Assembly: GCA_020852275.1 (NCBI GenBank)
Contig: JADZBE010000039.1
Coordinates: 124,001 to 188,000 of the forward strand
DNA from: Phycisphaerales bacterium
Lineage (GTDB): Bacteria; Planctomycetota; Phycisphaerae; UBA1845
Length of the DNA: 64,000 bases
Direction: 5' to 3'
Part shown: in pieces, positions 1-64,000 of the stretch
Layout of the letters: each line of letters starts with the position of its first letter
Position numbering within the stretch: the first letter of the stretch is position 1
Position numbers and translations under genes: made by a program
Notes under the pieces: generated by a model
The model's input: the letters and a program-made list of their open reading frames with translations, nothing else
Database searches by the model: none
Told to the model about the DNA's origin: nothing

Positions 1-766
1 CAAACGCGAAGGCGTTCTCGTCGGGGCGCTCGTTGATCTTGATGTCCTTGACGTCGTAAATCACCTTGAACTCGGAGACCTGCATCATGCCGCCGGCCTG
101 CTCCATCTGCTTTTTCATCGCCTCGGACAAGTCGATCTCCACGCGGCGCAGCAGCCCGTCGCTCTTGCGCAGCATCAGCCGCACCGGCGTATCGCTGCTC
201 ACGATGGGGATGGCGTCCTCGTTCATCTTGCCTTCGAGCACGTGGCAGCCGTCGCCGTCCACGTCCTCCTCGCCGGTGCGGTCCAGCTCCTTGAACACCT
301 CGGTGAAGAGCTTGGCGGGCTTGCGGCTCAGCAGCAGTTGACCGGTGCCGAACTTCAGCCCCATGCCGCCGAAATACTCCTCGAGCTGATCGGGAAGGTC
401 GTCCTTCAGCGGCGTGGTCTGGTAACGGTTGGCGGCCTTGAGCAGGACGTGCAGCTCCTTGCCGTCGCTGACGAGCGTGTGCGTCTGGGTCTCCATGCGG
501 AACTTGCGTTCGCGCATGAAGGAGAAGGGCATCTTCTGCTCCTGCCCGGCGGCGCCGAACATCGCGTCCGTCTTCATGGTGATGACGCCCTGATCGGAGT
601 AAGTCTTGACCTCCTTGAGGCCTTCGATCATCCGCTTCAGGACGGCGACGGCGCTCTTGGAATAACCCTCCAGTGGATCGCCGTCCGGCTCGTCCTGCGC
701 GTACGTCGGCGCGGCACACAGGCATGAGAGGCAGGTCAGCACGAGAGCACGGCGAAAGGCGATCAT
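1..766 (-). CDS. secreted LolA/DUF2092-like protein, 3' truncated by window edge
   Basis: The reading frame is open from an ATG at 766 down to the window edge, about 255 codons. It starts with a signal peptide (hydrophobic stretch to about residue 22, then TYA-QDEP as a likely cleavage site). The start is supported by AAGGGAG six bases upstream. After the signal come features of the outer-membrane-lipoprotein-carrier-like/DUF2092 fold: an early 'VAVLKRMIEGLKEVKTYSDQG' type segment, then alternating beta-strand patterns. In planctomycetes this domain is often followed by a thioredoxin-like domain; whether that is so here cannot be seen because the C terminus is missing. Exact function is unknown; a periplasmic lipid- or protein-binding role is inference from the fold only. 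Confidence 0.7.
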   Translation of the reverse strand, partial: MIAFRRALVLTCLSCLCAAPTYAQDEPDGDPLEGYSKSAVAVLKRMIEGLKEVKTYSDQGVITMKTDAMFGAAGQEQKMPFSFMRERKFRMETQTHTLVSDGKELHVLLKAANRYQTTPLKDDLPDQLEEYFGGMGLKFGTGQLLLSRKPAKLFTEVFKELDRTGEEDVDGDGCHVLEGKMNEDAIPIVSSDTPVRLMLRKSDGLLRRVEIDLSEAMKKQMEQAGGMMQVSEFKVIYDVKDIKINERPDENAFAF

Positions 767-945
767 GGGATTCTCCCTTGTTCCAGAGCCGGCGCCGGCG
801 CCCCCGAGCGCGGCGGCCGCGCGAACCACTCCCCGAGGTGTCATTATGTCGGCAGAAACGGCCTGTTGTTAGCAGGGCAGACAGTTTAAGACAGGAAGGT
901 GGATGGAACCCGGGGGCATGGCAGTCCATGGCGAGGGGCGAAGTT

Positions 946-1001
946 CGTCATTCCCGCGAGGGGGGGGAGTCCAGCTCCATCATTCCCGTCTAAGCGGGAA
1001 T
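946..1001 (+). repeat. solitary palindromes of the ATTCCC-N8-GGGAAT type
   Basis: 982-1001 is a perfect ATTCCC-N8-GGGAAT palindrome. A degenerate copy precedes it from 946. The same palindrome forms the left end of the ~101-bp element that follows. The pattern equals the dRS3 consensus described in Neisseria, but it also occurs widely in other bacteria. Confidence 0.8.
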
Positions 1002-1010
1002 CCAACTTCG

Positions 1011-1110
1011 TCATTCCCGCGCAAGCGGGAATCCAGCTCGAGGCCCGCGATAAGGCAGAAGTCCAGCGGTTTTCCCGGGCCGATTGGACGCTCGCCTGCG
1101 CGGGCGTGAC
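1011..1110 (+). repeat. ~101-bp MITE-like element, copy A
   Basis: This 100-bp unit begins TCATTCCCGCG and ends GCGGGCGTGAC, so both ends form imperfect hairpins and the termini are inverted (GTCA...TGAC). Three other full copies (14485-14586, 41811-41910, 46457-46556) align over the whole length, including the internal CCAGCGGTTTTCC block. No coding capacity and no clear target-site duplication is visible. Confidence 0.85.
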
Positions 1111-1136
1111 AGGCTCCATGTCCGATTCGCAGTTCC

Positions 1137-1185
1137 ACCCTGAACCCTGACCACTGAACCCTGAACCCAGAACCCAGAACCCTGG
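1137..1185 (+). repeat. heptanucleotide array (ACCCTGA type), 7 units
   Basis: Seven consecutive 7-bp units: ACCCTGA, ACCCTGA, CCACTGA, ACCCTGA, ACCCAGA, ACCCAGA, ACCCTGG. It lies in the 480-bp gene-free gap between the truncated gene at the left edge and the end of the hupE-like gene. Apart from this and the palindromic elements I see nothing else in 767-1246. Confidence 0.85.
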
Positions 1186-1246
1186 GTGGCGGGCTCCATG
1201 TCTGCTATCGAGTTGCACCACGAGCTAATGGCGCCGCGTGCGGGGA

Positions 1247-2584
1247 TCACACCAGGGTGCGTTCAACACACCAGTAAAGACCCGCCAAGGCAATCGCCAC
1301 CGACGCCGGGACCACGATCGCGCTGCGGTACCAGTCCTTGCCGCGAAACCAGCCCACCACCGCAAACGCCGCCAGAATCACAGAAAGCTGCCCCATCTCG
1401 ACCCCGACGTTGAACGACAGCAGCGCCGTGGCAAACTGCCCTTTCGGCAGCCCCAGCTCGGTCAGCACTCCCGCGAACCCCAGCCCGTGAAGCAACCCGA
1501 ATGCGAACACGACCCCGGGCCGCCATGGCGTCAACTTCGTCGTGAAGACGTTTTCGATGGCGACGTAAGCAATGGACAGGGCGATGAGCGGTTCGACCAC
1601 CCTCGACGGCAGGGAGATGGCTCCGTTCATCGCCAGCGCCAGCGTAAGCGTGTGCGCCACGGTGAACGCCGTCACCTGCCACAGCAGAGGCTTCCACCGC
1701 CGACCCAGCAGGAACAACCCCACGACGAACAGGATGTGGTCCAATCCCCGAGGGAGGATGTGCTCATAACCCAGGGCGACGTATTGCCACGCGACCGACG
1801 CGGCCGAAACCGCGAGCGCGCCATCTCTCAGGGAATACGGTCTGCTCTCCGCCCCGACGCCCAGCACCTGTCGCTCCACCTCCTCCGATCCTTCACGGCG
1901 GAGGGTCAGGTGTACGGCGTTGAACGAGCGCGACGCCCAGAATGTAAACTCCCGCGCTCCGTCGGGCACGGTGCCGGAGAGCCGCGCCGTAACGCCGAAC
2001 ACCGTGGGAATCTCGCTTGCATGAGACATCCCCACGCCCAGCGCCGGGAAGGAAACCTCGAAATCAGCGCCCTCGCCGTCGAAGCGAACTCGCAGGCGCT
2101 TGCGCAGCAGAAGCTTGAGGTTCTCCGTCGTGGCCTCCAATTCCTCTGGCGACAGCGCCCGCAGCCGGCGCACCAGCGACGCGGAATCCTGTTTGCTCTC
2201 CACCCCCAGCGCGAGGGCGTCGAGATCGCACTTCACATCAATCGAAAAGGCGCCGTCCGCCGCAAAACAGACATTTGTTTCGGTGATGGTGAAATCGTGG
2301 GCTTCAACACGGGTGGCCGGCAGGGTTGCCAGCAGTGCCGTCGCCGCCCATGTCGCCAGCGCCCGCGGACGCCCGACCTCGGAGGGATGGATGTGGTTCA
2401 GGCCGCAGCGCAGGTTGAACGCCCCTTTCCAAGCCGCGAGAATGACCTCGCACGACTCACTTGCCGGCCGCGGTCGCAACCGTTTGCATCGGGCTGGAGT
2501 CCGCGCGGACGGCCGAACTCCGGCGATCCCTCCGCGCTCCTCAGCATGATACGCATGGTGTGTCCGCTTGGATTCAGATTGCAA
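1247..2584 (-). CDS. HupE/UreJ_2 family membrane protein
   Basis: The C-terminal ~190 residues carry the HupE/UreJ_2 pattern: a 'GLDHILFVVGLFLL' helix, 'FTVAHTLTLALA', and 'LLHGLGFAGVL', spread over about six membrane segments with conserved histidines. The N-terminal part looks exported: a hydrophobic stretch ending in RVEA before HDFTITET, then a soluble beta-rich domain. The family is linked to nickel supply or hydrogenase/urease accessory functions, but many members are uncharacterised. The start is uncertain. The outermost ATG (2584) adds some 60 residues of unlikely sequence. A CTG at 2413 with AAAGGGG eight bases upstream would give a normal signal peptide. The adjacent upstream gene is a NiCoT-like transporter on the same strand, which fits a metal-transport pair. 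Confidence 0.75.
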   Translation of the reverse strand: MQSESKRTHHAYHAEERGGIAGVRPSARTPARCKRLRPRPASESCEVILAAWKGAFNLRCGLNHIHPSEVGRPRALATWAATALLATLPATRVEAHDFTITETNVCFAADGAFSIDVKCDLDALALGVESKQDSASLVRRLRALSPEELEATTENLKLLLRKRLRVRFDGEGADFEVSFPALGVGMSHASEIPTVFGVTARLSGTVPDGAREFTFWASRSFNAVHLTLRREGSEEVERQVLGVGAESRPYSLRDGALAVSAASVAWQYVALGYEHILPRGLDHILFVVGLFLLGRRWKPLLWQVTAFTVAHTLTLALAMNGAISLPSRVVEPLIALSIAYVAIENVFTTKLTPWRPGVVFAFGLLHGLGFAGVLTELGLPKGQFATALLSFNVGVEMGQLSVILAAFAVVGWFRGKDWYRSAIVVPASVAIALAGLYWCVERTLV

Positions 2585-2643
2585 GGCGACGAGGGGACAC
2601 TGCAGGGCGACCGCATTCCTCGGCCGGCCGGGCGCGCGGGTGG

Positions 2644-2669
2644 CACGGGTTCGCAGCAGCGGACCCGTG
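2644..2669. repeat. 26-bp perfect palindrome family, copy 1
   Basis: CACGGGTTCGC-AGCA-GCGGACCCGTG, 11-bp arms with one G-T type change and a 4-nt loop. Related copies are at 6698-6723 and 8841-8866. It is the only recognisable feature in the 323-bp gap 2585-2907. Confidence 0.8.
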
Positions 2670-2907
2670 GGCCGCGCGGACCATCGGCCGGGCGCTCATT
2701 TGGCATGGATTGGCGAGTATGCCAAACGCTGCCGCCCTTGTTCGCAGTCCGAATGCGGTTGCATCGGGGGACACGGGAGGCGCTGTCGCGACCCGTTGAT
2801 AAACTCCGAAACCGCTCGCCAAACCCGAACGCCCCGTGGAACCAGCACCTCCCGAAGGTCCGTGCCACCTTGCTCTCATCGCTTGCCGGCCGGATCTGAT
2901 CGCGCCG

Positions 2908-3879
2908 CTAGAGCCCGAACTTAACCGCCAATCCACACGCCGTCAGCGCCAGTCCCGCACCTGCATGCGCAAACCGCTCCAGCCCCGGGGAGGATAACCG
3001 CCGCGCGCCGCGGCTGCCGGCGTACACCAGCCCCGTCATCACGCCGATCGTCGCCGCGCCAAAGACCGCCGTCACCAGCGCTACGATCCACCACCGCCCC
3101 ATCGCGGCCGGCGCCATCATGAGCGGGATCAACGGCTCGCAGGGGCCGAAGATGAAAACCGTGAACAACGCCCATCCGGTCAGCGTGGAACGCTCTGCAT
3201 CGCTGAGGGACTCCGCACGACCCGGCGCCGCCCGCGCGCCGCGGTGGACGTGTGGGTGTTCAGCCTCAGGAGCCGCCGCGGAGTGGATGTGGACGAGATC
3301 TGCATCTGTCGCCTCGGTGTGCTGGTGGACGTGATCCGCATCAGCGGCCTTGGTGTGAGCGTGATGGGGATCGGCATCAGTCGCCTCGCAGTGGACGTGA
3401 AGTTGATCTGCACAAGTGGCCACGGAGTTGTCGTGAACGTGCTCCGACTCGGCGGCCCTGGCGTGAACGTGCACGTGATCTTCATGATGCACGTGCACAT
3501 GGCTGTGCAGGGTGCCGTCCGCGTGCGCATGCCAGTGCGCATGCGGCTTGTTGCGAAGGGCGCGACGCACGCCCCAGACCGTGTACGCCACCCCGAACCC
3601 CACCAGCAGCCATCCCGCAACATCGCCACGCGCCGCTTCGATTTTCGTCAGCAGCCCCAGCGCCGAACCCGCCGCGACGCCCGCGACTCCCAGCAATACG
3701 GAGCTGAGCACATGCGCCAGGCCGCACACGAGCGTTACGCCCATCGTCTTGCGGAGCGACCAGCGCCCGGCGCGCGACATGGCGATGAAGGGGATATAGT
3801 GATCCGGTCCCAGCAGCGTGTGGATCACCCCCACGGTCGCCGCCGTACCCACCAGCGCGATGGCGCCTGTCTGCGTCAT
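2908..3879 (-). CDS. NiCoT/NicO-like nickel-cobalt transporter with His-rich loop
   Basis: About 323 residues. The first helix carries HTLLGPDH, the H-x4-D-H signature of nickel/cobalt transporters (NicO, RcnA, UreH-like). Further helices follow, and a long central loop (roughly residues 110-215) is very rich in His in the pattern HVH/HxHxH, a typical metal-binding segment. A second helical bundle closes the protein, with 'GPCEPLIPLMMAP' in its first helix. The start at 3879 is chosen because AAGGA lies seven bases upstream. The longer frame to 4083 would translate a 15-bp repeat array and is unlikely. Direction of transport (uptake or efflux) cannot be read from the sequence. It precedes the HupE-like gene on the same strand with a ~320-bp gap. 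Confidence 0.8.
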   Translation of the reverse strand: MTQTGAIALVGTAATVGVIHTLLGPDHYIPFIAMSRAGRWSLRKTMGVTLVCGLAHVLSSVLLGVAGVAAGSALGLLTKIEAARGDVAGWLLVGFGVAYTVWGVRRALRNKPHAHWHAHADGTLHSHVHVHHEDHVHVHARAAESEHVHDNSVATCADQLHVHCEATDADPHHAHTKAADADHVHQHTEATDADLVHIHSAAAPEAEHPHVHRGARAAPGRAESLSDAERSTLTGWALFTVFIFGPCEPLIPLMMAPAAMGRWWIVALVTAVFGAATIGVMTGLVYAGSRGARRLSSPGLERFAHAGAGLALTACGLAVKFGL

Positions 3880-3970
3880 GTCGATTCCTTCGCGTCCATG
3901 CTCGCCCATCGTGCTGGTTGCAGTCGCCGTGCCAGCCGCCACGGCCAGCCCGCAAGAACAGGCAACCTCG

Positions 3971-4100
3971 GTTGGGGCACTCCCAGTTGGGGCACTCCCG
4001 GTCGGGGAACTCCCAGTCGGGGCACCGGCTTTCCAGCCGGTGACTGGACTTTGGCTGTTTTTGGGGCTTGGCGGATGGGGCACCGGCTTTCCAGCAGGTA
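3971..4100. repeat. 15-bp tandem array joined to two CACCGG palindromes
   Basis: Four 15-bp units (3971-4030) of the type GTTGGGGCACTCCCA run into the palindrome CACCGGCTTTCCAGCCGGTG at 4023-4042, with a second degenerate palindrome at 4081-4100. It occupies the intergenic region between the divergent NiCoT-like gene and the superoxide dismutase gene. Confidence 0.8.
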
Positions 4101-4299
4101 ATCCATCAGCCTCGGAGCCGGGTTAATAGTCCGGAAAGCCCACCCCGCCCACGTTCACGGCAGCCTGCTATCCAACTCCCAGAGGATGTGGATAATAGCA
4201 CCCCGCGCTGCACAAGAGCAAACGCCGCACCTTGGCTGTTTGCGCGACCGCACGTTTGTTCCGCGGAATCTGCCGTAACCGGGCAAAGGGAGAACGTTG

Positions 4300-5046
<747 letters not shown>

Positions 5047-5104
5047 CCGGATCTCGCACGGCGAACGGCGCTCCCTCCGAGCCGCGCCCGTCAGCCATGA
5101 ATGC

Positions 5105-5204
5105 GTGCCACTGCGCTGTGAGCAGTACATGTGTGCCACTGCGCTGTCAGCAGTGCATGTGTGCCACTGCGCTGTCAGCAGTGCATGTGTGCCACTGCGC
5201 TGTG
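5105..5204 (+). repeat. 28-bp tandem repeat, about 3.6 copies
   Basis: Three near-identical 28-bp units start at 5105, 5133 and 5161, with a fourth, diverging unit at 5189. Each contains the palindrome CACTGC-GCTGTCA-GCAGTG. There are no spacers, so this is not a CRISPR array. It lies just after the superoxide dismutase gene in a 709-bp gene-free gap. Confidence 0.9.
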
Positions 5205-5631
5205 AGGAAGCGCGACTGCTCGCGCCGGCTCGCGGGTTTGCAGCGCGACCGAGCCGCGGATTCCGAGGGTGAAATCGTCGGGCGACTCAATCCATATCCG
5301 CGCCTCGGTTCGCGGTTGAACATCGGCTGCCGCCTCGGCGGGAAGGGTCTCGCGCGGAGGCGCCTACATCGCTCCTTTCATGGTGCGATCGCACAAGAAG
5401 GATCATCCCTGCCGATCCACCCGGCTACCAGCCCTGCGCTAACCTCCATTCCGATAAGACTATCCAGCGGTTCGCGGTAGCCCGGGAGCGGCGATTTCGG
5501 CCTGGCGCACACCGGATCAGTAGGAATATCACCTACCCTTCCTACCGGCTTGACGCTTAGTAGTTTTTGCCCATTTTGACAAAAACTCCCATTTTAAATG
5601 AGTGATCCGCTCCTCGCGCGCCGAGATAACG

Positions 5632-5661
5632 AGAATGCGTTTTTGCCAGACTACGCATTCT
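5632..5661. promoter_or_regulatory. 9-bp inverted repeat upstream of sigma factor gene
   Basis: AGAATGCGT (5632-5640) and ACGCATTCT (5653-5661) are perfect inverted repeats with a 12-nt centre, about 95 bp before the sigma factor start in an AT-rich patch. It could be an operator or a leader hairpin. Nothing in the sequence decides which. Confidence 0.45.
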
Positions 5662-5755
5662 ATCCAGATTGAAGCGCGGCTAGCCACATGCCTGCGGGTC
5701 AGTTCGATTCTCGTTTCTGATCTTCATCATTCCATCTCATCTCAGGAGGAAAGAG

Positions 5756-6535
5756 ATGCCGAAGTGCGAAGTCTCGATCGAGACGCTCTGGAAACGTTAC
5801 CTTAAGACCAGGGATGTCGAGCTGAGGAACAAGGTCGTCGTGCATTACACGCACCTGGTTCACACTCACGCCGCACGCCTGTCACGCAAGCTGCCGGCGC
5901 AGGTGTCCTACGACGAAATCTGCTCGGCCGCCTTCGACGGGCTGATCGAAGCCGTCGAGGCGTACGATCCACAGCGCAAGGCCAAGTTCGAGACTTTCTG
6001 CCAGCAGCGCATCTCCGGCGCGGTCATGGACTGGCTTCGCAGCCTCGACCCGCAGAGCCGCACGGTGCGCACGTTCGAGAAGCGCCGGATGATGGCCGTC
6101 GAGTCCTTCGACATGGAGCACGAATCCGCTCCGAGCCAGGACGACCTCGCCGCACGCATGGGCATCAGCGTAGCCCGCTATCAGCAGCTTTCCCGGCTGT
6201 CGCAGCTGGGTCGGGAAGTGCACTTCAGCGCGATGGAACCGCCGGATGAGCGCAGCTCGCATGGGTCGGGACGCACGTGGGACGTGCGCGACCCGCGCGG
6301 CAAGGAGCCGTCGAATCACGTGGCCCGCTCGCTGCTGACGGATTTCGTCACGTCGGGTCTGGCACGAGAGGAGCGGCTCGTGCTGGTGCTTTACTACTTT
6401 GAGGGCATGACGATGGCGGAGATCGGGCTGGTGCTGAATCTCTCCGAGTCGCGCGTCAGCCAGATTCACAAGGAGATTCTGGAGCGGCTCCGCGGCCGCT
6501 TCGGCGAGACCTTGCAGGAAGAGCTGGTGGCCTAG
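5756..6535 (+). CDS. FliA/WhiG-type RNA polymerase sigma factor
   Basis: 259 residues. The order is sigma region 2 (about residues 20-95, with 'SYDEICSAAFDGLIEAVEAYDP' and 'FCQQRISGAVMDWLRSLD'), region 3 (about 100-150, 'RMGISVARYQQL') and region 4 helix-turn-helix (about 200-250, 'MTMAEIGLVLNLSESRVSQIHKEIL'). This is the layout of the FliA/sigma-28 group, which directs flagellar and related late genes. The start is fixed by AGGAGGAAAG before the ATG. It is monocistronic, with a strong terminator right behind. A flagellin gene at 42.2 kb is an obvious candidate target, although I could not find a convincing sigma-28 promoter in front of it. Confidence 0.88.
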   Translation: MPKCEVSIETLWKRYLKTRDVELRNKVVVHYTHLVHTHAARLSRKLPAQVSYDEICSAAFDGLIEAVEAYDPQRKAKFETFCQQRISGAVMDWLRSLDPQSRTVRTFEKRRMMAVESFDMEHESAPSQDDLAARMGISVARYQQLSRLSQLGREVHFSAMEPPDERSSHGSGRTWDVRDPRGKEPSNHVARSLLTDFVTSGLAREERLVLVLYYFEGMTMAEIGLVLNLSESRVSQIHKEILERLRGRFGETLQEELVA

Positions 6536-6579
6536 CGCCGACCGCCGAGGTCTTGAACAACCGCTTGTGGATGATCAAC

Positions 6580-6604
6580 GGCGCGGTCTTGACCGCGCCT
6601 TTTT
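6580..6604 (+). terminator. rho-independent terminator of the sigma factor gene
   Basis: Perfect 9-bp stem GGCGCGGTC/GACCGCGCC with a two-base turn, followed by TTTTT, 45 bp after the stop codon. Confidence 0.9.
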
Positions 6605-6697
6605 CATGCGCTCTTTCATCCTGCCCGGCTGGGTTGCACGGTCGGGCGTCCTCGACCGGCCGTGGCCGGATCCAGACTATCATTCTCATGCGCGACC

Positions 6698-6723
6698 CAC
6701 GGGTCCGCTGCTGCGGACCCGTG
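6698..6723. repeat. 26-bp perfect palindrome family, copy 2
   Basis: CACGGGTCCGC-TGCT-GCGGACCCGTG, 11-bp arms, in the gap between the sigma factor terminator and truA. Confidence 0.85.
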
Positions 6724-6800
6724 CCACCCGGCGGCGCATCCTCACGAGAGCGAAGCCTCCCCATTCGCGCGGCGCGGCGCGCCGCTACGATACGGCCCTG

Positions 6801-7631
6801 ATGCGTACTTTTCTGATGCGGATCGCCTTCGACGGCACGGACTTCCACGGCTTCCAGAACCAGCCGGGGCTGCGCACCGTGCAGAGCGTCATGGAGGACC
6901 AGCTTCGCCGGGTGCTGCGGCATCCGCTCGAACTGATCGGCAGCGGTCGAACGGACGCCGGCGTCCACGCCGCGGCCATGGGAACCAGTTTCACGTCCAC
7001 GACGCCGCTGCCGCCGGACAAGCTGATCCACGCGATCGGCTCCCGGCTTCCGGAAGACGTGGGCTTGCTCGACATCCGCGAGGCCGCCCCGGACTTCCAC
7101 GCCCGCAAGGACGCCATCTGCAAGCTGTATCAATACCGCATCTTCAACAGCCGAACGCGCCCCGTCGCCGAGTTTGCGCAGCGCTATGCCTTCCACTGCT
7201 GGCGCAGACTGGACGTGGAGCGCATGGCCGAGGCGGCGAAGGCGTTTATCGGGGCGCACGATTTCACTTCGTTCGCCGGCGCCGGCTGCATGCGCGAGAA
7301 CATGGTGCGGACGATCCTGCACTGCCACGTCGAACGGCAGTTCAACGAGATTCGTATCAATGTGCTGGGAGAGGGCTTTCTGTACCAGCAGGTGCGCATC
7401 ATGGCCGGCACGCTGATGGAAGTCGGCGTCGGACGGTTTTCGCCCGAGGACGTGGGGCGGATCATCGCGTCGCGCGATCGCAAGCAGGCCGGTCCCACCG
7501 CGCAGCCGCACGGCTTGTGCCTGCGCTGGGTGAGGTATCCCGTGGAGCGGCTCGTGCCTTCGGCGGCGGCAGCGGAAGATTCGAGCTTGTGGCCTGTTTC
7601 CTCATGGGACGCGAAGGCTGAGCGGCGCTGA
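6801..7631 (+). CDS. truA: tRNA pseudouridine synthase A
   Basis: 276 residues, normal for TruA, which makes pseudouridine at positions 38-40 of the tRNA anticodon arm in the cytoplasm. The catalytic aspartate is Asp52 in SGRTDAGVHA. Further family blocks are 'FHARKDAICKLYQYRIFN' and 'GEGFLYQQVRIMAGTLMEVG'. The frame extends upstream but translates the 26-bp palindrome there, so the ATG at 6801 is preferred; it precedes the conserved beta strand directly. The stop codon overlaps the start of the following glycosyltransferase gene (TGATG), which indicates translational coupling. Confidence 0.95.
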   Translation: MRTFLMRIAFDGTDFHGFQNQPGLRTVQSVMEDQLRRVLRHPLELIGSGRTDAGVHAAAMGTSFTSTTPLPPDKLIHAIGSRLPEDVGLLDIREAAPDFHARKDAICKLYQYRIFNSRTRPVAEFAQRYAFHCWRRLDVERMAEAAKAFIGAHDFTSFAGAGCMRENMVRTILHCHVERQFNEIRINVLGEGFLYQQVRIMAGTLMEVGVGRFSPEDVGRIIASRDRKQAGPTAQPHGLCLRWVRYPVERLVPSAAAAEDSSLWPVSSWDAKAERR

Positions 7632-8797
7632 TGCGAATCTGTCACGTCATTACACGGCTGATCATCGGGGGCGCACAGGAGAACACGGTGCTGACGTGTC
7701 GTGGGCTGGCTGAGCGCGGGCATGAGGTCACGCTGATGACGGGCACGGAGACCGGGCCGGAAGGATCGTTATGGTCCACCCTCGCGGACTCGCGATTCAT
7801 CACGGTGCCGCTCGAGCACATGCGTCGGGCCGTGTCGCCGATCAAGGACTTTCGCGCGAAGTCCGAGCTTCGGGCGCTGTTCGATCTGATGCGTCCGGAC
7901 GTCGTTCACACGCACAGCAGCAAGGCCGGCATTCTCGGTCGGCGGGCGGCGGCGGAGGCCGGCGTCCCGCTCATCGTGCACACGATTCACGGCATGAGCT
8001 TCAACCGCACGCAAAGCGCGCCGGTTCAACGGGCCTACCGTTGGATGGAGCGCCGCGTCGCGCGGCACACCCATGCGATCATCACGGTCGCGGACGCGAT
8101 GATCGAGCAGTCGGTGGCCGCCCGCATCGCCCCGCGCGAGCGGTTCGTCACCATTCGTTCGGGCATGGAGGTCGATCAATTCGCGCCGGACGCGGAGTCG
8201 CGCCGCCACAAGCGACGGCTGTGGGGCGCGTCGGAAGACGCCATTGTGATCGGCACGATCGCGCGGCTGTTCGACAACAAGGGCTACGATGAGATCATCC
8301 GCGCCATGCCCGAGATCGTCGCTCGCTGCCCGTCCGCGCGGTTCGTCTGGGTGGGCGACGGCGCGCAGCGCGAAGCGTATCGACGGCGGCTGGAATCGCT
8401 CGGACTCCTGGATCGTGTGTTTTTCGCCGGCTTGGTGGCGCCGCGGGACGTGGCATCGCACGTGCGCGGGTTTGACCTGCTGGTTCACGCCTCGCGATGG
8501 GAGGGGCTTCCGCGCGCGGCCGTGCAGGCGCTGCTGTGCGAGGTGCCCGTCGTCAGCTTTGACAACGACGGGGCGCGCGAAGTGGTGATCGACGGCGTCA
8601 CCGGCCGGCTCGTTCGATACGGCGATGTGCCCGCGATGGCGGCGGCGGTCGTGGAACTGGTGGGAGACGCGCCAGCGCGATCTCGCATGGGCGCCGCCGG
8701 GCGAGATCGGTGCCGAAACGAGTTCGACTGGCGGACCATGGTGAAGCGGATCGAGGAAATCTACCTCGAAAAGCTCGGCTGCGACGCTTGCAGATGA
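7631..8797 (+). CDS. GT4-type glycosyltransferase
   Basis: 388 residues with the two Rossmann halves of a GT-B enzyme. The N-terminal glycine-rich loop (RLIIGGAQENTVLTCRGLAERGHEV) is followed by 'VHTHSSKAGILGR'. The C-terminal donor-binding half has 'IGTIARLFDNKGYDEIIRAMP' and 'LLVHASRWEGLPRAAVQALLCEVPVV'. The usual E-x7-E donor motif is E-x7-Q here. It probably transfers a sugar from an activated nucleotide donor to a cell-surface glycan or lipid; the acceptor is unknown. It overlaps truA by one base, so the two are co-transcribed although unrelated in function. Confidence 0.85.
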   Translation: MRICHVITRLIIGGAQENTVLTCRGLAERGHEVTLMTGTETGPEGSLWSTLADSRFITVPLEHMRRAVSPIKDFRAKSELRALFDLMRPDVVHTHSSKAGILGRRAAAEAGVPLIVHTIHGMSFNRTQSAPVQRAYRWMERRVARHTHAIITVADAMIEQSVAARIAPRERFVTIRSGMEVDQFAPDAESRRHKRRLWGASEDAIVIGTIARLFDNKGYDEIIRAMPEIVARCPSARFVWVGDGAQREAYRRRLESLGLLDRVFFAGLVAPRDVASHVRGFDLLVHASRWEGLPRAAVQALLCEVPVVSFDNDGAREVVIDGVTGRLVRYGDVPAMAAAVVELVGDAPARSRMGAAGRDRCRNEFDWRTMVKRIEEIYLEKLGCDACR

Positions 8798-8840
8798 TGT
8801 CCAAGGCACGCCGGATCCAGGCCTCGCCGCGCGTGCATGC

Positions 8841-8866
8841 CACGGGTCCGCTGCTGCGGACCCGTG
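8841..8866. repeat. 26-bp perfect palindrome family, copy 3
   Basis: CACGGGTCCGC-TGCT-GCGGACCCGTG, identical to copy 2 in the arms, between the convergent glycosyltransferase gene and yraN. It could fold as a hairpin in either transcript but has no T-tract. Confidence 0.85.
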
Positions 8867-8976
8867 CCACCCCATGACCCAGTGCGCCCAAACCAACGCC
8901 TCGTTGCGCCCGAATCGACGCCTCGTGGCGCGCAAACAGGCGACCCCTTGCGCTGAACTTGTGCTCCGCCTGCGGA

Positions 8977-9366
8977 TCAGGCTTGATGGGGGCCGCGCCC
9001 GGCCACGGGTTGGAACGCGTCCACGAAGTGCTCGATCTGAGCTTCTTTCCCGTTCTCCCTCACCACGCTCACCACGTCGAATCGGCAGGGGAGTTTGTGG
9101 CAGGCCGTCTGCTCCTGAAAGATCTGAGCGAGGCGAACGAGCTGCCGCTGCTTGGCGGGACCGATCGTGCTTTCCGGCGTTGCCTGCGACGCGGATGAGC
9201 GGGAGCGCACTTCGACGAACACCAGCGTGTCGCCGTCCATGGCAATGAGGTCGATTTCGCCGGCGGCACAGCGGAAGTTGCGCGCGACGATCTGAAAACC
9301 CCGCCGGCGCAAGAAAGAGGCCGCGTCGCTTTCGCCGCGGCCTCCGAGAAGTCTTCGTGGGTCCAC
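8977..9366 (-). CDS. yraN: YraN/UPF0102 family nuclease-like protein
   Basis: 129 residues, typical length. The PD-(D/E)xK-like core is visible: GEIDLIAMDGDTLVFVEVRSR, preceded by 'AASFLRRRGFQIVARNFRC'. The biochemical role of the family is poorly known. It starts with GTG only three bases after the rplS stop codon, so it is the last gene of the rpsP-trmD-rplS operon, its usual neighbourhood. Confidence 0.9.
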   Translation of the reverse strand: MDPRRLLGGRGESDAASFLRRRGFQIVARNFRCAAGEIDLIAMDGDTLVFVEVRSRSSASQATPESTIGPAKQRQLVRLAQIFQEQTACHKLPCRFDVVSVVRENGKEAQIEHFVDAFQPVAGRGPHQA

Positions 9367-9369
9367 GGG

Positions 9370-9801
9370 TCAGGAGGAAGCGCCGACCAGGTCCGACTCC
9401 CGCTCCGCTTTCGCGGTGGAGCCGGACTCCTGCGTCTGCGAGCGACCCGTGCGGATTTCCCGCAGCTTGCGGGACTTGCCGAGCCGATCTCGGAGGAAGT
9501 ACAGCTTCGCGCGGCGGACCTTGCCCCGGCGGCGGGAGACCACGTCAAGCACGTTCGGCGAGTGCAGCATGAAGGTGCGCTCCACGCCCTCCTTGCCCAC
9601 GATGCGCCGGACCGTGAAGTTGAGGCTGATGCCCCGGCCGCGGACGCCGATGATCACGCCGTTGAAGATCTGGATGCGCTCCTTGTCGCCTTCGACAATG
9701 CGCGTCTGCACGTCCACCGTGTCGCCGACGCGCAACTGCGGCGTCTTGGCCTTGAGGTACGACTTTTCCACCTTTTCGATCAGTGCTTGTGCGTGGCTCA
9801 T
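9370..9801 (-). CDS. rplS: 50S ribosomal protein L19
   Basis: 143 residues, with the normal ~115-residue L19 core ('QLRVGDTVDVQTRIVEGDKERIQIFNGVIIG', 'RRIVGKEGVERTFMLHSP', 'RRGKVRRAKLYFLRDRLGKSRKLREI') and an added ~25-residue polar C-terminal tail. L19 sits at the 30S-50S interface. It lies between trmD and yraN on the same strand, 40 bp after trmD. Confidence 0.97.
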   Translation of the reverse strand: MSHAQALIEKVEKSYLKAKTPQLRVGDTVDVQTRIVEGDKERIQIFNGVIIGVRGRGISLNFTVRRIVGKEGVERTFMLHSPNVLDVVSRRRGKVRRAKLYFLRDRLGKSRKLREIRTGRSQTQESGSTAKAERESDLVGASS

Positions 9802-9841
9802 GTTGTGTCCTCCGCGACCGCCGAACCGGCGGGATGTTGTG

Positions 9842-10573
9842 TCAACGTTGTCCGTCGTCAGGCGCCTCGATGCTTTCCGCCGCCTGCTCCGCCGTGTCCA
9901 GCAGATCGGGCCGACGCAGCCGAGTTCTCATCAGGCTCTGCTGCCGGCGCCACGCTTCAATCTGGGCGTGGTGTCCGTTGAGCAGAACCTCCGGCACGTC
10001 CATGCCTCGAAACGATCTCGGACGCGTGTACTGCGGAAAGTCCAGCAGTCCCGTCGAAAACGATTCGTGAACCACCGAGTCCCCGTCGCCCACCGCGCCG
10101 GGAAGCAGCCGCACGATCGCATCCACCAAAACCGTCGCAGCGGCCTCGCCGCCGGACAGCACGTAATCTCCCACCGAAAGCTCGCGGGCGCTTAGTCCCA
10201 GCCGCACCCGCTCGTCAAACCCCTCGTAATGTCCGCACAAAACCAGCAGCCACGCCTGTCGCGAAAGTTCTTCAACCAGCGGCTGCGTCAATCGCTCGCC
10301 TTGCGGGCACAGCAGGATTCGCGTCGCCGTTTCCTCCGGCCTGGCGGATTCCACCGCCTCGACCGCGCGGAACACCGGCTCGCACTTGAGCACCATGCCG
10401 GGTCCGCCGCCGAACGGGCGATCGTCCACGGTGCGATGCGCGTCGTCCGTGAAGTCACGGAAATCCGTGCACTCGATCGCGACGACGCCCGACTGCGAAG
10501 CTCTGCCGACGATGCTGTGCGAAAAAAAAGCCCGCAGCACATCGGGAAAAAGCGTCAGCACGTCAATCCGCAT
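9842..10573 (-). CDS. trmD: tRNA (guanine-N1)-methyltransferase
   Basis: 243 residues. It methylates G37 of tRNA with S-adenosylmethionine and prevents frameshifting. The trefoil-knot SAM site is seen in '[15 protein letters not shown]' and '[31 protein letters not shown]'. The N terminus '[25 protein letters not shown]' is standard. The ATG at 10573 is preferred over the GTG at 10582 because AAAGGG sits at the right distance only for the ATG. The gene follows rpsP directly. No rimM gene lies between them, unlike in many bacteria. Confidence 0.96.
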
Positions 10574-10642
10574 GCCGGACACCCTTTATGGGCCGGGCCG
10601 CCGGACCTTCGCGGACGAGCCGCCGGACGCGCGACCGCGGGA

Positions 10643-10891
10643 TCAGACGATGCCCGTCTTCTTGAGCAAGGCTCGAACCGTGTCCGACGGCTGCGCCCCG
10701 ACGCCGAGCCAGTACTGGATCCGCTCCTTGTTGAACGAAACCTGCTTGGTTTCGTCCTTGGCGATCGGATCGAAAAAGCCCAGCTCCTCAATGACGCGCC
10801 CGTCGCGCGAACGGCGATGGTCCACGGCGCCCAAGCGATAGAACGGGCGATGCCTGCGCCCCCTGCGACTGAGTCTTAAGCTGACCGACAA
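10643..10891 (-). CDS. rpsP: 30S ribosomal protein S16
   Basis: 82 residues, the usual S16 length. The core is 'SLRLSRRGRRHRPFYRLGAVDHRRSRDGRVIEELGFFDP' followed by 'NKERIQYWLGVGAQPSDTVRALLKK'. The start is a TTG at 10891, seven bases after AGGAG. No ATG is available near the conserved N terminus, and the longer frame adds unrelated residues. It is the first gene of the rpsP-trmD-rplS-yraN operon, 60 bp after a good promoter. Confidence 0.93.
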   Translation of the reverse strand: MSVSLRLSRRGRRHRPFYRLGAVDHRRSRDGRVIEELGFFDPIAKDETKQVSFNKERIQYWLGVGAQPSDTVRALLKKTGIV

Positions 10892-10953
10892 CGTCAATCT
10901 CCTGTTCAGCTCGGCCCGCCCACCCATTTCGATTCCAAAAGCCGAGACGGGGA

Positions 10954-10981
10954 AGTATAGCGGTTGAGCTGTTCCCTGCAA
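10954..10981 (-). promoter_or_regulatory. sigma70-type promoter of the rpsP operon
   Basis: Read on the minus strand: -35 TTGCAG (10981-10976), 16-bp spacer, -10 TATACT (10959-10954). The rpsP start is ~60 bp downstream. Confidence 0.7.
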
Positions 10982-11066
10982 GCCGCTGCGGAGGGTGATC
11001 GCCGCCCTCACGCAAGGCAGCGCCCTCGCCGCGACCGCGCAACCGTTCAGCGCCGTGGACCGACTC

Positions 11067-11110
11067 AAAAAAAAGAAAGCACCGCCGCCCGAAGGCGTAA
11101 CGGTGCTTTC
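11067..11110 (-). terminator. rho-independent terminator downstream of nrdJ
   Basis: On the minus strand a 10-bp stem GAAAGCACCG/CGGTGCTTTC encloses a smaller GCC-TTCG-GGC hairpin and is followed by eight T. It separates nrdJ from the rpsP operon, about 180 bp after the nrdJ stop. Confidence 0.85.
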
Positions 11111-11136
11111 CGGAGGGGAAAGAAGCCTAGTTTATG

Positions 11137-11169
11137 TTGATGCCTCGGGCAGCGCGCCCGACGCATCAA
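11137..11169 (-). other. hairpin in the nrdJ 3' untranslated region
   Basis: TTGATGC-N-TCGGGC and GCCCGA-N-GCATCAA pair over 13 bp with a single mismatch and a 5-nt loop. It lies between the nrdJ stop and the terminator and may protect the mRNA 3' end. Confidence 0.5.
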
Positions 11170-11286
11170 TCCCTCTTATCGGTTGGGCGAGTCAGAACCT
11201 TTTGGAAATAAAGCAAATACCTCAGTCGCAATCGCCCACATACAAATCCCAATCCACATTTCATTATTACCGGACGGGTTGGGAAG

Positions 11287-13980
11287 TCAACATTGTGCGT
11301 ACCCGCAGCTCTCACACTTAACGCAACCCTCGACAAAGTTCAGCTTACCTTGACATTCCGGGCACACGATCTTGAACGTATCCGGTTCTTCCACTTCCGG
11401 AGCTGCTAGGGCGAGGCTCGTTCCCGAAGCGGAGAATCGTCCCCGCATCCCTGAGGTTACGAGTTTCGCGCCGCCGTTTTCATGTCCTCCGTTGCTGCCG
11501 TTGCCGGCGTGCCCGCTGCTTCCGCCATTGCTGGAGCCGCCGCCGTTGCCTCCGTTGGATGCGGCTCCCCCGTTGCCACCGTGGGGGGGCCCATGTTTGC
11601 TGCCCCCAGCAGTTGAAGGCGACCGCTCGGTAAGGGGCTTGCCGAGGTCGCTGAGGTCGTACTCGCCGTGGAGCATGGCCTTCAGGCCGAACTGCGCTTT
11701 GGCCTGCATGTACTTTCGCAGCGCCCTGGCCAGCCCGTCTGCGAGGCTCATGATCCGTCCCTCCTTTGTGCTGACCTGGAGGCTGGATCCGATGCCGTGT
11801 AGCTGCCTCACGACCGCCATCATGTCGCCGCCGGCGCGGAGCCAGAGGCTGACCATGCGGCAGATGGCCTCCAGATCGCTCGTCGCCAGGTCGCCGCCCT
11901 TGCCGAGCTGCGCAAAGACCTCCAGCTCCTTGCCGTTGCGCGGATCGACGGTGACGTTGATGTGCATGTTGCCGAACGGCGTGAGCTGGCGGATGCGCAG
12001 ACCCGAGCAGATTTCCGGCAGCATGGCCGGCTCGAGCGGCTCGTCGCGCAGCACCGGCTTGACCGCGGCTGGCGTCGCGGCGGGCGCGGCGCTCTCCGCA
12101 TGGACCTTGTCGCTGGACTTCAGCGCCATGGGTTGGTGCTTGCGGCAGCCGTTGCGATACACGGTGACGCCCTTGCAGCGCAGCTCGTACGCCAGGCGGT
12201 AGATTTTCTCCACGTCGTCCTTCGACGCCGTTTCGGGGAAGTTGATGGTCTTGGAGATCGAAGCGTCGCAGTGCTCCTGAAACGCGGCCTGCATGCGCAT
12301 GTGCCACTCGGGCGAGATGTCGTGGGCGCACACGAAGACGCGGCGGACGTCCTCGGGGACGTCGTCAATGTGAGCGAGGGTGCCCTCCGTGGCGACTTTT
12401 TCCAAAAGCCCCTCGCTCAAAAATCCGTGCTGCTGGGCGACGCGCAGGAAGATCGGGTTGACCTCGATCATCGGCTGCTTGCCTTCGTCCTGTCCGCGGA
12501 GCACGTTGCGGATGAAGGCGAGGCTGTACATCGGCTCGATGCCGCCGGAGCAGCCGGTGATGATGCTGATCGTGCCCGTCGGCGCCACGGTCGTGGTCGT
12601 CGAGTTGCGCATCGGACGGTGGTGCTTCGTGTCCCAGATGCTGCCTTCCCAGTTGGTGAAGGAGCCGCGCTCGCGCGCCAGCTTCTCGCTGTAGTGGTGC
12701 GACTCGTCATCGACGAACTTCATGAACCGCCGCCCCCACTCGACGCCCTCCTCGCTGTTGTACGGCACATCCAGCTCGTAGAGCGCGTCGGCGAAGCCCA
12801 TCACCCCCAGGCCGATCTTGCGGTTGGCCTTGCACACCGCGTCGATCTGCGGCAGCGGATAGCGGTTGGCGTCGATGACGTTGTCGAGGAAACGCGTGCT
12901 CTCGTGCACGGTCTCGCGCAGTCCGTCCCAATCGACGTACGCCGCGCCGTCCTCGTGCCGCTTGATGAACAGCGCGAGGTTGATGCTGCCGAGGTTGCAC
13001 GCCTCGAAGGGCAGCAGCGGCTGCTCCCCGCAGGGGTTGGTCGCCTCGATGCGCCCGACGTGCGGCGTGGGGTTGGCCTCGTTGATGCGGTCGATGAAGA
13101 CCACGCCCGGCTCGCCCGTGCGGTGGGCATTGTTGACGATGATGTCCCAGATGTCGCGGCGCGTGTAATACTCGCCCGGCTTGATCTCCATGTCCGGGCG
13201 GTAGGGCGTCAGCGAGTGGATGTCGTACTCCCAGATCTTCAGCGACTTGGCGAGCACGTAGGGCTTCTTCGTCCGCGGGTTGACCACGATGTGCGGTCCG
13301 TCCGGCTCGGCGAGGAAGTCCTCCATCCACTCGTCGGTCGCCTTGACGGAGATGTTGTAGTTGGTGAACTGCGACAGATCCTCCTTGGCGTGGAGGAACT
13401 TGAGGATGTCCGGGTGGGTGATGTACATCATCCCCATGTTGGCGCCGCGGCGGAACGCGCCCTGCTGGATGGCGTTGGTCGCTTCGCTGAAGGCCTTCCA
13501 GAAGGAGATCGGTCCGCTCGTGGTTCCGCCGCTGCTGGCGATGTAGTCTCCGGTCGGGCGCAGCTCGTCGAAGGCGAAGCCCGTGCCGCCGCCGGCCTTC
13601 TGGATCAGCGCGGTCCACTTGATGCAGTCGAAGATGTCGTTGATGCTGTCGCGCACGGGGAGGACGAAGCACGCGGAGAGCATGCCCATCTCGCGCCCGG
13701 CGTTCATCAGCGTCGGGCTGTTGGGCATGAACCGTCGATCGCCCATCAGGCGGTAGAAGCGGTCCTCCCACTCCTGCGCGATGGCCGGGTCGGACGCGTA
13801 CGTATTCTCCGGCTCGGCGATGGCGCGGGCGACCCGGCGGAAGAGCTGCTCGGGCGTTTCGAGGCACCGCCCGTTCTCGTCCTTCTTGAGGTACCGCGCA
13901 CGCAGCACGCGAACCGCGTTCTCTGTCAACCTCAACTGATCCTCCCGACGTGCGTCCTTCATGGCCGAACTCGTCGTCAT
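11287..13980 (-). CDS. nrdJ: adenosylcobalamin-dependent (class II) ribonucleoside-diphosphate reductase
   Basis: 897 residues. It reduces ribonucleotides to deoxyribonucleotides with adenosylcobalamin as radical source. Family blocks in order: 'RFMPNSPTLMNAGREMGMLSACFVLPV' (first active-site Cys), 'KAGGGTGFAFDELRP', 'TNPCGEQPLLPFEACNLGSINLA' (N-x-C-x-E radical-site Cys and Glu), 'APTGTISIITGCSGGIEP', and a C-terminal zinc-ribbon tail CPECQ...CESCGYAQC with the shuttle cysteines. A ~50-residue Gly/Asn/Ser linker (about 800-850) precedes the tail. The start at 13980 is set by AAGGAGCGAGGCG before the ATG. No other reductase class is seen here. The promoter carries two NrdR boxes. Confidence 0.95.
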   Translation of the reverse strand: MTTSSAMKDARREDQLRLTENAVRVLRARYLKKDENGRCLETPEQLFRRVARAIAEPENTYASDPAIAQEWEDRFYRLMGDRRFMPNSPTLMNAGREMGMLSACFVLPVRDSINDIFDCIKWTALIQKAGGGTGFAFDELRPTGDYIASSGGTTSGPISFWKAFSEATNAIQQGAFRRGANMGMMYITHPDILKFLHAKEDLSQFTNYNISVKATDEWMEDFLAEPDGPHIVVNPRTKKPYVLAKSLKIWEYDIHSLTPYRPDMEIKPGEYYTRRDIWDIIVNNAHRTGEPGVVFIDRINEANPTPHVGRIEATNPCGEQPLLPFEACNLGSINLALFIKRHEDGAAYVDWDGLRETVHESTRFLDNVIDANRYPLPQIDAVCKANRKIGLGVMGFADALYELDVPYNSEEGVEWGRRFMKFVDDESHHYSEKLARERGSFTNWEGSIWDTKHHRPMRNSTTTTVAPTGTISIITGCSGGIEPMYSLAFIRNVLRGQDEGKQPMIEVNPIFLRVAQQHGFLSEGLLEKVATEGTLAHIDDVPEDVRRVFVCAHDISPEWHMRMQAAFQEHCDASISKTINFPETASKDDVEKIYRLAYELRCKGVTVYRNGCRKHQPMALKSSDKVHAESAAPAATPAAVKPVLRDEPLEPAMLPEICSGLRIRQLTPFGNMHINVTVDPRNGKELEVFAQLGKGGDLATSDLEAICRMVSLWLRAGGDMMAVVRQLHGIGSSLQVSTKEGRIMSLADGLARALRKYMQAKAQFGLKAMLHGEYDLSDLGKPLTERSPSTAGGSKHGPPHGGNGGAASNGGNGGGSSNGGSSGHAGNGSNGGHENGGAKLVTSGMRGRFSASGTSLALAAPEVEEPDTFKIVCPECQGKLNFVEGCVKCESCGYAQC

Positions 13981-14014
13981 CGCCTCGCTCCTTGCGGCTT
14001 GATGAAACGTATGA

Positions 14015-14036
14015 GGGGCGCAAGCCGTTGCGCCCC
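14015..14036 (-). other. hairpin in the nrdJ 5' leader
   Basis: GGGGCGCAA and TTGCGCCCC pair perfectly (9 bp, 4-nt loop), 35 nt before the nrdJ start codon. The leader has no recognisable B12-box, so I do not call a cobalamin riboswitch. Confidence 0.5.
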
Positions 14037-14139
14037 AGGGGTATGAAAACTGGTACCTCGCCGGGAGGGTCCGAAGCGCCTGCATGGGCTGTGAAATCTT
14101 TCCCATTGGGACGCTCGCCGGAATCTCGCGGCAAGATGA

Positions 14140-14168
14140 ATAGTACCACAAGAATTGGTGGTTGGCAA
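14140..14168 (-). promoter_or_regulatory. nrdJ promoter
   Basis: On the minus strand: -35 TTGCCA (14168-14163), exactly 17-bp spacer, -10 TACTAT (14145-14140). The start codon is ~150 nt downstream of the expected transcription start. The spacer coincides with an NrdR box. Confidence 0.75.
14146..14161 (-). promoter_or_regulatory. NrdR box, proximal
   Basis: CCACAAGAATTGGTGG keeps the CAC...GTG halves of the NrdR consensus (aCaCwAtATaTwGtGt) and fills the promoter spacer of nrdJ. Confidence 0.65.
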
Positions 14169-14175
14169 ATGAAAC

Positions 14176-14191
14176 CTACAAGATATTGTGT
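14176..14191 (-). promoter_or_regulatory. NrdR box, distal
   Basis: On the minus strand ACACAATATCTTGTAG, a close match to the NrdR consensus, just upstream of the -35 element. The gap to the proximal box is 14 bp (centre distance 30 bp), in the range known for tandem NrdR boxes. Confidence 0.75.
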
Positions 14192-14484
14192 CCTCACAGG
14201 GCTGGTGTACTCGTGCCAATTGGCGCGATGTTCCGATAAGCTATTGCCCGCCGGAGCCTTGCGCGGCGGGGTTTCACGGTGAGATCTTGGTGAGGATTCT
14301 GAAAAAAAAATATTCAGCGGGCGAACCGGATCATCGCGTGGAGGCGTGGATTGGGTACATCTCCCCACGGACGCGCGCGTGACGTGGCGCGGCCCGCTGC
14401 GTGGCTGCTTGGGTTGTGTTCCGTTGAGCGTCGCGGGGGAGGCGCTATCGCCTGCGGAGGTACTCGAAACGCGGGATGGGTGCC

Positions 14485-14586
14485 GTCACCTCCGCGCAGG
14501 CGGGGGTCCAGTCCACCTTGGGAAATCCGCTGTTATCTTGCTCCCCAGGAAGCGACCGGCTGGATTCCCGCCTTCGCGGGAATGAC
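14485..14586 (-). repeat. ~101-bp MITE-like element, copy B
   Basis: Same element as 1011-1110, inverted. It ends in GCGGGAATGAC and begins GTCACCTCCGCG. The ATTCCC-N8-GGGAAT palindrome is at 14564-14583. It sits just upstream of the DNA glycosylase gene. Confidence 0.85.
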
Positions 14587-14618
14587 AAGCGTCGCAGCTC
14601 GCCACAGATTGTGACGGC

Positions 14619-15647
14619 ATGGATAGACGAAAGTTGGAGCTGGAGGTTGCGGCGCCGTTCTCGCTGCGCGCGACGGCGCTGGGGCACGGCTGGCATGAGT
14701 GCGCGCCGATGTCGTGGTGCGAAGGCGGAGGCTGTCTGCAATGGCTGACGCGCGAGGGAAGTCAGGTCCGGCGCATCAGCGTGCTGCAGCGCGCGTCGAG
14801 CCGGCAGCGCGTGACGCTCGAGGTGCTGTTGGAGGGGCGGGAGCTGACGAACGCAAGCGAGGAGCTGGCGCGCCGTGAGTGCGTTGTCTCCCTCGGGCTT
14901 GCGTCCCGGCTCGACGAGTTTCACGAGCTGTGCCGCGCGCATCCGCTGCTGCACGTGATTCCGAAACTCGGCGCCGGCCGCCTGCTGCGCAACGCTTCGA
15001 TGACCGAGAACATCCTCAAGGCCATCTGCGGCACGAACGTCAACTGGGACCAGGCCGTCAAGATGATCAACCGCCTCGCGCAGCTCGGTCCGCTGTTTCC
15101 GCACTTCCGGAACCTGACCGCGTGGCCGACGTGCCGGGAGATTCTCAAGGCCGGCGATTCGTACGTCCGCGGCGTGGCGCGGCTGGGCTATCGAACGGAG
15201 GCGATCTTGAAGTTGTGCCAGGAGTCTGTCACCGGCGACGCCGAGCATGACGGGCAGGAGGGTCCGCGCAAGCGCACGCCATCCGAGGCGCGAGGCAGTG
15301 CGCGCGCGAGGGAGGGGATCGAGGCTGCGGCGGGGCTGGAGGCGCTGGATGCGCTGGCCCGGACCGAGCCGACGCCCGCGCTGCGCAAGCGGCTGCTGGG
15401 GATTCGGGGCGTGGGACCGGCCACGGCGGGCTTTCTGCTCTCCATCCTCGGACATCACGACCATCTCTCGATTGACTCAGCCACGCTGGCGCACGTGACG
15501 CGCCTGCACCTGGGCGGTCGCAAAAAGGCCACGGCGAAACAAGTGGAGGCGATTTACGAGCCGTATGGGAAGTGGAAGAACCTCGTGTACTGGTTCGAGA
15601 ATTGGATCCATTGGGGCACGGCCCGGAGCATGATCGCGGAGCTGTGA
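14619..15647 (+). CDS. HhH-GPD superfamily DNA glycosylase
   Basis: 342 residues. The C-terminal half has a helix-hairpin-helix followed by a Gly/Pro-rich loop and catalytic Asp: 'LLGIRGVGPATAGFLLSILGHHDHLSID'. The position where bifunctional OGG1/EndoIII enzymes carry the catalytic Lys is Thr here, so a monofunctional AlkA-like glycosylase that removes alkylated or damaged bases is the better guess. The N-terminal ~110 residues form a beta-rich domain as in AlkA/OGG1. A charged insert (about residues 210-245) is unusual. It is a stand-alone gene whose ATG is ~30 bp after a MITE-like element. Confidence 0.8.
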   Translation: MDRRKLELEVAAPFSLRATALGHGWHECAPMSWCEGGGCLQWLTREGSQVRRISVLQRASSRQRVTLEVLLEGRELTNASEELARRECVVSLGLASRLDEFHELCRAHPLLHVIPKLGAGRLLRNASMTENILKAICGTNVNWDQAVKMINRLAQLGPLFPHFRNLTAWPTCREILKAGDSYVRGVARLGYRTEAILKLCQESVTGDAEHDGQEGPRKRTPSEARGSARAREGIEAAAGLEALDALARTEPTPALRKRLLGIRGVGPATAGFLLSILGHHDHLSIDSATLAHVTRLHLGGRKKATAKQVEAIYEPYGKWKNLVYWFENWIHWGTARSMIAEL

Positions 15648-15714
15648 ACTGGAGTGAGGACCGCGGCTTCGTGGTGGTGAGGATCGGTGCGTCGCCCGTG
15701 AGCCGCTTTGGAAT

Positions 15715-15824
15715 GGCACAGGTTGGGAAACCTGTGCCACACCCACCGGTTGGGAAACCGGTGCCACACCCACCGGTTGGAAAATCGGTGCCACACACAC
15801 CGGTTGGGAAACCGGTGCCACACC
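15715..15824. repeat. four tandem CACCGGTTGGGAAACCGGTG-type palindromes
   Basis: Four ~30-bp units, each a palindrome of CAGGTT/AACCTG or CCGGTT/AACCGG type followed by CCACA. They fill most of the gap between the convergent glycosylase and zinc-ribbon genes. The same family occurs at 17486, 28227, 30397, 51917 and 4023. Confidence 0.9.
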
Positions 15825-15829
15825 GTCGC

Positions 15830-16411
15830 TTAGAAGAACACCGTCAGGATCAGGTTCTGCTCCTTCGACTTGCCCTCGAAGACGCCGAGGGTGGAGGTGG
15901 CGAACTTGATGGCGATGTCGGGGTGCTCGTCGAGCCACTGGTTGAGCGAGTGGTTCATGAACTCGATGGCCGAGTCGTTGAGCTTGCAGTGAAACGTGCG
16001 GCAGCGCGTAGCGCCCGCGGCGGACGGATCGAGCGCGCGGTGGTAATGCCGGTCGGTGCGCGCGGTGGCCATGCCGAGTCCCGACCCGCCCGTGCTCATG
16101 CCGAGCCCTGAGCCTCCCGTGCCCATGCCGGCTTCCGCGCCGCCCGATGAAGCGTCGGCCGCGCCGGAGCCGGCGCGGGCGTGGGAGGCGTCGGGGGCGT
16201 CGGCATCCGGCGAGTCGCCCTCGTCGCGCAGCGCGATGGGATCGAGATGGTAGGCGGATCCGCCCTTGGAAGTCTGATCGTGTGCGCGTTCGTATTCCTC
16301 GACGCAGTGGACACACATGAGCTTGCCGCCCTCGTAGCGGGACAGCCCGGAGTCGATCTGCTCGGGGAAGATGGTTGCGCCGCAGGAGTGACACTGACTT
16401 TCGCGTGCCAT
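15830..16411 (-). CDS. hypothetical zinc-ribbon protein
   Basis: 193 residues. The N terminus has CHSCGATIFPEQ...CVHCVEEY, a two-CxxC zinc-binding pair. The middle is a low-complexity Gly/Ser/Ala segment containing a 27-bp repeat that encodes GMGTGGSGL-like units. The C-terminal ~60 residues ('CRTFHCKLNDSAIEFMNHSLNQWLDEHPDIAIKFATSTLGVFEGK...LILTVFF') look folded and conserved but I do not recognise the domain. The start at 16411 is preferred because GGGAGA lies at the right distance. No signal peptide is seen, so it is probably cytoplasmic. Function unknown. Confidence 0.75.
   Translation of the reverse strand: MARESQCHSCGATIFPEQIDSGLSRYEGGKLMCVHCVEEYERAHDQTSKGGSAYHLDPIALRDEGDSPDADAPDASHARAGSGAADASSGGAEAGMGTGGSGLGMSTGGSGLGMATARTDRHYHRALDPSAAGATRCRTFHCKLNDSAIEFMNHSLNQWLDEHPDIAIKFATSTLGVFEGKSKEQNLILTVFF
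16070..16144 (-). repeat. 27-bp in-frame tandem repeat within the zinc-ribbon gene
   Basis: Two full 27-bp units (16070-16096, 16097-16123) and a partial third, all in frame, translate on the minus strand to repeated GSGLGMxTG peptides. Confidence 0.8.
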
Positions 16412-16675
16412 GCGCGAATCTCCCGGGGCCTGACGGAGAAAGAGCGTACCGCGCCGCGGGTCCGGCGACAATGAAACTCAGCCACGCATCGACGTCAGAC
16501 GAGGGATTGCAAACCGCACAGCAGCGGCCAAGGCGGCAGCACCGCAGCGTCCAAGGTGGGTAGTGCGGGTACAATCCGGGGGCGAGCCTTGGGAGAGGAA
16601 CTTGAGCGAGGTTTTGGGAAACAACTTGTGGGCAGCGACATCCGCGCGCAGGGACGGCTCGGGCGGTTGACGGGA

Positions 16676-17080
16676 ATGTGGAACCGGGTCTTGAAGCAGG
16701 GCCGGCGGCTTGCCGGGATGCTTGTCGCGGCGGGCGCGCTGGGCGTGTGGCTCGCCACGACGGCCCGGTGGTGGCAGGAGATCCATGCAGCGGGCCGCGC
16801 GAGCATCCGGCATCCGCTGTGGACGACTTCGGCGGAGGTCAGGTTAACGTCAGGACTGCTGTTTCTCGCGGTCAGCCCGCTGCTGATCCGTTCGATCGTA
16901 GGGTCGCATTGCCAGGAAGTGGGCAAGCAGCGCCGCAGCCTGCACATTTTTGAGCGGTGTGCGTACAACTTGCTCGGAAACGAGTCCGGCGTGTGCCCGG
17001 AGTGCGGCGAGAGGCACGGCGCCGCACTGGGTCTGACGGCTGCCCGTGGGCCTCAAGAGGACTTCGCCGGGGCAGGTTAA
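16676..17080 (+). CDS. small membrane protein with C-terminal zinc ribbon
   Basis: About 134 residues from the ATG at 16676; the frame is open further upstream to 16556, so the start is uncertain. Two hydrophobic segments are visible ('LAGMLVAAGALGVWLATTA' and 'SGLLFLAVSPLLIRSIV'), then a cytoplasmic-looking tail with CAYNLLGNESGVCPECGE, a CxxC-type zinc ribbon pattern. Function unknown. It is followed closely by a small lipoprotein gene on the same strand. Confidence 0.6.
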   Translation: MWNRVLKQGRRLAGMLVAAGALGVWLATTARWWQEIHAAGRASIRHPLWTTSAEVRLTSGLLFLAVSPLLIRSIVGSHCQEVGKQRRSLHIFERCAYNLLGNESGVCPECGERHGAALGLTAARGPQEDFAGAG

Positions 17081-17176
17081 TGTGAGGCTGGCGGCAGGTC
17101 TGCCGATGAATGATGGGGGGCGATAGGCAGTCGCGGCGTGGGGTTCACGGACGCGGCGCGGAGCTATGGGAAATCA

Positions 17177-17443
17177 ATGGACATGATGAGACGGCATGGC
17201 ATTCGGGTGATCCTGTTGCCGGTAGTGGCGTTGCTGATGATCAGCGGCTGCGGGCTGAGAGCGTCGAACGAGCAGGCGGCGCGGTATCGGGAGCTGGGCG
17301 CGGATGGGGAGGTGCTCGTGCTGGACGACCTGCTGGCCGTGGCAGGGGATCCCGATCTAACGGACGATCAGAAGCGAAATGAGATGCGGCGCATGGGGCT
17401 GGTGGACGAGGATGTGATCGAGGCGCTGCTGGCGGCGGACTGA
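17177..17443 (+). CDS. small lipoprotein
   Basis: 88 residues. Basic N terminus, hydrophobic core and the lipobox LMISGC predict lipid attachment at the cysteine. The mature part is short and helical, with 'DDLLAVAGDPDLTDDQKRNEMRRMGLVDEDVIEALLAAD'. I do not recognise a family. The start could also be the ATG at 17183; there is no strong ribosome-binding site for either. It follows the zinc-ribbon membrane protein by ~95 bp. Confidence 0.65.
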   Translation: MDMMRRHGIRVILLPVVALLMISGCGLRASNEQAARYRELGADGEVLVLDDLLAVAGDPDLTDDQKRNEMRRMGLVDEDVIEALLAAD

Positions 17444-17485
17444 GTCCGACCGGCAGAGTGGCGCTCCGCCCGGCCCTGACACAGG

Positions 17486-17596
17486 CTCACAGGTTGGAAA
17501 CCTGTGCTACAGGCTCACAGGATGGAAACCTGTGCCACAGGCTCACAGGTTGGAAACCTGTGCCACAGGATCACGGGTTGGAAACCTGTGCCACAC
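17486..17596. repeat. four tandem CACAGGTTGGAAACCTGTG-type palindromes
   Basis: Four ~30-bp units with the core CACAGGTTGGAAACCTGTG, one with a CAGGATGGAAACCTG change, between the lipoprotein gene and the membrane glycosyltransferase gene. Confidence 0.9.
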
Positions 17597-17651
17597 ATCG
17601 CGCTGCGGCGGCGCTTGCGCGGGGATTCCCGGATTCTGCTACACTTGCTGA

Positions 17652-19652
17652 ATGAGCGCAGAGGCGGAGCAGAGCGGGTGTGATGCGCCGCAATCCGGCA
17701 GGCCCGATCCGCGCCTCGTCCCGGGTGAGATTTCTTCCGGCAGGCTTGTTCCGCGCTTCGTCGTTGCCGCGGCGCTGCTCGCGGCGTGTGCGGGCGTCTT
17801 CGTGCTGTGGCGGCTCAGGTCGGCGCGGGCGATGGACGACGACGAGCTTCAGCATATGCACTTCGCATGGTGCCTGACGCAGGGGCTGGTCCCGTACCGC
17901 GACTTCTGGGACAACCACCCGCCGCTGCTCCATCACATCCTCCGGTCTTTGATCCGCCAGGCAGGCGAGTCCTCGGCCGCGTTTGTTCTCGCCCGCGCAT
18001 GGATGTTCGCCTTCGCCGTGCCCGCGATCGGTGCGACGTTTCTGCTGGGACGCATGTGTTTCAACACCGGCGCGGGGTTGCTGGCGGCGGCGTGGCTGGC
18101 GTGCAGCGAGGTGTTCCTGCTGAAGGCGATCGAGATTCGCCCCGACGGGTTGATGACCGGTTTGAACACCATGGGGCTGGCGCTGCTGGCGGCGGGACTG
18201 CGCGCGAAGGGACAGGACGAGGCGTTCGACGCGTGTTCTCCATCGGAGGAGACAGCGGGACGCACGTCGTCGCGGCTCGGCTGCGCTCAGGCCGCTTCCT
18301 TGATGCCGCGAGGCGCACTGCAGCTTCTCGCGGCGGGGACTTTCTTCGGATTGGCGTGTGTGCTGGGAACGAAGTCCGCGGTCGTGTTTGTGATGGCGGT
18401 GGGGGCAGTGGCGGGAGCCCTTGTTTCCCAGCCGGGGCGGAGCAGGCGCGACGGGGTTGTGCGGGTGTCGGTCGCTGCCGCCGGCTTTCTGATTCCGCCC
18501 GGTATCTGGATCGCCCTGGCGATGTTCGACGGCAGCGCGGGATCCGCCCTGCGCATGACGTTGTGGGAGAACCTCTCGTACCCGCAGCGATTCAGCCCGT
18601 GGTCGCTGATTGCGTCCACGCAGCCTTACGCGCTGCTGGCGGCTGCCGCGCTGGGGGCTTTATCGATCTTTCAACGAGCGCTTCCACCGGCCACTCGCAG
18701 CGCTCGCGCGTTTGTGGCGTCATGCGCGGCACTGACCACGCTGGCGTATGCGACGATGCCCGCCGCGTATCTGCAATCCGCGCTGATCGCGCTGCCGAGC
18801 CTGTGCGCGCTGGCTGGCGCGGGCACGTTGTGGGTGATTCAGGGGCTAGGAGCAGATCGGCCTGGGGCGGATCGGCGCGGAACGGCTCGTCGCGGAACGG
18901 ATCGTCCTGGAGAGAACAGGGCTGCAACGGTGCGGCTTGAGGCTGATCGTCCCGTAGCGACGCGGTGGAGGGGCGCGATCTCGATGGCCGGATGCGCGGC
19001 GTTCCTGGCGCTCGCCGTGTTGCGGCCCTTGTGGCGCGTCGAGCAGGCTGCTGCGCAGCAGGCGCCGCAGTGGATCGCCGCGCTGGCGGTGGTGGATGAG
19101 TTGCAGCAGCGGACCGGGCCACAAGACGTGGTGTTTGACGGCCGCTGCGAGGCGGTGTTTCGCCCACATGCCTACTTCTATCCGGCGCTCGTGCAGGGCG
19201 TGTTGACGCGCTACCGCGAAGGAGCGGTTCAGCCGCGGGTGGCGGAAGCGCTGTCCAGGCGTCCAGCGAGCGTCGTCCTGAGGGATTCGCGGACGGCGAA
19301 GCTGCCGCAGGAGGATTGGGACGCCATCACTTCGCAGTACGTGGCCATGCCGCCGCCCTGGGAGTGGATTCTCTTGCCGGGGTGGACCCTTGAACCGCCC
19401 GATGCCGGCGCGGTCGAAGTCGTGACCGCCGTGTCAGCGCCGGTCGAAGGCATCTACACCGTGCAGCGCAAGGACACCCGCACGCGGGTGTTCGTGAACG
19501 ATGCCGAGGTCGCGGAACAAGCCCGGCTCATCCGCGGCCGGCACACGGTTCGCCTCGTCGCGCCGATGGCGCCGGTGACGATTAGTCGTTTCCCGGGGCA
19601 GACTCCCGCGGATTTCGAGGCACCATCGCAGGAGCTGGATGACTCGCCCTGA
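17652..19652 (+). CDS. ArnT/PMT-like integral membrane glycosyltransferase
   Basis: 666 residues with about 10-12 membrane helices. The first periplasmic loop has DDDELQHMHFAWCLTQGLVPYRDFWDNHPP, the acidic pair typical of GT-C enzymes that use polyprenyl-phosphate sugars. The C-terminal ~150 residues form a soluble extracytoplasmic domain. An in-frame 15-bp repeat at 18849-18968 encodes pentapeptides of the type ADRPG/TDRPG between helices. Substrate and acceptor are unknown. It starts 55 bp after a palindrome array and is followed by a HAD hydrolase gene 40 bp downstream. Confidence 0.8.
   Translation: MSAEAEQSGCDAPQSGRPDPRLVPGEISSGRLVPRFVVAAALLAACAGVFVLWRLRSARAMDDDELQHMHFAWCLTQGLVPYRDFWDNHPPLLHHILRSLIRQAGESSAAFVLARAWMFAFAVPAIGATFLLGRMCFNTGAGLLAAAWLACSEVFLLKAIEIRPDGLMTGLNTMGLALLAAGLRAKGQDEAFDACSPSEETAGRTSSRLGCAQAASLMPRGALQLLAAGTFFGLACVLGTKSAVVFVMAVGAVAGALVSQPGRSRRDGVVRVSVAAAGFLIPPGIWIALAMFDGSAGSALRMTLWENLSYPQRFSPWSLIASTQPYALLAAAALGALSIFQRALPPATRSARAFVASCAALTTLAYATMPAAYLQSALIALPSLCALAGAGTLWVIQGLGADRPGADRRGTARRGTDRPGENRAATVRLEADRPVATRWRGAISMAGCAAFLALAVLRPLWRVEQAAAQQAPQWIAALAVVDELQQRTGPQDVVFDGRCEAVFRPHAYFYPALVQGVLTRYREGAVQPRVAEALSRRPASVVLRDSRTAKLPQEDWDAITSQYVAMPPPWEWILLPGWTLEPPDAGAVEVVTAVSAPVEGIYTVQRKDTRTRVFVNDAEVAEQARLIRGRHTVRLVAPMAPVTISRFPGQTPADFEAPSQELDDSP
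18849..18968 (+). repeat. 15-bp in-frame tandem repeat, 8 degenerate units
   Basis: Eight consecutive 15-bp units from GGAGCAGATCGGCCT to GTAGCGACGCGGTGG. All are in frame and encode degenerate pentapeptides inside the membrane glycosyltransferase. Confidence 0.85.
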
Positions 19653-19693
19653 AACGGTCTTGGCCGCGAGCGCTGGACTGGTACACTTCCTCC

Positions 19694-20392
19694 ATGCCGA
19701 ATCCGCCGATTGACGCCTTGTTCCTCGACTTCTACGGCACGATCAGCGCCGACGATCATGCGGCCGTGGAGGAGGCGTGCCGCGGCGTGGTGGAGGCGCT
19801 GAAGCTGCCGATGTCGGCGGGGCAGTTCGCCGTCCGCTGGGGCGAGGTTTTCTTCCGCACGATCGAGCACGCGAACCACGACCGGTTTGCCACGCTGCAC
19901 GAGTGCGAGTGCGCCAGCCTCGTCGAGACCCTGCGGGGATTCGACATTCACGAGATCGATCCGGAGCCTTTCGTGGCCGTGCTTAAGCGCTACTGGCAGA
20001 ATCCGCCGTTGCACGCGGACGCGGTGGAGCTGCTGCGGCGGATCGACGTGCCGGTGTGCTGCGTGTCGAACGCGGACCGGGAGGACATCGAGTCGGCCAT
20101 CGCGCTGCACGGGCTGCGATTCGACGCGTTCATCACTTCGCAGTGCGCCCGCGCGTACAAGCCGGAGGAGGCGATTTTCCACGGCGCGCTGAAGATGATG
20201 GGCGTGCTTCCTTCGCGCGTCATGCACGTGGGCGATTCGTTGCACAGCGACGTGGGCGGAGCGCAGAGGCTGGGCATCCGCACGACGTGGATCTGCCGCG
20301 ACAAGCGCATCCACGACATCGGGCGTCACGAGCCGGACCACACCATCCGCTCGCTGGACGAGCTGCCGGCGCTGCTGGCGAGCCTGGCTTGA
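19694..20392 (+). CDS. HAD-superfamily hydrolase
   Basis: 232 residues. Motif I is DFYGT, with Tyr where most phosphatases have the second Asp, as in 2-haloacid dehalogenases. Motif II is 'CCVSNADR', motif III Lys is in 'ARAYKPEEAIF', and motif IV is 'HVGDSLHSDVGGAQRLGIRTTWI'. A four-helix cap lies between motifs I and II (about residues 20-100). It is probably a small-molecule phosphatase or dehalogenase; the substrate is unknown. The ATG at 19694 is the only start close to motif I. Confidence 0.85.
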   Translation: MPNPPIDALFLDFYGTISADDHAAVEEACRGVVEALKLPMSAGQFAVRWGEVFFRTIEHANHDRFATLHECECASLVETLRGFDIHEIDPEPFVAVLKRYWQNPPLHADAVELLRRIDVPVCCVSNADREDIESAIALHGLRFDAFITSQCARAYKPEEAIFHGALKMMGVLPSRVMHVGDSLHSDVGGAQRLGIRTTWICRDKRIHDIGRHEPDHTIRSLDELPALLASLA

Positions 20393-20437
20393 TGGGGACG
20401 CAAGCTGCGGTGGGCCAATCGGGCATCACGTGCGCTG

Positions 20438-20512
20438 GCTCAGAGTGCGCCTGCTCAGAGTGCGCCAACTCGAAGTGCGCCCGGTCGATTCGCGACGGCC
20501 CACGGTGCGCAT
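20438..20512 (+). repeat. 15-bp tandem array, 5 degenerate units
   Basis: Units of the type GCTCAGAGTGCGCCT decaying over five copies. It is the main feature of the 311-bp gap before the GH172 lipoprotein gene. Confidence 0.8.
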
Positions 20513-20703
20513 TCTTCCCCCCTCCCCTTGGGAGGGGCAGGGGGAGGGCTGTCCGACTCCAGCGAAGGCGTCAGGCGCGGTGCGTCGCTGCAGGCCTTCA
20601 GTACGATCCAGACCCTCCCCCATAGCGGGCGCGATTCCCAGCGGGTACAACGACACGCGGATTGCGCGGCGCCGGGCCCGCCGCGCGCAGAGGAGTCATC
20701 ATC

Positions 20704-22758
20704 ATGAATCGTCTTCGCCAGGGCGTCGCTTTCCGTCAAATCAACATCTTCGTCTGCGCCAGCGCCGCGCTGACGCTGCTTGCCGGCTGCATGGGGCCCC
20801 CGAAGGTGGTGACCACGGAAACGCTGCTGAAGGAAATGACGGATCTGCGCGGACTGGCGGAGTTCCCCGATCCGCCGTTCACGTGCCGGCAATTCTCCAG
20901 CTACGATCGCGCGTCCGTTTCCGCGGACGACCACGAAAAGTGGTTTGCCAATGGAGATTGCGGGCAATACCTGCGTGAGGAAAAGGTCGGCGAGCGGACG
21001 GAATACGTCATGGCCGACATGGACGGACCGGGCGCGATCGTGCGCATCTGGTCGGCCAACCCGCGCGGCACCATGCGCATTTATCTGGATGGGAAGGAAT
21101 CGCCGGCCGTTGAAAGCCCCATGGCCGATTTTCTCGGCGGCAAGGTCGCATGGAACCCGCCGCCCATTTCCTGCGAAGTCAGCCGCGGGTGGAACAGTTA
21201 TTTTCCCATTCCGTATGCGAAGCACTGCAAGGTGACCAGCGACCAGAAGGACTTCTATTATCACGTCAACTATCGCACATATCCGAAGCGCGCCCGTGTC
21301 AACACATTCGAAGCCGGCGCGCTGGCGGCCGTTGAACCGGTGGTCAAGGATATGTCAAAGCAACTGGCGTCAACCGGACCGGCCGGGGAGCAGTGCCAGG
21401 CATGTTATGGCGCTTCGTGCCGAACGACGCCGATCAACGCCAGTGTGCCGCCCGGCGGCAAGGCGGAGATTGTGGAGCTATCCGGACGAGCGGAAATCAG
21501 AGAGCTTGTATTGCACCTGAATGGGCAGTCCGACCCGGATGTGATGAGAAAACTCATACTTGAAGCGCGATTCGACGGGCGTCCGTGCATCGCCGCGCCG
21601 GTGGGCGACTTCTTCGCCGCTGGACCGGGGTCCAAAGCGTTTGCATCGCTTCCATCAGGGGTCGCAGCGGATGGCACTCTATGGTCGCGGTGGGTGATGC
21701 CCTTCCGCCGCGAGGCGTCGCTTGCGCTCATCAATCATTCCGGAACCGCGGTCAGTGTGACGGGCCGCGCGTGTTCCACGGAGGCGCCCGCCGCAGGCAA
21801 CATGTTGTACTTTCATGCGGCCACCCGTGTCCAGAATCAGGTGCCCACGCGGCCGATGATTGACTGGAATTACCTGACCGCCCAAGGCAAGGGCGTCTTT
21901 GTCGGTGCATCGTTTAATATCGCCAATCCCGTGCGCGAATGGTGGGGCGAGGGGGATGAGAAGATCTTTGTGGACGGCGAGAAGTTTCCGTCGCATTTCG
22001 GCACCGGCACGGAGGATTACTACGGCTATGCGTGGTGCTGCAATGTGCCGTTTCAACACGCTTATCACAACCAGCCGCGCTGCGACGGGCCGCACAATTA
22101 TGGTTACACGTCGGTCAACCGCTGGCACATTATCGACAAGATCCCCTTCAACAAGAGCTTCAAGTTTGACATGGAACTGTGGCATTGGAACCCGGAAACG
22201 AAAGTTGACATGGCCGTGACGGCTTATTGGTATGCCCGCCCGGGGGCGAAGGACGAGTTTCCACCGCTGGATCCGAAGGAGCTTCTCGTCGCGGAGATCC
22301 CGCCGTATGTGGCGCCGCGCACGCCGGGCGCGATCGAGGGTGAGGAGATGACCCTTGTGGAAAAGACCGGCGCGGCCGAGCCGCAGGGGATTTTCCAGTG
22401 CAGCAATGAAGCGCACCTGTGGTGGCACGAAGGCCACAAGATCGGCGACAAGCTGGTGCTGGCTTTCAATGTGCCCGAGGCGGGAGCCTACAACGTGCTG
22501 GGCCGGTTCGTCAAAGCGGCGGATTATGGCGTGCATCAGCTCTATGTCAACGACGTGAAACTCATGGAGCCGTTCGACCTCTATAACAACGGCGTCACGG
22601 TCACGGGTGAGATTGGGTTCGGCAACTTTGAGCTGAAGCAGGGAGAAAATCGGCTGACCGTTGAAGTGGTCGGCGCCAACGAGAAGGCCATTCCGAAGTA
22701 CATGTTCGGGTTGGATTACCTGCGACTGGAGGCGGCTGGAACGGGCGACGGGAAATAG
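20704..22758 (+). CDS. GH172 (DUF2961) family lipoprotein
   Basis: 684 residues. The N terminus ends in the lipobox LLAGC, so the mature protein is membrane-anchored outside the cytoplasm. The DUF2961 core is clear: 'SSYDRASVSADDHEKWFANGDCGQYLREE', 'MADMDGPGAIVRIWSANPRGTMRIYLDG', and 'WWGEGDEKIFVDGE...HFGTGTEDYYGYAW'. DUF2961 is now glycoside hydrolase family 172, acting on alpha-fructofuranoside or D-arabinofuranoside links. The two Glu in the GEGDE and GTEDYY motifs are 21 residues apart, matching what I recall for the catalytic pair of a characterised GH172 enzyme. A C-terminal ~150-residue beta-sandwich follows. The stop codon lies inside a heptad array. Confidence 0.88.
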   Translation: MNRLRQGVAFRQINIFVCASAALTLLAGCMGPPKVVTTETLLKEMTDLRGLAEFPDPPFTCRQFSSYDRASVSADDHEKWFANGDCGQYLREEKVGERTEYVMADMDGPGAIVRIWSANPRGTMRIYLDGKESPAVESPMADFLGGKVAWNPPPISCEVSRGWNSYFPIPYAKHCKVTSDQKDFYYHVNYRTYPKRARVNTFEAGALAAVEPVVKDMSKQLASTGPAGEQCQACYGASCRTTPINASVPPGGKAEIVELSGRAEIRELVLHLNGQSDPDVMRKLILEARFDGRPCIAAPVGDFFAAGPGSKAFASLPSGVAADGTLWSRWVMPFRREASLALINHSGTAVSVTGRACSTEAPAAGNMLYFHAATRVQNQVPTRPMIDWNYLTAQGKGVFVGASFNIANPVREWWGEGDEKIFVDGEKFPSHFGTGTEDYYGYAWCCNVPFQHAYHNQPRCDGPHNYGYTSVNRWHIIDKIPFNKSFKFDMELWHWNPETKVDMAVTAYWYARPGAKDEFPPLDPKELLVAEIPPYVAPRTPGAIEGEEMTLVEKTGAAEPQGIFQCSNEAHLWWHEGHKIGDKLVLAFNVPEAGAYNVLGRFVKAADYGVHQLYVNDVKLMEPFDLYNNGVTVTGEIGFGNFELKQGENRLTVEVVGANEKAIPKYMFGLDYLRLEAAGTGDGK

Positions 22759-22808
22759 GGAAAAGGGAATAGGCAACAGGCATTAGGCAATAGGCAGTAG
22801 GTAATGGG
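22753..22808 (+). repeat. heptanucleotide array (NNNNAGG type), 8 units
   Basis: Eight 7-bp units: AAATAGG, GAAAAGG, GAATAGG, CAACAGG, CATTAGG, CAATAGG, CAGTAGG, TAATGGG. The first unit contains the stop codon of the GH172 gene and the last contains the ATG of the transporter gene, so the array is the entire intergenic spacer. Confidence 0.92.
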
Positions 22809-23613
22809 CATGTCCACGTCGTCCTCGCAAGCAGGCGATAATTTGCTCGACGCGCGGCACGTCGAGAACAGGCGCCATTACCAATACTACGATCTGGTCA
22901 TGGCTGCGTTCGTTACCGTGCTTCTGTGCTCGAACATGATCGGGCCTGGAAAGTCGTGCGCGATCAACCTTGGGCTGAATGTGGTTCCCGACTGGACGCG
23001 GGCTTCCGGGTGGACGTTTTCCTCGCTCCTCGTCTTTGGCGCCGGCAATCTCTTTTTCCCCATCAGCTACATCTTTGGCGACATCCTCACCGAAGTTTAT
23101 GGTTATGCGCGGGCGCGGAAGGTCATCTGGGCGGGCTTCGTGGCCATGCTCTTTTATGTATTGATGAGCCAGGTCGTCATCCACATGCCGACCCATCCGC
23201 AGGAGCCGTACAATGAGGTCATCCAGCCGGCGCTGGTCACGGTGTTCGGCAACGGGTGGCGCATCGTGTCGGCCTCGATCCTCGCCTTCTGGGCGGGCGA
23301 CTTCGCCAATTCATTCGTGCTCGCAAAGATGAAAGTGCTGACCCGAGGCCGCTGGCTGTGGACGCGCACGATCGGCTCGACGCTGGTGGGGCAGGCCGTG
23401 GACAGCGTCATCTTCTACCCGCTTGCCTTTGCGGGTCTGTGGCAGACCGACACCATGGTGCGCGTGGTGGTGTTCAATCTGGCGTTTAAGGTGTGCGTGG
23501 AGATTGTCTTCACACCGCTCACGTATTTTGTGGTGAATACCCTGAAGCGCGTGGAGAACGAAGACTACTACGACCGCGCGACGAATTTCACGCCCTTTTC
23601 GCTGCGCGACTGA
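22804..23613 (+). CDS. queuosine precursor transporter (VUT/YhhQ family)
   Basis: 269 residues with about six membrane helices. Family blocks: 'FGAGNLFFPISYIFGDILTEVYGYARARKVIWAGF' and 'WTRTIGSTLVGQAVDSVIFYPLAFAG'. The family imports the queuine/preQ1 precursor for tRNA modification. The ATG at 22804 and a second one at 22810 are both possible. There is no classic ribosome-binding site because the upstream DNA is a heptad array. No queuosine synthesis genes are adjacent. Confidence 0.88.
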   Translation: MGMSTSSSQAGDNLLDARHVENRRHYQYYDLVMAAFVTVLLCSNMIGPGKSCAINLGLNVVPDWTRASGWTFSSLLVFGAGNLFFPISYIFGDILTEVYGYARARKVIWAGFVAMLFYVLMSQVVIHMPTHPQEPYNEVIQPALVTVFGNGWRIVSASILAFWAGDFANSFVLAKMKVLTRGRWLWTRTIGSTLVGQAVDSVIFYPLAFAGLWQTDTMVRVVVFNLAFKVCVEIVFTPLTYFVVNTLKRVENEDYYDRATNFTPFSLRD

Positions 23614-23636
23614 CGAGCTCGGCGCCGCGCGGCGAC

Positions 23637-23685
23637 CATTCAGCATTCTGCATTCGTCATTCGCGCTTCGCCATTCGCCATTCAT
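23637..23685. repeat. heptanucleotide array (CATTCNN type), 7 units
   Basis: CATTCAG, CATTCTG, CATTCGT, CATTCGC, GCTTCGC, CATTCGC, CATTCAT. It fills the gap between the convergent transporter and agmatinase genes. The last unit contains the agmatinase stop codon (23682-23684). Confidence 0.92.
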
Positions 23686-24554
23686 TTCCTCGCTTGCACA
23701 TACGCCATGATCTTGTACGCCAGCCGCGCCGCGAGGAATTCGGTGACGGTCTGACCCGGCAGCGGCATGACTTCCACAATATCCGCGCCGACGACGTTCT
23801 TCTCCGCGCAGACCAGTCGCAATAAACCGGTGACCTGATACCAGTCCAGACCGCCCGGCTCCGGCGTGCCCGTGCCCGGGGCGTAGGCGGGATCAAAGCC
23901 GTCAATGTCGATCGTCAGATACACGTCGTCGGTGAGCCGGTCGAGCGCCTCGTCGATCCAGTCGTCGGACATGAAGCAGCGCCGGGCGGCGATCGGCTCA
24001 AGGCGGGTCTTCTTCATGAACGCGCGATCCTCGGGGGAAATGGCGCGGATGCCGACGGGGACGATGCCGGCGCCGAGATCGTGGATGCGCCGCATGACAC
24101 TGGCGTGTGAAAAGGGAGTGCCGTGGTAGGCGTCGCGCAGGTCGCTGTGCGCGTCGATCTGCAGCACCGAGAGTTTCTTGTGCCGCGTCATCGCAGCGCG
24201 CACCAGCCCGCTGCTGACGCTGTGCTCGCCACCCAGGCCGATGACGAACTTGCCGTCGGCGACGAGCCTCTTGCCGGCCTTGAAGATGGCTTCGTGCATC
24301 TCCCCGGGTCCGGCGGCGCGCGGCTCCAGCGGCGCGAGCGTGGCCACTCCCGCGCGGAAGAACTCGCCCTCCAGCTCCTCGTCGTAGAGTTCGACCTGGG
24401 CCGACGCGCGAAGAATCGCTTCCGGCCCGTTGCGCGTGCCGACGTTGTAGCTGGTGGTGGCGTCGTAGGGGATGGGCAGCACGGCGAAGCGCGACCGCGC
24501 GTAGGAAGTGTACTTTGGCTCCAGTCCCAGAAACCCCGGTGTGCAGAACTCCAT
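23682..24554 (-). CDS. speB: agmatinase/ureohydrolase
   Basis: 290 residues. Hydrolyses agmatine to putrescine and urea if the assignment is right. The Mn-binding motifs of the arginase family are complete: 'GGEHS' (His), 'DAHSDLRD' (Asp, His, Asp) and 'DIDGFDPAYAPGTGTPEPGG' (two Asp). Length and the 'GTRNGPEAILRAS' N-terminal block fit agmatinase better than arginase. Related enzymes with other guanidino substrates cannot be excluded. It stands alone, convergent with the queuosine transporter gene. Confidence 0.88.
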   Translation of the reverse strand: MEFCTPGFLGLEPKYTSYARSRFAVLPIPYDATTSYNVGTRNGPEAILRASAQVELYDEELEGEFFRAGVATLAPLEPRAAGPGEMHEAIFKAGKRLVADGKFVIGLGGEHSVSSGLVRAAMTRHKKLSVLQIDAHSDLRDAYHGTPFSHASVMRRIHDLGAGIVPVGIRAISPEDRAFMKKTRLEPIAARRCFMSDDWIDEALDRLTDDVYLTIDIDGFDPAYAPGTGTPEPGGLDWYQVTGLLRLVCAEKNVVGADIVEVMPLPGQTVTEFLAARLAYKIMAYVQARK

Positions 24555-24746
24555 TCAAGACCTCCGCTTGTTGCCGACGCCTGTCGCCTGATTCCGCTCG
24601 ATCCCGTTGCAGAAGCGGGACATTGTGGCGCAGGGACGCTGAGAATCAACCGCGCGAGGCGCATGTGCTTGTATTGAGGGGCGGGGATGCGCATCGTATG
24701 CGAAGATTGCTTCCATGACGTTGCGGGTCGTCGCGCTTTGAAAATG

Positions 24747-24817
24747 CGCTTCCTTACGGGCGCGGCTCTGATGGGCGGGGCTTTGAAGGGCGCGGCTCTG
24801 ACGGGCACGGGTCTGTT
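24747..24817 (+). repeat. CGCTTCC...GCGGCTC element extended by a 15-bp array
   Basis: A copy of the family-C palindromic half (24747-24768) runs into four 15-bp units of the type GGGCGCGGCTCTGAT (24758-24817), directly upstream of the methyltransferase start. Confidence 0.85.
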
Positions 24818-24834
24818 TTGAATACGAGGTCAAC

Positions 24835-25641
24835 TTGACGAAGTCCAACGCACTGATTCCTTCGCCCCGATCGCCGGATCCCACACAGCGGTTTTCCGAC
24901 CGCGTGGACGATTATGTGCGATATCGCCCGACTTACCCGGTGGCCATGTTCGACGCGCTCGCGGCCAGTTACGGGCTGAGCGCTAAGCGCGAAATCGCCG
25001 ACCTCGGCTCGGGCACCGGAATTCTCACGCAGTTGCTGCTGGAGCGCGGGCACACGGTTTACGCCGTCGAGCCGAACGAGGCGATGCGCGCCGCGGCGGA
25101 GGCGCGGCTCGCGCGATTCACCGGCTTTTGCAGCTTGGCGACGACCGCGGAGGCGACGGGGCTGGCGGATGGATCGGTGGACTGGGTCATGGCCGCGCAG
25201 GCGTTTCACTGGTTTGACGTGGACGCGGCTCGGGCGGAGTGCCGGCGCGTTCTGCACGCGGGGCGGGGGTGCGGGTTTGCGGCGCTGCTGTGGAACAACC
25301 GCCGCGAGGACACGCCGTTTCTGGCGGATTACGAGGCTTTCCTGCACGAATACGGAATCGACTACGCTCGCGTGAAACATCAAAACGCGCAGGACGACGG
25401 CCGCATCGCGCGCTTCTTCGGCGATGCGCGAGTCGCGCTGCACACGTTTGCCAACGTCCAGCCGGCGGATTTCGACGGTCTCGTCGGGCGCACGACCTCC
25501 TGCTCGTACATGCCCTCCCGGCAGCACGAGCGTTACCCGGCCATGCTGGCGCGGCTGCGCGAGCTTTTCGCCGCGCATCAGAGCAGCGGCGGCGTGGCGT
25601 TCGAGTATGAGACGCGCGTGTACGTTGGCCGAATGGCGTGA
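24835..25641 (+). CDS. class I SAM-dependent methyltransferase
   Basis: 268 residues. Motif I is ADLGSGTGILTQLLLERGHTVYAVEPNEAMRAAAE, the SAM-binding loop and following acidic residue. Then 'DGSVDWVMAAQAFHWFDVDAARAECRRVL' matches the Methyltransf_11/UbiE-like group with the AFHWF block. Substrate unknown. The start is a TTG at 24835 with GAGG upstream; no ATG is suitable. The promoter region is occupied by the 15-bp array. Confidence 0.85.
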   Translation: MTKSNALIPSPRSPDPTQRFSDRVDDYVRYRPTYPVAMFDALAASYGLSAKREIADLGSGTGILTQLLLERGHTVYAVEPNEAMRAAAEARLARFTGFCSLATTAEATGLADGSVDWVMAAQAFHWFDVDAARAECRRVLHAGRGCGFAALLWNNRREDTPFLADYEAFLHEYGIDYARVKHQNAQDDGRIARFFGDARVALHTFANVQPADFDGLVGRTTSCSYMPSRQHERYPAMLARLRELFAAHQSSGGVAFEYETRVYVGRMA

Positions 25642-25688
25642 CCGTCAGGAGAGGTCGCGGCCTGTTCCCCGAAGGGGAACCACATGGG

Positions 25689-25850
25689 TAGCCGTGGGCG
25701 CAAGCCCACGGAATTTGCGCCCCCGGCGATTCGACCCCGAAGGGGTCGCACCTTCGGCTTTCCCGCGTGCGCCGAAAGCGCGGCAGACGTACAACCCCTT
25801 CGGGGTTGGGGCATCCATCCTCCGCTTTCCGTGGGTTGCACCCACGGCTA
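25689..25850. repeat. composite inverted element of REP-like palindromes
   Basis: TAGCCGTGGG...CCCACGGA (25689-25712) and its inverted copy (25829-25850) flank two smaller perfect palindromes, GACCCCGAAGGGGTC (25733-25747) and AACCCCTTCGGGGTT (25793-25807). The order is symmetric, so the whole could fold as one large structure. It lies in the 392-bp gap before the DUF885 gene. Confidence 0.8.
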
Positions 25851-26033
25851 TTCACGTGCATCCCCTGCGCGGATGGCTCACGGACGTCTGATCCTCGCTG
25901 GAAAAATTGGCAAGAGTCGAGGTTCCGGCCGGTGGTGCCTTCGCGCGCAGCCTTGCTCCTGCGCGCCCGGCGGATCATCATCCCCCGGACCAACAGGCGG
26001 TGGTCGACTACGCGCGACGACAGGAGCGTGAGC

Positions 26034-28229
26034 ATGGATGGGGATGGGTCGATGAGCGCAGCTACGAGCATTCGGACACATCGAGGGCGCGGCGGGGACG
26101 CGCCGGGACAGCGCCGCGCTGCGGTCCTGGGCGGGAGCCCCGACAGCGCCGTCGCCAGTGAGGACCGCTCACACGTTCGCCGGCTGTGCTCCGCCGCCGT
26201 GTTCATGGCGCTGAGCGCGCTGCTGATGTCCTCCTGCGCTTCGACGCGCGGGCGCGACGGGGCATCGGTCCGGGGCTTGCAGACCAGCGACTCCGGAGAG
26301 TTTCGGCATGAAGGCGCGGGCGGCGTCGAGCCGATGCGCGAACTCATCGAGCGTTTCTCGACGGACCGCCAGGCCTTGTCGCGTTTCTACAGAGTCAGCG
26401 GGTCGCGCCAACGCGAGGAGCGGCTCAGCGGCTTCTTGCAGACGTGGCTGCAGCGCGTCGAGGGCGTCGATTTCAACGCGCTCGATCAGCAGGGTCGAGT
26501 GGATTACATCCTCTTCCGCCACGAGCTGAATTATCAACTGGCCCAGTTGAAGCACGAGCGCCGCAAGTGGGACGAGGTGGCCGCGTGCATTCCCTTCGCC
26601 GAGTCGATCATCGACATGGAGGAAACGCGCTGGCGGCTGGAGGCGGTGGACTCGCGGCAGGCCGCGGATCGCGTCAACGGCATCTTGAAAAGCGTTAAAG
26701 ACGTCCGCAAGCGGATCGACGAGGGACGCAAGGTCGGTCCGCCTGGCGCGGGTCCGAACGCGACTTCGCCGTTCGGCACGCCGCTGGATTCGGAACCCGA
26801 CGCCGAAGTTGCTCCGCTGCCGTCAACGTCTTCGCAGCCCTCGCCGCCGCTGCAAACTCCCTCCTCACCGCAGTCGACGCCAGCGCCGCCGCAGGCGCCG
26901 ACGCCGGCGACCGGATCGGGGGGTGCGACGCCCGCTTCATCCGCCGCGGAGAAAGTCGAACCGCTGCCGGTCAGTCCCGTCCTGGCGGTTCGCGCCGCGG
27001 CGAAGATCGACGGGCTGCGCCAGGCGCTGCGAACATGGTTCAGTTACAACGACGGCTTTCAGCCGGACTTTTCGTGGTGGGTGCGGAGGCCCTTCGAGGA
27101 CGCGGACAAGGCGCTCGACGAGTACGCCAAGTTTCTTCGCGAGGAAGTCGCCGGGGTCAAGGGCAAGGACGAGGATCCGCTGATCGGCGACCCCATCGGC
27201 GCCGAGGCGCTGCGCGACGACCTGGCGCATGAGATGATGCCCTACGCGCCGGTGGAACTGCTGGCGATCGCCGAAGCTCAGTTCGCCTGGTGCGAAGCGG
27301 AGATGAAAAAGGCCGCCGAGGAGTTGAAGCTGCCCGACTGGAAGGCCGCCCTCGAGCATGTCAAAAACCTGCACGTGCCGCCGGGCGAGCAGAGCGCGCT
27401 GGTGGCGCGGCAGGCGGTGGAGGCGATCGCGTTTCTCGATCAGCGCGACCTCGTGACGATCCCCGACCTGTGCCGCGAGCTGTGGCGGCTGGAGATGATC
27501 GACGACCGCGGGCAGCGCACTCATCCGTTTGCCTACTACGGCGATCAGCACATGGCCGTGGCGTATGCCATGCAGAGCATGGAGCACGACAAGAAGCTCA
27601 TGGCCATGCGCGGGAACAACATCCACTTTTCGCGCAACGTCACGCCGCACGAGCTGATTCCGGGGCATCATCTTCAAGGATTCATGGCCGACCGGTTCCG
27701 ACCGTATCGGCAGGCGTTCACCACGCCGTTCTTCATCGAGGGGTGGGCGCTGCACTGGGAGATGCTGCTGTGGGATCTGGACTACGCGCGTGGACCGGAG
27801 GACCGCATCGGGATGCTGTTCTGGCGGATGCATCGGGCGGCGCGGATCATCGTGTCGCTGAAGTTCCACTTGGGGCAGATGCAGCCGCCGGAGATGATCG
27901 ACTTTCTCGTGGATCGGGTCGGGCACGAGCGCGACAACGCGACAAGCGAGGTGCGGCGGTACATCGGCGGGGATTACAGCCCGTTGTACCAGTGCGGGTA
28001 CCTGATCGGCGGGCTGCAGATCCGCGCGCTGCATCATCAACTCGTGGACGGCGGCCGCGTGACGAACCGAGAATTTCACGACGCCGTGCTGCGCGTGGGG
28101 CCAATCCCGATTGAAATGCTCCGCGCGCTGCTGCTCGAAGTGCCGCTCACGCGGAATTACGAGGCGTGCTGGCGGTTCATGGATGAGCGCGCGGGGGAGG
28201 GGGCACCGGCGGCGATGCCGGGGAGATGA
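26034..28229 (+). CDS. DUF885 family lipoprotein, putative metallopeptidase
   Basis: 731 residues. A lipobox (LLMSSC) about 50 residues in predicts an exported lipoprotein with a long N-terminal region. The DUF885 hallmark HELIPGHHLQGF (HExxxGH-type, presumed zinc site) is at about residue 540. It is preceded by long helical segments and followed by 'EGWALHWEMLLWDLDYARGPEDRIGMLFWRMHRAARI'. A Pro/Ser/Thr-rich linker at about 250-305 interrupts the helical part. The start at 26034 has AGGAG eight bases upstream. The longer frame reads through a repeat. Peptide substrate unknown. Confidence 0.82.
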   Translation: MDGDGSMSAATSIRTHRGRGGDAPGQRRAAVLGGSPDSAVASEDRSHVRRLCSAAVFMALSALLMSSCASTRGRDGASVRGLQTSDSGEFRHEGAGGVEPMRELIERFSTDRQALSRFYRVSGSRQREERLSGFLQTWLQRVEGVDFNALDQQGRVDYILFRHELNYQLAQLKHERRKWDEVAACIPFAESIIDMEETRWRLEAVDSRQAADRVNGILKSVKDVRKRIDEGRKVGPPGAGPNATSPFGTPLDSEPDAEVAPLPSTSSQPSPPLQTPSSPQSTPAPPQAPTPATGSGGATPASSAAEKVEPLPVSPVLAVRAAAKIDGLRQALRTWFSYNDGFQPDFSWWVRRPFEDADKALDEYAKFLREEVAGVKGKDEDPLIGDPIGAEALRDDLAHEMMPYAPVELLAIAEAQFAWCEAEMKKAAEELKLPDWKAALEHVKNLHVPPGEQSALVARQAVEAIAFLDQRDLVTIPDLCRELWRLEMIDDRGQRTHPFAYYGDQHMAVAYAMQSMEHDKKLMAMRGNNIHFSRNVTPHELIPGHHLQGFMADRFRPYRQAFTTPFFIEGWALHWEMLLWDLDYARGPEDRIGMLFWRMHRAARIIVSLKFHLGQMQPPEMIDFLVDRVGHERDNATSEVRRYIGGDYSPLYQCGYLIGGLQIRALHHQLVDGGRVTNREFHDAVLRVGPIPIEMLRALLLEVPLTRNYEACWRFMDERAGEGAPAAMPGR

Positions 28230-28354
28230 CTGCACAGGTTGGAAAACCTGTGCCACAGCCACCGGTTGGAAACCGGTGCCACAGCGCCCGGGGGGATGCC
28301 TGCACAGGTTGGAAAACCTGTGCCACAGCCACCGGTTGGAAACCGGTGCCACAC
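28227..28354. repeat. four CACCGG/CACAGG palindromes in two pairs
   Basis: A 66-bp block (one CAGGTT...AACCTG and one CACCGG...CCGGTG palindrome) is repeated twice, between the DUF885 and ABC permease genes. Confidence 0.9.
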
Positions 28355-28419
28355 TCCGCATCGCAACAGCCGCCGAATCGACTTCGAACTCCGCAGCCGG
28401 ACCTGAAGCGTAGCAGCAC

Positions 28420-30090
28420 ATGATGAACGCCCGGTCGGAAAGTCCGCTCGTGCATCGCTGCTGCCAGGCGCTGGCGCTCGTGGGTCTTGCGCTGTTGGTG
28501 CTGACCCTCGCAGCGCCGTGCGCGGCCCTGCTTTCAAGGATGATTCTCGACGGCCGCGCTCCGACCGACGGCTGGTGGATTTCCTCGCGCCAGTGGGTCC
28601 TGCTGGGCACGACCGTGCTTCTGGCGGTCTGCGCGACGGCGCTTTCACTGCTGGCGGCTTGGCCCGTGGCGGCGGTGCTGTCCTCAGCGGGGTCCGCGGC
28701 GCGCTCAGCGTCCGGGGCGACATCTGCGTCCGGCGCAACCTCGGCATTCGGGGCGACGGACTTCGTGCGCGTCGGGATGATCGCGGCCATGCTCGTGTCG
28801 CCGATGGTGGCGTGCTTCGGCTGGCAGCACCTGCTGCGCATGACGACGCCGCCGCTTTGGGTCGCGCGCATGGGATGCGTGTTCGTGTGGGCGATGTGGA
28901 TCTGGCCTGTGCCGGCGATGATGCTCAGCGCGGCGTGGAGGCGGACCGGGCGCGGCGCGTACGAGGCGGCGCTGACCAGTTGCGGCGCGGCGCGGGCGTT
29001 TATCTCGGTGGGGGTGCCCGCGATTCGCTCCGCGCTGGCGGCGTCGGCGCTTGTGGTGTGGACGCTGCTGATGGCGGAGTACTTGGTGCCTCATGCGTGG
29101 GGGCTGAAGGTGTACGCCACGGAGCTGCTCTCCTGGGCGACGGCGACCGATCGGGTGATCGACGCGGTGTATCCCGCGGCGCCGCTGTGCCTGTGCATCC
29201 TTGTGGTTGCGGTGGCGCTAAAGCGGTTCGTGAGGGGGTCGCTTCCTTACGGGCGCGGCTCTGAAATGCGACCGCTTCCTTACGGGCGCGGCTCTGAAAG
29301 CATGGGGTTGCGGCGGATGTTCGGGTGGGAGGAGGAGGATGGGAACTGCAGCCCGGATTCAGCTCGAACCGGATCAACTACGAAACGGCTCGCAGCGTTG
29401 GTGGTGATCGTCTCCTGTCTGCCCGTCGCCGGGCTGGTGTGGCGGCTTGGATCGATCGACGTTCTCCTCGAAGCGCTCCGCGTTCACCGAGACGATCTGC
29501 TGGGTTCGCTGGGCGTGTGCCTGGCCGCGGGATTGACGTCCGTCGTGCTGGCGGCCGGCGCGAGCGCGGGGAACCCGACGACCCGGCGCGGACGGATCTT
29601 GCTTGGGTTGGGCTGGGGCACGGTGCTGTTCGGCATGCTTCCCGGCGCAGTCGTCGGTTCGGCCGTGGCCGCCGCCTACGGTCCTTTTGCGTTCAGCGCG
29701 GACCACTGGATCAAGCTCGTCGCCGGGCTTACCGCGCGGTTTGCATGGGTGGCTTGGGTCGCGGCCGCGGTGAGCCTTCGGGGAAGCCGGGCCATCGAGG
29801 AGCAAGCGGCGATCGACGGCGCCGGTCCCGCGCGGATCATGTGGGCCATGCGGCTGGCTCGCGGCTGGCCCATGCTGGCGGCGGCGGGGCTGGCGGTTGC
29901 GGCGCTGGCGCTGTCGGACCTGGCGACGACGGTGCAGGTGCAGGTGTCGTCGTTCATGCCGATCTCGCTGGTGCTGGTGGACAAGATGCACAAGTTTGAG
30001 GATGCCTGCGTCGTGGCGATCAGCCTGTGCCTGGCGGTCTGCGCGCTGCCGGCGATCGCCGCAGTTGCCCTTGCCAGGCGGCGCGTGTGA
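28420..30090 (+). CDS. ABC transporter permease with two fused membrane domains
   Basis: 556 residues, about 12 membrane helices. Two BPD_transp_1 domains are seen by their EAA loops, 'EAALTSCGAARAFISVGVPAIRS' (about 185-210) and 'EEQAAIDGAGPARIMWAMRLARG' (about 455-478). This arrangement is typical of Fe(III)/thiamine-type permeases (FbpB, ThiP). No ATPase or binding-protein gene is adjacent, so the substrate is open. Between the halves (29240-29294) two copies of a dispersed repeat are inserted in frame and read LPYGRGSE twice. Confidence 0.82.
   Translation: MMNARSESPLVHRCCQALALVGLALLVLTLAAPCAALLSRMILDGRAPTDGWWISSRQWVLLGTTVLLAVCATALSLLAAWPVAAVLSSAGSAARSASGATSASGATSAFGATDFVRVGMIAAMLVSPMVACFGWQHLLRMTTPPLWVARMGCVFVWAMWIWPVPAMMLSAAWRRTGRGAYEAALTSCGAARAFISVGVPAIRSALAASALVVWTLLMAEYLVPHAWGLKVYATELLSWATATDRVIDAVYPAAPLCLCILVVAVALKRFVRGSLPYGRGSEMRPLPYGRGSESMGLRRMFGWEEEDGNCSPDSARTGSTTKRLAALVVIVSCLPVAGLVWRLGSIDVLLEALRVHRDDLLGSLGVCLAAGLTSVVLAAGASAGNPTTRRGRILLGLGWGTVLFGMLPGAVVGSAVAAAYGPFAFSADHWIKLVAGLTARFAWVAWVAAAVSLRGSRAIEEQAAIDGAGPARIMWAMRLARGWPMLAAAGLAVAALALSDLATTVQVQVSSFMPISLVLVDKMHKFEDACVVAISLCLAVCALPAIAAVALARRRV
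29240..29294 (+). repeat. two in-frame family-C repeats inside the permease gene
   Basis: CGCTTCCTTACGGGCGCGGC-type half-elements at 29240-29261 and 29273-29294, 33 bp apart and therefore in the same frame. They add two LPYGRGSE peptides to the inter-domain loop. Confidence 0.9.
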
Positions 30091-30289
30091 ACCTGTCGGC
30101 GCGGTCCGGCAGGCCTTAACATGCCCGACCGTGAGTCGTCGAAACTCCCAACAGCCCGGCCGCCGCGGGTCCGCTCGGCGGAGGGTCGCGCAGTGCGCGC
30201 GGGCTGGCTTCGCCGGCGGCGGCACGCACGCGCCGCGAGCGCACGGAGCGGAATGGGTGGAGCGCGGAACGGGAGAGGCCGGAGGGATC

Positions 30290-31354
30290 GTGTCGGTCGC
30301 GGTTTCGATCCGGCGATGCGCGCGGGTGGCAGCCCGTGGTGAGAACCTGCTGGAGCGGGTTTCCAGCACCTTCGCCCCCAAAGCATGCGGAGGAAACACC
30401 GGCTGGAAAGCCGGTGCCCCACATGGGAGTGGCTTTCACCACCGACTGATAGGCCTTGTTCCGCTGTTCTGCGTCTTGTCCGGATGCAAGCCGCCGGCGA
30501 TGTCGGACAACGGCGTGGTGGCCGTCTTCGGGGGCGTGGGACGCGGACCGGGCGAGTTCAGCTACCCGCGCGCCATCACGGCTGAAAAGAACGGTTCGCT
30601 GTTCGTCGTGGACAAGGCCGGTCGCGTGCAGCGCTTCTCCCCTGAAGGGCGGTACGAGCTGGAGTGGACCCTGCCGCAGACCGAGCACGGCAAGCCGGTG
30701 GGCCTCGCCGTGCACGCCGACGGTCGCATCTTCATTGCCGACACACACTATCACCGGGTGATGATCTATGACCGCGACGGGCGTCTCCTGGGGCAGTTCG
30801 GCGAGGAGGGCGACGGGCCGGGGCAGTTTCAACTTCCGACGGATATTGCGTTCGACGCGGAAGGTTTCGTGTATGTGAGCGAATATCAGGGCAACGACCG
30901 GATCACGCGCTGGTCGCCGGGGCTGGAATACGTTTCCCAGATGGGGCGTGAGCCGATCAACGGCGTGCCGCTGCGGCGCCCGGCCGGGATCGACGTGGAC
31001 CGGGACGGGACGCTGTGGGTGGCGGATGCGTGCAACCATCGCGTGGTCGGTTTCAGCCGTGACGGGGAAGTGCTGAAGGTTTTCGGCGAGTTCGGCAAGG
31101 CGAACGGCAGGCTCGACTACCCGTATGACCTGCACGTCTCGCCCGACGACGCGACGCTGATGGTGTGCGAGTACGGATCGAATCGGTTACAGTGGTTCCG
31201 CAAGGACGGGACGTTCGTGAAGAGCTGGGGCGAGAGCGGTCGGCAGCCGGGGCAGCTCTGGGCGCCGTGGGGCGCGACCTACGGGCCGGGAGGGCGCGTG
31301 TACGTGGTGGATTCGCTCAACAGCAGGGTGCAGGTGGTTGGGGCCGGCAGCTAG
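30290..31354 (+). CDS. NHL-repeat beta-propeller lipoprotein-like protein
   Basis: About 354 residues from the GTG at 30290, which has GGAGG upstream. From about residue 75 there are six NHL-type blades, each of the form 'P.GIAVD.DG.I.VAD..N.RV..F..DG' (for example 'KPVGLAVHADGRIFIADTHYHRVMIYDRDGRLLGQFG'). A hydrophobic run with the lipobox VLSGC is present only at about residues 52-67, preceded by a repeat-derived peptide (GWKAGAPH). There is no ATG/GTG/TTG close to this signal. Either the N terminus was altered by repeat insertion, or translation starts at the CTG just before it. Function unknown. Confidence 0.65.
   Translation: MSVAVSIRRCARVAARGENLLERVSSTFAPKACGGNTGWKAGAPHGSGFHHRLIGLVPLFCVLSGCKPPAMSDNGVVAVFGGVGRGPGEFSYPRAITAEKNGSLFVVDKAGRVQRFSPEGRYELEWTLPQTEHGKPVGLAVHADGRIFIADTHYHRVMIYDRDGRLLGQFGEEGDGPGQFQLPTDIAFDAEGFVYVSEYQGNDRITRWSPGLEYVSQMGREPINGVPLRRPAGIDVDRDGTLWVADACNHRVVGFSRDGEVLKVFGEFGKANGRLDYPYDLHVSPDDATLMVCEYGSNRLQWFRKDGTFVKSWGESGRQPGQLWAPWGATYGPGGRVYVVDSLNSRVQVVGAGS
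30397..30416. repeat. CACCGG palindrome within the 5' part of the NHL gene
   Basis: CACCGGCTGGAAAGCCGGTG, perfect 6-bp arms, located between the GTG start and the lipoprotein signal of the NHL gene. Confidence 0.9.
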
Positions 31355-31398
31355 CTTTCGGCTGGTTGCTGCTAGCTGCTGGCTGCAAGCTGCCGGCC
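31350..31398 (+). repeat. heptanucleotide array (NNNNGCT type), 7 units
   Basis: GCTAGCT, TTCGGCT, GGTTGCT, GCTAGCT, GCTGGCT, GCAAGCT, GCCGGCC. The stop codon of the NHL gene (31352-31354) is inside the first unit. Confidence 0.88.
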
Positions 31399-31508
31399 AG
31401 CCGCAGGCGGTCGTGCGTTGGAAGTTTGCGCAAGGGGCCGGCCGGATGCGAAGCGGACGCTGCTTTCCCGTGCGTAAGCCTCCTTGCGAGAGTGGGTGTC
31501 AACGGAAC

Positions 31509-31530
31509 CGCTTCCTTGCGGGCGCGGCGC
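31509..31530 (+). repeat. single family-C half-element
   Basis: CGCTTCCTTGCGGGCGCGGC type sequence in the gap between the NHL and VWA genes. Confidence 0.75.
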
Positions 31531-31593
31531 GGAGATCACGGGTTCCCGGAAGGCGTGATGGCTTCCAAAACGTGCTCGGCGTTCATCGGTATG

Positions 31594-31621
31594 GCTAGCA
31601 GCTAGCAGCTAGCAGCTAACA
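31594..31621 (+). repeat. heptanucleotide array (GCTAGCA type), 4 units
   Basis: GCTAGCA three times and GCTAACA once, ending 9 bp before the ATG of the large VWA gene. It is related to the NNNNGCT array at the other end of the same gap. Confidence 0.9.
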
Positions 31622-31630
31622 GCACGCTTC

Positions 31631-34600
31631 ATGTTGATGGTTTCGCTGGCATTGCCGTTTTCCTTCGAGCAGCCCCCATGGTTGTGGCTGCTGCTGCTCA
31701 TTCCGGCGCTGGTGCTGGCGTCGCTTCGCAGTCTTGCGGGGCTGGATCCACTGCGTCGCGTGCTGGCGCTGGCGGTTCGCGCGGGGGTGGTGGCGCTGCT
31801 GGTGGCCTGCCTTGCCCGCGTGCAGTTCGTGCGGCGCAACGAGGACGTGACGGTCATGTTCCTGATGGACCGTTCCTTCTCCTGCGAGGGGATGACGGCG
31901 CAGGTCGAGGAGTTTCTCACGGCGGTCGCCAAGCCCGGCGAGATCCCCAAGAACGACCGCGTCGGCATGATCGACTTCGCCCGCGAAGGCTTCCTTCAGC
32001 AGCTTCCCATGACCGGCGGCTACCACATCGAGCCGGGTCGCCTGCCCCAGATGCCCGGCACGGACCACACCGACCTGTCCGCGGCCGTGCGCCTGGCGAT
32101 GGCCATGTTCCCGCATGACGCCGCCAAGCGCGTCGTACTCATCTCCGACGGCAATGAGAACCTCGGCGACATTTTGACGGAGGCGCGCCGCGCCAAGGCC
32201 GACGGCATCGTCATCGACGTCGTGCCGCTGCACTATGAGAAGACGAACGACGTGGGCTTCGACCGGCTGATCGCGCCGAGCCGCGCGGAGAAGGGTGAGC
32301 AGGTGCCGATCCGCATGGTGCTCAGCACGCACCGGCGCGTGTCGGGCACGGTGGACGTGTATCAGAACGGCGAGCTGGTGCAGATCCCCGGCAACGACGC
32401 GCACATCGAGCTGTCGCCGGGCACGAACACGATGTTCCTGCGGCTGCCGGTCAACGAGACCGGCGCGCAGGTGTTCGAGGCGCGCTTCCGCCCGGATGAT
32501 GAAACGCTCGACGCCGTCACGTTCAACAACAACGCGACCACCTTTTCGTTCGTCTCCGGTCCCAGCCGCATCCTTTTCCTGAGCAAGGACCTCCCCGCCG
32601 ACGCGCCGCTCATCGACGCCCTGCGCAGCGAAAACATCGAGGTCGAGCCGGTTGAAGCCGCTTCCGCCGCACTCGACCTGCTCAAGCTTCAGAGCTACTC
32701 GGCGATCATCCTCGCCAACGTGCCCGCTTCCGACTTCACGGACGACCAGATGAAGGACATGGCCGCGTATGTGAAGGACATGGGCGGCGGACTGGTGATG
32801 CTCGGCGGGGACGAGGGCTTCGGCGCGGGTGGCTGGATCGGTACGCCGATCGAGGAAATCATGCCCGTCTCTTTCGAGATCAAGCACAAGCGGGTGATTC
32901 CCCGCGGCGCGCTGGTCATCATCTGCCACAGTTGCGAAATCCCGCGCGGCAACTACTGGGGCAAGGAGATGGCCAAGAAAAGCGTGGACACCGTCAGCTC
33001 GCGCGACTACCTCGGCGTGCTGGCGTACTCGTACTCGCCCGGCGGCGTGAGCTGGGAGGTTCCGCTCGCCGAGGCCGCCAACAAGGGCGCGGTCAAGGCG
33101 CGCATCGACCGCATGCAGAACGGCGACATGCCGGACTTCGACTCGACGATGCAGATGGCCTACGACGGGCTGACCACCGGCCGCGGGCGCGACGCGGCGC
33201 AGAAGCACGTCATCATCATCAGCGACGGCGACCCCTCCGCGCCGAACCGCGGACTCATCCAGAGCTACAAGAACGCGGGCATCACCGTCAGCACGATCGG
33301 CATCGGCTGGGGCGCGCACGTTATGACCACCGAGCTGCAGCGCATCGCCACGGACACGGGCGGGCGGTTCTATTCGCCGAAAAGCCCGAACCAGCTCCCG
33401 CAGATTTTCACCAAGGAATCCAAGGTCGTGCGCCGCTCGCTGATCACCGAGGAAGCGTTTCGACCGCGCGTGTTTCATTCCCTCAGCGATCTGCTGGCCG
33501 GCGTCCCACCGGAGGATGTTCCGGTGCTCGGCGGCCTGGTGCTGACCTCGCCGAAGGAGAGCACGAACGTGCAGTTGCCGCTGGTGCGCTCGACGGAGGA
33601 CGGCGACGACCCGGTGCTGGCCCACTGGCAATATGAGCTGGGCAAGACGGTCGCCTTCACCAGCGGGCAGTGGCCTCGATGGGGCAATGCGTGGACGTCC
33701 TGGCCTCAGTATTCCAAGCTCTGGGCGCAGATCGTCCGCTGGTGCATGAGGCAGGACGCGCCGGCCAACTTCGACACCTACACGCGCGTCGAGGGCGGCA
33801 AGGGGCGGGTGGTGATCGATGCCCTCGACAAGGACGCGGCGTATCTCAACTTCCTTCAGTTTCGATCCCTGGTGACGCAGCCGGATCGCAAGGCCGTCCC
33901 GCTGGAGTTCAAGCAGACCGGGCCCGGTCATTACGAGGCCGAGTTCGACGTGGACCAGATGGGTCAGTACCTCGTCACGTCGCAGGTGTTGGAGGGCGGA
34001 GAGGCGCGCGGGGCGATCCAGACAGGCGTGTCGGCGCCGTATTCCCCGGAGTACCGCGACCTGACGACCAACATGCCGCTGCTGTCGAGCATCGCGGACA
34101 TCACGGGCGGCACGGTGATGGAACTCGATGCGAAGACGGCCAAGCCGTTCCGCAAGGACCTTCCGCCGACGGAGTCTCATCGCCCCGCGTGGGAGTTTGT
34201 GCTGGCGTGGATGCTGCTGCCGCTGTTCCTGCTGGACGTGGCCGTGCGGCGGCTGGCGAGCTGGCTGGCGCTGTCGATCGCGGTGGAGGTCGTGGTGCTG
34301 GCGTTCCTGCTGTTCGGTCTGAATTGGGCGGTGCATCCGACGTTTTTCGGGATCGTGCGCGGGGCGGCGTTGGCGTTCGTCCTCGCGGAGGTCGTCGGCT
34401 GGGCGATACGCTGGAGATACATCCGATCGATCTTTGACTACTTCACGCACGGCACGGTGGCGCTGGCACAGGCCGGCGAGCGGAGCACGGCCTCGCTGGA
34501 GCAGCTGCGCGGGACGCATGACCGCGTGAAAGAGGATTTGGCTTCGGACAAGGCGTCCGGCGTGCGGCGCATCGCGAAGAAGGAACCGGCGGAGCAGGCT

Positions 34601-34825
34601 GCTACGGGCCGGGAGCGGTATGATGTGGGGGAGGAAGCGGCCAAAGCCCCGGCGGGCGACTTGGCCGAGGCGGTCGGCGGTGCAAAGTCGGGCGTCGCGC
34701 CGCCGGCGGAAAAGCGTCGCAAGCCGGCCGGCGCGGGCGGCGCGGAGCAGCCGGAGGAGGAAACAACCTCGCGCCTGCTGGCGGCGAAGCGCAAGGCGAG
34801 AGAGGGTCTGGACAAGAAAGAGTGA
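31631..34825 (+). CDS. large membrane protein with VWA and GATase1-like domains
   Basis: 1064 residues. Two N-terminal helices are followed by a VWA domain with a MIDAS-type DRSFS (residues ~75-235), a CARDB-like beta region, a glutamine-amidotransferase-like segment around 315-410 ('FLSKDLPADAPLIDALRSENIEVEPVE', 'MGGGLVMLGGDEGFGAGGW'), more VWA-like sequence ('HVIIISDGDPSAPN', ~520), C-terminal helices (about 850-920) and a charged Ala/Lys/Glu tail. Such proteins accompany MoxR ATPases and DUF58 proteins and may assemble or regulate envelope complexes. The gene begins the MoxR cluster; the next genes are a toxin-antitoxin pair. There is no good ribosome-binding site because a heptad array precedes it. 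Confidence 0.82.
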   Translation: MLMVSLALPFSFEQPPWLWLLLLIPALVLASLRSLAGLDPLRRVLALAVRAGVVALLVACLARVQFVRRNEDVTVMFLMDRSFSCEGMTAQVEEFLTAVAKPGEIPKNDRVGMIDFAREGFLQQLPMTGGYHIEPGRLPQMPGTDHTDLSAAVRLAMAMFPHDAAKRVVLISDGNENLGDILTEARRAKADGIVIDVVPLHYEKTNDVGFDRLIAPSRAEKGEQVPIRMVLSTHRRVSGTVDVYQNGELVQIPGNDAHIELSPGTNTMFLRLPVNETGAQVFEARFRPDDETLDAVTFNNNATTFSFVSGPSRILFLSKDLPADAPLIDALRSENIEVEPVEAASAALDLLKLQSYSAIILANVPASDFTDDQMKDMAAYVKDMGGGLVMLGGDEGFGAGGWIGTPIEEIMPVSFEIKHKRVIPRGALVIICHSCEIPRGNYWGKEMAKKSVDTVSSRDYLGVLAYSYSPGGVSWEVPLAEAANKGAVKARIDRMQNGDMPDFDSTMQMAYDGLTTGRGRDAAQKHVIIISDGDPSAPNRGLIQSYKNAGITVSTIGIGWGAHVMTTELQRIATDTGGRFYSPKSPNQLPQIFTKESKVVRRSLITEEAFRPRVFHSLSDLLAGVPPEDVPVLGGLVLTSPKESTNVQLPLVRSTEDGDDPVLAHWQYELGKTVAFTSGQWPRWGNAWTSWPQYSKLWAQIVRWCMRQDAPANFDTYTRVEGGKGRVVIDALDKDAAYLNFLQFRSLVTQPDRKAVPLEFKQTGPGHYEAEFDVDQMGQYLVTSQVLEGGEARGAIQTGVSAPYSPEYRDLTTNMPLLSSIADITGGTVMELDAKTAKPFRKDLPPTESHRPAWEFVLAWMLLPLFLLDVAVRRLASWLALSIAVEVVVLAFLLFGLNWAVHPTFFGIVRGAALAFVLAEVVGWAIRWRYIRSIFDYFTHGTVALAQAGERSTASLEQLRGTHDRVKEDLASDKASGVRRIAKKEPAEQAATGRERYDVGEEAAKAPAGDLAEAVGGAKSGVAPPAEKRRKPAGAGGAEQPEEETTSRLLAAKRKAREGLDKKE

Positions 34826-34892
34826 AGATTGGGTCGGGCGGGGCGGCCGTGAAAAGGTCGCGCCGCGTGCCGTGGGCGACGGGACATGGATC

Positions 34893-35210
34893 ATGGTCGC
34901 AATGAACAGGGTCAGGGAACTCAGCGATCGCATTGTTCAAGAGTTTGATCCGGAGAAGATCATTCTCTTTGGATCGCACGCGTACGGTGCGCCGAAAGAG
35001 TACTCCGACGTGGATTTGCTGGTGCTCATGCCGTTTGAGGGAAGTTCGTTCGACCAGGCGACGGCGATCATCGAGCGCATCCATCCCGGCTACTACGTAG
35101 ATGTGATCGTCCGGAGTCCCGATGACGCGATGCGGAGGTACCGGGAGTTCGATCCGTTGATACGGACCGCTCTCGAACGAGGGAAGGTGCTCTATGCCCG
35201 GAGCCGCTGA
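34893..35210 (+). CDS. MNT-type nucleotidyltransferase (antitoxin candidate)
   Basis: 105 residues. The minimal nucleotidyltransferase signature GSHAYGAPKEYSDVDLLVL (GS...DxD) is at about residues 27-45. MNT proteins pair with HEPN proteins as antitoxins, in studied cases by adding AMP to the HEPN toxin. The frame overlaps the downstream HEPN gene by 17 bp. The ATG at 34893 or 34902 may be used. The pair is inserted between the VWA gene and the moxR gene. Confidence 0.85.
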   Translation: MVAMNRVRELSDRIVQEFDPEKIILFGSHAYGAPKEYSDVDLLVLMPFEGSSFDQATAIIERIHPGYYVDVIVRSPDDAMRRYREFDPLIRTALERGKVLYARSR

Positions 35211-35580
35211 AGAGTGGATCGCCAAAGCCGAAGGCGATATGCACGTGGCTGAGCGCGAGTTTCATCGCGCGGACGATCAGAACTTTGACGCTGTTTGCTT
35301 TCACGTCCACCAGTGCGTTGAGAAGCTGATGAAGGCTGTGTTGATCACCCACGGAATCGCTCCGGAGTACACTCATAACTTGGTATATCTGGACGCCGCT
35401 TTGCAGAAGGTTGCACCTTGGATCTCCGATCCGGACGAATTGAACGGGCTGAAGCGGGCCGGGGTGGCATTTTGGTACCCTGGAGAATGGGCGACCCACG
35501 CCCATGCGTCGCGCGCGATGTCGATAGGACAGCGCCTCCGCGAAGCGCTTTTGCGGATGCTGAACGAAAGGAGCGCGTAG
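35194..35580 (+). CDS. HEPN domain protein (toxin candidate)
   Basis: 128 residues, all-helical. 'FHVHQCVEKLMKAVLITHGIAPEYTHNLVYL' is the typical HEPN core seen in MNT-linked proteins. A classical R-x4-6-H RNase motif is not obvious; the C-terminal 'WATHAHASRAMSIGQRLREALL' is the nearest candidate. Its start overlaps the MNT gene by 17 bp. Confidence 0.85.
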   Translation: MPGAAEEWIAKAEGDMHVAEREFHRADDQNFDAVCFHVHQCVEKLMKAVLITHGIAPEYTHNLVYLDAALQKVAPWISDPDELNGLKRAGVAFWYPGEWATHAHASRAMSIGQRLREALLRMLNERSA

Positions 35581-35626
35581 GCTCCACTCCGTGGGCGCGA
35601 GAGGCATTGGAAAAGAAGGAAAAACG

Positions 35627-35668
35627 GAAAGCTGCTTGCTGCCGGCAGTCGGCTACAAGCCAGTGCAG
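35627..35668 (+). repeat. degenerate heptad array (NNNNGCT type), about 6 units
   Basis: GAAAGCT, GCTTGCT, GCCGGCA, GTCGGCT, ACAAGCC, AGTGCAG. A decayed relative of the array at 31350, downstream of the HEPN gene. Confidence 0.6.
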
Positions 35669-35723
35669 AGCGAGCAACCACGTGTCAAAATCGGGTTGAT
35701 GTTGGGATTGAATGGCGAACAGC

Positions 35724-35751
35724 TAGCAGCGAGCAGCCTGCAGCGTCTTCA
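35724..35751 (+). repeat. heptad array (GCNNGCA type), 3-4 units
   Basis: GCTAGCA, GCGAGCA, GCCTGCA, then GCGTCTT, ending 17 bp before the moxR ATG. Confidence 0.75.
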
Positions 35752-35768
35752 AGCACGGAGTGAATCGC

Positions 35769-36785
35769 ATGGCAACGACGATTGATCCGGCGGTGGAAAA
35801 GGCCACGCAGGAGTTCCGGCATAAGTTCAACAAGCTCAAGGAGGAGATCGGCAAGGCCATTGTCGGTCAGACGGAGATTGTGGACGGCGTGCTGACGTGC
35901 CTGTTCACCGGCGGGCACGTGCTGCTGGAAGGCGTGCCGGGGCTGGGGAAGACGTATCTGATTCGCACGCTGGCGGAGGCCGTGCAACTGGATTTTTCGC
36001 GCATTCAGTTCACGCCGGACCTCATGCCCGCGGACATCATCGGGACCAACATTGTCATGGAGGACGCCGAAACCGGGCGTCGGCATTTTCAGTTCCAGAA
36101 GGGCCCGATCTTCGCGCAGATCGTGCTCGCGGACGAAGTGAACCGCGCCACGCCCAAGACGCAGTCGGCCATTCTGGAAGCCATGCAGGAAAAGAGCGTC
36201 ACCGTCGCGGGCACGACCTACAAGCTTAAGCACCCGTTTTTTGTGATGGCGACGCAAAACCCCATCGAGCAGGAGGGCACGTACCCTCTGCCCGAGGCGC
36301 AGCTCGACCGTTTCATGTTCAAGATCGTGGTGGAATATCCCACCAAGGACGAGGTTAAGACCATTCTCGACCGCACGACCACCGGTTTTTCGCCGCAGAT
36401 CACGCGGGTCATGACGGGCGATGAAATCCTCGGGGCGCAAAACCTCGTGCGCCGCGTGGTCATGGCGCCGCACGTGCAGGATTACGCCGTGCGCCTCGCG
36501 ATGGCGTCGCACCCCGGCGGGCCGTTCGCCATTGAGGAAACCAACAAATACGTGCGCTGGGGCGTGAGCCCGCGCGCGGCGCAGGCGCTCACGCTGGGCG
36601 GGAAACTGTACGCCCTGCTCGATGGCCGGTTCAACGCCAGCTTCAGCGACGTGAAGAAGGTGTACCTGCCCGCGATGCGCCACCGCATGTTGCTCAACTT
36701 CGAGGGCGAGGCGGAGGGGATCACCACGGATGACGTCCTGCGGCTGATTCTGGATAAAACGCCCACGCTGGCGGAGGCGGCGTGA
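35769..36785 (+). CDS. MoxR-family AAA+ ATPase
   Basis: 338 residues. Walker A is GVPGLGKT (about residue 55), Walker B 'IVLADEVNRATPKTQSAILEAMQE', sensor 1 'VMATQNPIEQEGTYPLPEAQLDRFMF'. This is the AAA_3 MoxR group, chaperone-like ATPases acting with VWA proteins. The start at 35769 is supported by GGAG at eight bases. The related cluster members DUF58, BatA-like VWA and large VWA/GATase lie in the same direction but are separated by toxin-antitoxin genes and a transposase gene. Confidence 0.95.
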   Translation: MATTIDPAVEKATQEFRHKFNKLKEEIGKAIVGQTEIVDGVLTCLFTGGHVLLEGVPGLGKTYLIRTLAEAVQLDFSRIQFTPDLMPADIIGTNIVMEDAETGRRHFQFQKGPIFAQIVLADEVNRATPKTQSAILEAMQEKSVTVAGTTYKLKHPFFVMATQNPIEQEGTYPLPEAQLDRFMFKIVVEYPTKDEVKTILDRTTTGFSPQITRVMTGDEILGAQNLVRRVVMAPHVQDYAVRLAMASHPGGPFAIEETNKYVRWGVSPRAAQALTLGGKLYALLDGRFNASFSDVKKVYLPAMRHRMLLNFEGEAEGITTDDVLRLILDKTPTLAEAA

Positions 36786-36968
36786 GGCACGTTGACTTGC
36801 CGAGCAGTCAAAGCGCCCCAATAGGAGTTGTTAGTCTACAGCGCATGCTGCAGTTGACGGGATCGCCGAGCTGTGAATCAGAACCATTTCGTTTCCTGGC
36901 GGACTCTTCTCTGAAAAGTGTCGTTCGACGGCCGTTCTGATTGAGCTGAGGCCTTGGAGGCACAAGAC

Positions 36969-37223
36969 ATGGTTGTTCAGTTGAGTGGCGTCATTCACGG
37001 TCGCTCCATCGAGCTGGAGAGGGACGTCGGTTTGCCCGACGGCTGCGAAGTACGAGTCCGGATCGAGTCGCAGCGACTATCCCTGGAGGAACGACGGAAG
37101 CGCGTCCGCGCTTTATGCGGGGCTTGGAGAACAGACGAGACCCTTGAAGAGATATTTGCCGCGATTTCCAGGGAGCGCCTGCAGCGCGGACAGCGCACGG
37201 TGAGCGTCGATGATCCATCTTGA
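36969..37223 (+). CDS. VapB-like antitoxin candidate
   Basis: 84 residues. N-terminal beta segment 'MVVQLSGVIHGRSIELERDVGLPDGCEVRVRIE' resembles small antitoxins of the 'GVIHG..IEL....LPDG..V.V' type; the C-terminal helix probably binds the toxin. GGAGG lies eight bases before the ATG at 36969. It overlaps the PIN-domain gene by 14 bp. Confidence 0.8.
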   Translation: MVVQLSGVIHGRSIELERDVGLPDGCEVRVRIESQRLSLEERRKRVRALCGAWRTDETLEEIFAAISRERLQRGQRTVSVDDPS

Positions 37224-37608
37224 CACCAATATCGTCGTTGCCCACCTGAGGGGAGACCATCGCGTTGCGGAGCGACTCGCCTCGGCACTGCCGGACGTCG
37301 GTCTGAGCATGGTGGTTGTTGCCGAGTTGCTGTTCGGTGTTGAGGTATCCTCCCGCCGGGAGGAGAACGCCGTGCGACTGGCAGAGTTGTTCGGCCTCGT
37401 GGCGTTGATCGAATTCGACCGCCCCTGTGCGGACGCATATGCAATGGTGCGTGCTGGACAACGTCGATCCGGGCGATCCTCCGGCGAGGCGGACGCCTTG
37501 ATCGCCGCGACCGCGCTCGCACACAAAGCGACGGTCGTGACGCACAATACGCGGCATTTCGAGGGTATTGAGGGCTTGGCGTGCGAAGACTGGCTGAGCC
37601 AACCCTGA
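37210..37608 (+). CDS. VapC-type PIN-domain toxin
   Basis: 132 residues. Acidic PIN residues Asp5 (HLDTNI), Glu39 (VVAELLFG) and Asp95 (GEADALIAATALAH) are present, with 'VTHNTRHFEGIEGL' near the C terminus. It would be an RNase toxin neutralised by the overlapping upstream antitoxin. Confidence 0.88.
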   Translation: MIHLDTNIVVAHLRGDHRVAERLASALPDVGLSMVVVAELLFGVEVSSRREENAVRLAELFGLVALIEFDRPCADAYAMVRAGQRRSGRSSGEADALIAATALAHKATVVTHNTRHFEGIEGLACEDWLSQP

Positions 37609-37762
37609 ATACTCCGAATCAGGCGACGGGCTGCCAAGGCGCGCCATGGAAGTGCGGGAGGATCCCGAGGGCTTTACCATTGACCGCGTCCCGACGCGAA
37701 TCAGAAGCAAGGCGCCGGCGGTGGCTGCGTGAGGCGACGGTGACAATGCGAAAGTCAAAACC

Positions 37763-37990
37763 ATGACGATTGATCAACTACGCTCGGTGCAACGAGCCAA
37801 GCCCTTTCGCCCGTACAGGCTTCATGTGGCGGATGGTGACGTGATGGAAGTTCGGCGCCAGGAGTTTGGCTCGACAAGCCCTTCCGGACGGACCCTTGTT
37901 GTCTTTGGAGAGGGCGATGAAATGAGCATTATTGACCTGCTGCTTGTGAGCAGAATCGAGATGACTAACGGCGCCTCGGCGAAGCACTGA
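37763..37990 (+). CDS. conserved small planctomycete-type protein
   Basis: 75 residues: 'MTIDQLRSVQRAKPFRPYRLHVADGDVMEVRRQEF...SPSGRTLVVFGEGDEMSIIDLLLVSRIEM'. I recognise this pattern as a recurrent short protein in planctomycete genomes, often in many copies, but no function is known to me. It ends three bases before the DUF58 start codon, so it is co-translated with it. Confidence 0.75.
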   Translation: MTIDQLRSVQRAKPFRPYRLHVADGDVMEVRRQEFGSTSPSGRTLVVFGEGDEMSIIDLLLVSRIEMTNGASAKH

Positions 37991-37993
37991 ACC

Positions 37994-38896
37994 ATGCCTG
38001 CGACGACAACCGCCATCCCGGAATCCCTTCTTTCCCCCGACTTCATCGCGAAGATCGAGCAGTTGCAGCTCGTCTCGCGGAAGATATTCATGGGCAAGAT
38101 GCGCGGCGAGCGGCGCAGCAAGAAGCGCGGCGAGTCGGTCGAGTTCGCGGACTACCGTAATTACGTGGTCGGCGACGACCTGCGCCACGTGGACTGGAAC
38201 ATTTACGCGCGGCTGGAGAAGCTCTTCCTCAAGCTGTTTCTCGAAGAGGAAGACCTGCACGTGTCGGTGCTGGTGGACATGTCCAAAAGCATGGACTGGG
38301 GGAAGCCGTCGAAGTCGCTGTATGCCCGGCGCGTCGCGGCAGCGATCGGGTATATCGGGCTGGTCAATTACGACCGGGTAAGCGTGTACGCATACTCGGA
38401 CGGACTGCAGTATGAGATGGCCGGGCTGCGCAGCCGGCGCTCGCTGCCGAAGGTGCTGGACTTCTTGAGGAAGACGGAATGCGAGGGCGCAAGCAACCTG
38501 TCCGCCGCGTGCAAACAGTTTGCCATCCGCCATCCTCAATCGGGCATTGTGATCCTGCTGAGCGATTTCTTCGAGAAGGGCGGTTATGAGCAGGGGCTTA
38601 AGTTCCTGCTGGGCCGCAGGTACGACATCTACTGCATTCAGATGCTCAGTCCGGAGGAGGTCGATCCGCCGCTGGTCGGCGACTTGCAGCTCAAGGACGT
38701 GGAGGACGGCGATCTGGCGGACGTGACGGTGAGCCGCGCGCTGCTGAACCGGTACAAGCAAAACCTCCAGGCATACTGCGGCGGGCTCAAGGAGTTCTGC
38801 ACACAGCGGGGGATCAACTACCTGTTTACTGGAACGGACGTGCCGTTTGAGCAAATCGTGCTGAATTATTTCCGGAGGCGCGGGCTCGTGGCGTAG
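37994..38896 (+). CDS. DUF58 family protein
   Basis: 300 residues. The DUF58 core 'GERRSKKRGESVEFADYRNYVVGDDLRHVDWNIYARLEKLFLKLFLEEEDLHVSVLVDMSKSMDWG' is complete, followed by a VWA-like fold ('VLVDMSKSM' as degenerate MIDAS). DUF58 proteins are encoded with MoxR ATPases and VWA/Bat proteins and are presumed partners in the same complex. No membrane helix is seen. Confidence 0.92.
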   Translation: MPATTTAIPESLLSPDFIAKIEQLQLVSRKIFMGKMRGERRSKKRGESVEFADYRNYVVGDDLRHVDWNIYARLEKLFLKLFLEEEDLHVSVLVDMSKSMDWGKPSKSLYARRVAAAIGYIGLVNYDRVSVYAYSDGLQYEMAGLRSRRSLPKVLDFLRKTECEGASNLSAACKQFAIRHPQSGIVILLSDFFEKGGYEQGLKFLLGRRYDIYCIQMLSPEEVDPPLVGDLQLKDVEDGDLADVTVSRALLNRYKQNLQAYCGGLKEFCTQRGINYLFTGTDVPFEQIVLNYFRRRGLVA

Positions 38897-38981
38897 AGGG
38901 GGTGGCCGCGCTCAGCGAACGGGCGGCAGCCGATGGCGGACGGCGACGCTGGTGGACGGCGACGCTGGAGGCGGTTGGCAC

Positions 38982-39002
38982 GTAGGGCGGGCTATGCCCG
39001 CC
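38982..39002 (+). repeat. REP element, left of the RAYT gene
   Basis: GTAG followed by the hairpin GGCGGGC-TAT-GCCCGCC. It is the inverted counterpart of 39644-39664 (19 of 21 positions equal after reversal). Confidence 0.85.
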
Positions 39003-39061
39003 TTCTACGGAGATTATGGAAACATAGAATTAACTTTGGCGCGCCATTCTGAGGAGGATCC

Positions 39062-39601
39062 ATGCCGCACTATTTGCGAAGGCGCGTCGATGGCGCTTCG
39101 TACTTCTTTACGGTCGTGACGTATCGGCGACGACGCCTGTTCGACAAAGACATCGCCCGTCGGTGTCTGCGAGAAGCGTTCTTGTATGTTCAGCGCGAGT
39201 GGCCCTTTGAGCAATTCGCCGTCGTGCTGCTGCCAGACCACCTTCATGCAATCTGGACCATGCCTCCGGAGGATTCTGATTTTTCAATCAGGTGGGCGAA
39301 TATCAAGCGGACGTTTTCGAAACGTTGGATTGCGGAGGGCGGCGGTGATCTGGTTGTTTCCGGGAATGCAGCTCGACATCGCCAACGAGGAGTTTGGCAG
39401 CCACGCTTTTGGGAGCACATGATCCGTTCAGAGCAGGAGTTGTACGCGTACCGCGATTACGTCCATTTGAATCCGGTTCGACACGGCTATGTGAACGACC
39501 CCTTGGATTGGCGTTGGTCCAGCGTCCACCAGCATCTCAAGCGAGGATGGCTGAGTTCGGATTGGACGAGCTGGTCGCCGATTGAGGCGAGGGTGGAGTA
39601 G
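39062..39601 (+). mobile_element. REP-associated tyrosine transposase (RAYT, Y1_Tnp)
   Basis: 179 residues. It has the HUH motif in 'VVLLPDHLHAIWTMP' and the catalytic Tyr candidate in 'YRDYVHLNPVRHGYV', plus the conserved C-terminal 'WRWSSVHQHLKRG'. This is the transposase class linked to mobility of REP palindromes. The frame is intact. It is flanked by inverted REPs and sits between DUF58 and BatA-like genes. The whole unit spans about 38982-39664. Confidence 0.9.
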
Positions 39602-39643
39602 GTTTCCGGTGGTTTGGGGCCGAGCGAGTCGTGGGGAGCGAAA

Positions 39644-39664
39644 GGCGGGCGGAGCCCGCCCTAC
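39644..39664 (-). repeat. REP element, right of the RAYT gene
   Basis: Hairpin GGCGGGC-GGA-GCCCGCC followed by CTAC, inverted relative to the left copy, ending 15 bp before the BatA-like start codon. Confidence 0.85.
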
Positions 39665-39679
39665 GGTGTTGAGTGTGAC

Positions 39680-41728
39680 ATGACTTTTCCGGATTTTCTT
39701 AATCCTGCAGCGATCGCCGTGGCGGCGGGCACGACTCTTCCGCCCTTGGTGGCGCTGTATTTCCTCAAACTGAAGCGCAACCTGCACGTCGTTCCTTCGA
39801 CGTTCCTATGGAAGCGCGCGGTCGAGGACCTGCATGTCAACTCGCCGTTCCAGCGGTTGCGCCGCAGTCTGCTGCTGCTGCTGCAACTGCTGGCGCTGAT
39901 TTGCGGCGCCGCCGCCCTGGGCGTGCCCATGTGTGAGCAAGTCGAAAAGCGGGAGGACACGCTGATTCTGCTGATCGACCAGTCCGCGTCGATGGGGATT
40001 ATCGAGGATGACGGCCGGACGCGCCTCGATCGAGCGAAGACCGAGGCGCAGAAGGTGATCGACGACATGACCCCCGGCTCGCGCGCGCTGGTCGTGGCCT
40101 TCTGCGACCGCGCCTCGGTGGTGTCGTCGTTTGAATCGGACAAGGCCGCGCTGAAGGAGCGAATCCAACAGATCGAGCAGACGCAGAGCACGTCCACGCT
40201 GTCGGAGGCGCTGCGCCTGGCCGAGGCGTATTCGCAGAACATCATCATCGGCGCGTCCGGAGGCGGCGCGGACGTTGCCCCCAAGAGCACGGCCCCGCCC
40301 GCAGACGTGTTCATCTACACCGACGGTCGCATTGCGGACGGCGAAGATCTGGCCGTCGAGAATCTCAACGCGGCCAAGATGGAGGTCGTTTCCGTCGGGC
40401 AGCGGAGCGACAACGTGGGCATCCTCACCATGGAGACACGACGGCAGTATGAGCGGCCTGACGTCTTGCAAGTGTTCGCGGGGCTTCGCAACTTCGGCCC
40501 GCAGCCGGTGGAGTTTGACGCCGCGCTTTACCTGAACGATGAGTTCGTGGACAACCAGATGGTGCGGCTGGAGGGGGCGGCGCCGGACTCACCGGGTTTC
40601 GAGCCGGACGCGCTGCGCCCCACGCCCCCGACGGGCAGCGCCTTGTCCATTGCATTCGACGAGGTCGAGTTCAACGAGGCCGGCACGGTGGAGGTGCGTC
40701 TGCGCATCGACGACGCGCTGGCGGCGGACAATCGCGCGTGGACGGTCGTGGAGCCGCCGCGTCATGTCCGCGTGCTTCTCGTCACCAGCGGCGACTTTCT
40801 CATGGAGGAGGCGCTCGGTTCGCTGCCGTTTCAGCTGGAAAAGATGCTGCCGTCGGAGTTTGAGAAGGCGATGGAGGCCGGGGACGCCAAACTATTGGAC
40901 GGCGAGCGCTGCCGGTTTGACGTGGTCGTGTTCGATGCGTTTTCGCCGGACAAGCTGCCGCAGGGAAATTACTTCTATTGGGGCGCTGCGCCGAAGATCG
41001 AGGGCTTCAGCGCCGGCAAGACAATCCGCGACGAGCGCATCTTCGATTGGGACGACACGCATCCCATCCTGCGCCATGTGCAGGTGGCGGGCATCGACGT
41101 GTTTCAGTGGATCGAGCTGACGGCGCCAGTTGACGCCGTGCAGCTGATCAAGGGGCAAAGCTCGCCGGTGTTGGCTTATCTGTCCCGCGCGGGGAGCCAA
41201 TACCTCGTCAGCGCGTTTTCCCTGATCGTCGAGGACGATAACGCCAACCCGATGCTGAACACCTATTGGGTCACCAAGCCGCACTTCATTGTATTCCTGC
41301 AGAACGCGATTCAATTCCTCTCTTCATCCCAAATGGCCACGGGAACCAAGAGCGCCAGGCCCGGCGACCCGGTGATGATTCCCGCTCCGCCGGGCGAGTC
41401 GTCGGTCGTCGTGCAACGCCCGGATAACGTTCGGGACGCAATCCCCTCTGCCGGCGCGCAAACACTGCACTACGCCCGCACGCGGACGGTCGGCGTTTAT
41501 CGCGCCGAGCCGGGCGTGCCTGGTCAGGACCGATTCGCCGTGAACCTGTTTGACGCGGTCGAGAGCTGCACCGCGCCGCGCACCAAGCTGAGCATCGGCA
41601 CGGAGACGCTTGCCGTGGCCGCGGGCGATAAGGCGACCAACCGCCCGGCCTGGCCTTACGTGCTGCTGGCGATGCTCGGCGTGCTGACGCTGGAATGGGT
41701 GGTGTACAACCGGCGGGTCTTCGTGTGA
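39680..41728 (+). CDS. BatA-like membrane VWA protein
   Basis: 682 residues. The N-terminal BatA domain (hydrophobic 'AAIAVAAGTTLPPLVALYFLKLKR' and 'LLLLLQLLALICGAAALGV') is followed by a VWA domain with intact MIDAS start LLIDQSASMG and, from about residue 330, a long extracytoplasmic region. A last helix ('PYVLLAMLGVLTLEWVVY') is near the C terminus. These proteins are partners of MoxR and DUF58. The ATG at 39680 is chosen because upstream frame sequence is REP-derived. The natural ribosome-binding site is weak, perhaps because of the REP just upstream. Confidence 0.85.
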   Translation: MTFPDFLNPAAIAVAAGTTLPPLVALYFLKLKRNLHVVPSTFLWKRAVEDLHVNSPFQRLRRSLLLLLQLLALICGAAALGVPMCEQVEKREDTLILLIDQSASMGIIEDDGRTRLDRAKTEAQKVIDDMTPGSRALVVAFCDRASVVSSFESDKAALKERIQQIEQTQSTSTLSEALRLAEAYSQNIIIGASGGGADVAPKSTAPPADVFIYTDGRIADGEDLAVENLNAAKMEVVSVGQRSDNVGILTMETRRQYERPDVLQVFAGLRNFGPQPVEFDAALYLNDEFVDNQMVRLEGAAPDSPGFEPDALRPTPPTGSALSIAFDEVEFNEAGTVEVRLRIDDALAADNRAWTVVEPPRHVRVLLVTSGDFLMEEALGSLPFQLEKMLPSEFEKAMEAGDAKLLDGERCRFDVVVFDAFSPDKLPQGNYFYWGAAPKIEGFSAGKTIRDERIFDWDDTHPILRHVQVAGIDVFQWIELTAPVDAVQLIKGQSSPVLAYLSRAGSQYLVSAFSLIVEDDNANPMLNTYWVTKPHFIVFLQNAIQFLSSSQMATGTKSARPGDPVMIPAPPGESSVVVQRPDNVRDAIPSAGAQTLHYARTRTVGVYRAEPGVPGQDRFAVNLFDAVESCTAPRTKLSIGTETLAVAAGDKATNRPAWPYVLLAMLGVLTLEWVVYNRRVFV

Positions 41729-41810
41729 TCCGCGCGGTCCCGTTTTCATCATCCGCCGCACGGAATCCCCGCTGGATGCGTTAACCGTCCCTGGCAGCAG
41801 GGGACGCCTG

Positions 41811-41910
41811 TCATTCCCGCGAAGGCGGGATTCCAGCGGTTGGCTTGCGAGGTATCGCACTTCCAGCGGTTCTTCCGCGCGGGCTGGGCCCCCGCGTGCG
41901 CGGGGGTGAC
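41811..41910 (+). repeat. ~101-bp MITE-like element, copy C
   Basis: Begins TCATTCCCGCGAAGGCGGGATTCC and ends CCCGCGTGCGCGGGGGTGAC. Aligns with copies A, B and D along the full length. In the 473-bp gap upstream of the flagellin gene, where I found no clear sigma-28 promoter. Confidence 0.85.
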
Positions 41911-42201
41911 GAAGCGCGCCTCAGGTATCGAGTTTCGCCAAGGGCTGTCAGGCCATCCTCCGCTTTCCACATTCTCCGCATTGCCCCACGAGCGACGATT
42001 TTCTTACCCGCCGTTTGTGCTTCCCCATAAGAAGTGCGCGCCAGCGCGACGCGATGTCCGCGCACAACCTGCCCGCCCTGTAAGCGCGCGATTCGGCTGA
42101 AAACCGCGCCGACCATTTGCCCGCCTTTCGCGGCGTATTTTACGTCACCCATAGCCGCACTTCGTCCCTGCGGCATCGCCGTGCGAAAGGAGACTCGACC
42201 A

Positions 42202-43677
42202 ATGGCTCTCACCGTTACGAACGTCAATACGCTGAGCCTGCTGAACATCCTGAGCCGCAACACGCAAGCTCAGTCCAGCACGCTCAAGCAGTTGTCCACC
42301 GGTTTCCGCATCAACACCGGCGCGGATGATCCGGCGGGGCTGATCGCCTCAACCCTGCTCACGACGGACATTACAGCCGTCGATGCCGCGATTCAGAACA
42401 ACGAGCGAACCGACTCGCTGCTGAGCGTGGCGGACGGCGCGATGGGCGAGGTCAGCAAGCTGCTGACGGAAATCGAATCCCTCGTCGCCAAGTCCACGAA
42501 CCAGTCCGGCATCTCCGAAGCCGAGCGCTCCGCCAATCAGGCGCAGATCGACAACGCGCTGGCGGCCATCGACCGCATCGTCAGCACCACCGATTTCAGC
42601 GGAAACAAGCTGCTGGACGGCACGCAGTCGATCACCACGACGGGCGTGGCCGGCAACACCAATATTGACAATGTCCGTGTTTTCTCGCGCAGCCAATCCA
42701 CCTCCAGTACCTCGCTGACTATCACGCGAGTCACGTCGGCGCAGACCGCCTCGGCGATCTTCTCCGGCGCGTCCGGCGCCAGCGCCCGCTCGAACGGCAC
42801 GACGGAGGTCGTCGTGGCCGGCACGCTCGGCACCGCCACGCTGAGCATTGCCAGCGGCAAGACCAAGACGGAAATCCAGACGATCATCAACAACGCCAAG
42901 GCTCAGACCGGCGTCAGCGCGATCCTCGACTCCTCCGGCAGCATCGAGCTGCACTCGACGACGTACGGAACGGACGCGTTCGTCACGGTGACGGTGCTTT
43001 CCGGGGGGACCATCAACAACAGCTACGGCACCGCGACGAGCGACAGCGACACCACCAACGACATCGCCAGCACCTCGAAGACCGCCGGACGCGACGCGGT
43101 CATCCAGGTTAACAGTCAGAACGCGGGCGTGGACGGACTGGACGTGTCTTACAACGCCAACGGGATGAGCCTGGGATTCTCGCTGACCACCGCGTTCGGA
43201 AGCGGGGCGACGTCCAACTCGACGACGAGCTTCACCGTCGCCGCGAGCGGCGGCGCTACCTTCCAGCTCGGCACGACGAGCGACACGCGCTCGACGATCG
43301 GCATCGACTCGATCGCCTCCTACAACCTGGGAGGCGGCGACTCGGGCGCGCGGCTCAATCAGCTCAAGTCCGGCGGCACGGCCGACCTCCGCACCAACGT
43401 CGCCACCGCGCTGACGGTGGTAAAGAAGGCCGTGCAGCAGGTGGCCGAGGCTCGCGGGCGCGTCGGAGGCTTCCAGAAGTACCAGGTGCAAAGCGCCCTG
43501 ACGAACATGCAGTCCACCAAGACGGGGCTGGAAGCGGCGCGCAGCGTCATCCGCGACACGGACTTCGCGGCCGCCACTTCGCAGCTCAACAAGGACACCG
43601 TGCTGGTGCAGTCGAGCATCCAACTGCTCGGCGTCGCCAGCCAGCAGGCAGCGCAGATCCTCTCGCTGCTGGGTTGA
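42202..43677 (+). CDS. flagellin
   Basis: 491 residues. The conserved N-terminal D0/D1 region ('NVNTLSLLNILSRNTQAQSSTLKQLSTGFRINTGADDPAGL' ... 'DNALAAIDRIVSTTDFSGNKLLDG') and C-terminal D1/D0 region ('GGFQKYQVQSALTNMQSTKTGLEAARSVIRDTDFAAATSQLNKDTVLVQSSIQLLGVASQQAAQIL') enclose a variable Ser/Thr-rich central part. It is exported through the flagellar apparatus and forms the filament. AAAGGAG upstream fixes the start. Monocistronic with a hairpin behind. Confidence 0.95.
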   Translation: MALTVTNVNTLSLLNILSRNTQAQSSTLKQLSTGFRINTGADDPAGLIASTLLTTDITAVDAAIQNNERTDSLLSVADGAMGEVSKLLTEIESLVAKSTNQSGISEAERSANQAQIDNALAAIDRIVSTTDFSGNKLLDGTQSITTTGVAGNTNIDNVRVFSRSQSTSSTSLTITRVTSAQTASAIFSGASGASARSNGTTEVVVAGTLGTATLSIASGKTKTEIQTIINNAKAQTGVSAILDSSGSIELHSTTYGTDAFVTVTVLSGGTINNSYGTATSDSDTTNDIASTSKTAGRDAVIQVNSQNAGVDGLDVSYNANGMSLGFSLTTAFGSGATSNSTTSFTVAASGGATFQLGTTSDTRSTIGIDSIASYNLGGGDSGARLNQLKSGGTADLRTNVATALTVVKKAVQQVAEARGRVGGFQKYQVQSALTNMQSTKTGLEAARSVIRDTDFAAATSQLNKDTVLVQSSIQLLGVASQQAAQILSLLG

Positions 43678-43724
43678 TCGTGGCGAACCCGAGGGGAGAG
43701 TCGTTCGCCAGTCATGAGGGACGA

Positions 43725-43763
43725 CGGGCCGGGGATGGGAAACCACCCCCGGCCCGTGCTTTA
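43725..43763 (+). terminator. probable terminator after flagellin
   Basis: 10-bp GC stem (CGGGCCGGGG/CCCCGGCCCG, 12-nt loop) about 50 bp after the stop codon, followed by only a short T-rich stretch (TGCTTTATC). Confidence 0.6.
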
Positions 43764-43788
43764 TCCTGGGGAGCCAGGCGCTTGCGTC

Positions 43789-45759
43789 TTAGGGGAGGGG
43801 CGACGGATTCTCGATCCGGGCGAGCCGCTCAAGGCGGAAGGGAAGGGCGGCGCTGATCGGTCCGGGCAGGACGATGACCGCGGCATCAACCTCCTTGGCC
43901 TGATCCGCACCCACCTCCACGTCCGCGAACCCGACCGGCTCACCGTGCGTGACCCAATGTTGATTCGCCCGATGAACGGCGCCCGTCGTTCGAAAGCCGT
44001 GCATCGTCTCCAGCCACGTCGGATCCAGCGGCAGCAGGTCCGGGGCGATCCGCGCTTCCGGCTCGACGGGACTTGCGACTTGCCCGGTCAGCGCGCTGGT
44101 TTCAACTTCCACAGCCGCTTCCACGACCGCCTCGGAATCGAGCCGGGGGGTCGGCTCGATGGCCGAGCTGTTCCAGCCGCCGGTCAGTTCCAAACCCTCA
44201 TCCAGTTCGTTCTCGAAGGCTTCGCAGTCATCCACGTAAAGATCCGCCCACGGATCGATCAGCAAGGGTGCGATGGCCACCTGCGGCAGGGTCAGCGGTT
44301 CCGCGACGACCGCCGCGATCTCCTCAATCGCCTCGTCGCTCGCCAGCCCCGACTCAGCCTGCGCCGGCGCCGGCGTTTCGGTCTCGGCCTCCGCGCCGGT
44401 CCACGCCTCGATCGCTTCGTTGCACGGGTCGTCGGTCGTCGGCTCGAATGAGGCATCGCCGGAAAGTTCGCCGATCGCATTTTCGAGAGGCGCTGCCGGC
44501 TCGACGACGGGAACAGCATGAATGACGGAAGTGGAGTCGGAGTCCATGGGCGCCTCCGAGAGGACCGCGCTGCGGATGAACTCCATCACCCACTCGTCCT
44601 GAATGGACGGGACGGTCGTCGCTCCTGACGATTCGACCGTCCAGTCCTGCGGAATGACAAAGGGATTGGACAGATCGGATTCATCCACGCCGGTAATTTC
44701 GTCGCATGGCGCGTCACCGTCGCCCGACGGGGAGTTGTCCACCCACTCGGCGGGCTCGGCATCCGCGGGCGTGGCCAGATCTGTCAGGATGCTATCCGCA
44801 TCAATCTCCTGCTCGTCGCAATCATCCATCAAGGGCGCTTCGGCGGAGACGCCTTCGCTCATGTCGCCGGTCGTATCGCCGGACGATTCCCCGGTCGCAA
44901 GGCTGGACGAATCCTCGGTCGCATCGCTGAACGACTCCCCGCTCGTATGGTCGAACGAGTCTCCGGTCAGCGCCTGCGCCTGCATCGGCTCGTCATAACC
45001 GACCTGCTCTGCCTCCGGGGCCGGCGCCGATTCCTGCGACGTGTCCGTTCTGTCCACGTACTTTGAGAGGTAGGCGAGTTGCGTCTGCGCGGCGATCAGG
45101 TTGGGATCCAGTTGCAGCGCGCGATGATACGCCAGGCCCGCGTCGCGATAGCGCTTGGCGCCTGCGTACATCAAACCCAAGTTGTACTGCGCCTCCGACT
45201 CCGGCAGCACCGTGCGGAACTGCTCGAGCGCCGAATCGAATTGTCCCTGTCGGCACAGCACCATGCCGAGGTTGACGCGCGCCCGCTCGAACGTCGGGTT
45301 CAGGTCGATCGCACGGCGAAGGTGCGCCTCGGCCGCGTCCCACTCGTTGAGAATCGCGTATTCAAAACCAAGATTGTTGTAGAGCACGTAGGCGTCAGGC
45401 CTCAGGTCCGCGGCCTTGGTGAGTGCTTCGATGGCCTCGCGGTGGCGGCCCATCCGCGCTAGCAGCGTGCCCATGCGATGGTACGCGGCGACGTGGCGGT
45501 GATTGAGCAGGACGGCGCGCTGATACTGGACCAGCGCCTGGTCGAACTGCCCTTGCGCTTCGAGAAGCTGTCCCGCGGCAAAGTGCGTCTGCGGGAGGAT
45601 CTTCGGCGGCGGCGTTTCGCGCGCGTTGGCGGCGGACGCGGCATCCGAGCGCGCCGCGCTGGCCTGCGACAGGCGCCCCGCCGACGACTGAGGCTGGTTG
45701 CAGGCGGAGGGCGAGAGAACCAGGGTGACGAGAACAAACACGATCCATCGTTTCATCAT
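43789..45759 (-). CDS. TPR-repeat lipoprotein
   Basis: 656 residues. N-terminal lipoprotein-type signal (LSPSAC), then at least four to five TPR units (about residues 60-230: 'AAGQLLEAQGQFDQALVQYQRAVLLN', 'AYHRMGTLLARMGRHREAIEALTKAADLRP' and so on). The C-terminal ~400 residues are acidic, Ser/Glu/Asp-rich and partly built of an in-frame 24-bp repeat (44871-44966). AAGGAGG lies ten bases before the start. It follows the OmpA-like lipoprotein gene by 39 bp and is probably in its operon. Likely a scaffold or assembly factor at the envelope; partner unknown. Confidence 0.8.
   Translation of the reverse strand: MMKRWIVFVLVTLVLSPSACNQPQSSAGRLSQASAARSDAASAANARETPPPKILPQTHFAAGQLLEAQGQFDQALVQYQRAVLLNHRHVAAYHRMGTLLARMGRHREAIEALTKAADLRPDAYVLYNNLGFEYAILNEWDAAEAHLRRAIDLNPTFERARVNLGMVLCRQGQFDSALEQFRTVLPESEAQYNLGLMYAGAKRYRDAGLAYHRALQLDPNLIAAQTQLAYLSKYVDRTDTSQESAPAPEAEQVGYDEPMQAQALTGDSFDHTSGESFSDATEDSSSLATGESSGDTTGDMSEGVSAEAPLMDDCDEQEIDADSILTDLATPADAEPAEWVDNSPSGDGDAPCDEITGVDESDLSNPFVIPQDWTVESSGATTVPSIQDEWVMEFIRSAVLSEAPMDSDSTSVIHAVPVVEPAAPLENAIGELSGDASFEPTTDDPCNEAIEAWTGAEAETETPAPAQAESGLASDEAIEEIAAVVAEPLTLPQVAIAPLLIDPWADLYVDDCEAFENELDEGLELTGGWNSSAIEPTPRLDSEAVVEAAVEVETSALTGQVASPVEPEARIAPDLLPLDPTWLETMHGFRTTGAVHRANQHWVTHGEPVGFADVEVGADQAKEVDAAVIVLPGPISAALPFRLERLARIENPSPLP
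44871..44966 (-). repeat. 24-bp in-frame tandem repeat in the TPR gene
   Basis: Four consecutive 24-bp units (TCGTATCGCCGGACGATTCC type) encode degenerate octapeptides of the kind TGESSGDT/SGESFSDA. Confidence 0.85.
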
Positions 45760-45798
45760 GGTGGGTAAGCCTCCTTGCGGGGATCGCGGAAAAAGTCG

Positions 45799-46329
45799 TC
45801 AGGAGCCGGGCTGCATCGAAGCGGTGGCCGACCCGGCGCCGCCCGCGTCGCCGCCGCCCGTTTCCGTGGACGTTCCCTTGTTCTGGATCTTGATCGCGTC
45901 GATGGCGCGCATGCCACGACCGCCGGAGATCAGGGTTTTGACCTGCACGCGGCTCATGTCGCAGCCCTCTTCCGTGAGGAACTCCTGCACGTGCGCGAGC
46001 CGCTCCCCGACGAGCTTTTCATCCTTCTCATACGTCTCGTAGCGCACAATGCCGCCGTACTCCGTGAGCATCGGGCTCATGCGCGCCAGGCGCACCACGC
46101 CGGTTCCGGACAGCTCGCTGGAGTGTGGAATGAAATGGATGTCCGCCACGGACATGTCATGGAGGATGGCGTTGTCCACCATGTACGTGAACGACTCGGT
46201 GAGGGAAGCTGGTCGATCCGCGGCGCCCTGCGGCGGCGCGTTAAGCCGCTCGGCGGGCGGAGCGCTGGAGCATCCGGAAAAAGCGATCAGGAAGAGGACC
46301 GGCAGCGCGGTGAAGCCTCGTGCATGCAT
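45799..46329 (-). CDS. lipoprotein with degenerate OmpA-like domain
   Basis: 176 residues. Lipobox AFSGC. The stretch 'DIHFIPHSSELSGTGVVRLARMSPMLTEYGGIVRYETYEKDEKLVGERLAHVQEFLTEEGCDMSRVQVK' has the outline of an OmpA peptidoglycan-binding fold but lacks the usual TD..G..N..LS..RA residues, so peptidoglycan binding is not assured. AAAGGAG sits nine bases before the ATG at 46329. First gene of a two-gene unit with the TPR lipoprotein. Confidence 0.75.
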   Translation of the reverse strand: MHARGFTALPVLFLIAFSGCSSAPPAERLNAPPQGAADRPASLTESFTYMVDNAILHDMSVADIHFIPHSSELSGTGVVRLARMSPMLTEYGGIVRYETYEKDEKLVGERLAHVQEFLTEEGCDMSRVQVKTLISGGRGMRAIDAIKIQNKGTSTETGGGDAGGAGSATASMQPGS

Positions 46330-46456
46330 TCGCGAACTCCTTTTCAACCCGTACTATCGAACAAAGCCTTCGTCCGACTTGGGGAATTATCGGTCACGCA
46401 GGGCGTCGGCTGAGGTTAGGATTCCGTGGTGAAACCCGAAGCCGAGCATGGCGCCC

Positions 46457-46556
46457 GTCACCCCCGCGCAGGCGGGGTCCGGTCCTCCCCGGAAAACCAC
46501 TGGATTCGTGAAATCTCGCAAGCTACCGGCTGGATTCCCGCCTGCGCGGGAATGAC
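46457..46556 (-). repeat. ~101-bp MITE-like element, copy D
   Basis: GTCACCCCCGCGCAGGCGGG at the start and GCCTGCGCGGGAATGAC at the end; inverted orientation relative to copies A and C. Between the OmpA-like and membrane glycosyltransferase genes (divergent). Confidence 0.85.
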
Positions 46557-46642
46557 GCGCGTGGCCTTTCATCACAGACTGCTGGGATCGGGCGTGAAGA
46601 TCGTCCTATAATGCCGGCGGCGACCGGGCGGCGGGCCGGTCG

Positions 46643-48397
46643 ATGCGCGAGACTGTCGAGGGCGAGTTGGCGGCGGAAACAACCTCAACGCGGAGACCAC
46701 GAACCGGATGGTGCCTGCTGGTCATCGTCCTGTTTGGCTGCGCCGCCTACCTGCCGGCCATCAACTGGGGGCTGCCGGCGCTGAACTCCTGGAGCCAGGA
46801 CACGATTGCCGGGCCTAACCGCACATTCGTGGTCGAAGGCTGGCCGCAGGACTGGCGCGGGCGCTATCCGCCCTTGCACTATCTGCTCAATGCGGGTGTG
46901 TATCGCGCGATTGAGACGGTGTGGCGGTGGCGCGGGGAGCTGTCCATCGACCCGGCCACCGGTCTGAAAGTCCTCGCCGAGCCGCAACTGCCGAAGCTCG
47001 GCTTCCTGATTCTGGCGTCGAACCTGCTGACGTTCCTGATGGCGATTGGGACGGGCGCGGCGGTTTTCTGCACGGCGCTGCGGCTGACGAGTGACAGACT
47101 CTCGGCACTGCTTGCGGCGCTGGTGCTGCTGAGCGGCGCGGACTTCGCCTGCTTCGCGCGGCTCGGGAACGTCGATGTCCCCTCGATCTTCTGGATGGCG
47201 TGGAGCGCGTACTTCTATGTGCGGCTGACGGATTCGCGCCGGTTGTGGGACGCCGTGATGCTGGCGCTCTTCGCGGCGGCGGCGGTCTGCACCAAGGACG
47301 GCGTGGCGGGCGTGTATCCGGGCATGGCCGTGGTGCTGCTGGCGATCGAGGCGCTGCGCTGTCGGCGTGAGTCTCAGGAACGCGCGGCCGAAGCGGGCGG
47401 TGTGGGTGGTGCGAGGCCGGTCTGGTGGGTCAGGACGTTGTGCCAACCCCGGTGGTTCATCGGTCTGGGCGTGTTCGTCATGGTGACGCTGTATTTCAAC
47501 GGAGCTCTGCACAACTGGGATCGCTTCGCCGCGCGGATGCACTACTGGCTGGACGCCACGGCGGACACGCTGCACGCGCAGCAGCCGCGGTACGCGAACC
47601 CGCTTCATCTCGCGCTGGTGGCGCTGCGCTATGCGGGCGGCGCCGTCGGCTGGCCGATGCTGGCGGCGATGCTGGCGGCGTGCGCGGTTGCGAGCTTTCG
47701 GCATCGCCGCCTCGCCGTGCTGACGCTTCTTCCCGCCGCGACGTATTACTTCATGGTGATCGAATGCGGATTGGAGTTCGTGTACAGCCGCTTCCTGTTC
47801 CCCATGCTGGCGCTGGCGGCGATCCCGACCGGCTGGGCCGCGGCGGCTTTTCTTCGTTCCCTGCGCGTGCCGGCGTTCGTCAAGGGGCTTGCCGCGGTTG
47901 TCGTGGGGCTTCCCACCGCGGGCTATCTCGCGAGTGTCAGCTTCGAGATGATGACCGACTCGCGCTACCTTGCGGAGTCATGGCTGCGGGATCGCGTTCC
48001 CGCAGGCTCGCCGATCGGCGTCTTCTGCAAACCGCAGTACCTTCCGCGGCTCATCGAGATGGGTTACGACGTGTACTCGCTGGAGATGACTGCGGAAAGC
48101 ATCGCGGCCCATCCGTGCGCGGCGCTCGTGCTTTCAAGCTACGATTTCCGGGGATACGCCGGCGCGAACCGCGACACGTTCGAGACTCTGGTGCATGGTG
48201 AAGGCGGTTACGACGTGGCCGCGCAGCTCGGCGGCCTGCGATACCTCGGGACCGGCAACTCGTGGTTGAGCCTCGCCGGTTGGGGCGCGGAGCCGCCCGG
48301 CAAGATCAGTCCAGAGATCATTGTCCTTACGCACACCCGCGAGCGAGACGTTGAGGGCATCAGCGACGGCGCCGCCTTGAAGGGGCGACTCCCCTGA
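46643..48397 (+). CDS. PMT/ArnT-like membrane glycosyltransferase
   Basis: 584 residues, about 10 helices. The first loop after helix 1 has 'NSWSQDTIAGPNRTFVVEGWPQDWRGRYPPLHYLLN', in the position of the GT-C catalytic loop, with Asp and the 'YPPLHY' block typical of GT39-like enzymes. A later helix carries 'SGADFACFARLGNVDVPSIFWMAWSAYFYVRL'. Donor and acceptor unknown. Stand-alone gene downstream of MITE copy D. Confidence 0.78.
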   Translation: MRETVEGELAAETTSTRRPRTGWCLLVIVLFGCAAYLPAINWGLPALNSWSQDTIAGPNRTFVVEGWPQDWRGRYPPLHYLLNAGVYRAIETVWRWRGELSIDPATGLKVLAEPQLPKLGFLILASNLLTFLMAIGTGAAVFCTALRLTSDRLSALLAALVLLSGADFACFARLGNVDVPSIFWMAWSAYFYVRLTDSRRLWDAVMLALFAAAAVCTKDGVAGVYPGMAVVLLAIEALRCRRESQERAAEAGGVGGARPVWWVRTLCQPRWFIGLGVFVMVTLYFNGALHNWDRFAARMHYWLDATADTLHAQQPRYANPLHLALVALRYAGGAVGWPMLAAMLAACAVASFRHRRLAVLTLLPAATYYFMVIECGLEFVYSRFLFPMLALAAIPTGWAAAAFLRSLRVPAFVKGLAAVVVGLPTAGYLASVSFEMMTDSRYLAESWLRDRVPAGSPIGVFCKPQYLPRLIEMGYDVYSLEMTAESIAAHPCAALVLSSYDFRGYAGANRDTFETLVHGEGGYDVAAQLGGLRYLGTGNSWLSLAGWGAEPPGKISPEIIVLTHTRERDVEGISDGAALKGRLP

Positions 48398-48497
48398 CGC
48401 TGAAGCCGGAAGGAGCGACTTGCCAGGCGTTGAAGGCAGGTCGTGCCACGCTACAATCCGCCGTCGCTTTCAACCGCACGCGCAGGAGACACACCGC

Positions 48498-48809
48498 ATG
48501 GTCAAGTTCATCGCGTTGTACGCGAAGCCTGAAGACACCCAGGCCTTCGATGATCGTTACTTCAACGGGCACGTTCCGCTGGCGGCCAAGATTCCGGGGC
48601 TGCGACGCATGGAGGTCAGCCGCATCAAGGGTTCGCCGGGCGGAGACCCGCGGTACTACCTGATGGCCGAGCTGTACTTCGACAGCCATGAGGCGCTCAA
48701 CGCCGGGCTGAAATCCGAGCAGGGCAAGGCCGCGGGAAAAGACGTGATGAGTTTCGCCGGCAAGCTGGTGCATATGATGGTCGCGGACGTGGAATCGCCG
48801 GCGACGTAA
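48498..48809 (+). CDS. EthD family protein
   Basis: 103 residues, a dimeric alpha-beta barrel of the EthD type: 'MVKFIALYAKPEDTQAFDDRYFNGHVPLAAKIPGLRRMEVSRI' and 'YYLMAELYFDSHEALNAGLKSEQGKAAGKDVMSFA'. EthD is needed for ETBE degradation in actinobacteria, but the wider family has no fixed function. GCAGGAGA lies upstream of the ATG at 48498. The 301-bp gap after it (48810-49110) holds nothing I can name. Confidence 0.85.
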   Translation: MVKFIALYAKPEDTQAFDDRYFNGHVPLAAKIPGLRRMEVSRIKGSPGGDPRYYLMAELYFDSHEALNAGLKSEQGKAAGKDVMSFAGKLVHMMVADVESPAT

Positions 48810-49110
48810 TGCACTGCAGCTCGCATCCGCCGGACGCGCTCCGCCGCCCGGCGAGCGCGGGAGGCGGCTTGTGCTCGAGCATCAAAACTCACCACACAAG
48901 GGGTGGGCCGTCCCGTGCAACTGCGCGAATCCGCAGCAAGCCAAGTGACCCAGCGGTCCCTCGCGTGGGCTACGGGTTCTGTGCGAGCGCGTGCATCCGT
49001 GCGGTGCCTCGCTTGCGCGTCGGGTTCTGATTGACACGCCCGCCCCCTTCGGGTTACCGTGCATCGTCCCTTGTGGGAGAGCGGGGGCAGGGAGGAGCGT
49101 GCGGTGCGCG

Positions 49111-49608
49111 ATGCGGTGCCCGACGTGTAGAGCCGACAGCGACAAGGTCATCGACTCCAGGTCCACGGACGGCGCCGCCGCGATTCGGCGTCGCCGTCAG
49201 TGCATCGCCTGCGGGCGGCGCTTCACCACCAAGGAACGCGTCGAGGAGGAGCTGCGCCTCACGGTCGTCAAGGCCGACGACAGCCGCGTGCCCTATCACC
49301 GCGAGAAGATCGAGGAAGGCCTCGAACGCGCCTGCTACAAGCTGCCCGTGACCGAGGAACAGATCGGGCAGATCGTCGATCGCGTGGAGGAAGACCTCTT
49401 CCGCAACCACGATCGCGAAGTCACCTCGGAGCAGATCGGGCTTCTGGCCGCCCGGCATCTGCGCTCGGTCAACGCCGTGGCGTACGTCCGCTTCGTGAGC
49501 GTGTACCGCAAGTTCAGCACCGTTCAGGAGTTCGTGGACGCCATTCAGGACGTTCGGGAGCGCGGGGCGCTCGAATCGCCCCAGCAGCGGTCGCTGTTTA
49601 CCGACTAA
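49111..49608 (+). CDS. nrdR: NrdR transcriptional repressor of ribonucleotide reductase genes
   Basis: 165 residues. The N-terminal zinc ribbon CPTCRADSDKVIDSRS...RRQCIACGRRFTTKERVEE is typical, then the ATP-cone ('VVKADDSRVPYHREKIEEGLERACYKLPV') that senses ATP/dATP, and 'HLRSVNAVAYVRFVSVYRKF'. NrdR binds tandem NrdR boxes when nucleotide pools are high. Two such boxes are in front of nrdJ at 14.15 kb. The start is ATG 49111; a GTG at 49099 is possible. Confidence 0.95.
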   Translation: MRCPTCRADSDKVIDSRSTDGAAAIRRRRQCIACGRRFTTKERVEEELRLTVVKADDSRVPYHREKIEEGLERACYKLPVTEEQIGQIVDRVEEDLFRNHDREVTSEQIGLLAARHLRSVNAVAYVRFVSVYRKFSTVQEFVDAIQDVRERGALESPQQRSLFTD

Positions 49609-49882
49609 ATGCCCCCGGCGTCATGCTGCGAGCTGCGGATTCCCTTCCGCGCGGACTCGCGCCCGCGCCGGCACCCTCCGCGACGCGCCGGTCGCTCAGC
49701 GGAATCGATCCACCGCCTGCAAGATCGAGGCCTCTCCGCGGCATTGTGCATTGAGAGGAAAGCAAGTCCGGTCCTGTGGAAACCCGCGCGCCCCATGCGG
49801 TATCATGGTTCACGGGCCGGGGGGGAAACCGTTGAAACACGCGCCTGCGCGGGCGGGCGCGCGGTGCTCCCTTCCTTGACGT

Positions 49883-49909
49883 GATCGGCAGTGATGGGAC
49901 ACGCCGATC
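49883..49909. other. hairpin upstream of secreted protein gene
   Basis: GATCGGC and GCCGATC pair (7 bp, 13-nt loop) 30 bp before the start of the secreted protein gene. Regulatory role unproven. Otherwise nothing distinctive in 49609-49938. Confidence 0.35.
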
Positions 49910-49938
49910 CGTTCACATCCTAGGGAAAGGCGGAAGGC

Positions 49939-50847
49939 ATGATTCGGAAAAGTCTGATGATGGGGGCGGCGGTCGCATGTCTGATTGCGGCGGCCGATGC
50001 CTCGGCGGTGTCGTTTCACTTGATGCAGATCGAGCAGGTCATCGCCGGCGTGGACGGCGACACCACGGCGCAGGCGATTCAACTGCGCATGCGCTCGGCC
50101 GGGCAGACGTTCATATCCGGCGCGCGGCTCGTGGCCGTGGACGCGGCGGGCGCCAACCCGGTCATCCTCGTGAACTTCGGGACCAACGTCTCCAACGGCG
50201 CCATGGGCGACCGCGTACTCATCGCCACGGCCAACATGAGCAGCCACACCAGCCCGCCGCTGGTCGCGGACTTCACCATGACCAATCGCATCCCCGACAG
50301 TTACCTCGCCGCGGGCTGCATCATCTTCCAGAACGACGCCGGCACGCAGATTCTCTGGCGGCTCTGCTACGGCGGCGCGGGGTACACCGGCCCCACGACG
50401 GGCACGCTGGACAACGACAATGACGGCGACTTCGCTCCGCCCTTCGACGGCGCGCTGCCCACGTCAAACACCGAGAGCCTCCTGTTCGGCGGCGCGGCCA
50501 GCGATAAGAGCACGACCAACCAGGATGATTACGCGTACTCCGGCAGCGCGGCCGTGCTGACCAACAACGCGCGCAACAGCTTCACCGTCCAGGGCGCGCC
50601 GCAGGCGTGCGACGGGGACGAGACGCTGTCGGCGAAATGCAAGGATGGCACGTTCAAGGTCGTCGCCAAGGGCAAGAACTACACGCCGGGCACGGATTAC
50701 GAACTGTGCCTGGACGGCGGCTCCTGCGTCACCAAGACCGCCAACGACCGCGGCATCATCAAGAACAAGTTTTCCGGCGTGGCGCCCGGCGGGCACACCG
50801 TCACGCAGACGGAGTGCGGGCTGAAGAAATCCACGACGTGCAGTTGA
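49939..50847 (+). CDS. hypothetical secreted protein
   Basis: 302 residues. Signal peptide 'MIRKSLMMGAAVACLIAAADASA' with AxA-type cleavage. The mature part is beta-rich, with 'GTLDNDNDGDFAPPFDGALPTSN' as an Asp-rich, calcium-binding-like loop, and a Cys-rich C-terminal 70 residues. No PEP-CTERM anchor is seen. Family not recognised. The ribosome-binding site GGCGGAAGG precedes the ATG. Confidence 0.7.
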   Translation: MIRKSLMMGAAVACLIAAADASAVSFHLMQIEQVIAGVDGDTTAQAIQLRMRSAGQTFISGARLVAVDAAGANPVILVNFGTNVSNGAMGDRVLIATANMSSHTSPPLVADFTMTNRIPDSYLAAGCIIFQNDAGTQILWRLCYGGAGYTGPTTGTLDNDNDGDFAPPFDGALPTSNTESLLFGGAASDKSTTNQDDYAYSGSAAVLTNNARNSFTVQGAPQACDGDETLSAKCKDGTFKVVAKGKNYTPGTDYELCLDGGSCVTKTANDRGIIKNKFSGVAPGGHTVTQTECGLKKSTTCS

Positions 50848-50943
50848 CGAGCCAGGCAGTCTGCGGCGAGCGGGGCAAGACCATGGCCAACGGAGTACCG
50901 TAGGCCATGCCTCCCGCCGCGCAGGCGGAAACCCAGCTTCGGC

Positions 50944-51042
50944 ATTCCCGCGCAGGCGGGAATCCAGCTTCGTCATATTCGCGTAGGCGGGAATCCAGCG
51001 GCGTGACGGCGCGCCCGGGACTCCTGCTTGCGCGGGGGTGAC
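50944..51042 (+). repeat. ATTCCC palindrome and partial MITE-like element (copy E)
   Basis: 50944-50963 is a perfect ATTCCC-N8-GGGAAT palindrome. 50973-51042 is a 70-bp shortened version of the ~101-bp element ending GCGCGGGGGTGAC. Main content of the 312-bp gap between convergent genes. Confidence 0.75.
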
Positions 51043-51159
51043 GGTCCGCCTGCCAAGTCGGCAGTTCGACTGCCGTCGGGCAGGAGTGCCGGGTTGAAGC
51101 CTCTGAAGCGGATGAAGTTGCGCACCGGCGCGGCCTGATCAGGCAGCGCCGGTGCTTCC

Positions 51160-52836
51160 CTACGCAAGACACTGCACGCACGCTACGACCCATACCACCG
51201 ACAATGCATCCACGACCAATCCCATTCCTGCCATGAGCCGCAGCGGGATCAGCCGCGTGCCATAAACGATGGCGTTGGGCGGCGTCGAGATGGGCAGCGC
51301 GAACCCCAGGCTGGCCGACAGCGCCACCAGCCAGATCAGCTTTACCGCCGGCACGCCGGTCTCCTCCGCCAGAGAACCGGCCAGCGGTACCAGCAGTGCG
51401 GCCGTCGCCGTGTTGCTGGTCAGTTCGGAGAGCAGCACCGTCACGCCCGCCAGCGCGAACATCAGCGCCAACGGGGTGAAGTTCGCTCCGGCCACCGACG
51501 TTGCCACGGCGTCGGCGGCGCCGCTGCTTTGCAGCACCTTTCCCAGGCACAAGCCGCCGGCGATCAAGAACAGCGTGTCCCAGTCAAGCGACTGAAGATC
51601 CGCCCGGTCGAGCACGGCGCGATCTCCCCCGCGTGGGCGCACGATGAAGAGCACCAGCGCGGCCGCCAGCGGAACCAGACTCTCCGGCAGATAGGCCTTG
51701 ACCCATTCCTGCAACGGACTGTTCGAAGCGGTGAAGCTGACGACGGCGCCGCTCGCCAGCCAGATGACCGCCGTTGTAAGGAAAATTCCAACGGCCCACA
51801 GTCGCGCGGACCTGCGAACCACCGCGGGATCGGACGGGTCGCCATCCTTCACCTGGCTGGGGGATTGGCGAACATCACCCAAGCCGTGAGGTTGGAGCAC
51901 CTCAGCCGCGCTGGGGCACCGGCTTTCCAGCCGGTGATCCGCAAGATCGCAAAGCCCTCCGTCCTCCCGAGCATCCGCCGTCATGCGAACCCGCGCTCCC
52001 AACTGGGAAGTCTCCTCAACCCCGGCTCTCGTCCATCGCCGCGCCAGCAGCAGCAGCCCCCAGCCGATCACCGTCGTGCCGATCCAGACGGGAATGCCGA
52101 CCTTCAACCATGTCAGAAAGTTGAACTGCGGATCGACAAGCTGAATCTTCGCAAATCCCAGAAAGTTCGGCGCCGTCCCCACGGGGGTGGCCATGCCGCC
52201 GAACGTCGCACCGTATGACAACGCCAGCAGCGGCAGTGCCGGCGCGGCCGTCCTCCGCGCCAAGGTCGCGACCACCGGCAGCAGCATGGCGGTCACGGCG
52301 GTGTTGTTCTGCGCCGTGGAGATCGCGCCGGAAACGAGCAGCACGATCATGCACAGCGCGCCCACGCCGGCGCTTGAGCCGGTCCGCTCGCTTGAGCCGG
52401 TCCTCCAGCGGCCAACGGAGCCGGCTTGAGAGCCACCGCCGAAGTGGGATTGCGCGCCGCCGCTTGAGCCGGTTTGCACGCCGGCTTCGGTCGCACCGGG
52501 TCGCGCCCAGTGCAGCGCCCCCAGCCGCTCAAACACGCCGTGCTTCTCCAGCGCCCGCGCCAGAAGGAACGTGCCGAGAAACAGGAATACGATCGGATCG
52601 CCCCACGCGGACAGCGCCTCACCCCACTTGAGCACACCCGACAGTGTGGCCGCCACCGGCACGATCAGCGCGATGACGCCCAGCGGCGCAATTTCGCTGA
52701 TCCAAAGCACCAGCACCGCCAGCACAATCCCGACCGCGCGCCGCAGGGAATCGTTGTCGTGCCACGGGGAGAAGGCCGCTCCCGCGAACAACCCCACCGC
52801 CAGGCTCACGACGAGAATGCTTCGCACACGGCTCAT
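51160..52836 (-). CDS. SLC13/DASS-type sodium-anion symporter
   Basis: 558 residues, about 12 helices. Family blocks: 'GIVLAVLVLWISEIAPLGVIALIVPVAATLSGVL', 'SGAISTAQNNTAVTAMLLPVVATLA', 'GTAPNFLGF' and, in the second half, 'SELTSNTATAALLVPLAGSLAE' with 'STPPNAIVYGT', the two SNT/NNT-type substrate loops. It probably imports a di- or tricarboxylate or sulfate with sodium. Two low-complexity inserts are repeat-derived: a Gly/Ser/Thr stretch (about residues 115-155) and 'HRLESRCPS' (about 300) from a CACCGG palindrome. The start at 52836 has GGAAG upstream. Confidence 0.85.
   Translation of the reverse strand: MSRVRSILVVSLAVGLFAGAAFSPWHDNDSLRRAVGIVLAVLVLWISEIAPLGVIALIVPVAATLSGVLKWGEALSAWGDPIVFLFLGTFLLARALEKHGVFERLGALHWARPGATEAGVQTGSSGGAQSHFGGGSQAGSVGRWRTGSSERTGSSAGVGALCMIVLLVSGAISTAQNNTAVTAMLLPVVATLARRTAAPALPLLALSYGATFGGMATPVGTAPNFLGFAKIQLVDPQFNFLTWLKVGIPVWIGTTVIGWGLLLLARRWTRAGVEETSQLGARVRMTADAREDGGLCDLADHRLESRCPSAAEVLQPHGLGDVRQSPSQVKDGDPSDPAVVRRSARLWAVGIFLTTAVIWLASGAVVSFTASNSPLQEWVKAYLPESLVPLAAALVLFIVRPRGGDRAVLDRADLQSLDWDTLFLIAGGLCLGKVLQSSGAADAVATSVAGANFTPLALMFALAGVTVLLSELTSNTATAALLVPLAGSLAEETGVPAVKLIWLVALSASLGFALPISTPPNAIVYGTRLIPLRLMAGMGLVVDALSVVWVVACVQCLA
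51917..51936. repeat. CACCGG palindrome inside the SLC13 gene
   Basis: CACCGGCTTTCCAGCCGGTG, perfect, in frame, giving the peptide HRLESRCP in a cytoplasmic loop of the transporter. Confidence 0.9.
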
Positions 52837-52964
52837 GGCGGCATTCTTCCGGATCATGGGGGCGCGTCAAACGAGGGGACGCGGCGTCTGATGTGCGCCG
52901 ACACGGCAACTAGAACCCGCGGGCAACGTGCTTCAGGACTCTCAGTCGAAATCTATGATATACA

Positions 52965-53109
52965 GAGCCGCGACCGTCAGGAAGCGAACTCTGCTGTGTG
53001 GGATGCGTGTAACCCCATTCAACACTTCGCCGACTGGGATGCACGTAACCCAATTCAGTGCTTTGCCGCCTGGGATGCGGTGAAACCCGCTTCCTCACAA
53101 GCGCGGCTC
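52965..53109. repeat. family-C inverted pair enclosing a 36-bp tandem repeat
   Basis: GAGCCGCGACCGTCAGGAAGCG-type sequence at 52965-52986 and its inverted counterpart at 53088-53109 flank 2.5 copies of a 36-bp unit (52999-53034, 53035-53070, 53071-53088) beginning TGGGATGC. Located in the large gene-free gap before the structured leader. Confidence 0.85.
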
Positions 53110-53331
53110 TGCCGGTGCGTCGAGTTTCAGGCTATTCAGAGGTCTGCACCGTCCCCATCGAGGCACCCGGCCCGCCCAGGAGCTCCACCTGCGCCGCCCG
53201 GGCGGGCTGAGCGGCGTTTCCCAATTCTGAAAACACCAGGGACTGATAGGGTGAGTCTCGCCGGACGAGATCGAAATTTGGAGTAGCTCGAAACTGAAAT
53301 GCCAGAATTCGTGTCAGACCCGGGAATTCGA

Positions 53332-53360
53332 TTGACTCCCCGCTGGCTCTCTGCTATCCT
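53332..53360 (+). promoter_or_regulatory. sigma70-type promoter of the secreted protein locus
   Basis: -35 TTGACT (53332-53337), 17-bp spacer, -10 TATCCT (53355-53360). The transcript would begin near 53367, just before a perfect hairpin. Confidence 0.7.
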
Positions 53361-53366
53361 CTTCCT

Positions 53367-53477
53367 GTGTGAGTCCGAGATTGCTCGGACTTGACGGCAG
53401 AATCCGTGAAAAACGTCCGTCTGGGCCCTTGTGTAAGGCCACCCAGCAACCGGACTGAGTCGTTTTTCGCAAGGAGG
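53367..53477 (+). ncRNA. structured 5' leader, possible cis-regulatory RNA
   Basis: Hairpin 1: AGTCCGAG-ATTG-CTCGGACT (53372-53391), at the predicted 5' end. Hairpin 2 is a long nested stem 53408-53468: GAAAAACG/CGTTTTTC, TCCG/CGGA, CTGGG/CCCAG and CCTT/AAGG with a GTGT loop. AAGGAGG follows directly at 53471-53477. It matches no riboswitch class I know. Confidence 0.6.
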
Positions 53478-53482
53478 CTGCG

Positions 53483-53605
53483 ATGACATCGCAAGCCCTG
53501 TATCGAAACGGGGGTCCGGCAAGTCCGTGCGCCGCGGACCCGAGACCCGAGACCCGAGACCCGAGACCCGAGACCCGAGACCCGAGACCCGAGACCCGAG
53601 CCTGA
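53483..53605 (+). CDS. short ORF with strong ribosome-binding site, running through a heptad array
   Basis: 40 codons from the ATG at 53483, five bases after AAGGAGG. It translates 9 units of the heptad repeat as a Pro/Arg/Thr/Glu-rich peptide and stops at TGA 53603. The frame is +1-related to that of the secreted protein starting at 53641: one extra 7-bp unit would fuse the two. It may be the true but currently out-of-frame start of that protein, or a leader peptide. Confidence 0.5.
   Translation: MTSQALYRNGGPASPCAADPRPETRDPRPETRDPRPETRA
53537..53599 (+). repeat. heptanucleotide array (GACCCGA), 9 perfect units
   Basis: Nine identical tandem copies of GACCCGA, the only perfect heptad array in the window, between the strong start at 53483 and the signal peptide at 53641. 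Confidence 0.95.
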
Positions 53606-53640
53606 AGGCTCGAACCGGATTCGCTAGGAGGGCCACACTC

Positions 53641-54189
53641 ATGGTCCTCGTGGGAGGTGGACTGCTCTTGCCCTGGGTTTGGTCCCTGAACGCGGCAGCC
53701 CCGTCGGCGGGAACCATCGTTCTTCTCAAGCCCGCGACCGGCGACCCCAGCGTGGCGCACCGCTCGCCTGACCAGGAGCCGACTCCGGAGTCCGGTCCGG
53801 CTTGGATGGATATCGCCCCGTTCTCCTTTCCCGCGGTCGTTGAGGCCGACCCCGCTGCCAATCCGGAATCCGCGGCGGGGATGCTCATCGCGTACACGTG
53901 GACGGGCAACAACGGCACGGCGTGGGACAACTCGGGTAACTGGTCCAGCGCCGGCGGGGGGTATCCGGATGACTGCGGCGATGACGCGACGATCCCATCA
54001 GGGACATGGGACATTACCCTGGTTGCCCTGCAGATCGACGACCTGGAGGTATCCGGAAGCGTCGATTTCGACGGCTCGGCACAGAGTCCGCCGGTGCTCA
54101 AGGCCGACAGCATCACGCTCAGCGGTTCCGGGGCAATCACGCTGACGTTTACGTCCACCTGTACGCTTAAGACGTTCGGGTGCCCGTAA
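53641..54189 (+). CDS. hypothetical secreted protein with W-NWS-DDA motif
   Basis: 182 residues from ATG 53641, which has its own AGGAGG nine bases upstream. The hydrophobic 'MVLVGGGLLLPWVWSLNAAAPSA' is a signal peptide. The upstream in-frame residues 'FARRATL' would make a better n-region if translation began earlier. The mature part has 'YTWTGNNGTAWDNSGNWSSAGGGYPDDCGDDATIPSG', a motif shared with the protein at 55408, then a short beta-strand repeat region. Function unknown; such motifs start beta-helical surface domains. Confidence 0.65.
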   Translation: MVLVGGGLLLPWVWSLNAAAPSAGTIVLLKPATGDPSVAHRSPDQEPTPESGPAWMDIAPFSFPAVVEADPAANPESAAGMLIAYTWTGNNGTAWDNSGNWSSAGGGYPDDCGDDATIPSGTWDITLVALQIDDLEVSGSVDFDGSAQSPPVLKADSITLSGSGAITLTFTSTCTLKTFGCP

Positions 54190-54226
54190 CGGGACCGGAC
54201 GTTTCTTCTTTTCGGAGGTCACGCAC

Positions 54227-55315
54227 ATGCGACCCATGCTCTATCTTGCGCTGTTGTTTACGGCCTGCGACTTTGGCGCACACACTGCGTGCGCCCGGCC
54301 TCCCAAAGGCTACGCCGAAGTGAAGGTCACAGACGACCCGACGACATTTGAGTACTTTCCGAGGATCAATAATCGCGGGCAGATCGTCTTCACCAGCCGC
54401 AATCCCGGCGACGGTAATGACGATCTGGATGAGATTTTCCTGTACGACAACGGGAACATCACTCAGATCACGGACAACCGCAAGGGCGATCGCTGGCCCG
54501 ACATCAATGACGAGGGAACCATCGTCTGGAGCAGCGAGATCGGTCCCGAAGGAGAGTGGGACCGCACTTTCGAGATCATGATGCGCACGCCGGACGGGCG
54601 CATCCGTCGGTTGACCGACGACGCCAGTGACGACTATGAGCCCAGAATCAACAACCTGGGCCACGTTGCCTGGTACAGGGACTTCGGCTATGGATGCGCG
54701 CTCGACGCATGGCGGTCGGAGATATTCTTCTTCGACGGTCAAAGCGAAAACCGCATTACGTTCGATGCGGAGGGTCCGGACGCTTTCTCGAACCAGCTCC
54801 GAGATCTCAATGATCTCGATGAGATGGTCTGGACGAAGTACAACTTCTGCGTGGTCGGCTGGTGGGATTCGGACATCATCCTGTACCGCGATGGAAGGAT
54901 GAAGCAGCTTGATCCCGACTACTCGTTTGAGCCGCAAGTGCCCACTATTAACAACGACGGCCTCGTGGTGTGGATGAACAATTTCAACGAGGACGGTCGT
55001 TGGGGGTTGCAGGCTTGGGAAAATGGTGTCGTGTCGGACTTGACCCAATGGGGTTCCGTTCCGGTCGTTAACGCATCTGGAGAAATCGCCTTCCACCGGG
55101 GATATGGTGGGGGGCGTGCTGAAATCTGGACGTACACAAACGGAGGATTCAGACAAATGACGTCTGATGGTGGGTTGAACATGGTTCCCACCATCAATGA
55201 TCGGGGAGACATTGCTTTCGACTCGGGCGACGCTTTCGTCACCGACATTCGACTGCTGGTCAATGGTGGAGGAGTTCATCGCTACGGGAGTCCGCGCCAG
55301 ATCCCCAGCAGATGA
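54227..55315 (+). CDS. secreted beta-propeller-like protein
   Basis: 362 residues. Signal peptide up to about residue 22. Then six to seven repeats of a TolB/propeller-like unit, each with 'P.IN..G.IVW.S.......D.EIF.YDNG....ITD' (for example 'EYFPRINNRGQIVFTSRNPGDGNDDLDEIFLYDNG'). GGAGG lies ten bases before the ATG. Base composition is less GC-rich toward its 3' end than its neighbours. Function unknown, probably extracellular binding. Confidence 0.75.
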   Translation: MRPMLYLALLFTACDFGAHTACARPPKGYAEVKVTDDPTTFEYFPRINNRGQIVFTSRNPGDGNDDLDEIFLYDNGNITQITDNRKGDRWPDINDEGTIVWSSEIGPEGEWDRTFEIMMRTPDGRIRRLTDDASDDYEPRINNLGHVAWYRDFGYGCALDAWRSEIFFFDGQSENRITFDAEGPDAFSNQLRDLNDLDEMVWTKYNFCVVGWWDSDIILYRDGRMKQLDPDYSFEPQVPTINNDGLVVWMNNFNEDGRWGLQAWENGVVSDLTQWGSVPVVNASGEIAFHRGYGGGRAEIWTYTNGGFRQMTSDGGLNMVPTINDRGDIAFDSGDAFVTDIRLLVNGGGVHRYGSPRQIPSR

Positions 55316-55362
55316 AAGTCGTTTCCTGTCTTGAACTTGCTTTCAACAACGATATCCCTGTG

Positions 55363-55382
55363 GATTGGGTATATCCCCAATC
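55363..55382 (+). other. hairpin in the leader of the 55408 gene
   Basis: GATTGGG and CCCAATC pair perfectly around TATATC, 25 bp before the AAGGAGA ribosome-binding site. Role unknown. Confidence 0.4.
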
Positions 55383-55407
55383 ATTGGGATCATAAGGAGA
55401 TACAAAC

Positions 55408-56340
55408 ATGTTGGAGAAACTTCTGCGCATTCTTGGGATTGCGCTTGTTGTGCTGGCCGTATGCATGTGCGGTGCTCCGGCAATCGCGCAAGATACGTGT
55501 ACGTTTACAGCGACTTCAGGTGTTTGGGATTCCGGCGGCAACTGGAGTTGCGGTCACGCTCCCGGAGGAGGCGACGACGCGGTGATTCCTTCCGGCAAGA
55601 CCTGTCGGATCGAGAACATGTCGAACTTCGCGTTCGCCAAGACGATCGATGTGGACGGCACGCTGGAGATTCGCGGCGAGACGCTCATCCTCGGCGCCAC
55701 CACCGAAATCGACACTACGTCCAATGTGGATGGGAATGTGTACTTCGAGAAGGTTGGGAGCGACAACGCGGTCATCGTGTGCCGCGGTGCCTGGGTGACA
55801 ATCAACGGGACGGGCGCACTCAACGCGAGCAAGGCCGTGAACTCGAACTACGAGGGCCGGTTGGAGTGTTGCTCCACGGGGTGCGGGCACAATGGCGACG
55901 GTTTCATTTTCGGCAGTAGTCTGACCGTAAAGGGAAGCATGGGTATCCGGGCCTGCGTTGAAGTCAACGGAACAGCCAAGGTTGACTATTCCGGCGACAC
56001 GATGCAGGTTGGGGACGGCGCGGGAATCGCTTGCGCCGATAACACTTGCGATGGACCCGAAATCACAGGGACCGGGAAATTCAAGGTTACGAGCGGAACG
56101 CTTCGCTTTGGCGCTGTTGGGTACGAAAACGCAGATGCACCCAAGTGGGAGATATCCGGCGGCGAGATCGAAGTATTCGCCGATGGAAACTTCGGCAGCA
56201 TCGAGGCCAACAACCACATCAAGATCACAGCGGATGGCGGCACAATTGATTTCGGCGATAACTTCTTATCTAATGGAGGCGTAGAAATCACCAACGCAAC
56301 CATGATCAAGGCGGCGGGCAAGACCGTGCGATTCCGGTAG
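55408..56340 (+). CDS. secreted beta-helix-like protein with W-NWS-DDA motif
   Basis: 310 residues. Signal peptide ending APAIA-QDT. The mature N terminus 'FTATSGVWDSGGNWSCGHAPGGGDDAVIPSGKTCRIEN' shares the W..GGNWS...DDA.IPSG motif with the protein at 53641. The rest is a run of short beta-strand repeats ('KTIDVDGTLEIRGETLILGATTEID', 'GTGKFKVTSGTLRF') that look like a right-handed beta helix. AAGGAGATACAAAC before the ATG is an excellent ribosome-binding site, and a terminator follows. Surface or secreted role inferred. Confidence 0.75.
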   Translation: MLEKLLRILGIALVVLAVCMCGAPAIAQDTCTFTATSGVWDSGGNWSCGHAPGGGDDAVIPSGKTCRIENMSNFAFAKTIDVDGTLEIRGETLILGATTEIDTTSNVDGNVYFEKVGSDNAVIVCRGAWVTINGTGALNASKAVNSNYEGRLECCSTGCGHNGDGFIFGSSLTVKGSMGIRACVEVNGTAKVDYSGDTMQVGDGAGIACADNTCDGPEITGTGKFKVTSGTLRFGAVGYENADAPKWEISGGEIEVFADGNFGSIEANNHIKITADGGTIDFGDNFLSNGGVEITNATMIKAAGKTVRFR

Positions 56341-56375
56341 TTCCCCAATTGCCTGCGAACTAATAGAAGCTGGAC

Positions 56376-56406
56376 GGGGGCGCCACCGGGTGCCCCCCTT
56401 TTTTTC
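56376..56406 (+). terminator. rho-independent terminator of the secreted-protein gene
   Basis: GGGGGCGCC stem with GGGTGCCCCC (one G-T pair), followed by eight T, 36 bp after the stop codon. Confidence 0.9.
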
Positions 56407-56514
56407 TCCGGTCCTTGGTCGGCCAGTTGATCAACGACGTGTGGCTTGTAGGCTTATGTGTTTGCCCCTGATTCAATGCACAGCAGCCTGTGGGGGCGAG
56501 CGGTGGCGACAGGC

Positions 56515-56977
56515 CTAGGCTGTGGTTTTCGCCCGGTACTCGTCGTCGATCAGCGCTTGGTTCCGCGCGGCCATCCGCGCTCGGTCCCATAGCTGGTTCG
56601 CGGTCAGGCCCCGGTCTTGATCCGCGATCTCCGCCGGGGGCTGTCGAGGCACGCCTTGCGGCACGTCGCTTGATCGCGAGGGCGGTTGCTGACCCGGATG
56701 CAGGACGCGGGGCGGTCGCGCGCCACCACGCGGAACCTCGCCGCGCGGGGCGTTGCGCGGTCCGCTTTGCGCTTCGGTGTTTTCCATCGCGGCCGTAGCG
56801 TCTGCTCCAAGGCACGCTGTGGCCGCGATATCGTCGTGTGAGATCTTTCAGCGAGAAGTGAATGGCCGTTCGACCACCGACATCATGCACATTTCTCAGT
56901 AAGTCGTGGAGCATAGGTTCGGCCTGCTCAGGATATCCTTGGCGCGTGGCGAGTTCGACGATGAACTGGATGGGCAT
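56515..56977 (-). pseudogene. possible frameshifted small CDS
   Basis: From ATG 56977 the frame reads 'MPIQFIVELATRQGYPEQ' and on to 'TAIHFSLKDL' around 56840. A second frame then reads 'HDDIAATACLGADATAAMENTEAQ' and ends 'LTANQLWDRARMAARNQALIDDEYRAKTTA' at 56515. Joined by a one-base shift near 56835 they would make a ~150-residue protein. No known family and no ribosome-binding site, so this is weak. Otherwise the gap 56341-57030 holds only the terminator. Confidence 0.3.
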
Positions 56978-57030
56978 GACCGGCGCCCGCCGCGAATCGT
57001 CACGCCCGAGTTTCTCTGGGAGTCTTGAGT

Positions 57031-57222
57031 ATGATCGACAAACATGAGAACGCGGCGCCCGGCGACCCTCTCATTGATGAAGTGAGGGCGATCCGAATGG
57101 CGATCGGTGAAGAATACGGAAACGACGTCCATCGACTCTGCGAGCACCTTCGTGAAATCGAGAAGCGCTTTGCCGGCCGAGTCGTTTCCCTGCCGGGTAC
57201 GACGGAATCAGTCGACGCGTGA
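57031..57222 (+). CDS. small conserved protein, antitoxin-like
   Basis: 63 residues: 'PLIDEVRAIRMAIGEEYGNDVHRLCEHLREIEKRFAGRVVSLP'. I recognise the pattern from short orphan proteins common in planctomycetes and cyanobacteria, sometimes next to toxins. No toxin gene is adjacent. GGGAG precedes the ATG. Confidence 0.65.
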   Translation: MIDKHENAAPGDPLIDEVRAIRMAIGEEYGNDVHRLCEHLREIEKRFAGRVVSLPGTTESVDA

Positions 57223-57294
57223 AAGCGGGCCGTGCGGGCGGACGCGGTGCGACCGCGCTCGCACGATAGCGGTCCGCCCATTATCGTGCCCTCC

Positions 57295-59484
57295 ATGACC
57301 CGTGACGACATCTGCTCGCAGTTTCTCGACCGCCTGACCTTCTCGCCCTATCCCTTTCAGGAAGAAGCCCTGCTCGCCTGGTTCGGCGACGGCGAGGGCG
57401 TGCTGGTCACCGCGCCGACGGGGATGGGGAAGACGCTCGTGGCGGAGGCGGCCATCTTCGAGGCGCTGTCCACCCGGACGAAACTCTACTACACCACGCC
57501 GCTGATCGCGCTGACGGATCAGAAGTTCCGCGAGTTTCAGGGCAAAGCGGAGGTGTGGGGCTTTCGGCGGGACGACGTGGGCCTCATCACCGGCAACCGC
57601 AAGGTCAACCCGGACGCGGTGGTGCGCGTCGTCGTGGCGGAAATCCTGCTGAATCACCTGCTGTCCGGCGAGGAATCGTTCGACGACGTCTCCGGCGTGG
57701 TGATGGACGAGTTCCACTACTTCAACGACTACGAGCGCGGCACGGTCTGGGAGCTGTCGCTGGTGCTGCTGCCGAAGAACGTGCGGCTCATGCTCCTGTC
57801 GGCCACGGTGGGCAACGCGCCGGAGTTTGTGTCCTGGCTGCGGAAGGAGCACGGGCGGACGCTGAATCTGGTGCGCACCGACGAGCGCCGCGTCCCGCTG
57901 GAATACGCATGGGTCGGCGACAAGCTGCTCACCGAGCTGCTGCCGGAGATGGTCACCGACGACGACGCCACGCAGCGCTCGCCCGCGCTGGTCTTCTGCT
58001 TCAACCGCGACGAGTGCTGGGAGGTGGCCGAGGTGATGAAGGGGCTTTCGCTTGTCAATGCGCAGACGCGCGCGGAGATCGAGAAGTCCCTCCCCGCGGC
58101 GGAGTTCAGCGACGGCGTCGGGCCCAAGCTGCGGCAGATGCTCATCCGCGGCGTCGGCGTCCACCACGCGGGCGTGCTTCCCAAGTACAAGGAGTTCATC
58201 GAGGATCTCTTCCTGCGCAAGCTCGTGCCCTTTGTCATCTGCACGGAAACGCTGGCCGCGGGCATCAACCTCCCCGCGCGCTCCGTCGTGCTCAGCACGC
58301 TGCTCAAAGGACCGCCGCGCGAGCGCAAGCTGATCTTCCCCTCGACGGCGCATCAGATCTTCGGCCGCGCGGGGCGCCCGCAGTTCGACAAGAAGGGCTA
58401 CGTCCACGCGATGGCGCACGAGGACGACGCGCGCATCGCCAAGTGGAAGAAAAAGTACGACCAGATCGACCCGAAGTCGAAAGACCCCGGCATTCTCCGG
58501 GCGAAGAAAGACCTCGAACGCAAGCGCCCCACGCGTCGCACCCACGAGCAATACTGGACGGAAGGACAGTTCAAGACGCTCATCGCGGCCGGTCCGGGCA
58601 AGCTTGCCTCGCGCTCGATGATTCCGTACCAGGTTCTCGTTTACCTGCTGCGGCGCTACGACTCGCTGGCCCACGTCCGCGAGTTCCTCGGCAAGCGTTT
58701 CAACACGCCCGACCAGATCGAGAGCTTCCAGCGGCAGCTCGACCACATGATCGCCAACCTCGCGGCCATGGGGTTCGTGGAGATGCAGCCCGACGGTCTG
58801 CACGTGAAGCTGACGGAGCGCATCGCGGAGTTGACGTTTTTCCGCAGCGTGGATCCGCTGTACGGCGTGTACCTCGCGTCGCGGCTGAACACCGCGGACT
58901 TCACGGAGAAGAGCCTGGCGCTGGAGTCGGTGCTGCCGCTGCCGCCGTCGGTGGAGCGGGCGGTGCGGCCGCCGGAGGACCTGCCGCCGGGACCGCTGGA
59001 GACGAACGAGCTGCGCCCGCTGATGATCCAGATGGGCGTCGTCAGCTCCGGCGTCGGCAGCGGGGGGGGGAAGGATGAGGAGCCGCAGGACGACGCTCGA
59101 CTCCACGCCGAGCCGCTGTGGGAAGAGGAGCCGCCGCCGCGCCCGCCCGTGTTCGCGGAGATGCTCAAGATCGCGTTCGACGCGCAGCTCCCCTCGCCGG
59201 AGGAGATTCTGATCCAGCCGAAGTGGGTCGCCGGCGGCGTGGCACAGGCGGAGAGCAGCTTCTACAAGTTCGTCCGCAGCCGGAACCTCGACAAGCAGGA
59301 AGGGCTGGTCCTGCGACATCTTCTGCGCCTGGTTATTCTCGCCGGCGAGTTCTTCGAGAAGACGACGGACCCGCAGTATCAGCAGCTCGCGGATGTCGCC
59401 ACCCGCGCCGCGCAGCAGGTCGATCCGCGCTACACCGACCGCTTCCTCGCGGAAGCGAAGCAGGCGCACGCCTTGCCGCTTTAA
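57295..59484 (+). CDS. Ski2-like DExH superfamily 2 helicase
   Basis: 729 residues. Walker A 'TAPTGMGKT' (about 39-47), motif II 'DEFHYF', motif III 'LLSATVGN', motif V 'TETLAAGINLPARSVV' and motif VI 'HQIFGRAGRPQFDKKG', the last being diagnostic for Ski2/Mtr4/Hel308-type enzymes. C-terminal winged-helix and helical segments follow, with an acidic Pro-rich linker around 590-625. An RNA helicase role is likely; DNA repair (Hel308-like) is an alternative. The frame is open to 57232 but 57295 is the ATG next to conserved sequence. Confidence 0.88.
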   Translation: MTRDDICSQFLDRLTFSPYPFQEEALLAWFGDGEGVLVTAPTGMGKTLVAEAAIFEALSTRTKLYYTTPLIALTDQKFREFQGKAEVWGFRRDDVGLITGNRKVNPDAVVRVVVAEILLNHLLSGEESFDDVSGVVMDEFHYFNDYERGTVWELSLVLLPKNVRLMLLSATVGNAPEFVSWLRKEHGRTLNLVRTDERRVPLEYAWVGDKLLTELLPEMVTDDDATQRSPALVFCFNRDECWEVAEVMKGLSLVNAQTRAEIEKSLPAAEFSDGVGPKLRQMLIRGVGVHHAGVLPKYKEFIEDLFLRKLVPFVICTETLAAGINLPARSVVLSTLLKGPPRERKLIFPSTAHQIFGRAGRPQFDKKGYVHAMAHEDDARIAKWKKKYDQIDPKSKDPGILRAKKDLERKRPTRRTHEQYWTEGQFKTLIAAGPGKLASRSMIPYQVLVYLLRRYDSLAHVREFLGKRFNTPDQIESFQRQLDHMIANLAAMGFVEMQPDGLHVKLTERIAELTFFRSVDPLYGVYLASRLNTADFTEKSLALESVLPLPPSVERAVRPPEDLPPGPLETNELRPLMIQMGVVSSGVGSGGGKDEEPQDDARLHAEPLWEEEPPPRPPVFAEMLKIAFDAQLPSPEEILIQPKWVAGGVAQAESSFYKFVRSRNLDKQEGLVLRHLLRLVILAGEFFEKTTDPQYQQLADVATRAAQQVDPRYTDRFLAEAKQAHALPL

Positions 59485-59531
59485 GGGCGGCGGTTGGCGC
59501 CGGACACAGTCGTGTCACAGTTTGCATTTCG

Positions 59532-59610
59532 GAGCCGCGACCGTAAGGGAGCGTTTCTTCCATGCCCCCAAAAAAGCCGTGGGGGGACCGCTTCCTCACG
59601 GGCGCGGCTC
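59532..59610. repeat. family-C inverted pair
   Basis: GAGCCGCGACCG-type arm (59532-59553) and inverted arm (59589-59610) separated by 35 bp, downstream of the helicase gene. Confidence 0.85.
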
Positions 59611-59699
59611 GGACAGACCCGCGCTGGCGAGTCCAGGCTCGGACACTACGCCAGACACGCCCGCGGTTGACCGGAGCGACCGCTCCGTCAGCAGTTCTT

Positions 59700-59795
59700 T
59701 CACCCTCCGCCGCGCTTGACGAGGAGGAACACCATCGCGGCCAGGGCCGCGCCGACAAGAATCTTCATCATTAATTCCACGACCGGTTTCTCCAT
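59700..59795 (-). CDS. possible 31-residue membrane peptide
   Basis: 'MEKPVVELMMKILVGAALAAMVFLLVKRGGG', one membrane helix with a positive C-terminal end. An internal start at 59768 is also possible. No strong ribosome-binding site. Could be chance, but the hydrophobic-then-basic design is typical of small membrane proteins. Confidence 0.35.
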   Translation of the reverse strand: MEKPVVELMMKILVGAALAAMVFLLVKRGGG

Positions 59796-59938
59796 GCGCC
59801 GACGCCCCGGGGGATCGAGGCTCTCAGAGCATTGTAGCTCGTCTGGCACAAGCCTGGCAGTCGCGGCCTGTCGTGTGCGGCAGCTTATCCTGGCAAGTGT
59901 TTTCCAGGGTATCGCTTCGCTGAAATCACATCTTATCC

Positions 59939-60006
59939 GAGCCGTGACCGAAGGGGAGCGTTCCCGCTTTCGAGCGTTGGAATCCGCTTCCTTACGGGCG
60001 CGGCTC
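59939..60006. repeat. family-C inverted pair
   Basis: Arms at 59939-59960 and 59985-60006, 24 bp apart, followed by a second GGGCGCGGC unit at a 15-bp step. Confidence 0.85.
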
Positions 60007-60221
60007 TGAACGGGCGCGGCTTGGAAAGACAAGCGATGCCATAATCCTGGGGCGCAGCCTTGGTCGTGTCGGAGAGCGGCACGGTCTGGCGTACTTGTCT
60101 GACCGTGACAAGCAAGGCAAGACCCTGGCGAGAGGAGTACCGTTGACCCTGCCACCGCCGCCGGCTCAGTTTCCCTCTTGCGTGGACCCACTTGGTATCG
60201 AGTTGATGTCGAGTCCCGCGA

Positions 60222-60287
60222 GCACTGCTCACAGAGCAGGGGCATGCGGCACTGCTCTCAGAGCAGGGGCACCCGGCACTGCTCGCG
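60222..60287 (+). repeat. 27-bp tandem repeat, about 2.5 copies
   Basis: Units at 60222-60248 and 60249-60275 plus a partial third, each with GCACTGCT...AGAGCAG, related in design to the 28-bp array at 5105. From about 60343 to 60441 a degenerate ~18-bp repeat (GGTCNGTGNRTG type) leads to the MFS gene start. Confidence 0.8.
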
Positions 60288-60441
60288 GCGCTTGTGCGGC
60301 GGTCGGCGAATCGTTCTATTACGTTGCGACCGTCGTCTGGGGCATGGGTCGGTCCATGTGACGCGGTCCGTGCATGTGGCAACGTCGGTCTGTGAGGCGA
60401 GCGTGGTCTGTGGCGCGAGGTCGGTTCGTGCGGAGAGCGCG

Positions 60442-61734
60442 ATGAGAGTTGACGTCTATCTGCGCCTGTCCGGCATGATGCTGTTGCAGTACGCCGTGTG
60501 GGGCGCGTGGCTGCCGGTGGCGTCGCGCTACCTCGGGGCGAGCGGGGCGGAAGGCGGGTTGGGTTTCACCGGCTCCCAGATCGGCTGGATCCTCGGTTTG
60601 GGCGGTTCGGTTGGCGCCGTCTGCGCGCCGTTCGTGGCGGGTCAGCTCGCAGATCGCAGATTCAGCACGGAGCGCGTGCTGGCGTGCCTGCTGCTCCTGG
60701 GCGGCGTGCTCAAGTGGATCACGGCTGCGCAGACGACGTTCGCGGCGTGGCTGGGGCTGTCCATCGTGTACAGCATTCTCTACATGCCCACGCTGGCGCT
60801 GACCAACTCACTGGCGTTTGCGCACCTGAAGGACGGCAAACGTGAGTTTCCGTGGGTGCGCGTGTGGGGGACGCTGGGGTGGATCGCCGCGAGCTGGGCG
60901 TTTCCGATGCTCTTCCTTCAGAGCAACCTTCACTGGCAGTGGATGCCGCCGTTCGTCGTCGGGACGGAGCATTCCGACGTGGTCGCGCGGCTGGCGCACG
61001 CGCTGCGATTCTCCGGAGCGATGTCCATCCTGTACGCGAGCTTCTGCCTCCGGCTGCCGCACACGCCGCCGCGGCGCGACGCGGTCGAGAAACTAGCGAT
61101 TGCACGCGCCGCTCGGCTCTTCGCGCGTCCGTCGTTTTGCCTCCTCGTGGTGGTCAGCCTCGCCATCGCGGCCATCCACCAGATTTACTTCCTGCAGACG
61201 TTTCCATTCCTCAAGTCGATCGGGCTGCTGGACAGCGAAGCCGGTCCGGCGATGACCGTGGGGCAGTTTGCGGAGATCCTGATTCTGCCGGCGCTGGGCT
61301 TTCTGCTGGCGAAGCTGGGTTTCCGCTGGGTCATTACGCTCGGCGCCGCGGCGTATTTCGCGCGGTACGTCGTTTTCGCGACCCCGGGCTTGCCGCCCTG
61401 GTTGATCGTCGCGAGCCAGGCGTTCCATGGGCTGTGCTACTCGTGCTTTTTCGCGGCGTCCTATATCTACGTGGATCGGCTGGCGCCGTCTGACGTGCGG
61501 CACACGGCCCAGACCCTGTTCGGCATCCTCATCCTGGGCGGCGGACCGATCTTCGGCGGGATACTCTCCGGCCGGTTGCAGGCGTGGTGCACGGTGAACG
61601 ATGTTACACCGGCGGTGGTGAACTACTCGCCGCTCTGGTATGTTCTGGCGGGTATCGGTTTGGCCTGCGCGCTGCTCATCGCGGTCCTGTTCAGGGATGA
61701 GACGGGCGCGGCGGCATCGAAGGAGGAAGCATGA
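60442..61734 (+). CDS. MFS transporter, nucleoside-H+ symporter type
   Basis: 430 residues, 12 helices. 'LSGMMLLQYAVWGAWLPVASRYLG' and 'GFTGSQIGWILGLGGSVGAVCAPFVAGQLADRRFSTERVLACLLLLGG' match the NupG/XapB-type nucleoside-H+ symporter group, with 'REFPWVRVWGTLGWIAASW' and 'PSDVRHTAQTLFGILILGGGPIFGG' later. The start at 60442 has GGAG eight bases upstream; the longer frame reads repeats. The stop overlaps the next gene by four bases (ATGA type). Confidence 0.88.
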   Translation: MRVDVYLRLSGMMLLQYAVWGAWLPVASRYLGASGAEGGLGFTGSQIGWILGLGGSVGAVCAPFVAGQLADRRFSTERVLACLLLLGGVLKWITAAQTTFAAWLGLSIVYSILYMPTLALTNSLAFAHLKDGKREFPWVRVWGTLGWIAASWAFPMLFLQSNLHWQWMPPFVVGTEHSDVVARLAHALRFSGAMSILYASFCLRLPHTPPRRDAVEKLAIARAARLFARPSFCLLVVVSLAIAAIHQIYFLQTFPFLKSIGLLDSEAGPAMTVGQFAEILILPALGFLLAKLGFRWVITLGAAAYFARYVVFATPGLPPWLIVASQAFHGLCYSCFFAASYIYVDRLAPSDVRHTAQTLFGILILGGGPIFGGILSGRLQAWCTVNDVTPAVVNYSPLWYVLAGIGLACALLIAVLFRDETGAAASKEEA

Positions 61735-62396
61735 TGAATCTTGTGCTGGCGGGGCTGCTGTTGCTGGCGCCGTGGGGCGTCGGGGCCGCAAGCCAGAGCG
61801 GAGGGAGCAAGTCGTTCCGCGTGGTGCGCTGCAGCCTGAACGGGTTTCCGAGGGTGGCCGCGCTGCCGCTCAGCCCGGACATCTGGGTGGCGTTCGACTG
61901 CGTGGAGTGCCGGCTTTACATGGCGTGGCGCGGCGGCGTGAACTTTCAGGGCTGGCCCTATGACGCGCGGCGCGGTCTCAGTCCCGCCGTTCAAAGCGAA
62001 CGCGTGTACTTCGAGGCCGCGGACGACCAGGTGTGGACGATTATTCGCGGCGGCGAAACCATGTACCCGGCCGTCCGTTTTCGCGGCTACACCTTCGGCG
62101 AGTTGAGCATCCACTTCCACTTCGCGCTGATCCTTCCGACGGGAGAGGAAATCAAGGTGTTTGAGTCGCTCTCGACGCACAACAGCGAGGATGGATCTGA
62201 AATCGTCCTGCAGCGCCGGTTCGAGTTCGCCGGGATTCCGGAGAACACCAAGGTGCAGATGCCCCTGCGCGGGAACACGCCGTGGGACCGTTACGAAGTG
62301 ATGGGCACGGGCGACGGGAAGGTGGACCGCGAGTCGGCCGTCATGACGCAGAAGCGCGACGGGTACAACATCTGCGGTTTCGCCTGGCGCAAGTAG
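61731..62396 (+). CDS. hypothetical secreted protein coupled to MFS gene
   Basis: 221 residues. Signal peptide 'MNLVLAGLLLLAPWGVGAA'. The mature part is beta-rich with 'IWVAFDCVECRLYMAWRGGVNFQGWPYD', which resembles sequences seen beside PA14/sugar-dehydrogenase proteins, such as the next gene. Function unknown. Its start codon overlaps the MFS stop by four bases, so both are translated from one mRNA. Confidence 0.75.
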   Translation: MMNLVLAGLLLLAPWGVGAASQSGGSKSFRVVRCSLNGFPRVAALPLSPDIWVAFDCVECRLYMAWRGGVNFQGWPYDARRGLSPAVQSERVYFEAADDQVWTIIRGGETMYPAVRFRGYTFGELSIHFHFALILPTGEEIKVFESLSTHNSEDGSEIVLQRRFEFAGIPENTKVQMPLRGNTPWDRYEVMGTGDGKVDRESAVMTQKRDGYNICGFAWRK

Positions 62397-62488
62397 CGCC
62401 GCCGGCGTCCCGGTCGCGCCCCGCCGGGAAAGCGGGTTGAACTGAATGGCTCCTGTTTTCACGCGGGTTTCGCTGGAGAAGTGAGGAT

Positions 62489-64000
62489 ATGCTCAGTTTG
62501 CCGATGAATGTTCTCGTGTCCGCTGCATGGGTCTGCGCCGCGGCGCAGGCGCCGCCGCCCGCCTCTGAAGGCGGCGCGCTGGTGCGGATCTACGACGTGG
62601 GCCGGACCCTGACGCGCCTCTACCCCTTGCTGCCGGATCAGGCGCCGAACGTCTGCAAGGTCGTCCCCGCGATCGACCTGTCCGGGGAGCGCGGCGACTT
62701 CGCGCCCATGAAGGACCAGTTTCTCACCGAAGTCACCGCCGTCCTTACGCTGGACAAGCCCGGCGAGTACACCTTCCGCGTCACCAGCGACGATGGCTCG
62801 CGCGTGATTCTGGACAGCCGCCCGATCATCGACTTTGACGGACTGCAAGGCGGCACGTCGGCCACGGGTACGGTGGGGCTGATGCCCGGCGAACACACGC
62901 TGCGCGTGGTGCACTTCGACAACAGCGGAGGAGAGCTGCTCAAGCTGGAATGGCGCAAGCCCGGCGTTGAGGGGGAGGCGTTTGAGAGCATCCCGACCAG
63001 CGTCTTGAGCGTGCCGCCGACGGAGCCGCGCTTCACGGCGCCGGGTTACAAGCGGGTCGATTTCGCGCTGAAGCGCGGGCGACCGGGGGATCAATCACCG
63101 TTGGAATCGGTGCATCCGGGCTACGATCTGCTTTCCATCCGCCCGCCGGCCGGCTTGAAATGCCGCGTGACCGGCTTGGCGTACCTCGGCGACGGCCGGC
63201 TCATGATCAGCCTGTGGGACGATCTCTACGGCGTGCTCGCCGCGACAGGGACCGAAAGCGACTCGTGGCAGAACGTGCGCAACCGCACGTTCGCGTATGG
63301 ACTGCAGGAGCCGATGGGCCTGGCGTTCGCCAAGGGTCAACTGTATGTCGCGCAGAAGGGGGAGTTGACGCGCCTGGTGGACAACAAGGGCGACTTCAAC
63401 GCCGTCAACGAGTACTGGACGGTCTGCAGCCACTGGCCTTACAGCGGCAACTTCGGCGAGTACACCTCCGGTCTGATCGCCAAGGACGGCGCGCTGTTCA
63501 CCACGCTGTCCATGCCGCTCGAACTCACCGGTCGCACGCTTCAACCTCAGCAAAAAGGACGCGGCACGGTGATCCGCATCGACCCGGACAAGGGCGAATA
63601 TGAGACGGTGGCGTCGGGGCTGCGCGGTCCATGCGGTCTGGGCCTCGGCGCGGATGGCGAGTTGTTCGCCACGGACGTGCAGGGCGATTGGGTTCCTTCG
63701 GGCAAGCTCGTGCACGTCAAGCAGGGGCGGTTCTTCGGCGCGCGCACCACGCCGGCGGGACTCTTCGAGGATCAGCCCGTTACGCCGCCGGCAGCCTGGC
63801 TGCCGCACGCGGAGGTGGCTGTGACGCCCACGCAGCCTACGGTCATCCCCGCGGGCCCGTATCAGGGACATATGCTCGTGGGCGATCTGACGCTGGCCAC
63901 CGTCCATCGCGTCGTGCTGGAGAAAGTGGGCGGCGAGTATCAGGGTTGCGTTTTCGCGTTTGCGGGCGGGTTTGAATCCGGCGTGGCGCGGCTCGAGTGG
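62489..64000 (+). CDS. PA14 and sugar-dehydrogenase-like propeller protein, truncated by window edge
   Basis: 504 codons in frame to the edge. A signal peptide ends near AAAQA. A PA14-like carbohydrate-binding domain follows ('TAVLTLDKPGEYTFRVTSDDGSRVILDSRPIIDFDG', about 70-150), then a beta-propeller of the glucose/sorbosone dehydrogenase kind ('YGLQEPMGLAFAKGQLYVAQKGELTRLVDNKGDF', 'GLRGPCGLGLGADGELFATDVQGDWVPSGKLVHV'). Planctomycetes have many such proteins, probably for extracellular polysaccharide use. It may share an operon with the MFS and secreted-protein genes, 92 bp downstream. Confidence 0.82.
   Translation, partial: MLSLPMNVLVSAAWVCAAAQAPPPASEGGALVRIYDVGRTLTRLYPLLPDQAPNVCKVVPAIDLSGERGDFAPMKDQFLTEVTAVLTLDKPGEYTFRVTSDDGSRVILDSRPIIDFDGLQGGTSATGTVGLMPGEHTLRVVHFDNSGGELLKLEWRKPGVEGEAFESIPTSVLSVPPTEPRFTAPGYKRVDFALKRGRPGDQSPLESVHPGYDLLSIRPPAGLKCRVTGLAYLGDGRLMISLWDDLYGVLAATGTESDSWQNVRNRTFAYGLQEPMGLAFAKGQLYVAQKGELTRLVDNKGDFNAVNEYWTVCSHWPYSGNFGEYTSGLIAKDGALFTTLSMPLELTGRTLQPQQKGRGTVIRIDPDKGEYETVASGLRGPCGLGLGADGELFATDVQGDWVPSGKLVHVKQGRFFGARTTPAGLFEDQPVTPPAAWLPHAEVAVTPTQPTVIPAGPYQGHMLVGDLTLATVHRVVLEKVGGEYQGCVFAFAGGFESGVARLEW

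What the first reader, a model, noticed from the sequence alone, without database searches (positions are those of the whole stretch)
14140..14191. Tandem NrdR boxes embedded in the nrdJ promoter, with nrdR in the same window
A distal box (ACACAATATCTTGTAG on the minus strand) and a proximal box lie 30 bp apart centre to centre, about three helix turns. The proximal box fills the exactly 17-bp spacer of a TTGCCA/TACTAT promoter 150 nt before the class II reductase gene. The nrdR gene is at 49111-49608. This gives a complete and directly readable repression circuit for a B12-dependent reductase in a planctomycete-like genome.
Basis: partly seen in the sequence, partly recalled or inferred. Interest (0 to 1): 0.72.

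Follow-up and report, generated by a model that had tools for sequence, protein, structure and literature searches.

The report
NrdR repressor site at nrdJ promoter
A planctomycete's only detected enzyme gene for making DNA building blocks carries the paired binding site of the NrdR repressor inside its promoter; the site is real and shared by many relatives but of a known kind, though it led to two less ordinary observations about how such sites move and what else they may control.

Summary
Confirmed. On the minus strand a distal box (14191-14176) and a proximal box (14161-14146), 30 bp apart centre to centre, precede nrdJ; the proximal box fills the 17-bp spacer of TTGCCA/TACTAT. It is the only such pair in the window, and 30 shuffled windows hold none. 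Among 85 nrdJ upstream regions of related Phycisphaerae-type planctomycetes, 75 have a pair with a 14-16 bp spacer and 66 a box inside the promoter; shuffles give 0.17 and 0; 21 outgroup regions have none. NrdJ is the only RNR found, and NrdR keeps the DNA-contact residues. Best explanation: an ordinary NrdR operator; binding and repression are inferred. Against: the proximal box is non-canonical and three genus-mates have GC-centred boxes. Two additions. The partner of the promoter box lies upstream (24) or downstream (40), two rows have both; the tree needs three switches. And another strong box pair in the genome precedes a structured RNA with a 9-codon ORF, found in 74 of 100 relatives and without an Rfam match; in genus-mates the boxes there and at nrdJ changed alike.

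The parts
14176..14191 (-). distal NrdR box ACACAATATCTTGTAG (C4/G13 kept, central AT)
   Evidence: lineage PWM score 19.3, highest in the window
14146..14161 (-). proximal NrdR box CCACCAATTCTTGTGG (C4/G13 kept, non-canonical central TT), inside the promoter spacer
   Evidence: PWM score 13.2
14163..14168 (-). -35 hexamer TTGCCA
   Evidence: relatives mostly TTGACG/TTGACA at the same place
14140..14145 (-). -10 hexamer TACTAT, 17 bp from the -35
   Evidence: 17-bp spacer in 61 of 66 embedded-box promoters
14130..14134 (-). TTGCC element at the presumed transcription start, conserved in both register classes
   Evidence: TTG[CT]C 3-14 nt after the -10 in 18 of 26 class A and 21 of 40 class B
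13988..13993 (-). ribosome-binding site AAGGAG before the nrdJ ATG at 13980
11287..13980 (-). nrdJ, adenosylcobalamin-dependent class II ribonucleotide reductase, no ATP-cone domain found
49111..49608 (+). nrdR, Zn-ribbon/ATP-cone repressor

Best explanation
The two boxes are one operator for a tetramer of NrdR. When dATP is plentiful, dATP plus ATP in the ATP-cones puts NrdR in the DNA-binding tetramer; it holds both boxes, about three helix turns apart, kinks the DNA and blocks RNA polymerase, because the proximal box lies exactly between the -35 and -10 elements. nrdJ transcription falls. When dATP falls, NrdR lets go and nrdJ is expressed. Shown here: the boxes, the promoter overlap, their conservation with helical spacing in relatives, a single nrdR with the DNA-contact residues, and nrdJ as the only RNR found. 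Inferred: binding, repression, dATP/ATP control. Because NrdJ has no ATP-cone match, NrdR may be the main dATP overall-activity sensor of this organism (inference).
For: Pair conserved: 75 of 85 ingroup upstream regions have a pair with 14-16 bp spacer (57 regions at 15), 66 of 85 with one box in the promoter spacer; 40 shuffle sets give mean 0.17 (max 2) and 0. The consensus-only score, not trained on these data, gives 8/40/12 of 76 at spacers 14/15/16 against 0.1-0.3 expected. The published regex finds 46 of 85 ingroup and 0 of 21 outgroup. NrdR found in 76 of 80 relatives. One NrdR Zn-ribbon, one PF02867 RNR, no NRDD in G000. NrdR: TIGR00244 and both Pfam domains; D15, R17, R26-R29 and R37 identical to S. 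coelicolor NrdR, residues named as DNA contacts in PMC9110341 (passages). Spacers of 14-17 bp bind all four tested NrdRs (PMC12051234, passages and Discussion).
Against: The proximal box departs from consensus (central TT; the pair fails the published regex on the coding strand and passes only on the other). 14 bp is the short edge of the tolerated range and a minority spacing here (10 of 85 against 57 at 15). Nearest relatives G001-G003 have distal CTACAATCCCTAGTGT and GC-centred proximal sequences, C4 lost in G002 and G003; these and G029 fall below my threshold. 15 of 21 outgroup genomes encode NrdR though their nrdJ upstreams have no pair, so NrdR presence does not imply this operator. No binding or expression data.
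Confidence: 0.9

Rival explanations
1. The conserved palindromes are the site of another regulator that happens to resemble NrdR boxes.
For: The boxes in this clade lean to CCCCNANATNTGGGGG rather than ACACWATATATWGTGT, and 15 of 21 outgroup genomes have NrdR without the boxes.
Against: 16-bp boxes, AT centre, RNR-gene position and the 14-16 bp spacing (spacing not imposed) all match NrdR; NrdR present in 76 of 80 relatives. C4/G13 was imposed by my scan and is no evidence.
Confidence: 0.06
2. The site is a vestige in this genus: the promoter works, but NrdR control is weakened or lost.
For: Degenerate boxes in G001-G003 while TTGCTC and TATAAT/TACAAT persist; non-canonical proximal box in the window.
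Against: The window's pair scores 32.5 with the lineage PWM, inside the range of related pairs; proximal boxes with GGG centres also occur in G012, G037 and G043 next to good distal boxes; NrdR kept in all four genomes; the GC-centred sequence CACAAGGGGT recurs before the structured RNA in the same genomes, which looks like a changed specificity rather than decay.
Confidence: 0.12
3. Chance similarity in a 64-kb window.
For: Single-box IUPAC pattern is at chance.
Against: Pair score unmatched in 30 shuffles; cross-genome conservation with fixed spacing and promoter phase.
Confidence: 0.01

Closest known systems
Streptomyces coelicolor nrdRJ operator and NrdR (PMC9110341, passages read)
   Same: NrdR box pair three turns apart controlling a class II RNR gene; same NrdR contact residues
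   Different: There nrdR directly precedes nrdJ in the nrdRJ unit and a class I nrdAB exists; here nrdR is 35 kb away without boxes and nrdJ is the only RNR found; the region between Zn-ribbon and ATP-cone is four residues longer
E. coli nrdAB operator with boxes 0, 1, 2 (PMC12176259, passages read)
   Same: Three boxes in tandem, so that an upstream or a downstream pairing is possible; the functional pair is the downstream one (boxes 1+2)
   Different: One operon in one species; here whole clades use the upstream or the downstream pairing, and some have three boxes
Listeria monocytogenes nrdAB with two box pairs (PMC12051234, section 2.1 and Discussion read)
   Same: A second, distal pair besides the promoter pair
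   Different: In some planctomycete families the second pair sits at family-specific distances (96-97 or 167-170 bp); the window itself has none

Membership tests
NrdR operator (NrdR box pair) | two 16-bp palindromic boxes with conserved C4 and G13 | tested here: met
NrdR operator (NrdR box pair) | AT-rich centre with central AT in both boxes | tested here: inconclusive
   distal AT, proximal TT; a box with central AG also serves in E. coli nrdAB (PMC12176259)
NrdR operator (NrdR box pair) | boxes an integer number of turns apart (14-17 or 24-27 bp spacer) | tested here: met
   14 bp here; 14-16 in 75 of 85 upstream regions
NrdR operator (NrdR box pair) | upstream of an RNR gene and overlapping the RNA polymerase site | tested here: met
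NrdR operator (NrdR box pair) | binding by cognate NrdR with dATP+ATP, both boxes needed | not testable with these tools
   needs MST/EMSA
NrdR repressor | Zn-ribbon plus ATP-cone, TIGR00244 above cut-off | tested here: met
   152.3 bits against 124.65; PF22811 and PF03477
NrdR repressor | D15, R17 and RRRR motif | tested here: met
   identical in alignment with 7p37; R12 is K12
class II RNR (NrdJ) | NrdJ_Z / PRK08665 family above cut-off | tested here: met
   677.4 and 984.9 bits
class II RNR (NrdJ) | adenosylcobalamin dependence | not testable with these tools
   family assignment only

The most novel reading that the evidence does not exclude
In this genus NrdR controls, besides nrdJ, the gene of a structured small RNA with a 9-codon ORF behind a full-length Shine-Dalgarno sequence, an RNA family found in most genomes of the order and without an Rfam match. 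In the three sister species the operator centres changed from AT to GC at nrdJ and at the RNA gene alike, as if NrdR's specificity had shifted and both targets followed. (A second, more secure reading: across the order the NrdR operator moves by one-unit register shifts, one box fixed in the promoter spacer and its partner moving between upstream and downstream, with three-box intermediates.)
Probability: 0.35. Interest if true: 0.55.

Novelty: new member of a known kind. Interest (0 to 1): 0.38.

Why it matters
It places a planctomycete whose only detected RNR is B12-dependent under the same nucleotide-sensing repressor as E. coli and Streptomyces, and since NrdJ lacks an ATP-cone match, NrdR may carry dATP feedback there. 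The comparative set offers natural variants (upstream, downstream and triple arrangements; second operators at fixed distances; GC-centred boxes) on which the helix-phase and recognition models of NrdR can be tested. If the structured RNA is a second target, NrdR would reach beyond RNR genes.

Tried and rejected
Cobalamin riboswitch in the 150-nt leader: none of the 7 Rfam matches up to E 10 in 13700-14700 is a B12 element, and the window has no match at gathering score. nrdR autoregulation: best upstream single box PWM 5.0, no pair.

Other NrdR targets in G000: the published pair pattern gives 49 matches against 44 for its control. I scored the cores of 42 (7 reverse-strand rows of the same places left out); besides nrdJ two reach a similar core score. 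C4:37966 lies in long open frames and scores low over full boxes (9.1+7.7); rejected. C22:173685 (8.5+16.9) is kept as a candidate. I first took it for unconserved and corrected that after aligning the genus. Of 30 RNA loci scanned by script only G000 (25.4), G003 (12.5) and G006 (10.0) show a pair; G001 and G002 are seen by alignment only.

Second box pairs as operators of the neighbouring gene: neighbours differ (ArsR-type methyltransferase, LpxB, M20 peptidase) while the distance to the nrdJ promoter stays fixed, and no convincing reverse promoter was seen.

Limits: my lineage PWM was trained on pairs that my first scan had selected with C4/G13 required, so the class counts are not independent of it; searches are. 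The tree is a quick LG+G4 tree with 34 of 86 inner branches open. Rows dropped: G004 (contig edge), G027 (203 nt only), second copy G030b, loci L144, L166, L172, L173; L133 was too short for the tree.

Full report
What is there. The minus strand upstream of nrdJ reads ...gaggACACAATATCTTGTAGgtttcatTTGCCAaCCACCAATTCTTGTGGTACTATtcatcTTGCCgcg.... The distal box is 14191-14176, the proximal box 14161-14146, with a 14-bp spacer (30 bp centre to centre). The proximal box plus one base is the whole 17-bp spacer between TTGCCA and TACTAT. The gene starts at ATG 13980 behind AAGGAG, so the inferred leader is about 150 nt. The gene is a class II RNR (PRK08665 984.9 bits, NrdJ_Z 677.4 bits) with RNR N-terminal, barrel and TSCPD domains and no ATP-cone match. 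nrdR at 49111-49608 is TIGR00244 with Zn-ribbon and ATP-cone. In the whole assembly (5.05 Mb, 96.9% complete) there is one PF02867 RNR, one NrdR Zn-ribbon and no class III RNR.

Chance. The loose single-box pattern is unremarkable. The pair is not: scored against the NrdR consensus (recalled from the literature, not from a call) it is the only pair >=25 with 14-17 bp spacing in 64 kb, and 30 shuffled windows hold none >=27. In the genome as a whole the very degenerate published pair pattern is at chance (49 against 44), so that pattern alone proves nothing.

Relatives. The lineage is Phycisphaerae-type Planctomycetota; record titles of near loci are Phycisphaerae/Planctomycetota MAGs, and BroJett003, MAG_25 and Bin_14R have contigs of the same lengths, with nrdJ at the same places, as the genus-mates G001-G003. 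nrdJ was found in 78 of 80 relatives and NrdR in 76 of 80. I collected 108 upstream regions: 78 from these genomes (G030b included, G004 left out) plus 30 further named loci. With the consensus score, 76 of the first set show 8, 40 and 12 regions at spacers 14, 15 and 16 bp against 0.1-0.3 in shuffles, with at most 3 at any other spacing from 0 to 45. With a lineage PWM plus promoter test on the 85 ingroup regions of sufficient length, 75 have a pair and 66 a box embedded in the promoter; 40 shuffle sets give mean 0.17 (max 2) and 0. The 21 outgroup regions (other planctomycete or unnamed loci and Gemmatimonadota) have none, although 15 of those 21 genomes encode NrdR. The published regex, independent of my PWM, gives 46 of 85 and 0 of 21. 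So the method is not simply finding palindromes upstream of any nrdJ.

Against the reading. The proximal box has TT in the centre, and the pair passes the published regex only on the non-coding strand. In the three genus-mates the promoter is kept but the box centres are GC-rich, and C4 of the proximal box is lost in two; with G029 they fall below my threshold. Within its genus the window genome is thus 1 of 4 with a clear pair. GC-centred proximal boxes next to good distal boxes also occur in G012, G037 and G043, so weak proximal boxes seem tolerated.

Register. In 66 promoters one box sits in the promoter spacer, which is 17 bp in 61. Its partner is upstream in 24 (class A, as in the window), downstream over the presumed start in 40 (class B), and both in 2. 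On a quick NrdJ tree of 89 rows, A and B (64 rows) need 3 changes; 200 shuffles of the labels needed at least 12. Class A covers the window's clade (27 rows: 18 A, 3 pair only, 6 none, 0 B), part of family f7 (5 A and the 2 with both), and G058. Promoters with two boxes upstream of the embedded one occur in G005, G026 and G033. A TTGCC element after the -10 is kept in both classes (TTG[CT]C at 3-14 nt: 18 of 26 A, 21 of 40 B; TTGC at 20-32 nt: 1 and 0, where the two with both are counted as A). In class B it runs into the downstream box; in class A it stands alone, which fits either a start-site element or a relic of that box. In G000 the pattern promoter-plus-TTGC is rare (4 matches, control 2), so it is not a general promoter form there. 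Some families have a second pair at a fixed distance upstream: 96-97 bp (G055, G071, L142, L148) or 167-170 bp (G060, G063, G066, G069, G075, L130).

A possible second target. The strongest other pair among the 42 regex places scored in G000 by full boxes is at C22:173685 (GCCCTACATCTCGGAC, 15 bp, ATACAAAATCTTGGGG; PWM sum 25.4). Six simulated 5.05-Mb genomes (order-2 Markov from the window) gave no pair >=20. It lies 16 bp before TTGACG-18-TATACT and a roughly 309-nt stretch that folds better than all of 100 shuffles (z -5.3). A model of its 3' part finds a match in 74 of 100 relatives, mostly one per genome; no Rfam family at gathering score in 10 loci except two tRNAs elsewhere, no tRNA or tmRNA in L196. 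It has GGAGGTGATCC followed by a short ORF; 18 of 30 loci read as exactly nine codons, usually ending IGxLP or IGxLL, while 8 of 30 showed no such Shine-Dalgarno near the match. In G001-G003 the aligned place before the same promoter has CCTCTACCGGTAGG.. and ACACAAGGGGT.. 15 bp apart. CACAAGGGGTG also stands in the nrdJ promoter of G002 and G003. In all three genomes CACAAGGGGTK occurs 3, 3 and 4 times: nrdJ (G002, G003), the RNA gene (all three), and otherwise in two conserved stretches that read as coding. So the boxes at the two loci changed in the same way. Outside the genus no comparable pair was found before the RNA (26 of 30 loci; one weak score of 10.0 in G006), so this would be a genus-level link, and no more than a candidate. 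The genus-mates' NrdR keeps D15, R17 and R26-R29 but differs nearby.

Mechanism. From PMC9110341 (passages): NrdR with dATP+ATP is a tetramer that binds two boxes about three turns apart, with near 90-degree kinks, using D15, R17 and arginines 12, 26-29 and 37. The window's NrdR has D15, R17, R26-29 and R37 (K12). From PMC12051234 (sections 2.1, Discussion, methods 4.6 and passages): four NrdRs bind 14-17 bp spacers, one box alone does not suffice, and RNR promoters of all GTDB representatives were scanned by regex. The simplest mechanism is promoter occlusion by NrdR. Binding and repression were not tested here.

Novelty. NrdR control of class II genes (S. coelicolor nrdRJ), triple boxes (E. 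coli nrdAB, PMC12176259 passages) and double pairs (L. monocytogenes) are in print. The site is therefore a new instance of a known kind. Two literature searches (listings only) showed no paper on NrdR in Planctomycetes by title, and PMC12051234 and PMC9110341 do not contain 'planctomycet'; the library is open-access only. For the RNA two searches (listings only) gave no paper that is evidently about it; PMC2864571, a survey of candidate bacterial RNAs, was listed and not read.

Noticed in passing
L196:1594-1902 (G000:C22, about 173778-174086), outside the window; L272-L301: Structured RNA (fold z -5.3) with GGAGGTGATCC, a 9-codon ORF ([MVL]xxxIGxLP/LL) and a terminator-like end; model R1 finds it in 74 of 100 relatives, mostly single copy; no Rfam match in 10 loci checked. 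Little covariation in the 9-sequence alignment (2 of 18 pairs).
   Followed up: partly
G000:C22:173674-173730 and the same place in G001-G003 (L253-L255): Box pair with 15-bp spacer before that RNA's promoter, AT-centred in G000 and GC-centred in the sister species, in parallel with their nrdJ boxes.
   Followed up: partly
nrdJ upstreams of G060, G063, G066, G069, G075, L130 and G055, G071, L142, L148: A second NrdR-like box pair 167-170 bp or 96-97 bp upstream of the promoter pair, at constant distance although the upstream neighbour differs in those checked.
   Followed up: partly
window 14130-14134 and relatives: TTGCC element at the presumed nrdJ start site conserved in both operator registers; function unexplained.
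   Followed up: partly
window 14619-15647 (+): Divergent neighbour ORF of 342 aa with no Pfam match at E<=0.001.
   Followed up: no
window about 15680-15800: Repeated unit read as GCGTGFPTG or WHRFPNRW in overlapping frames, looks like an intergenic tandem repeat.
   Followed up: no
window about 14560-14590: GGATTCCCGCCTTCGCGGGAATGAC, an inverted-repeat element between nrdJ and its divergent neighbour that resembles widespread REP-type repeats (recalled, not tested).
   Followed up: no

Follow-up and report, generated by a model that had tools for sequence, protein, structure and literature searches.

Short polarised heptanucleotide arrays at gene ends in a planctomycete genome

Short tandem heptamers, known as STRR sequences, occupy intergenic spacers in heterocystous cyanobacteria. 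The arrays described here are likewise tandem heptamers of spacers, in a different organism, a planctomycete, and with different units. In Xanthomonas and Nostoc, the heptamers GGGAATC and GGGGA(C/T)T, respectively, are in intergenic excess (Rehm et al. 2015, PMC4692102). They lie closer to the 5′ neighbouring ORF whatever the orientation of that ORF, preferentially ≤50 bp from stop codons, some of which they overlap, and they prefer gaps between aligned genes; Xanthomonas heptamers also form convergent inverted pairs, and array length varies at sites conserved between species (PMC4692102). G-quadruplexes were discussed and function was left open (Rehm et al. 2015, PMC4692102). In Beggiatoaceae, TAACTGA direct repeats are dispersed over the genome in intergenic regions, with some overlapping ORFs (MacGregor 2015, PMC4679880). 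Those two papers (PMC4679880, PMC4692102) cite Mrazek et al. 2007 for the finding that heptanucleotides are the commonest class and for the proposal of polymerase slippage; going by those citations, long simple sequence repeats (units of 5–11 nt) are delimited statistically and not as a particular element, and the present arrays share with them a period-7 excess and whole-unit copy-number change. Subirana and Messeguer 2019 (PMC6749651) also mention satellites derived from heptamers, among them GATAGRA in Chloroflexus. The earlier reports gave heptamer excess and polarity in a few bacteria, with a discussion of G-quadruplexes and without a mechanism.

The arrays of the Phycisphaerales genome studied here (G000) are of this known kind, because heptamer arrays have already been described in Xanthomonas, Nostoc and Beggiatoaceae. 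The original prediction was right to liken them to heptameric repeats of other bacteria, the Xanthomonas and Nostoc arrays sharing both position and polarity (PMC4692102). Tandem intergenic heptamers, polarity, occurrence in gaps between aligned genes, stop proximity or overlap and convergent pairs are all present in G000, which differs in having several unit families, most without GGG, in replacing the unit at orthologous sites, and in phylum. Like the Beggiatoaceae repeats, the arrays are intergenic tandem heptamers dispersed over the genome; unlike them, they use many units, and stop-proximal arrays are their commonest near-edge class, whereas the Beggiatoaceae repeats have a single fixed unit, usually just 5′ of start codons. 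The TAACTGA unit was absent from the 54 G000 arrays. Convergent inverted pairs in spacers are a feature shared with REP/REPIN-RAYT systems, but the arms in G000 are tandem heptamers and array abundance is unrelated to RAYT-type (Y1_Tnp) transposases. The additions made here are a new phylum, the coexistence of several unit families in one genome, units that lack a GGG tract, and conserved sites where one unit has given way to another, in one case in both arms. The same architecture, with GGG-less units and in another phylum, argues against G-quadruplexes as a general cause.

The window, by which we mean the whole 64,000-nt stretch analysed (G000:C39:124001-188000), belongs to a genome of 5.05 Mb in 43 contigs; G+C is 65%. 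Seven of eight array positions proposed originally were found by TRF (Table 1), the one at 35627 being undetected at score 30. Two of the seven are weak: the array at 31368-31393 (score 38), which is the left arm of an inverted pair, and the one at 35715. Under a fixed scan, five of the listed period-7 arrays pass strictly, and every other period from 4 to 13 yields at most one array in the window. The G-rich strand of the first array has its 5′ end 64 nt from the stop of a minus-strand gene (1247-2236). As had been claimed, one array forms a whole intergenic spacer: the 45 nt between the GH172 gene and queT are array throughout, continuing into the ATG at 22804, although the true queT start is uncertain because a second ATG stands at 22810. 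Phycisphaerae and other Planctomycetota genomes carry the nearest relatives of the queT protein; searches with this protein found no synteny around them, and the comparison of this spacer between species covers its GH172 side. The claim that three stops lie inside terminal units stood for GH172, whose TAG is in the first units, and for agmatinase, whose TGA overlaps the first unit, but not for the NHL gene, whose stop (31352-31354) precedes a degenerate array by about 7 nt. The NHL-propeller, vWA and MoxR genes are found together (30500-36785), with a Pfam bpMoxR match, as in MoxR-vWA-beta-propeller ternary systems.

Table 1. Period-7 arrays and associated features in the window
Feature	Position	Strand	Basis
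Period-7 array, unit AACCCTG on + (G-rich strand -, AGGGTTC)	1137..1184	-	TRF score 68
GGCAAYA-family period-7 array; fills GH172-queT spacer, overlaps GH172 stop	22754..22810	+	TRF score 58
TAG stop of GH172/DUF2961 gene, within array	22756..22758	+	ORF call; Pfam DUF2961
GAATGNN-family period-7 array; reads away from agmatinase gene, overlaps agmatinase stop	23636..23683	-	TRF score 47
TGA stop of agmatinase (arginase family), overlaps array	23682..23684	-	ORF call; Pfam
Inverted pair, left arm, unit GCTGCTA, ~7 nt past NHL stop	31361..31393	.	
Inverted pair, right arm, unit GCTAGCA, 7 nt 5′ of vWA gene	31594..31623	.	TRF score 53
Weak period-7 array, GCGAGCA / AGCTAGC family, upstream of MoxR gene	35715..35745	.	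TRF score 34
Nine perfect GACCCGA units inside dispersed leader element	53537..53600	-	TRF score 128
Dispersed leader element, conserved upstream part, GACCCGA array at end	53380..53536	+	Five further full/partial genome matches, 86-94% identical

Genome statistics were drawn from stretches totalling 1.61 of the 5.05 Mb of G000, in which genes were called with a simple custom codon-usage caller; stops are exact and starts approximate, and a few long genes called across arrays are probably spurious. Seven is the commonest short period in this sample, with 54 arrays (33.5/Mb) against 21 for period 8 (13.0/Mb) and eight for period 6 (5.0/Mb), and a 5th-order Markov control gave no period-7 arrays. 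The period-7 excess expected by the original prediction was therefore present, and the short period-7 arrays of G000 are real. The majority are intergenic; of 40 such arrays, 13 have a stop codon no more than 6 nt away, compared with 5.2 expected if arrays were placed at random in those gaps (p=0.0002), which upholds the anticipated bias toward gene ends. That position had been called unexplained; it is real but not new, having been found in Xanthomonas and Nostoc (Rehm et al. 2015, PMC4692102). Gaps between co-directional genes bear arrays more often (31/543) than other gaps (5/292; Fisher p=0.007), with 3/145 for gaps between convergent genes. A terminator role was rejected, as convergent-gene gaps show no array enrichment, and so was a universal three-frame stop, GAATGGC being open in every frame when the sequence is read.

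The gene-end bias might be an artefact, if reading frames ran into an array and ended at its internal stops. Some units do contain TAG or TGA, and the C-terminal tail (MTNGE) of a histidine kinase is array-encoded (G000:C25:13871-13930). However, agmatinase, Rieske and GH172 orthologues in sister species end at the same place, within a few residues, despite absent or different arrays, and the polarity described below also holds at start codons; we consider this reading very unlikely.

Polarity was scored on whichever strand had an excess of G over C. Of 28 arrays, 25 have the 5′ end of this G-rich strand toward the nearer coding sequence (p=2.7e-5); a looser cut gives 36 of 40. In co-directional gaps, accordingly scored, the sense strand is G-rich in 25 stop-nearer arrays versus 4, and C-rich in 15 start-nearer arrays versus 4 that are G-rich. 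The sister species G003 gave 20/21 for arrays chosen by the GGCAAYA pattern, ten of them ≤10 nt from a stop; the more distant G015 gave a non-significant 11/16. Loci matching a GAATG pattern in several family genomes, with a few duplicate loci included, gave 17/20 (p=0.003). Arrays of period 15 showed no polarity (10/17). The 21 period-8 arrays of the 1.61-Mb sample, themselves in excess, have a polarity that is alike but non-significant (9/12).

At least four unrelated heptamers had been proposed. Several units indeed occur, but they form recurring families (GAATGNN, GGCAAYA, AGGGTTC, GGATTTC, AGCTAGC and CTCGGGT), and some arrays shift family in register: GGCAAYA passes into GCGAATG in the array at C20:12049, and GAATGGC into AAAGCCG at C23:5113, with the register kept in both. 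Heptamer diversity is largely drift within families. GAATGNN is dominant in G000, with 146 overlapping matches to a four-unit pattern and none in the control; it is present in 19 of 51 family genomes, many being without it, and GGCAAYA is commoner in G003 and G015. These two commonest families have no GGG tract. Directional outward growth halted by coding sequence was rejected, since the younger end that it predicts is absent from unit identity: no growth end was found inside arrays (identity 0.906 versus 0.907 for the two halves, n=111). Array flanks showed no clear difference between ends (p=0.08).

Orthologous sites were compared between G000 and three sister species, four species of one genus in all. 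On the 3′ side of the GH172 gene, a GGCAAYA array with the TAG stop is present in all four, and the sequence further downstream differs. The site at C4:111501 has one family in all four, ranging from about 3 to 16 units (about 7 in G000 and about 16 in G003). GAACCCT units lie upstream of gcvPA in all four, most of them in G000, with 8 versus about 3 at the gcvPA start. The unit itself differs on the 3′ side of the Rieske gene, GAATGNN in G000 and GGCAACA in G003, and in the NHL-vWA gap, where an inverted AGCTAGC pair in G000 corresponds to inverted GAATTAC/GAATGAC arms in the three sister species. The 3′ sides of the agmatinase, C20 and C23 genes have no array or only traces in sister species; at the agmatinase stop, no GAATGNN array was found in the orthologues of the three sister species. 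Across the four species, an array's site is thus usually kept even as its length and unit vary; some arrays are confined to one species. One genus with shared sites and differing units and lengths is a natural system for measuring array origin.

Paralogous sites gave a second comparison. The array of GACCCGA units at 53537 is part of a dispersed leader, about 157 bp long, of which the genome has six or more copies, full or partial. At a single fixed point, between flanks that are 86-94% identical, the copies hold nine units, six, three plus three variant ones, and about two, a whole-unit change in place. A short open frame (MTSQALYR...) is also conserved in the leader region (53380-53640), upstream of the next gene.

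Neighbouring arrays of one family in opposite orientation (<400 bp apart) are convergent (GAATG...CATTC) in 20 of 22 cases, and the two non-convergent cases each join the right arm of one pair to the left arm of the next. Convergent pairs are predicted to form stable hairpins, with folding z mostly between -3 and -10. The arms of the NHL-vWA pair differ together between species. Arm matching within the GAATG family was non-significant in G000 alone (p=0.12, n=9); covariation of arms across all genomes reached a significant value, partly owing to genome-specific units. Stable predicted hairpins of this kind, together with the strong position and polarity rule (20/21 in G003) and the retention of several sites in four species, are what would be expected if the arrays were selected RNA or DNA elements—3′-end hairpins, terminators, mRNA stabilisers or G-quadruplexes—whose place and orientation by stops and starts were set by selection. 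On the other hand, arrays are enriched in co-directional (31/543) and not in convergent (3/145) gaps, unlike terminators, the unit sequence is swapped at conserved sites, and many arms are single, with a partner undetected. Moreover, GAATGNN and GGCAAYA have no GGG tract and therefore no stable three-tetrad quadruplex. Selection of this kind is possible, but we consider it rather doubtful.

The explanation that we judge the best, and moderately probable, is that slippage adds and removes 7-bp units in place, in spacers that tolerate this, and that inverted arms form hairpins. Whole units would be gained and lost during replication slippage, and co-directional spacers would tolerate arrays right up to the coding sequence, where a neighbouring stop or start codon could join a unit. 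Point mutation and repeated local turnover would let the unit sequence drift with the 7-bp register kept. Convergent inverted pairs may form hairpins, and their arms may stay matched, most simply by template switching between them. That 7-bp units come and go in place within tolerated spacers is well supported; that slippage drives this, and that templates are switched between arms, we infer. Several points count against this explanation. Slippage alone predicts neither polarity nor the preference for seven. Species differ genome-wide in the favoured heptamer (GAATGNN in G000, GGCAAYA in G003 and G015), a pattern not predicted if each locus slips independently. The non-significant arm matching within the GAATG family of G000 and the lack of an identity gradient pointing to a growth end also count against it.

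The original prediction had suggested a replication- or repair-linked process that builds 7-bp units. Paralogous and orthologous sites support a process that gains and loses such units in place; a dedicated machine is not supported, by the array counts given below. Such a machine, acting in trans (a telomerase-like reverse transcriptase, a RAYT-type transposase or other), would write heptamers, with the dominant unit reflecting its template or recognition site. A dominant unit family does exist in several genomes, and at the Rieske site the unit is each species' favourite. Across 51 family genomes, however, array counts are uncorrelated with Y1_Tnp (rho 0.21, p=0.13) and with RVT_1 (rho 0.08, p=0.58), the array-rich G003 has no RVT_1 match, and the array-rich G015 has one weak Y1_Tnp match only, so that this reading seems very unlikely. 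A further alternative replaces generic slippage by a mechanism that is dedicated or, at the least, undiscovered: a sequence-independent process working in 7-bp steps, with fixed strand polarity relative to coding sequences, a unit replaceable in both inverted arms, and arrays pulled to a species-specific heptamer. We regard it as improbable.

Apart from the heptamers, the window contains other repeats. A palindromic unit of 26-28 bp, CACAGGTTGGAAACCTGTGCCACAG, with a variable core, is found in tandem in the spacers at 15717-15824, 17480-17595 and 28218-28353, and tandem units resembling the CACAGGTTGGAAACCTGTGCCACAG palindromes are found at 5090-5203 and 60222-60284. REP-like 31-bp tandem repeats, GCAGGCGGGAATCCA, lie at 965-1039 and 50917-50999.
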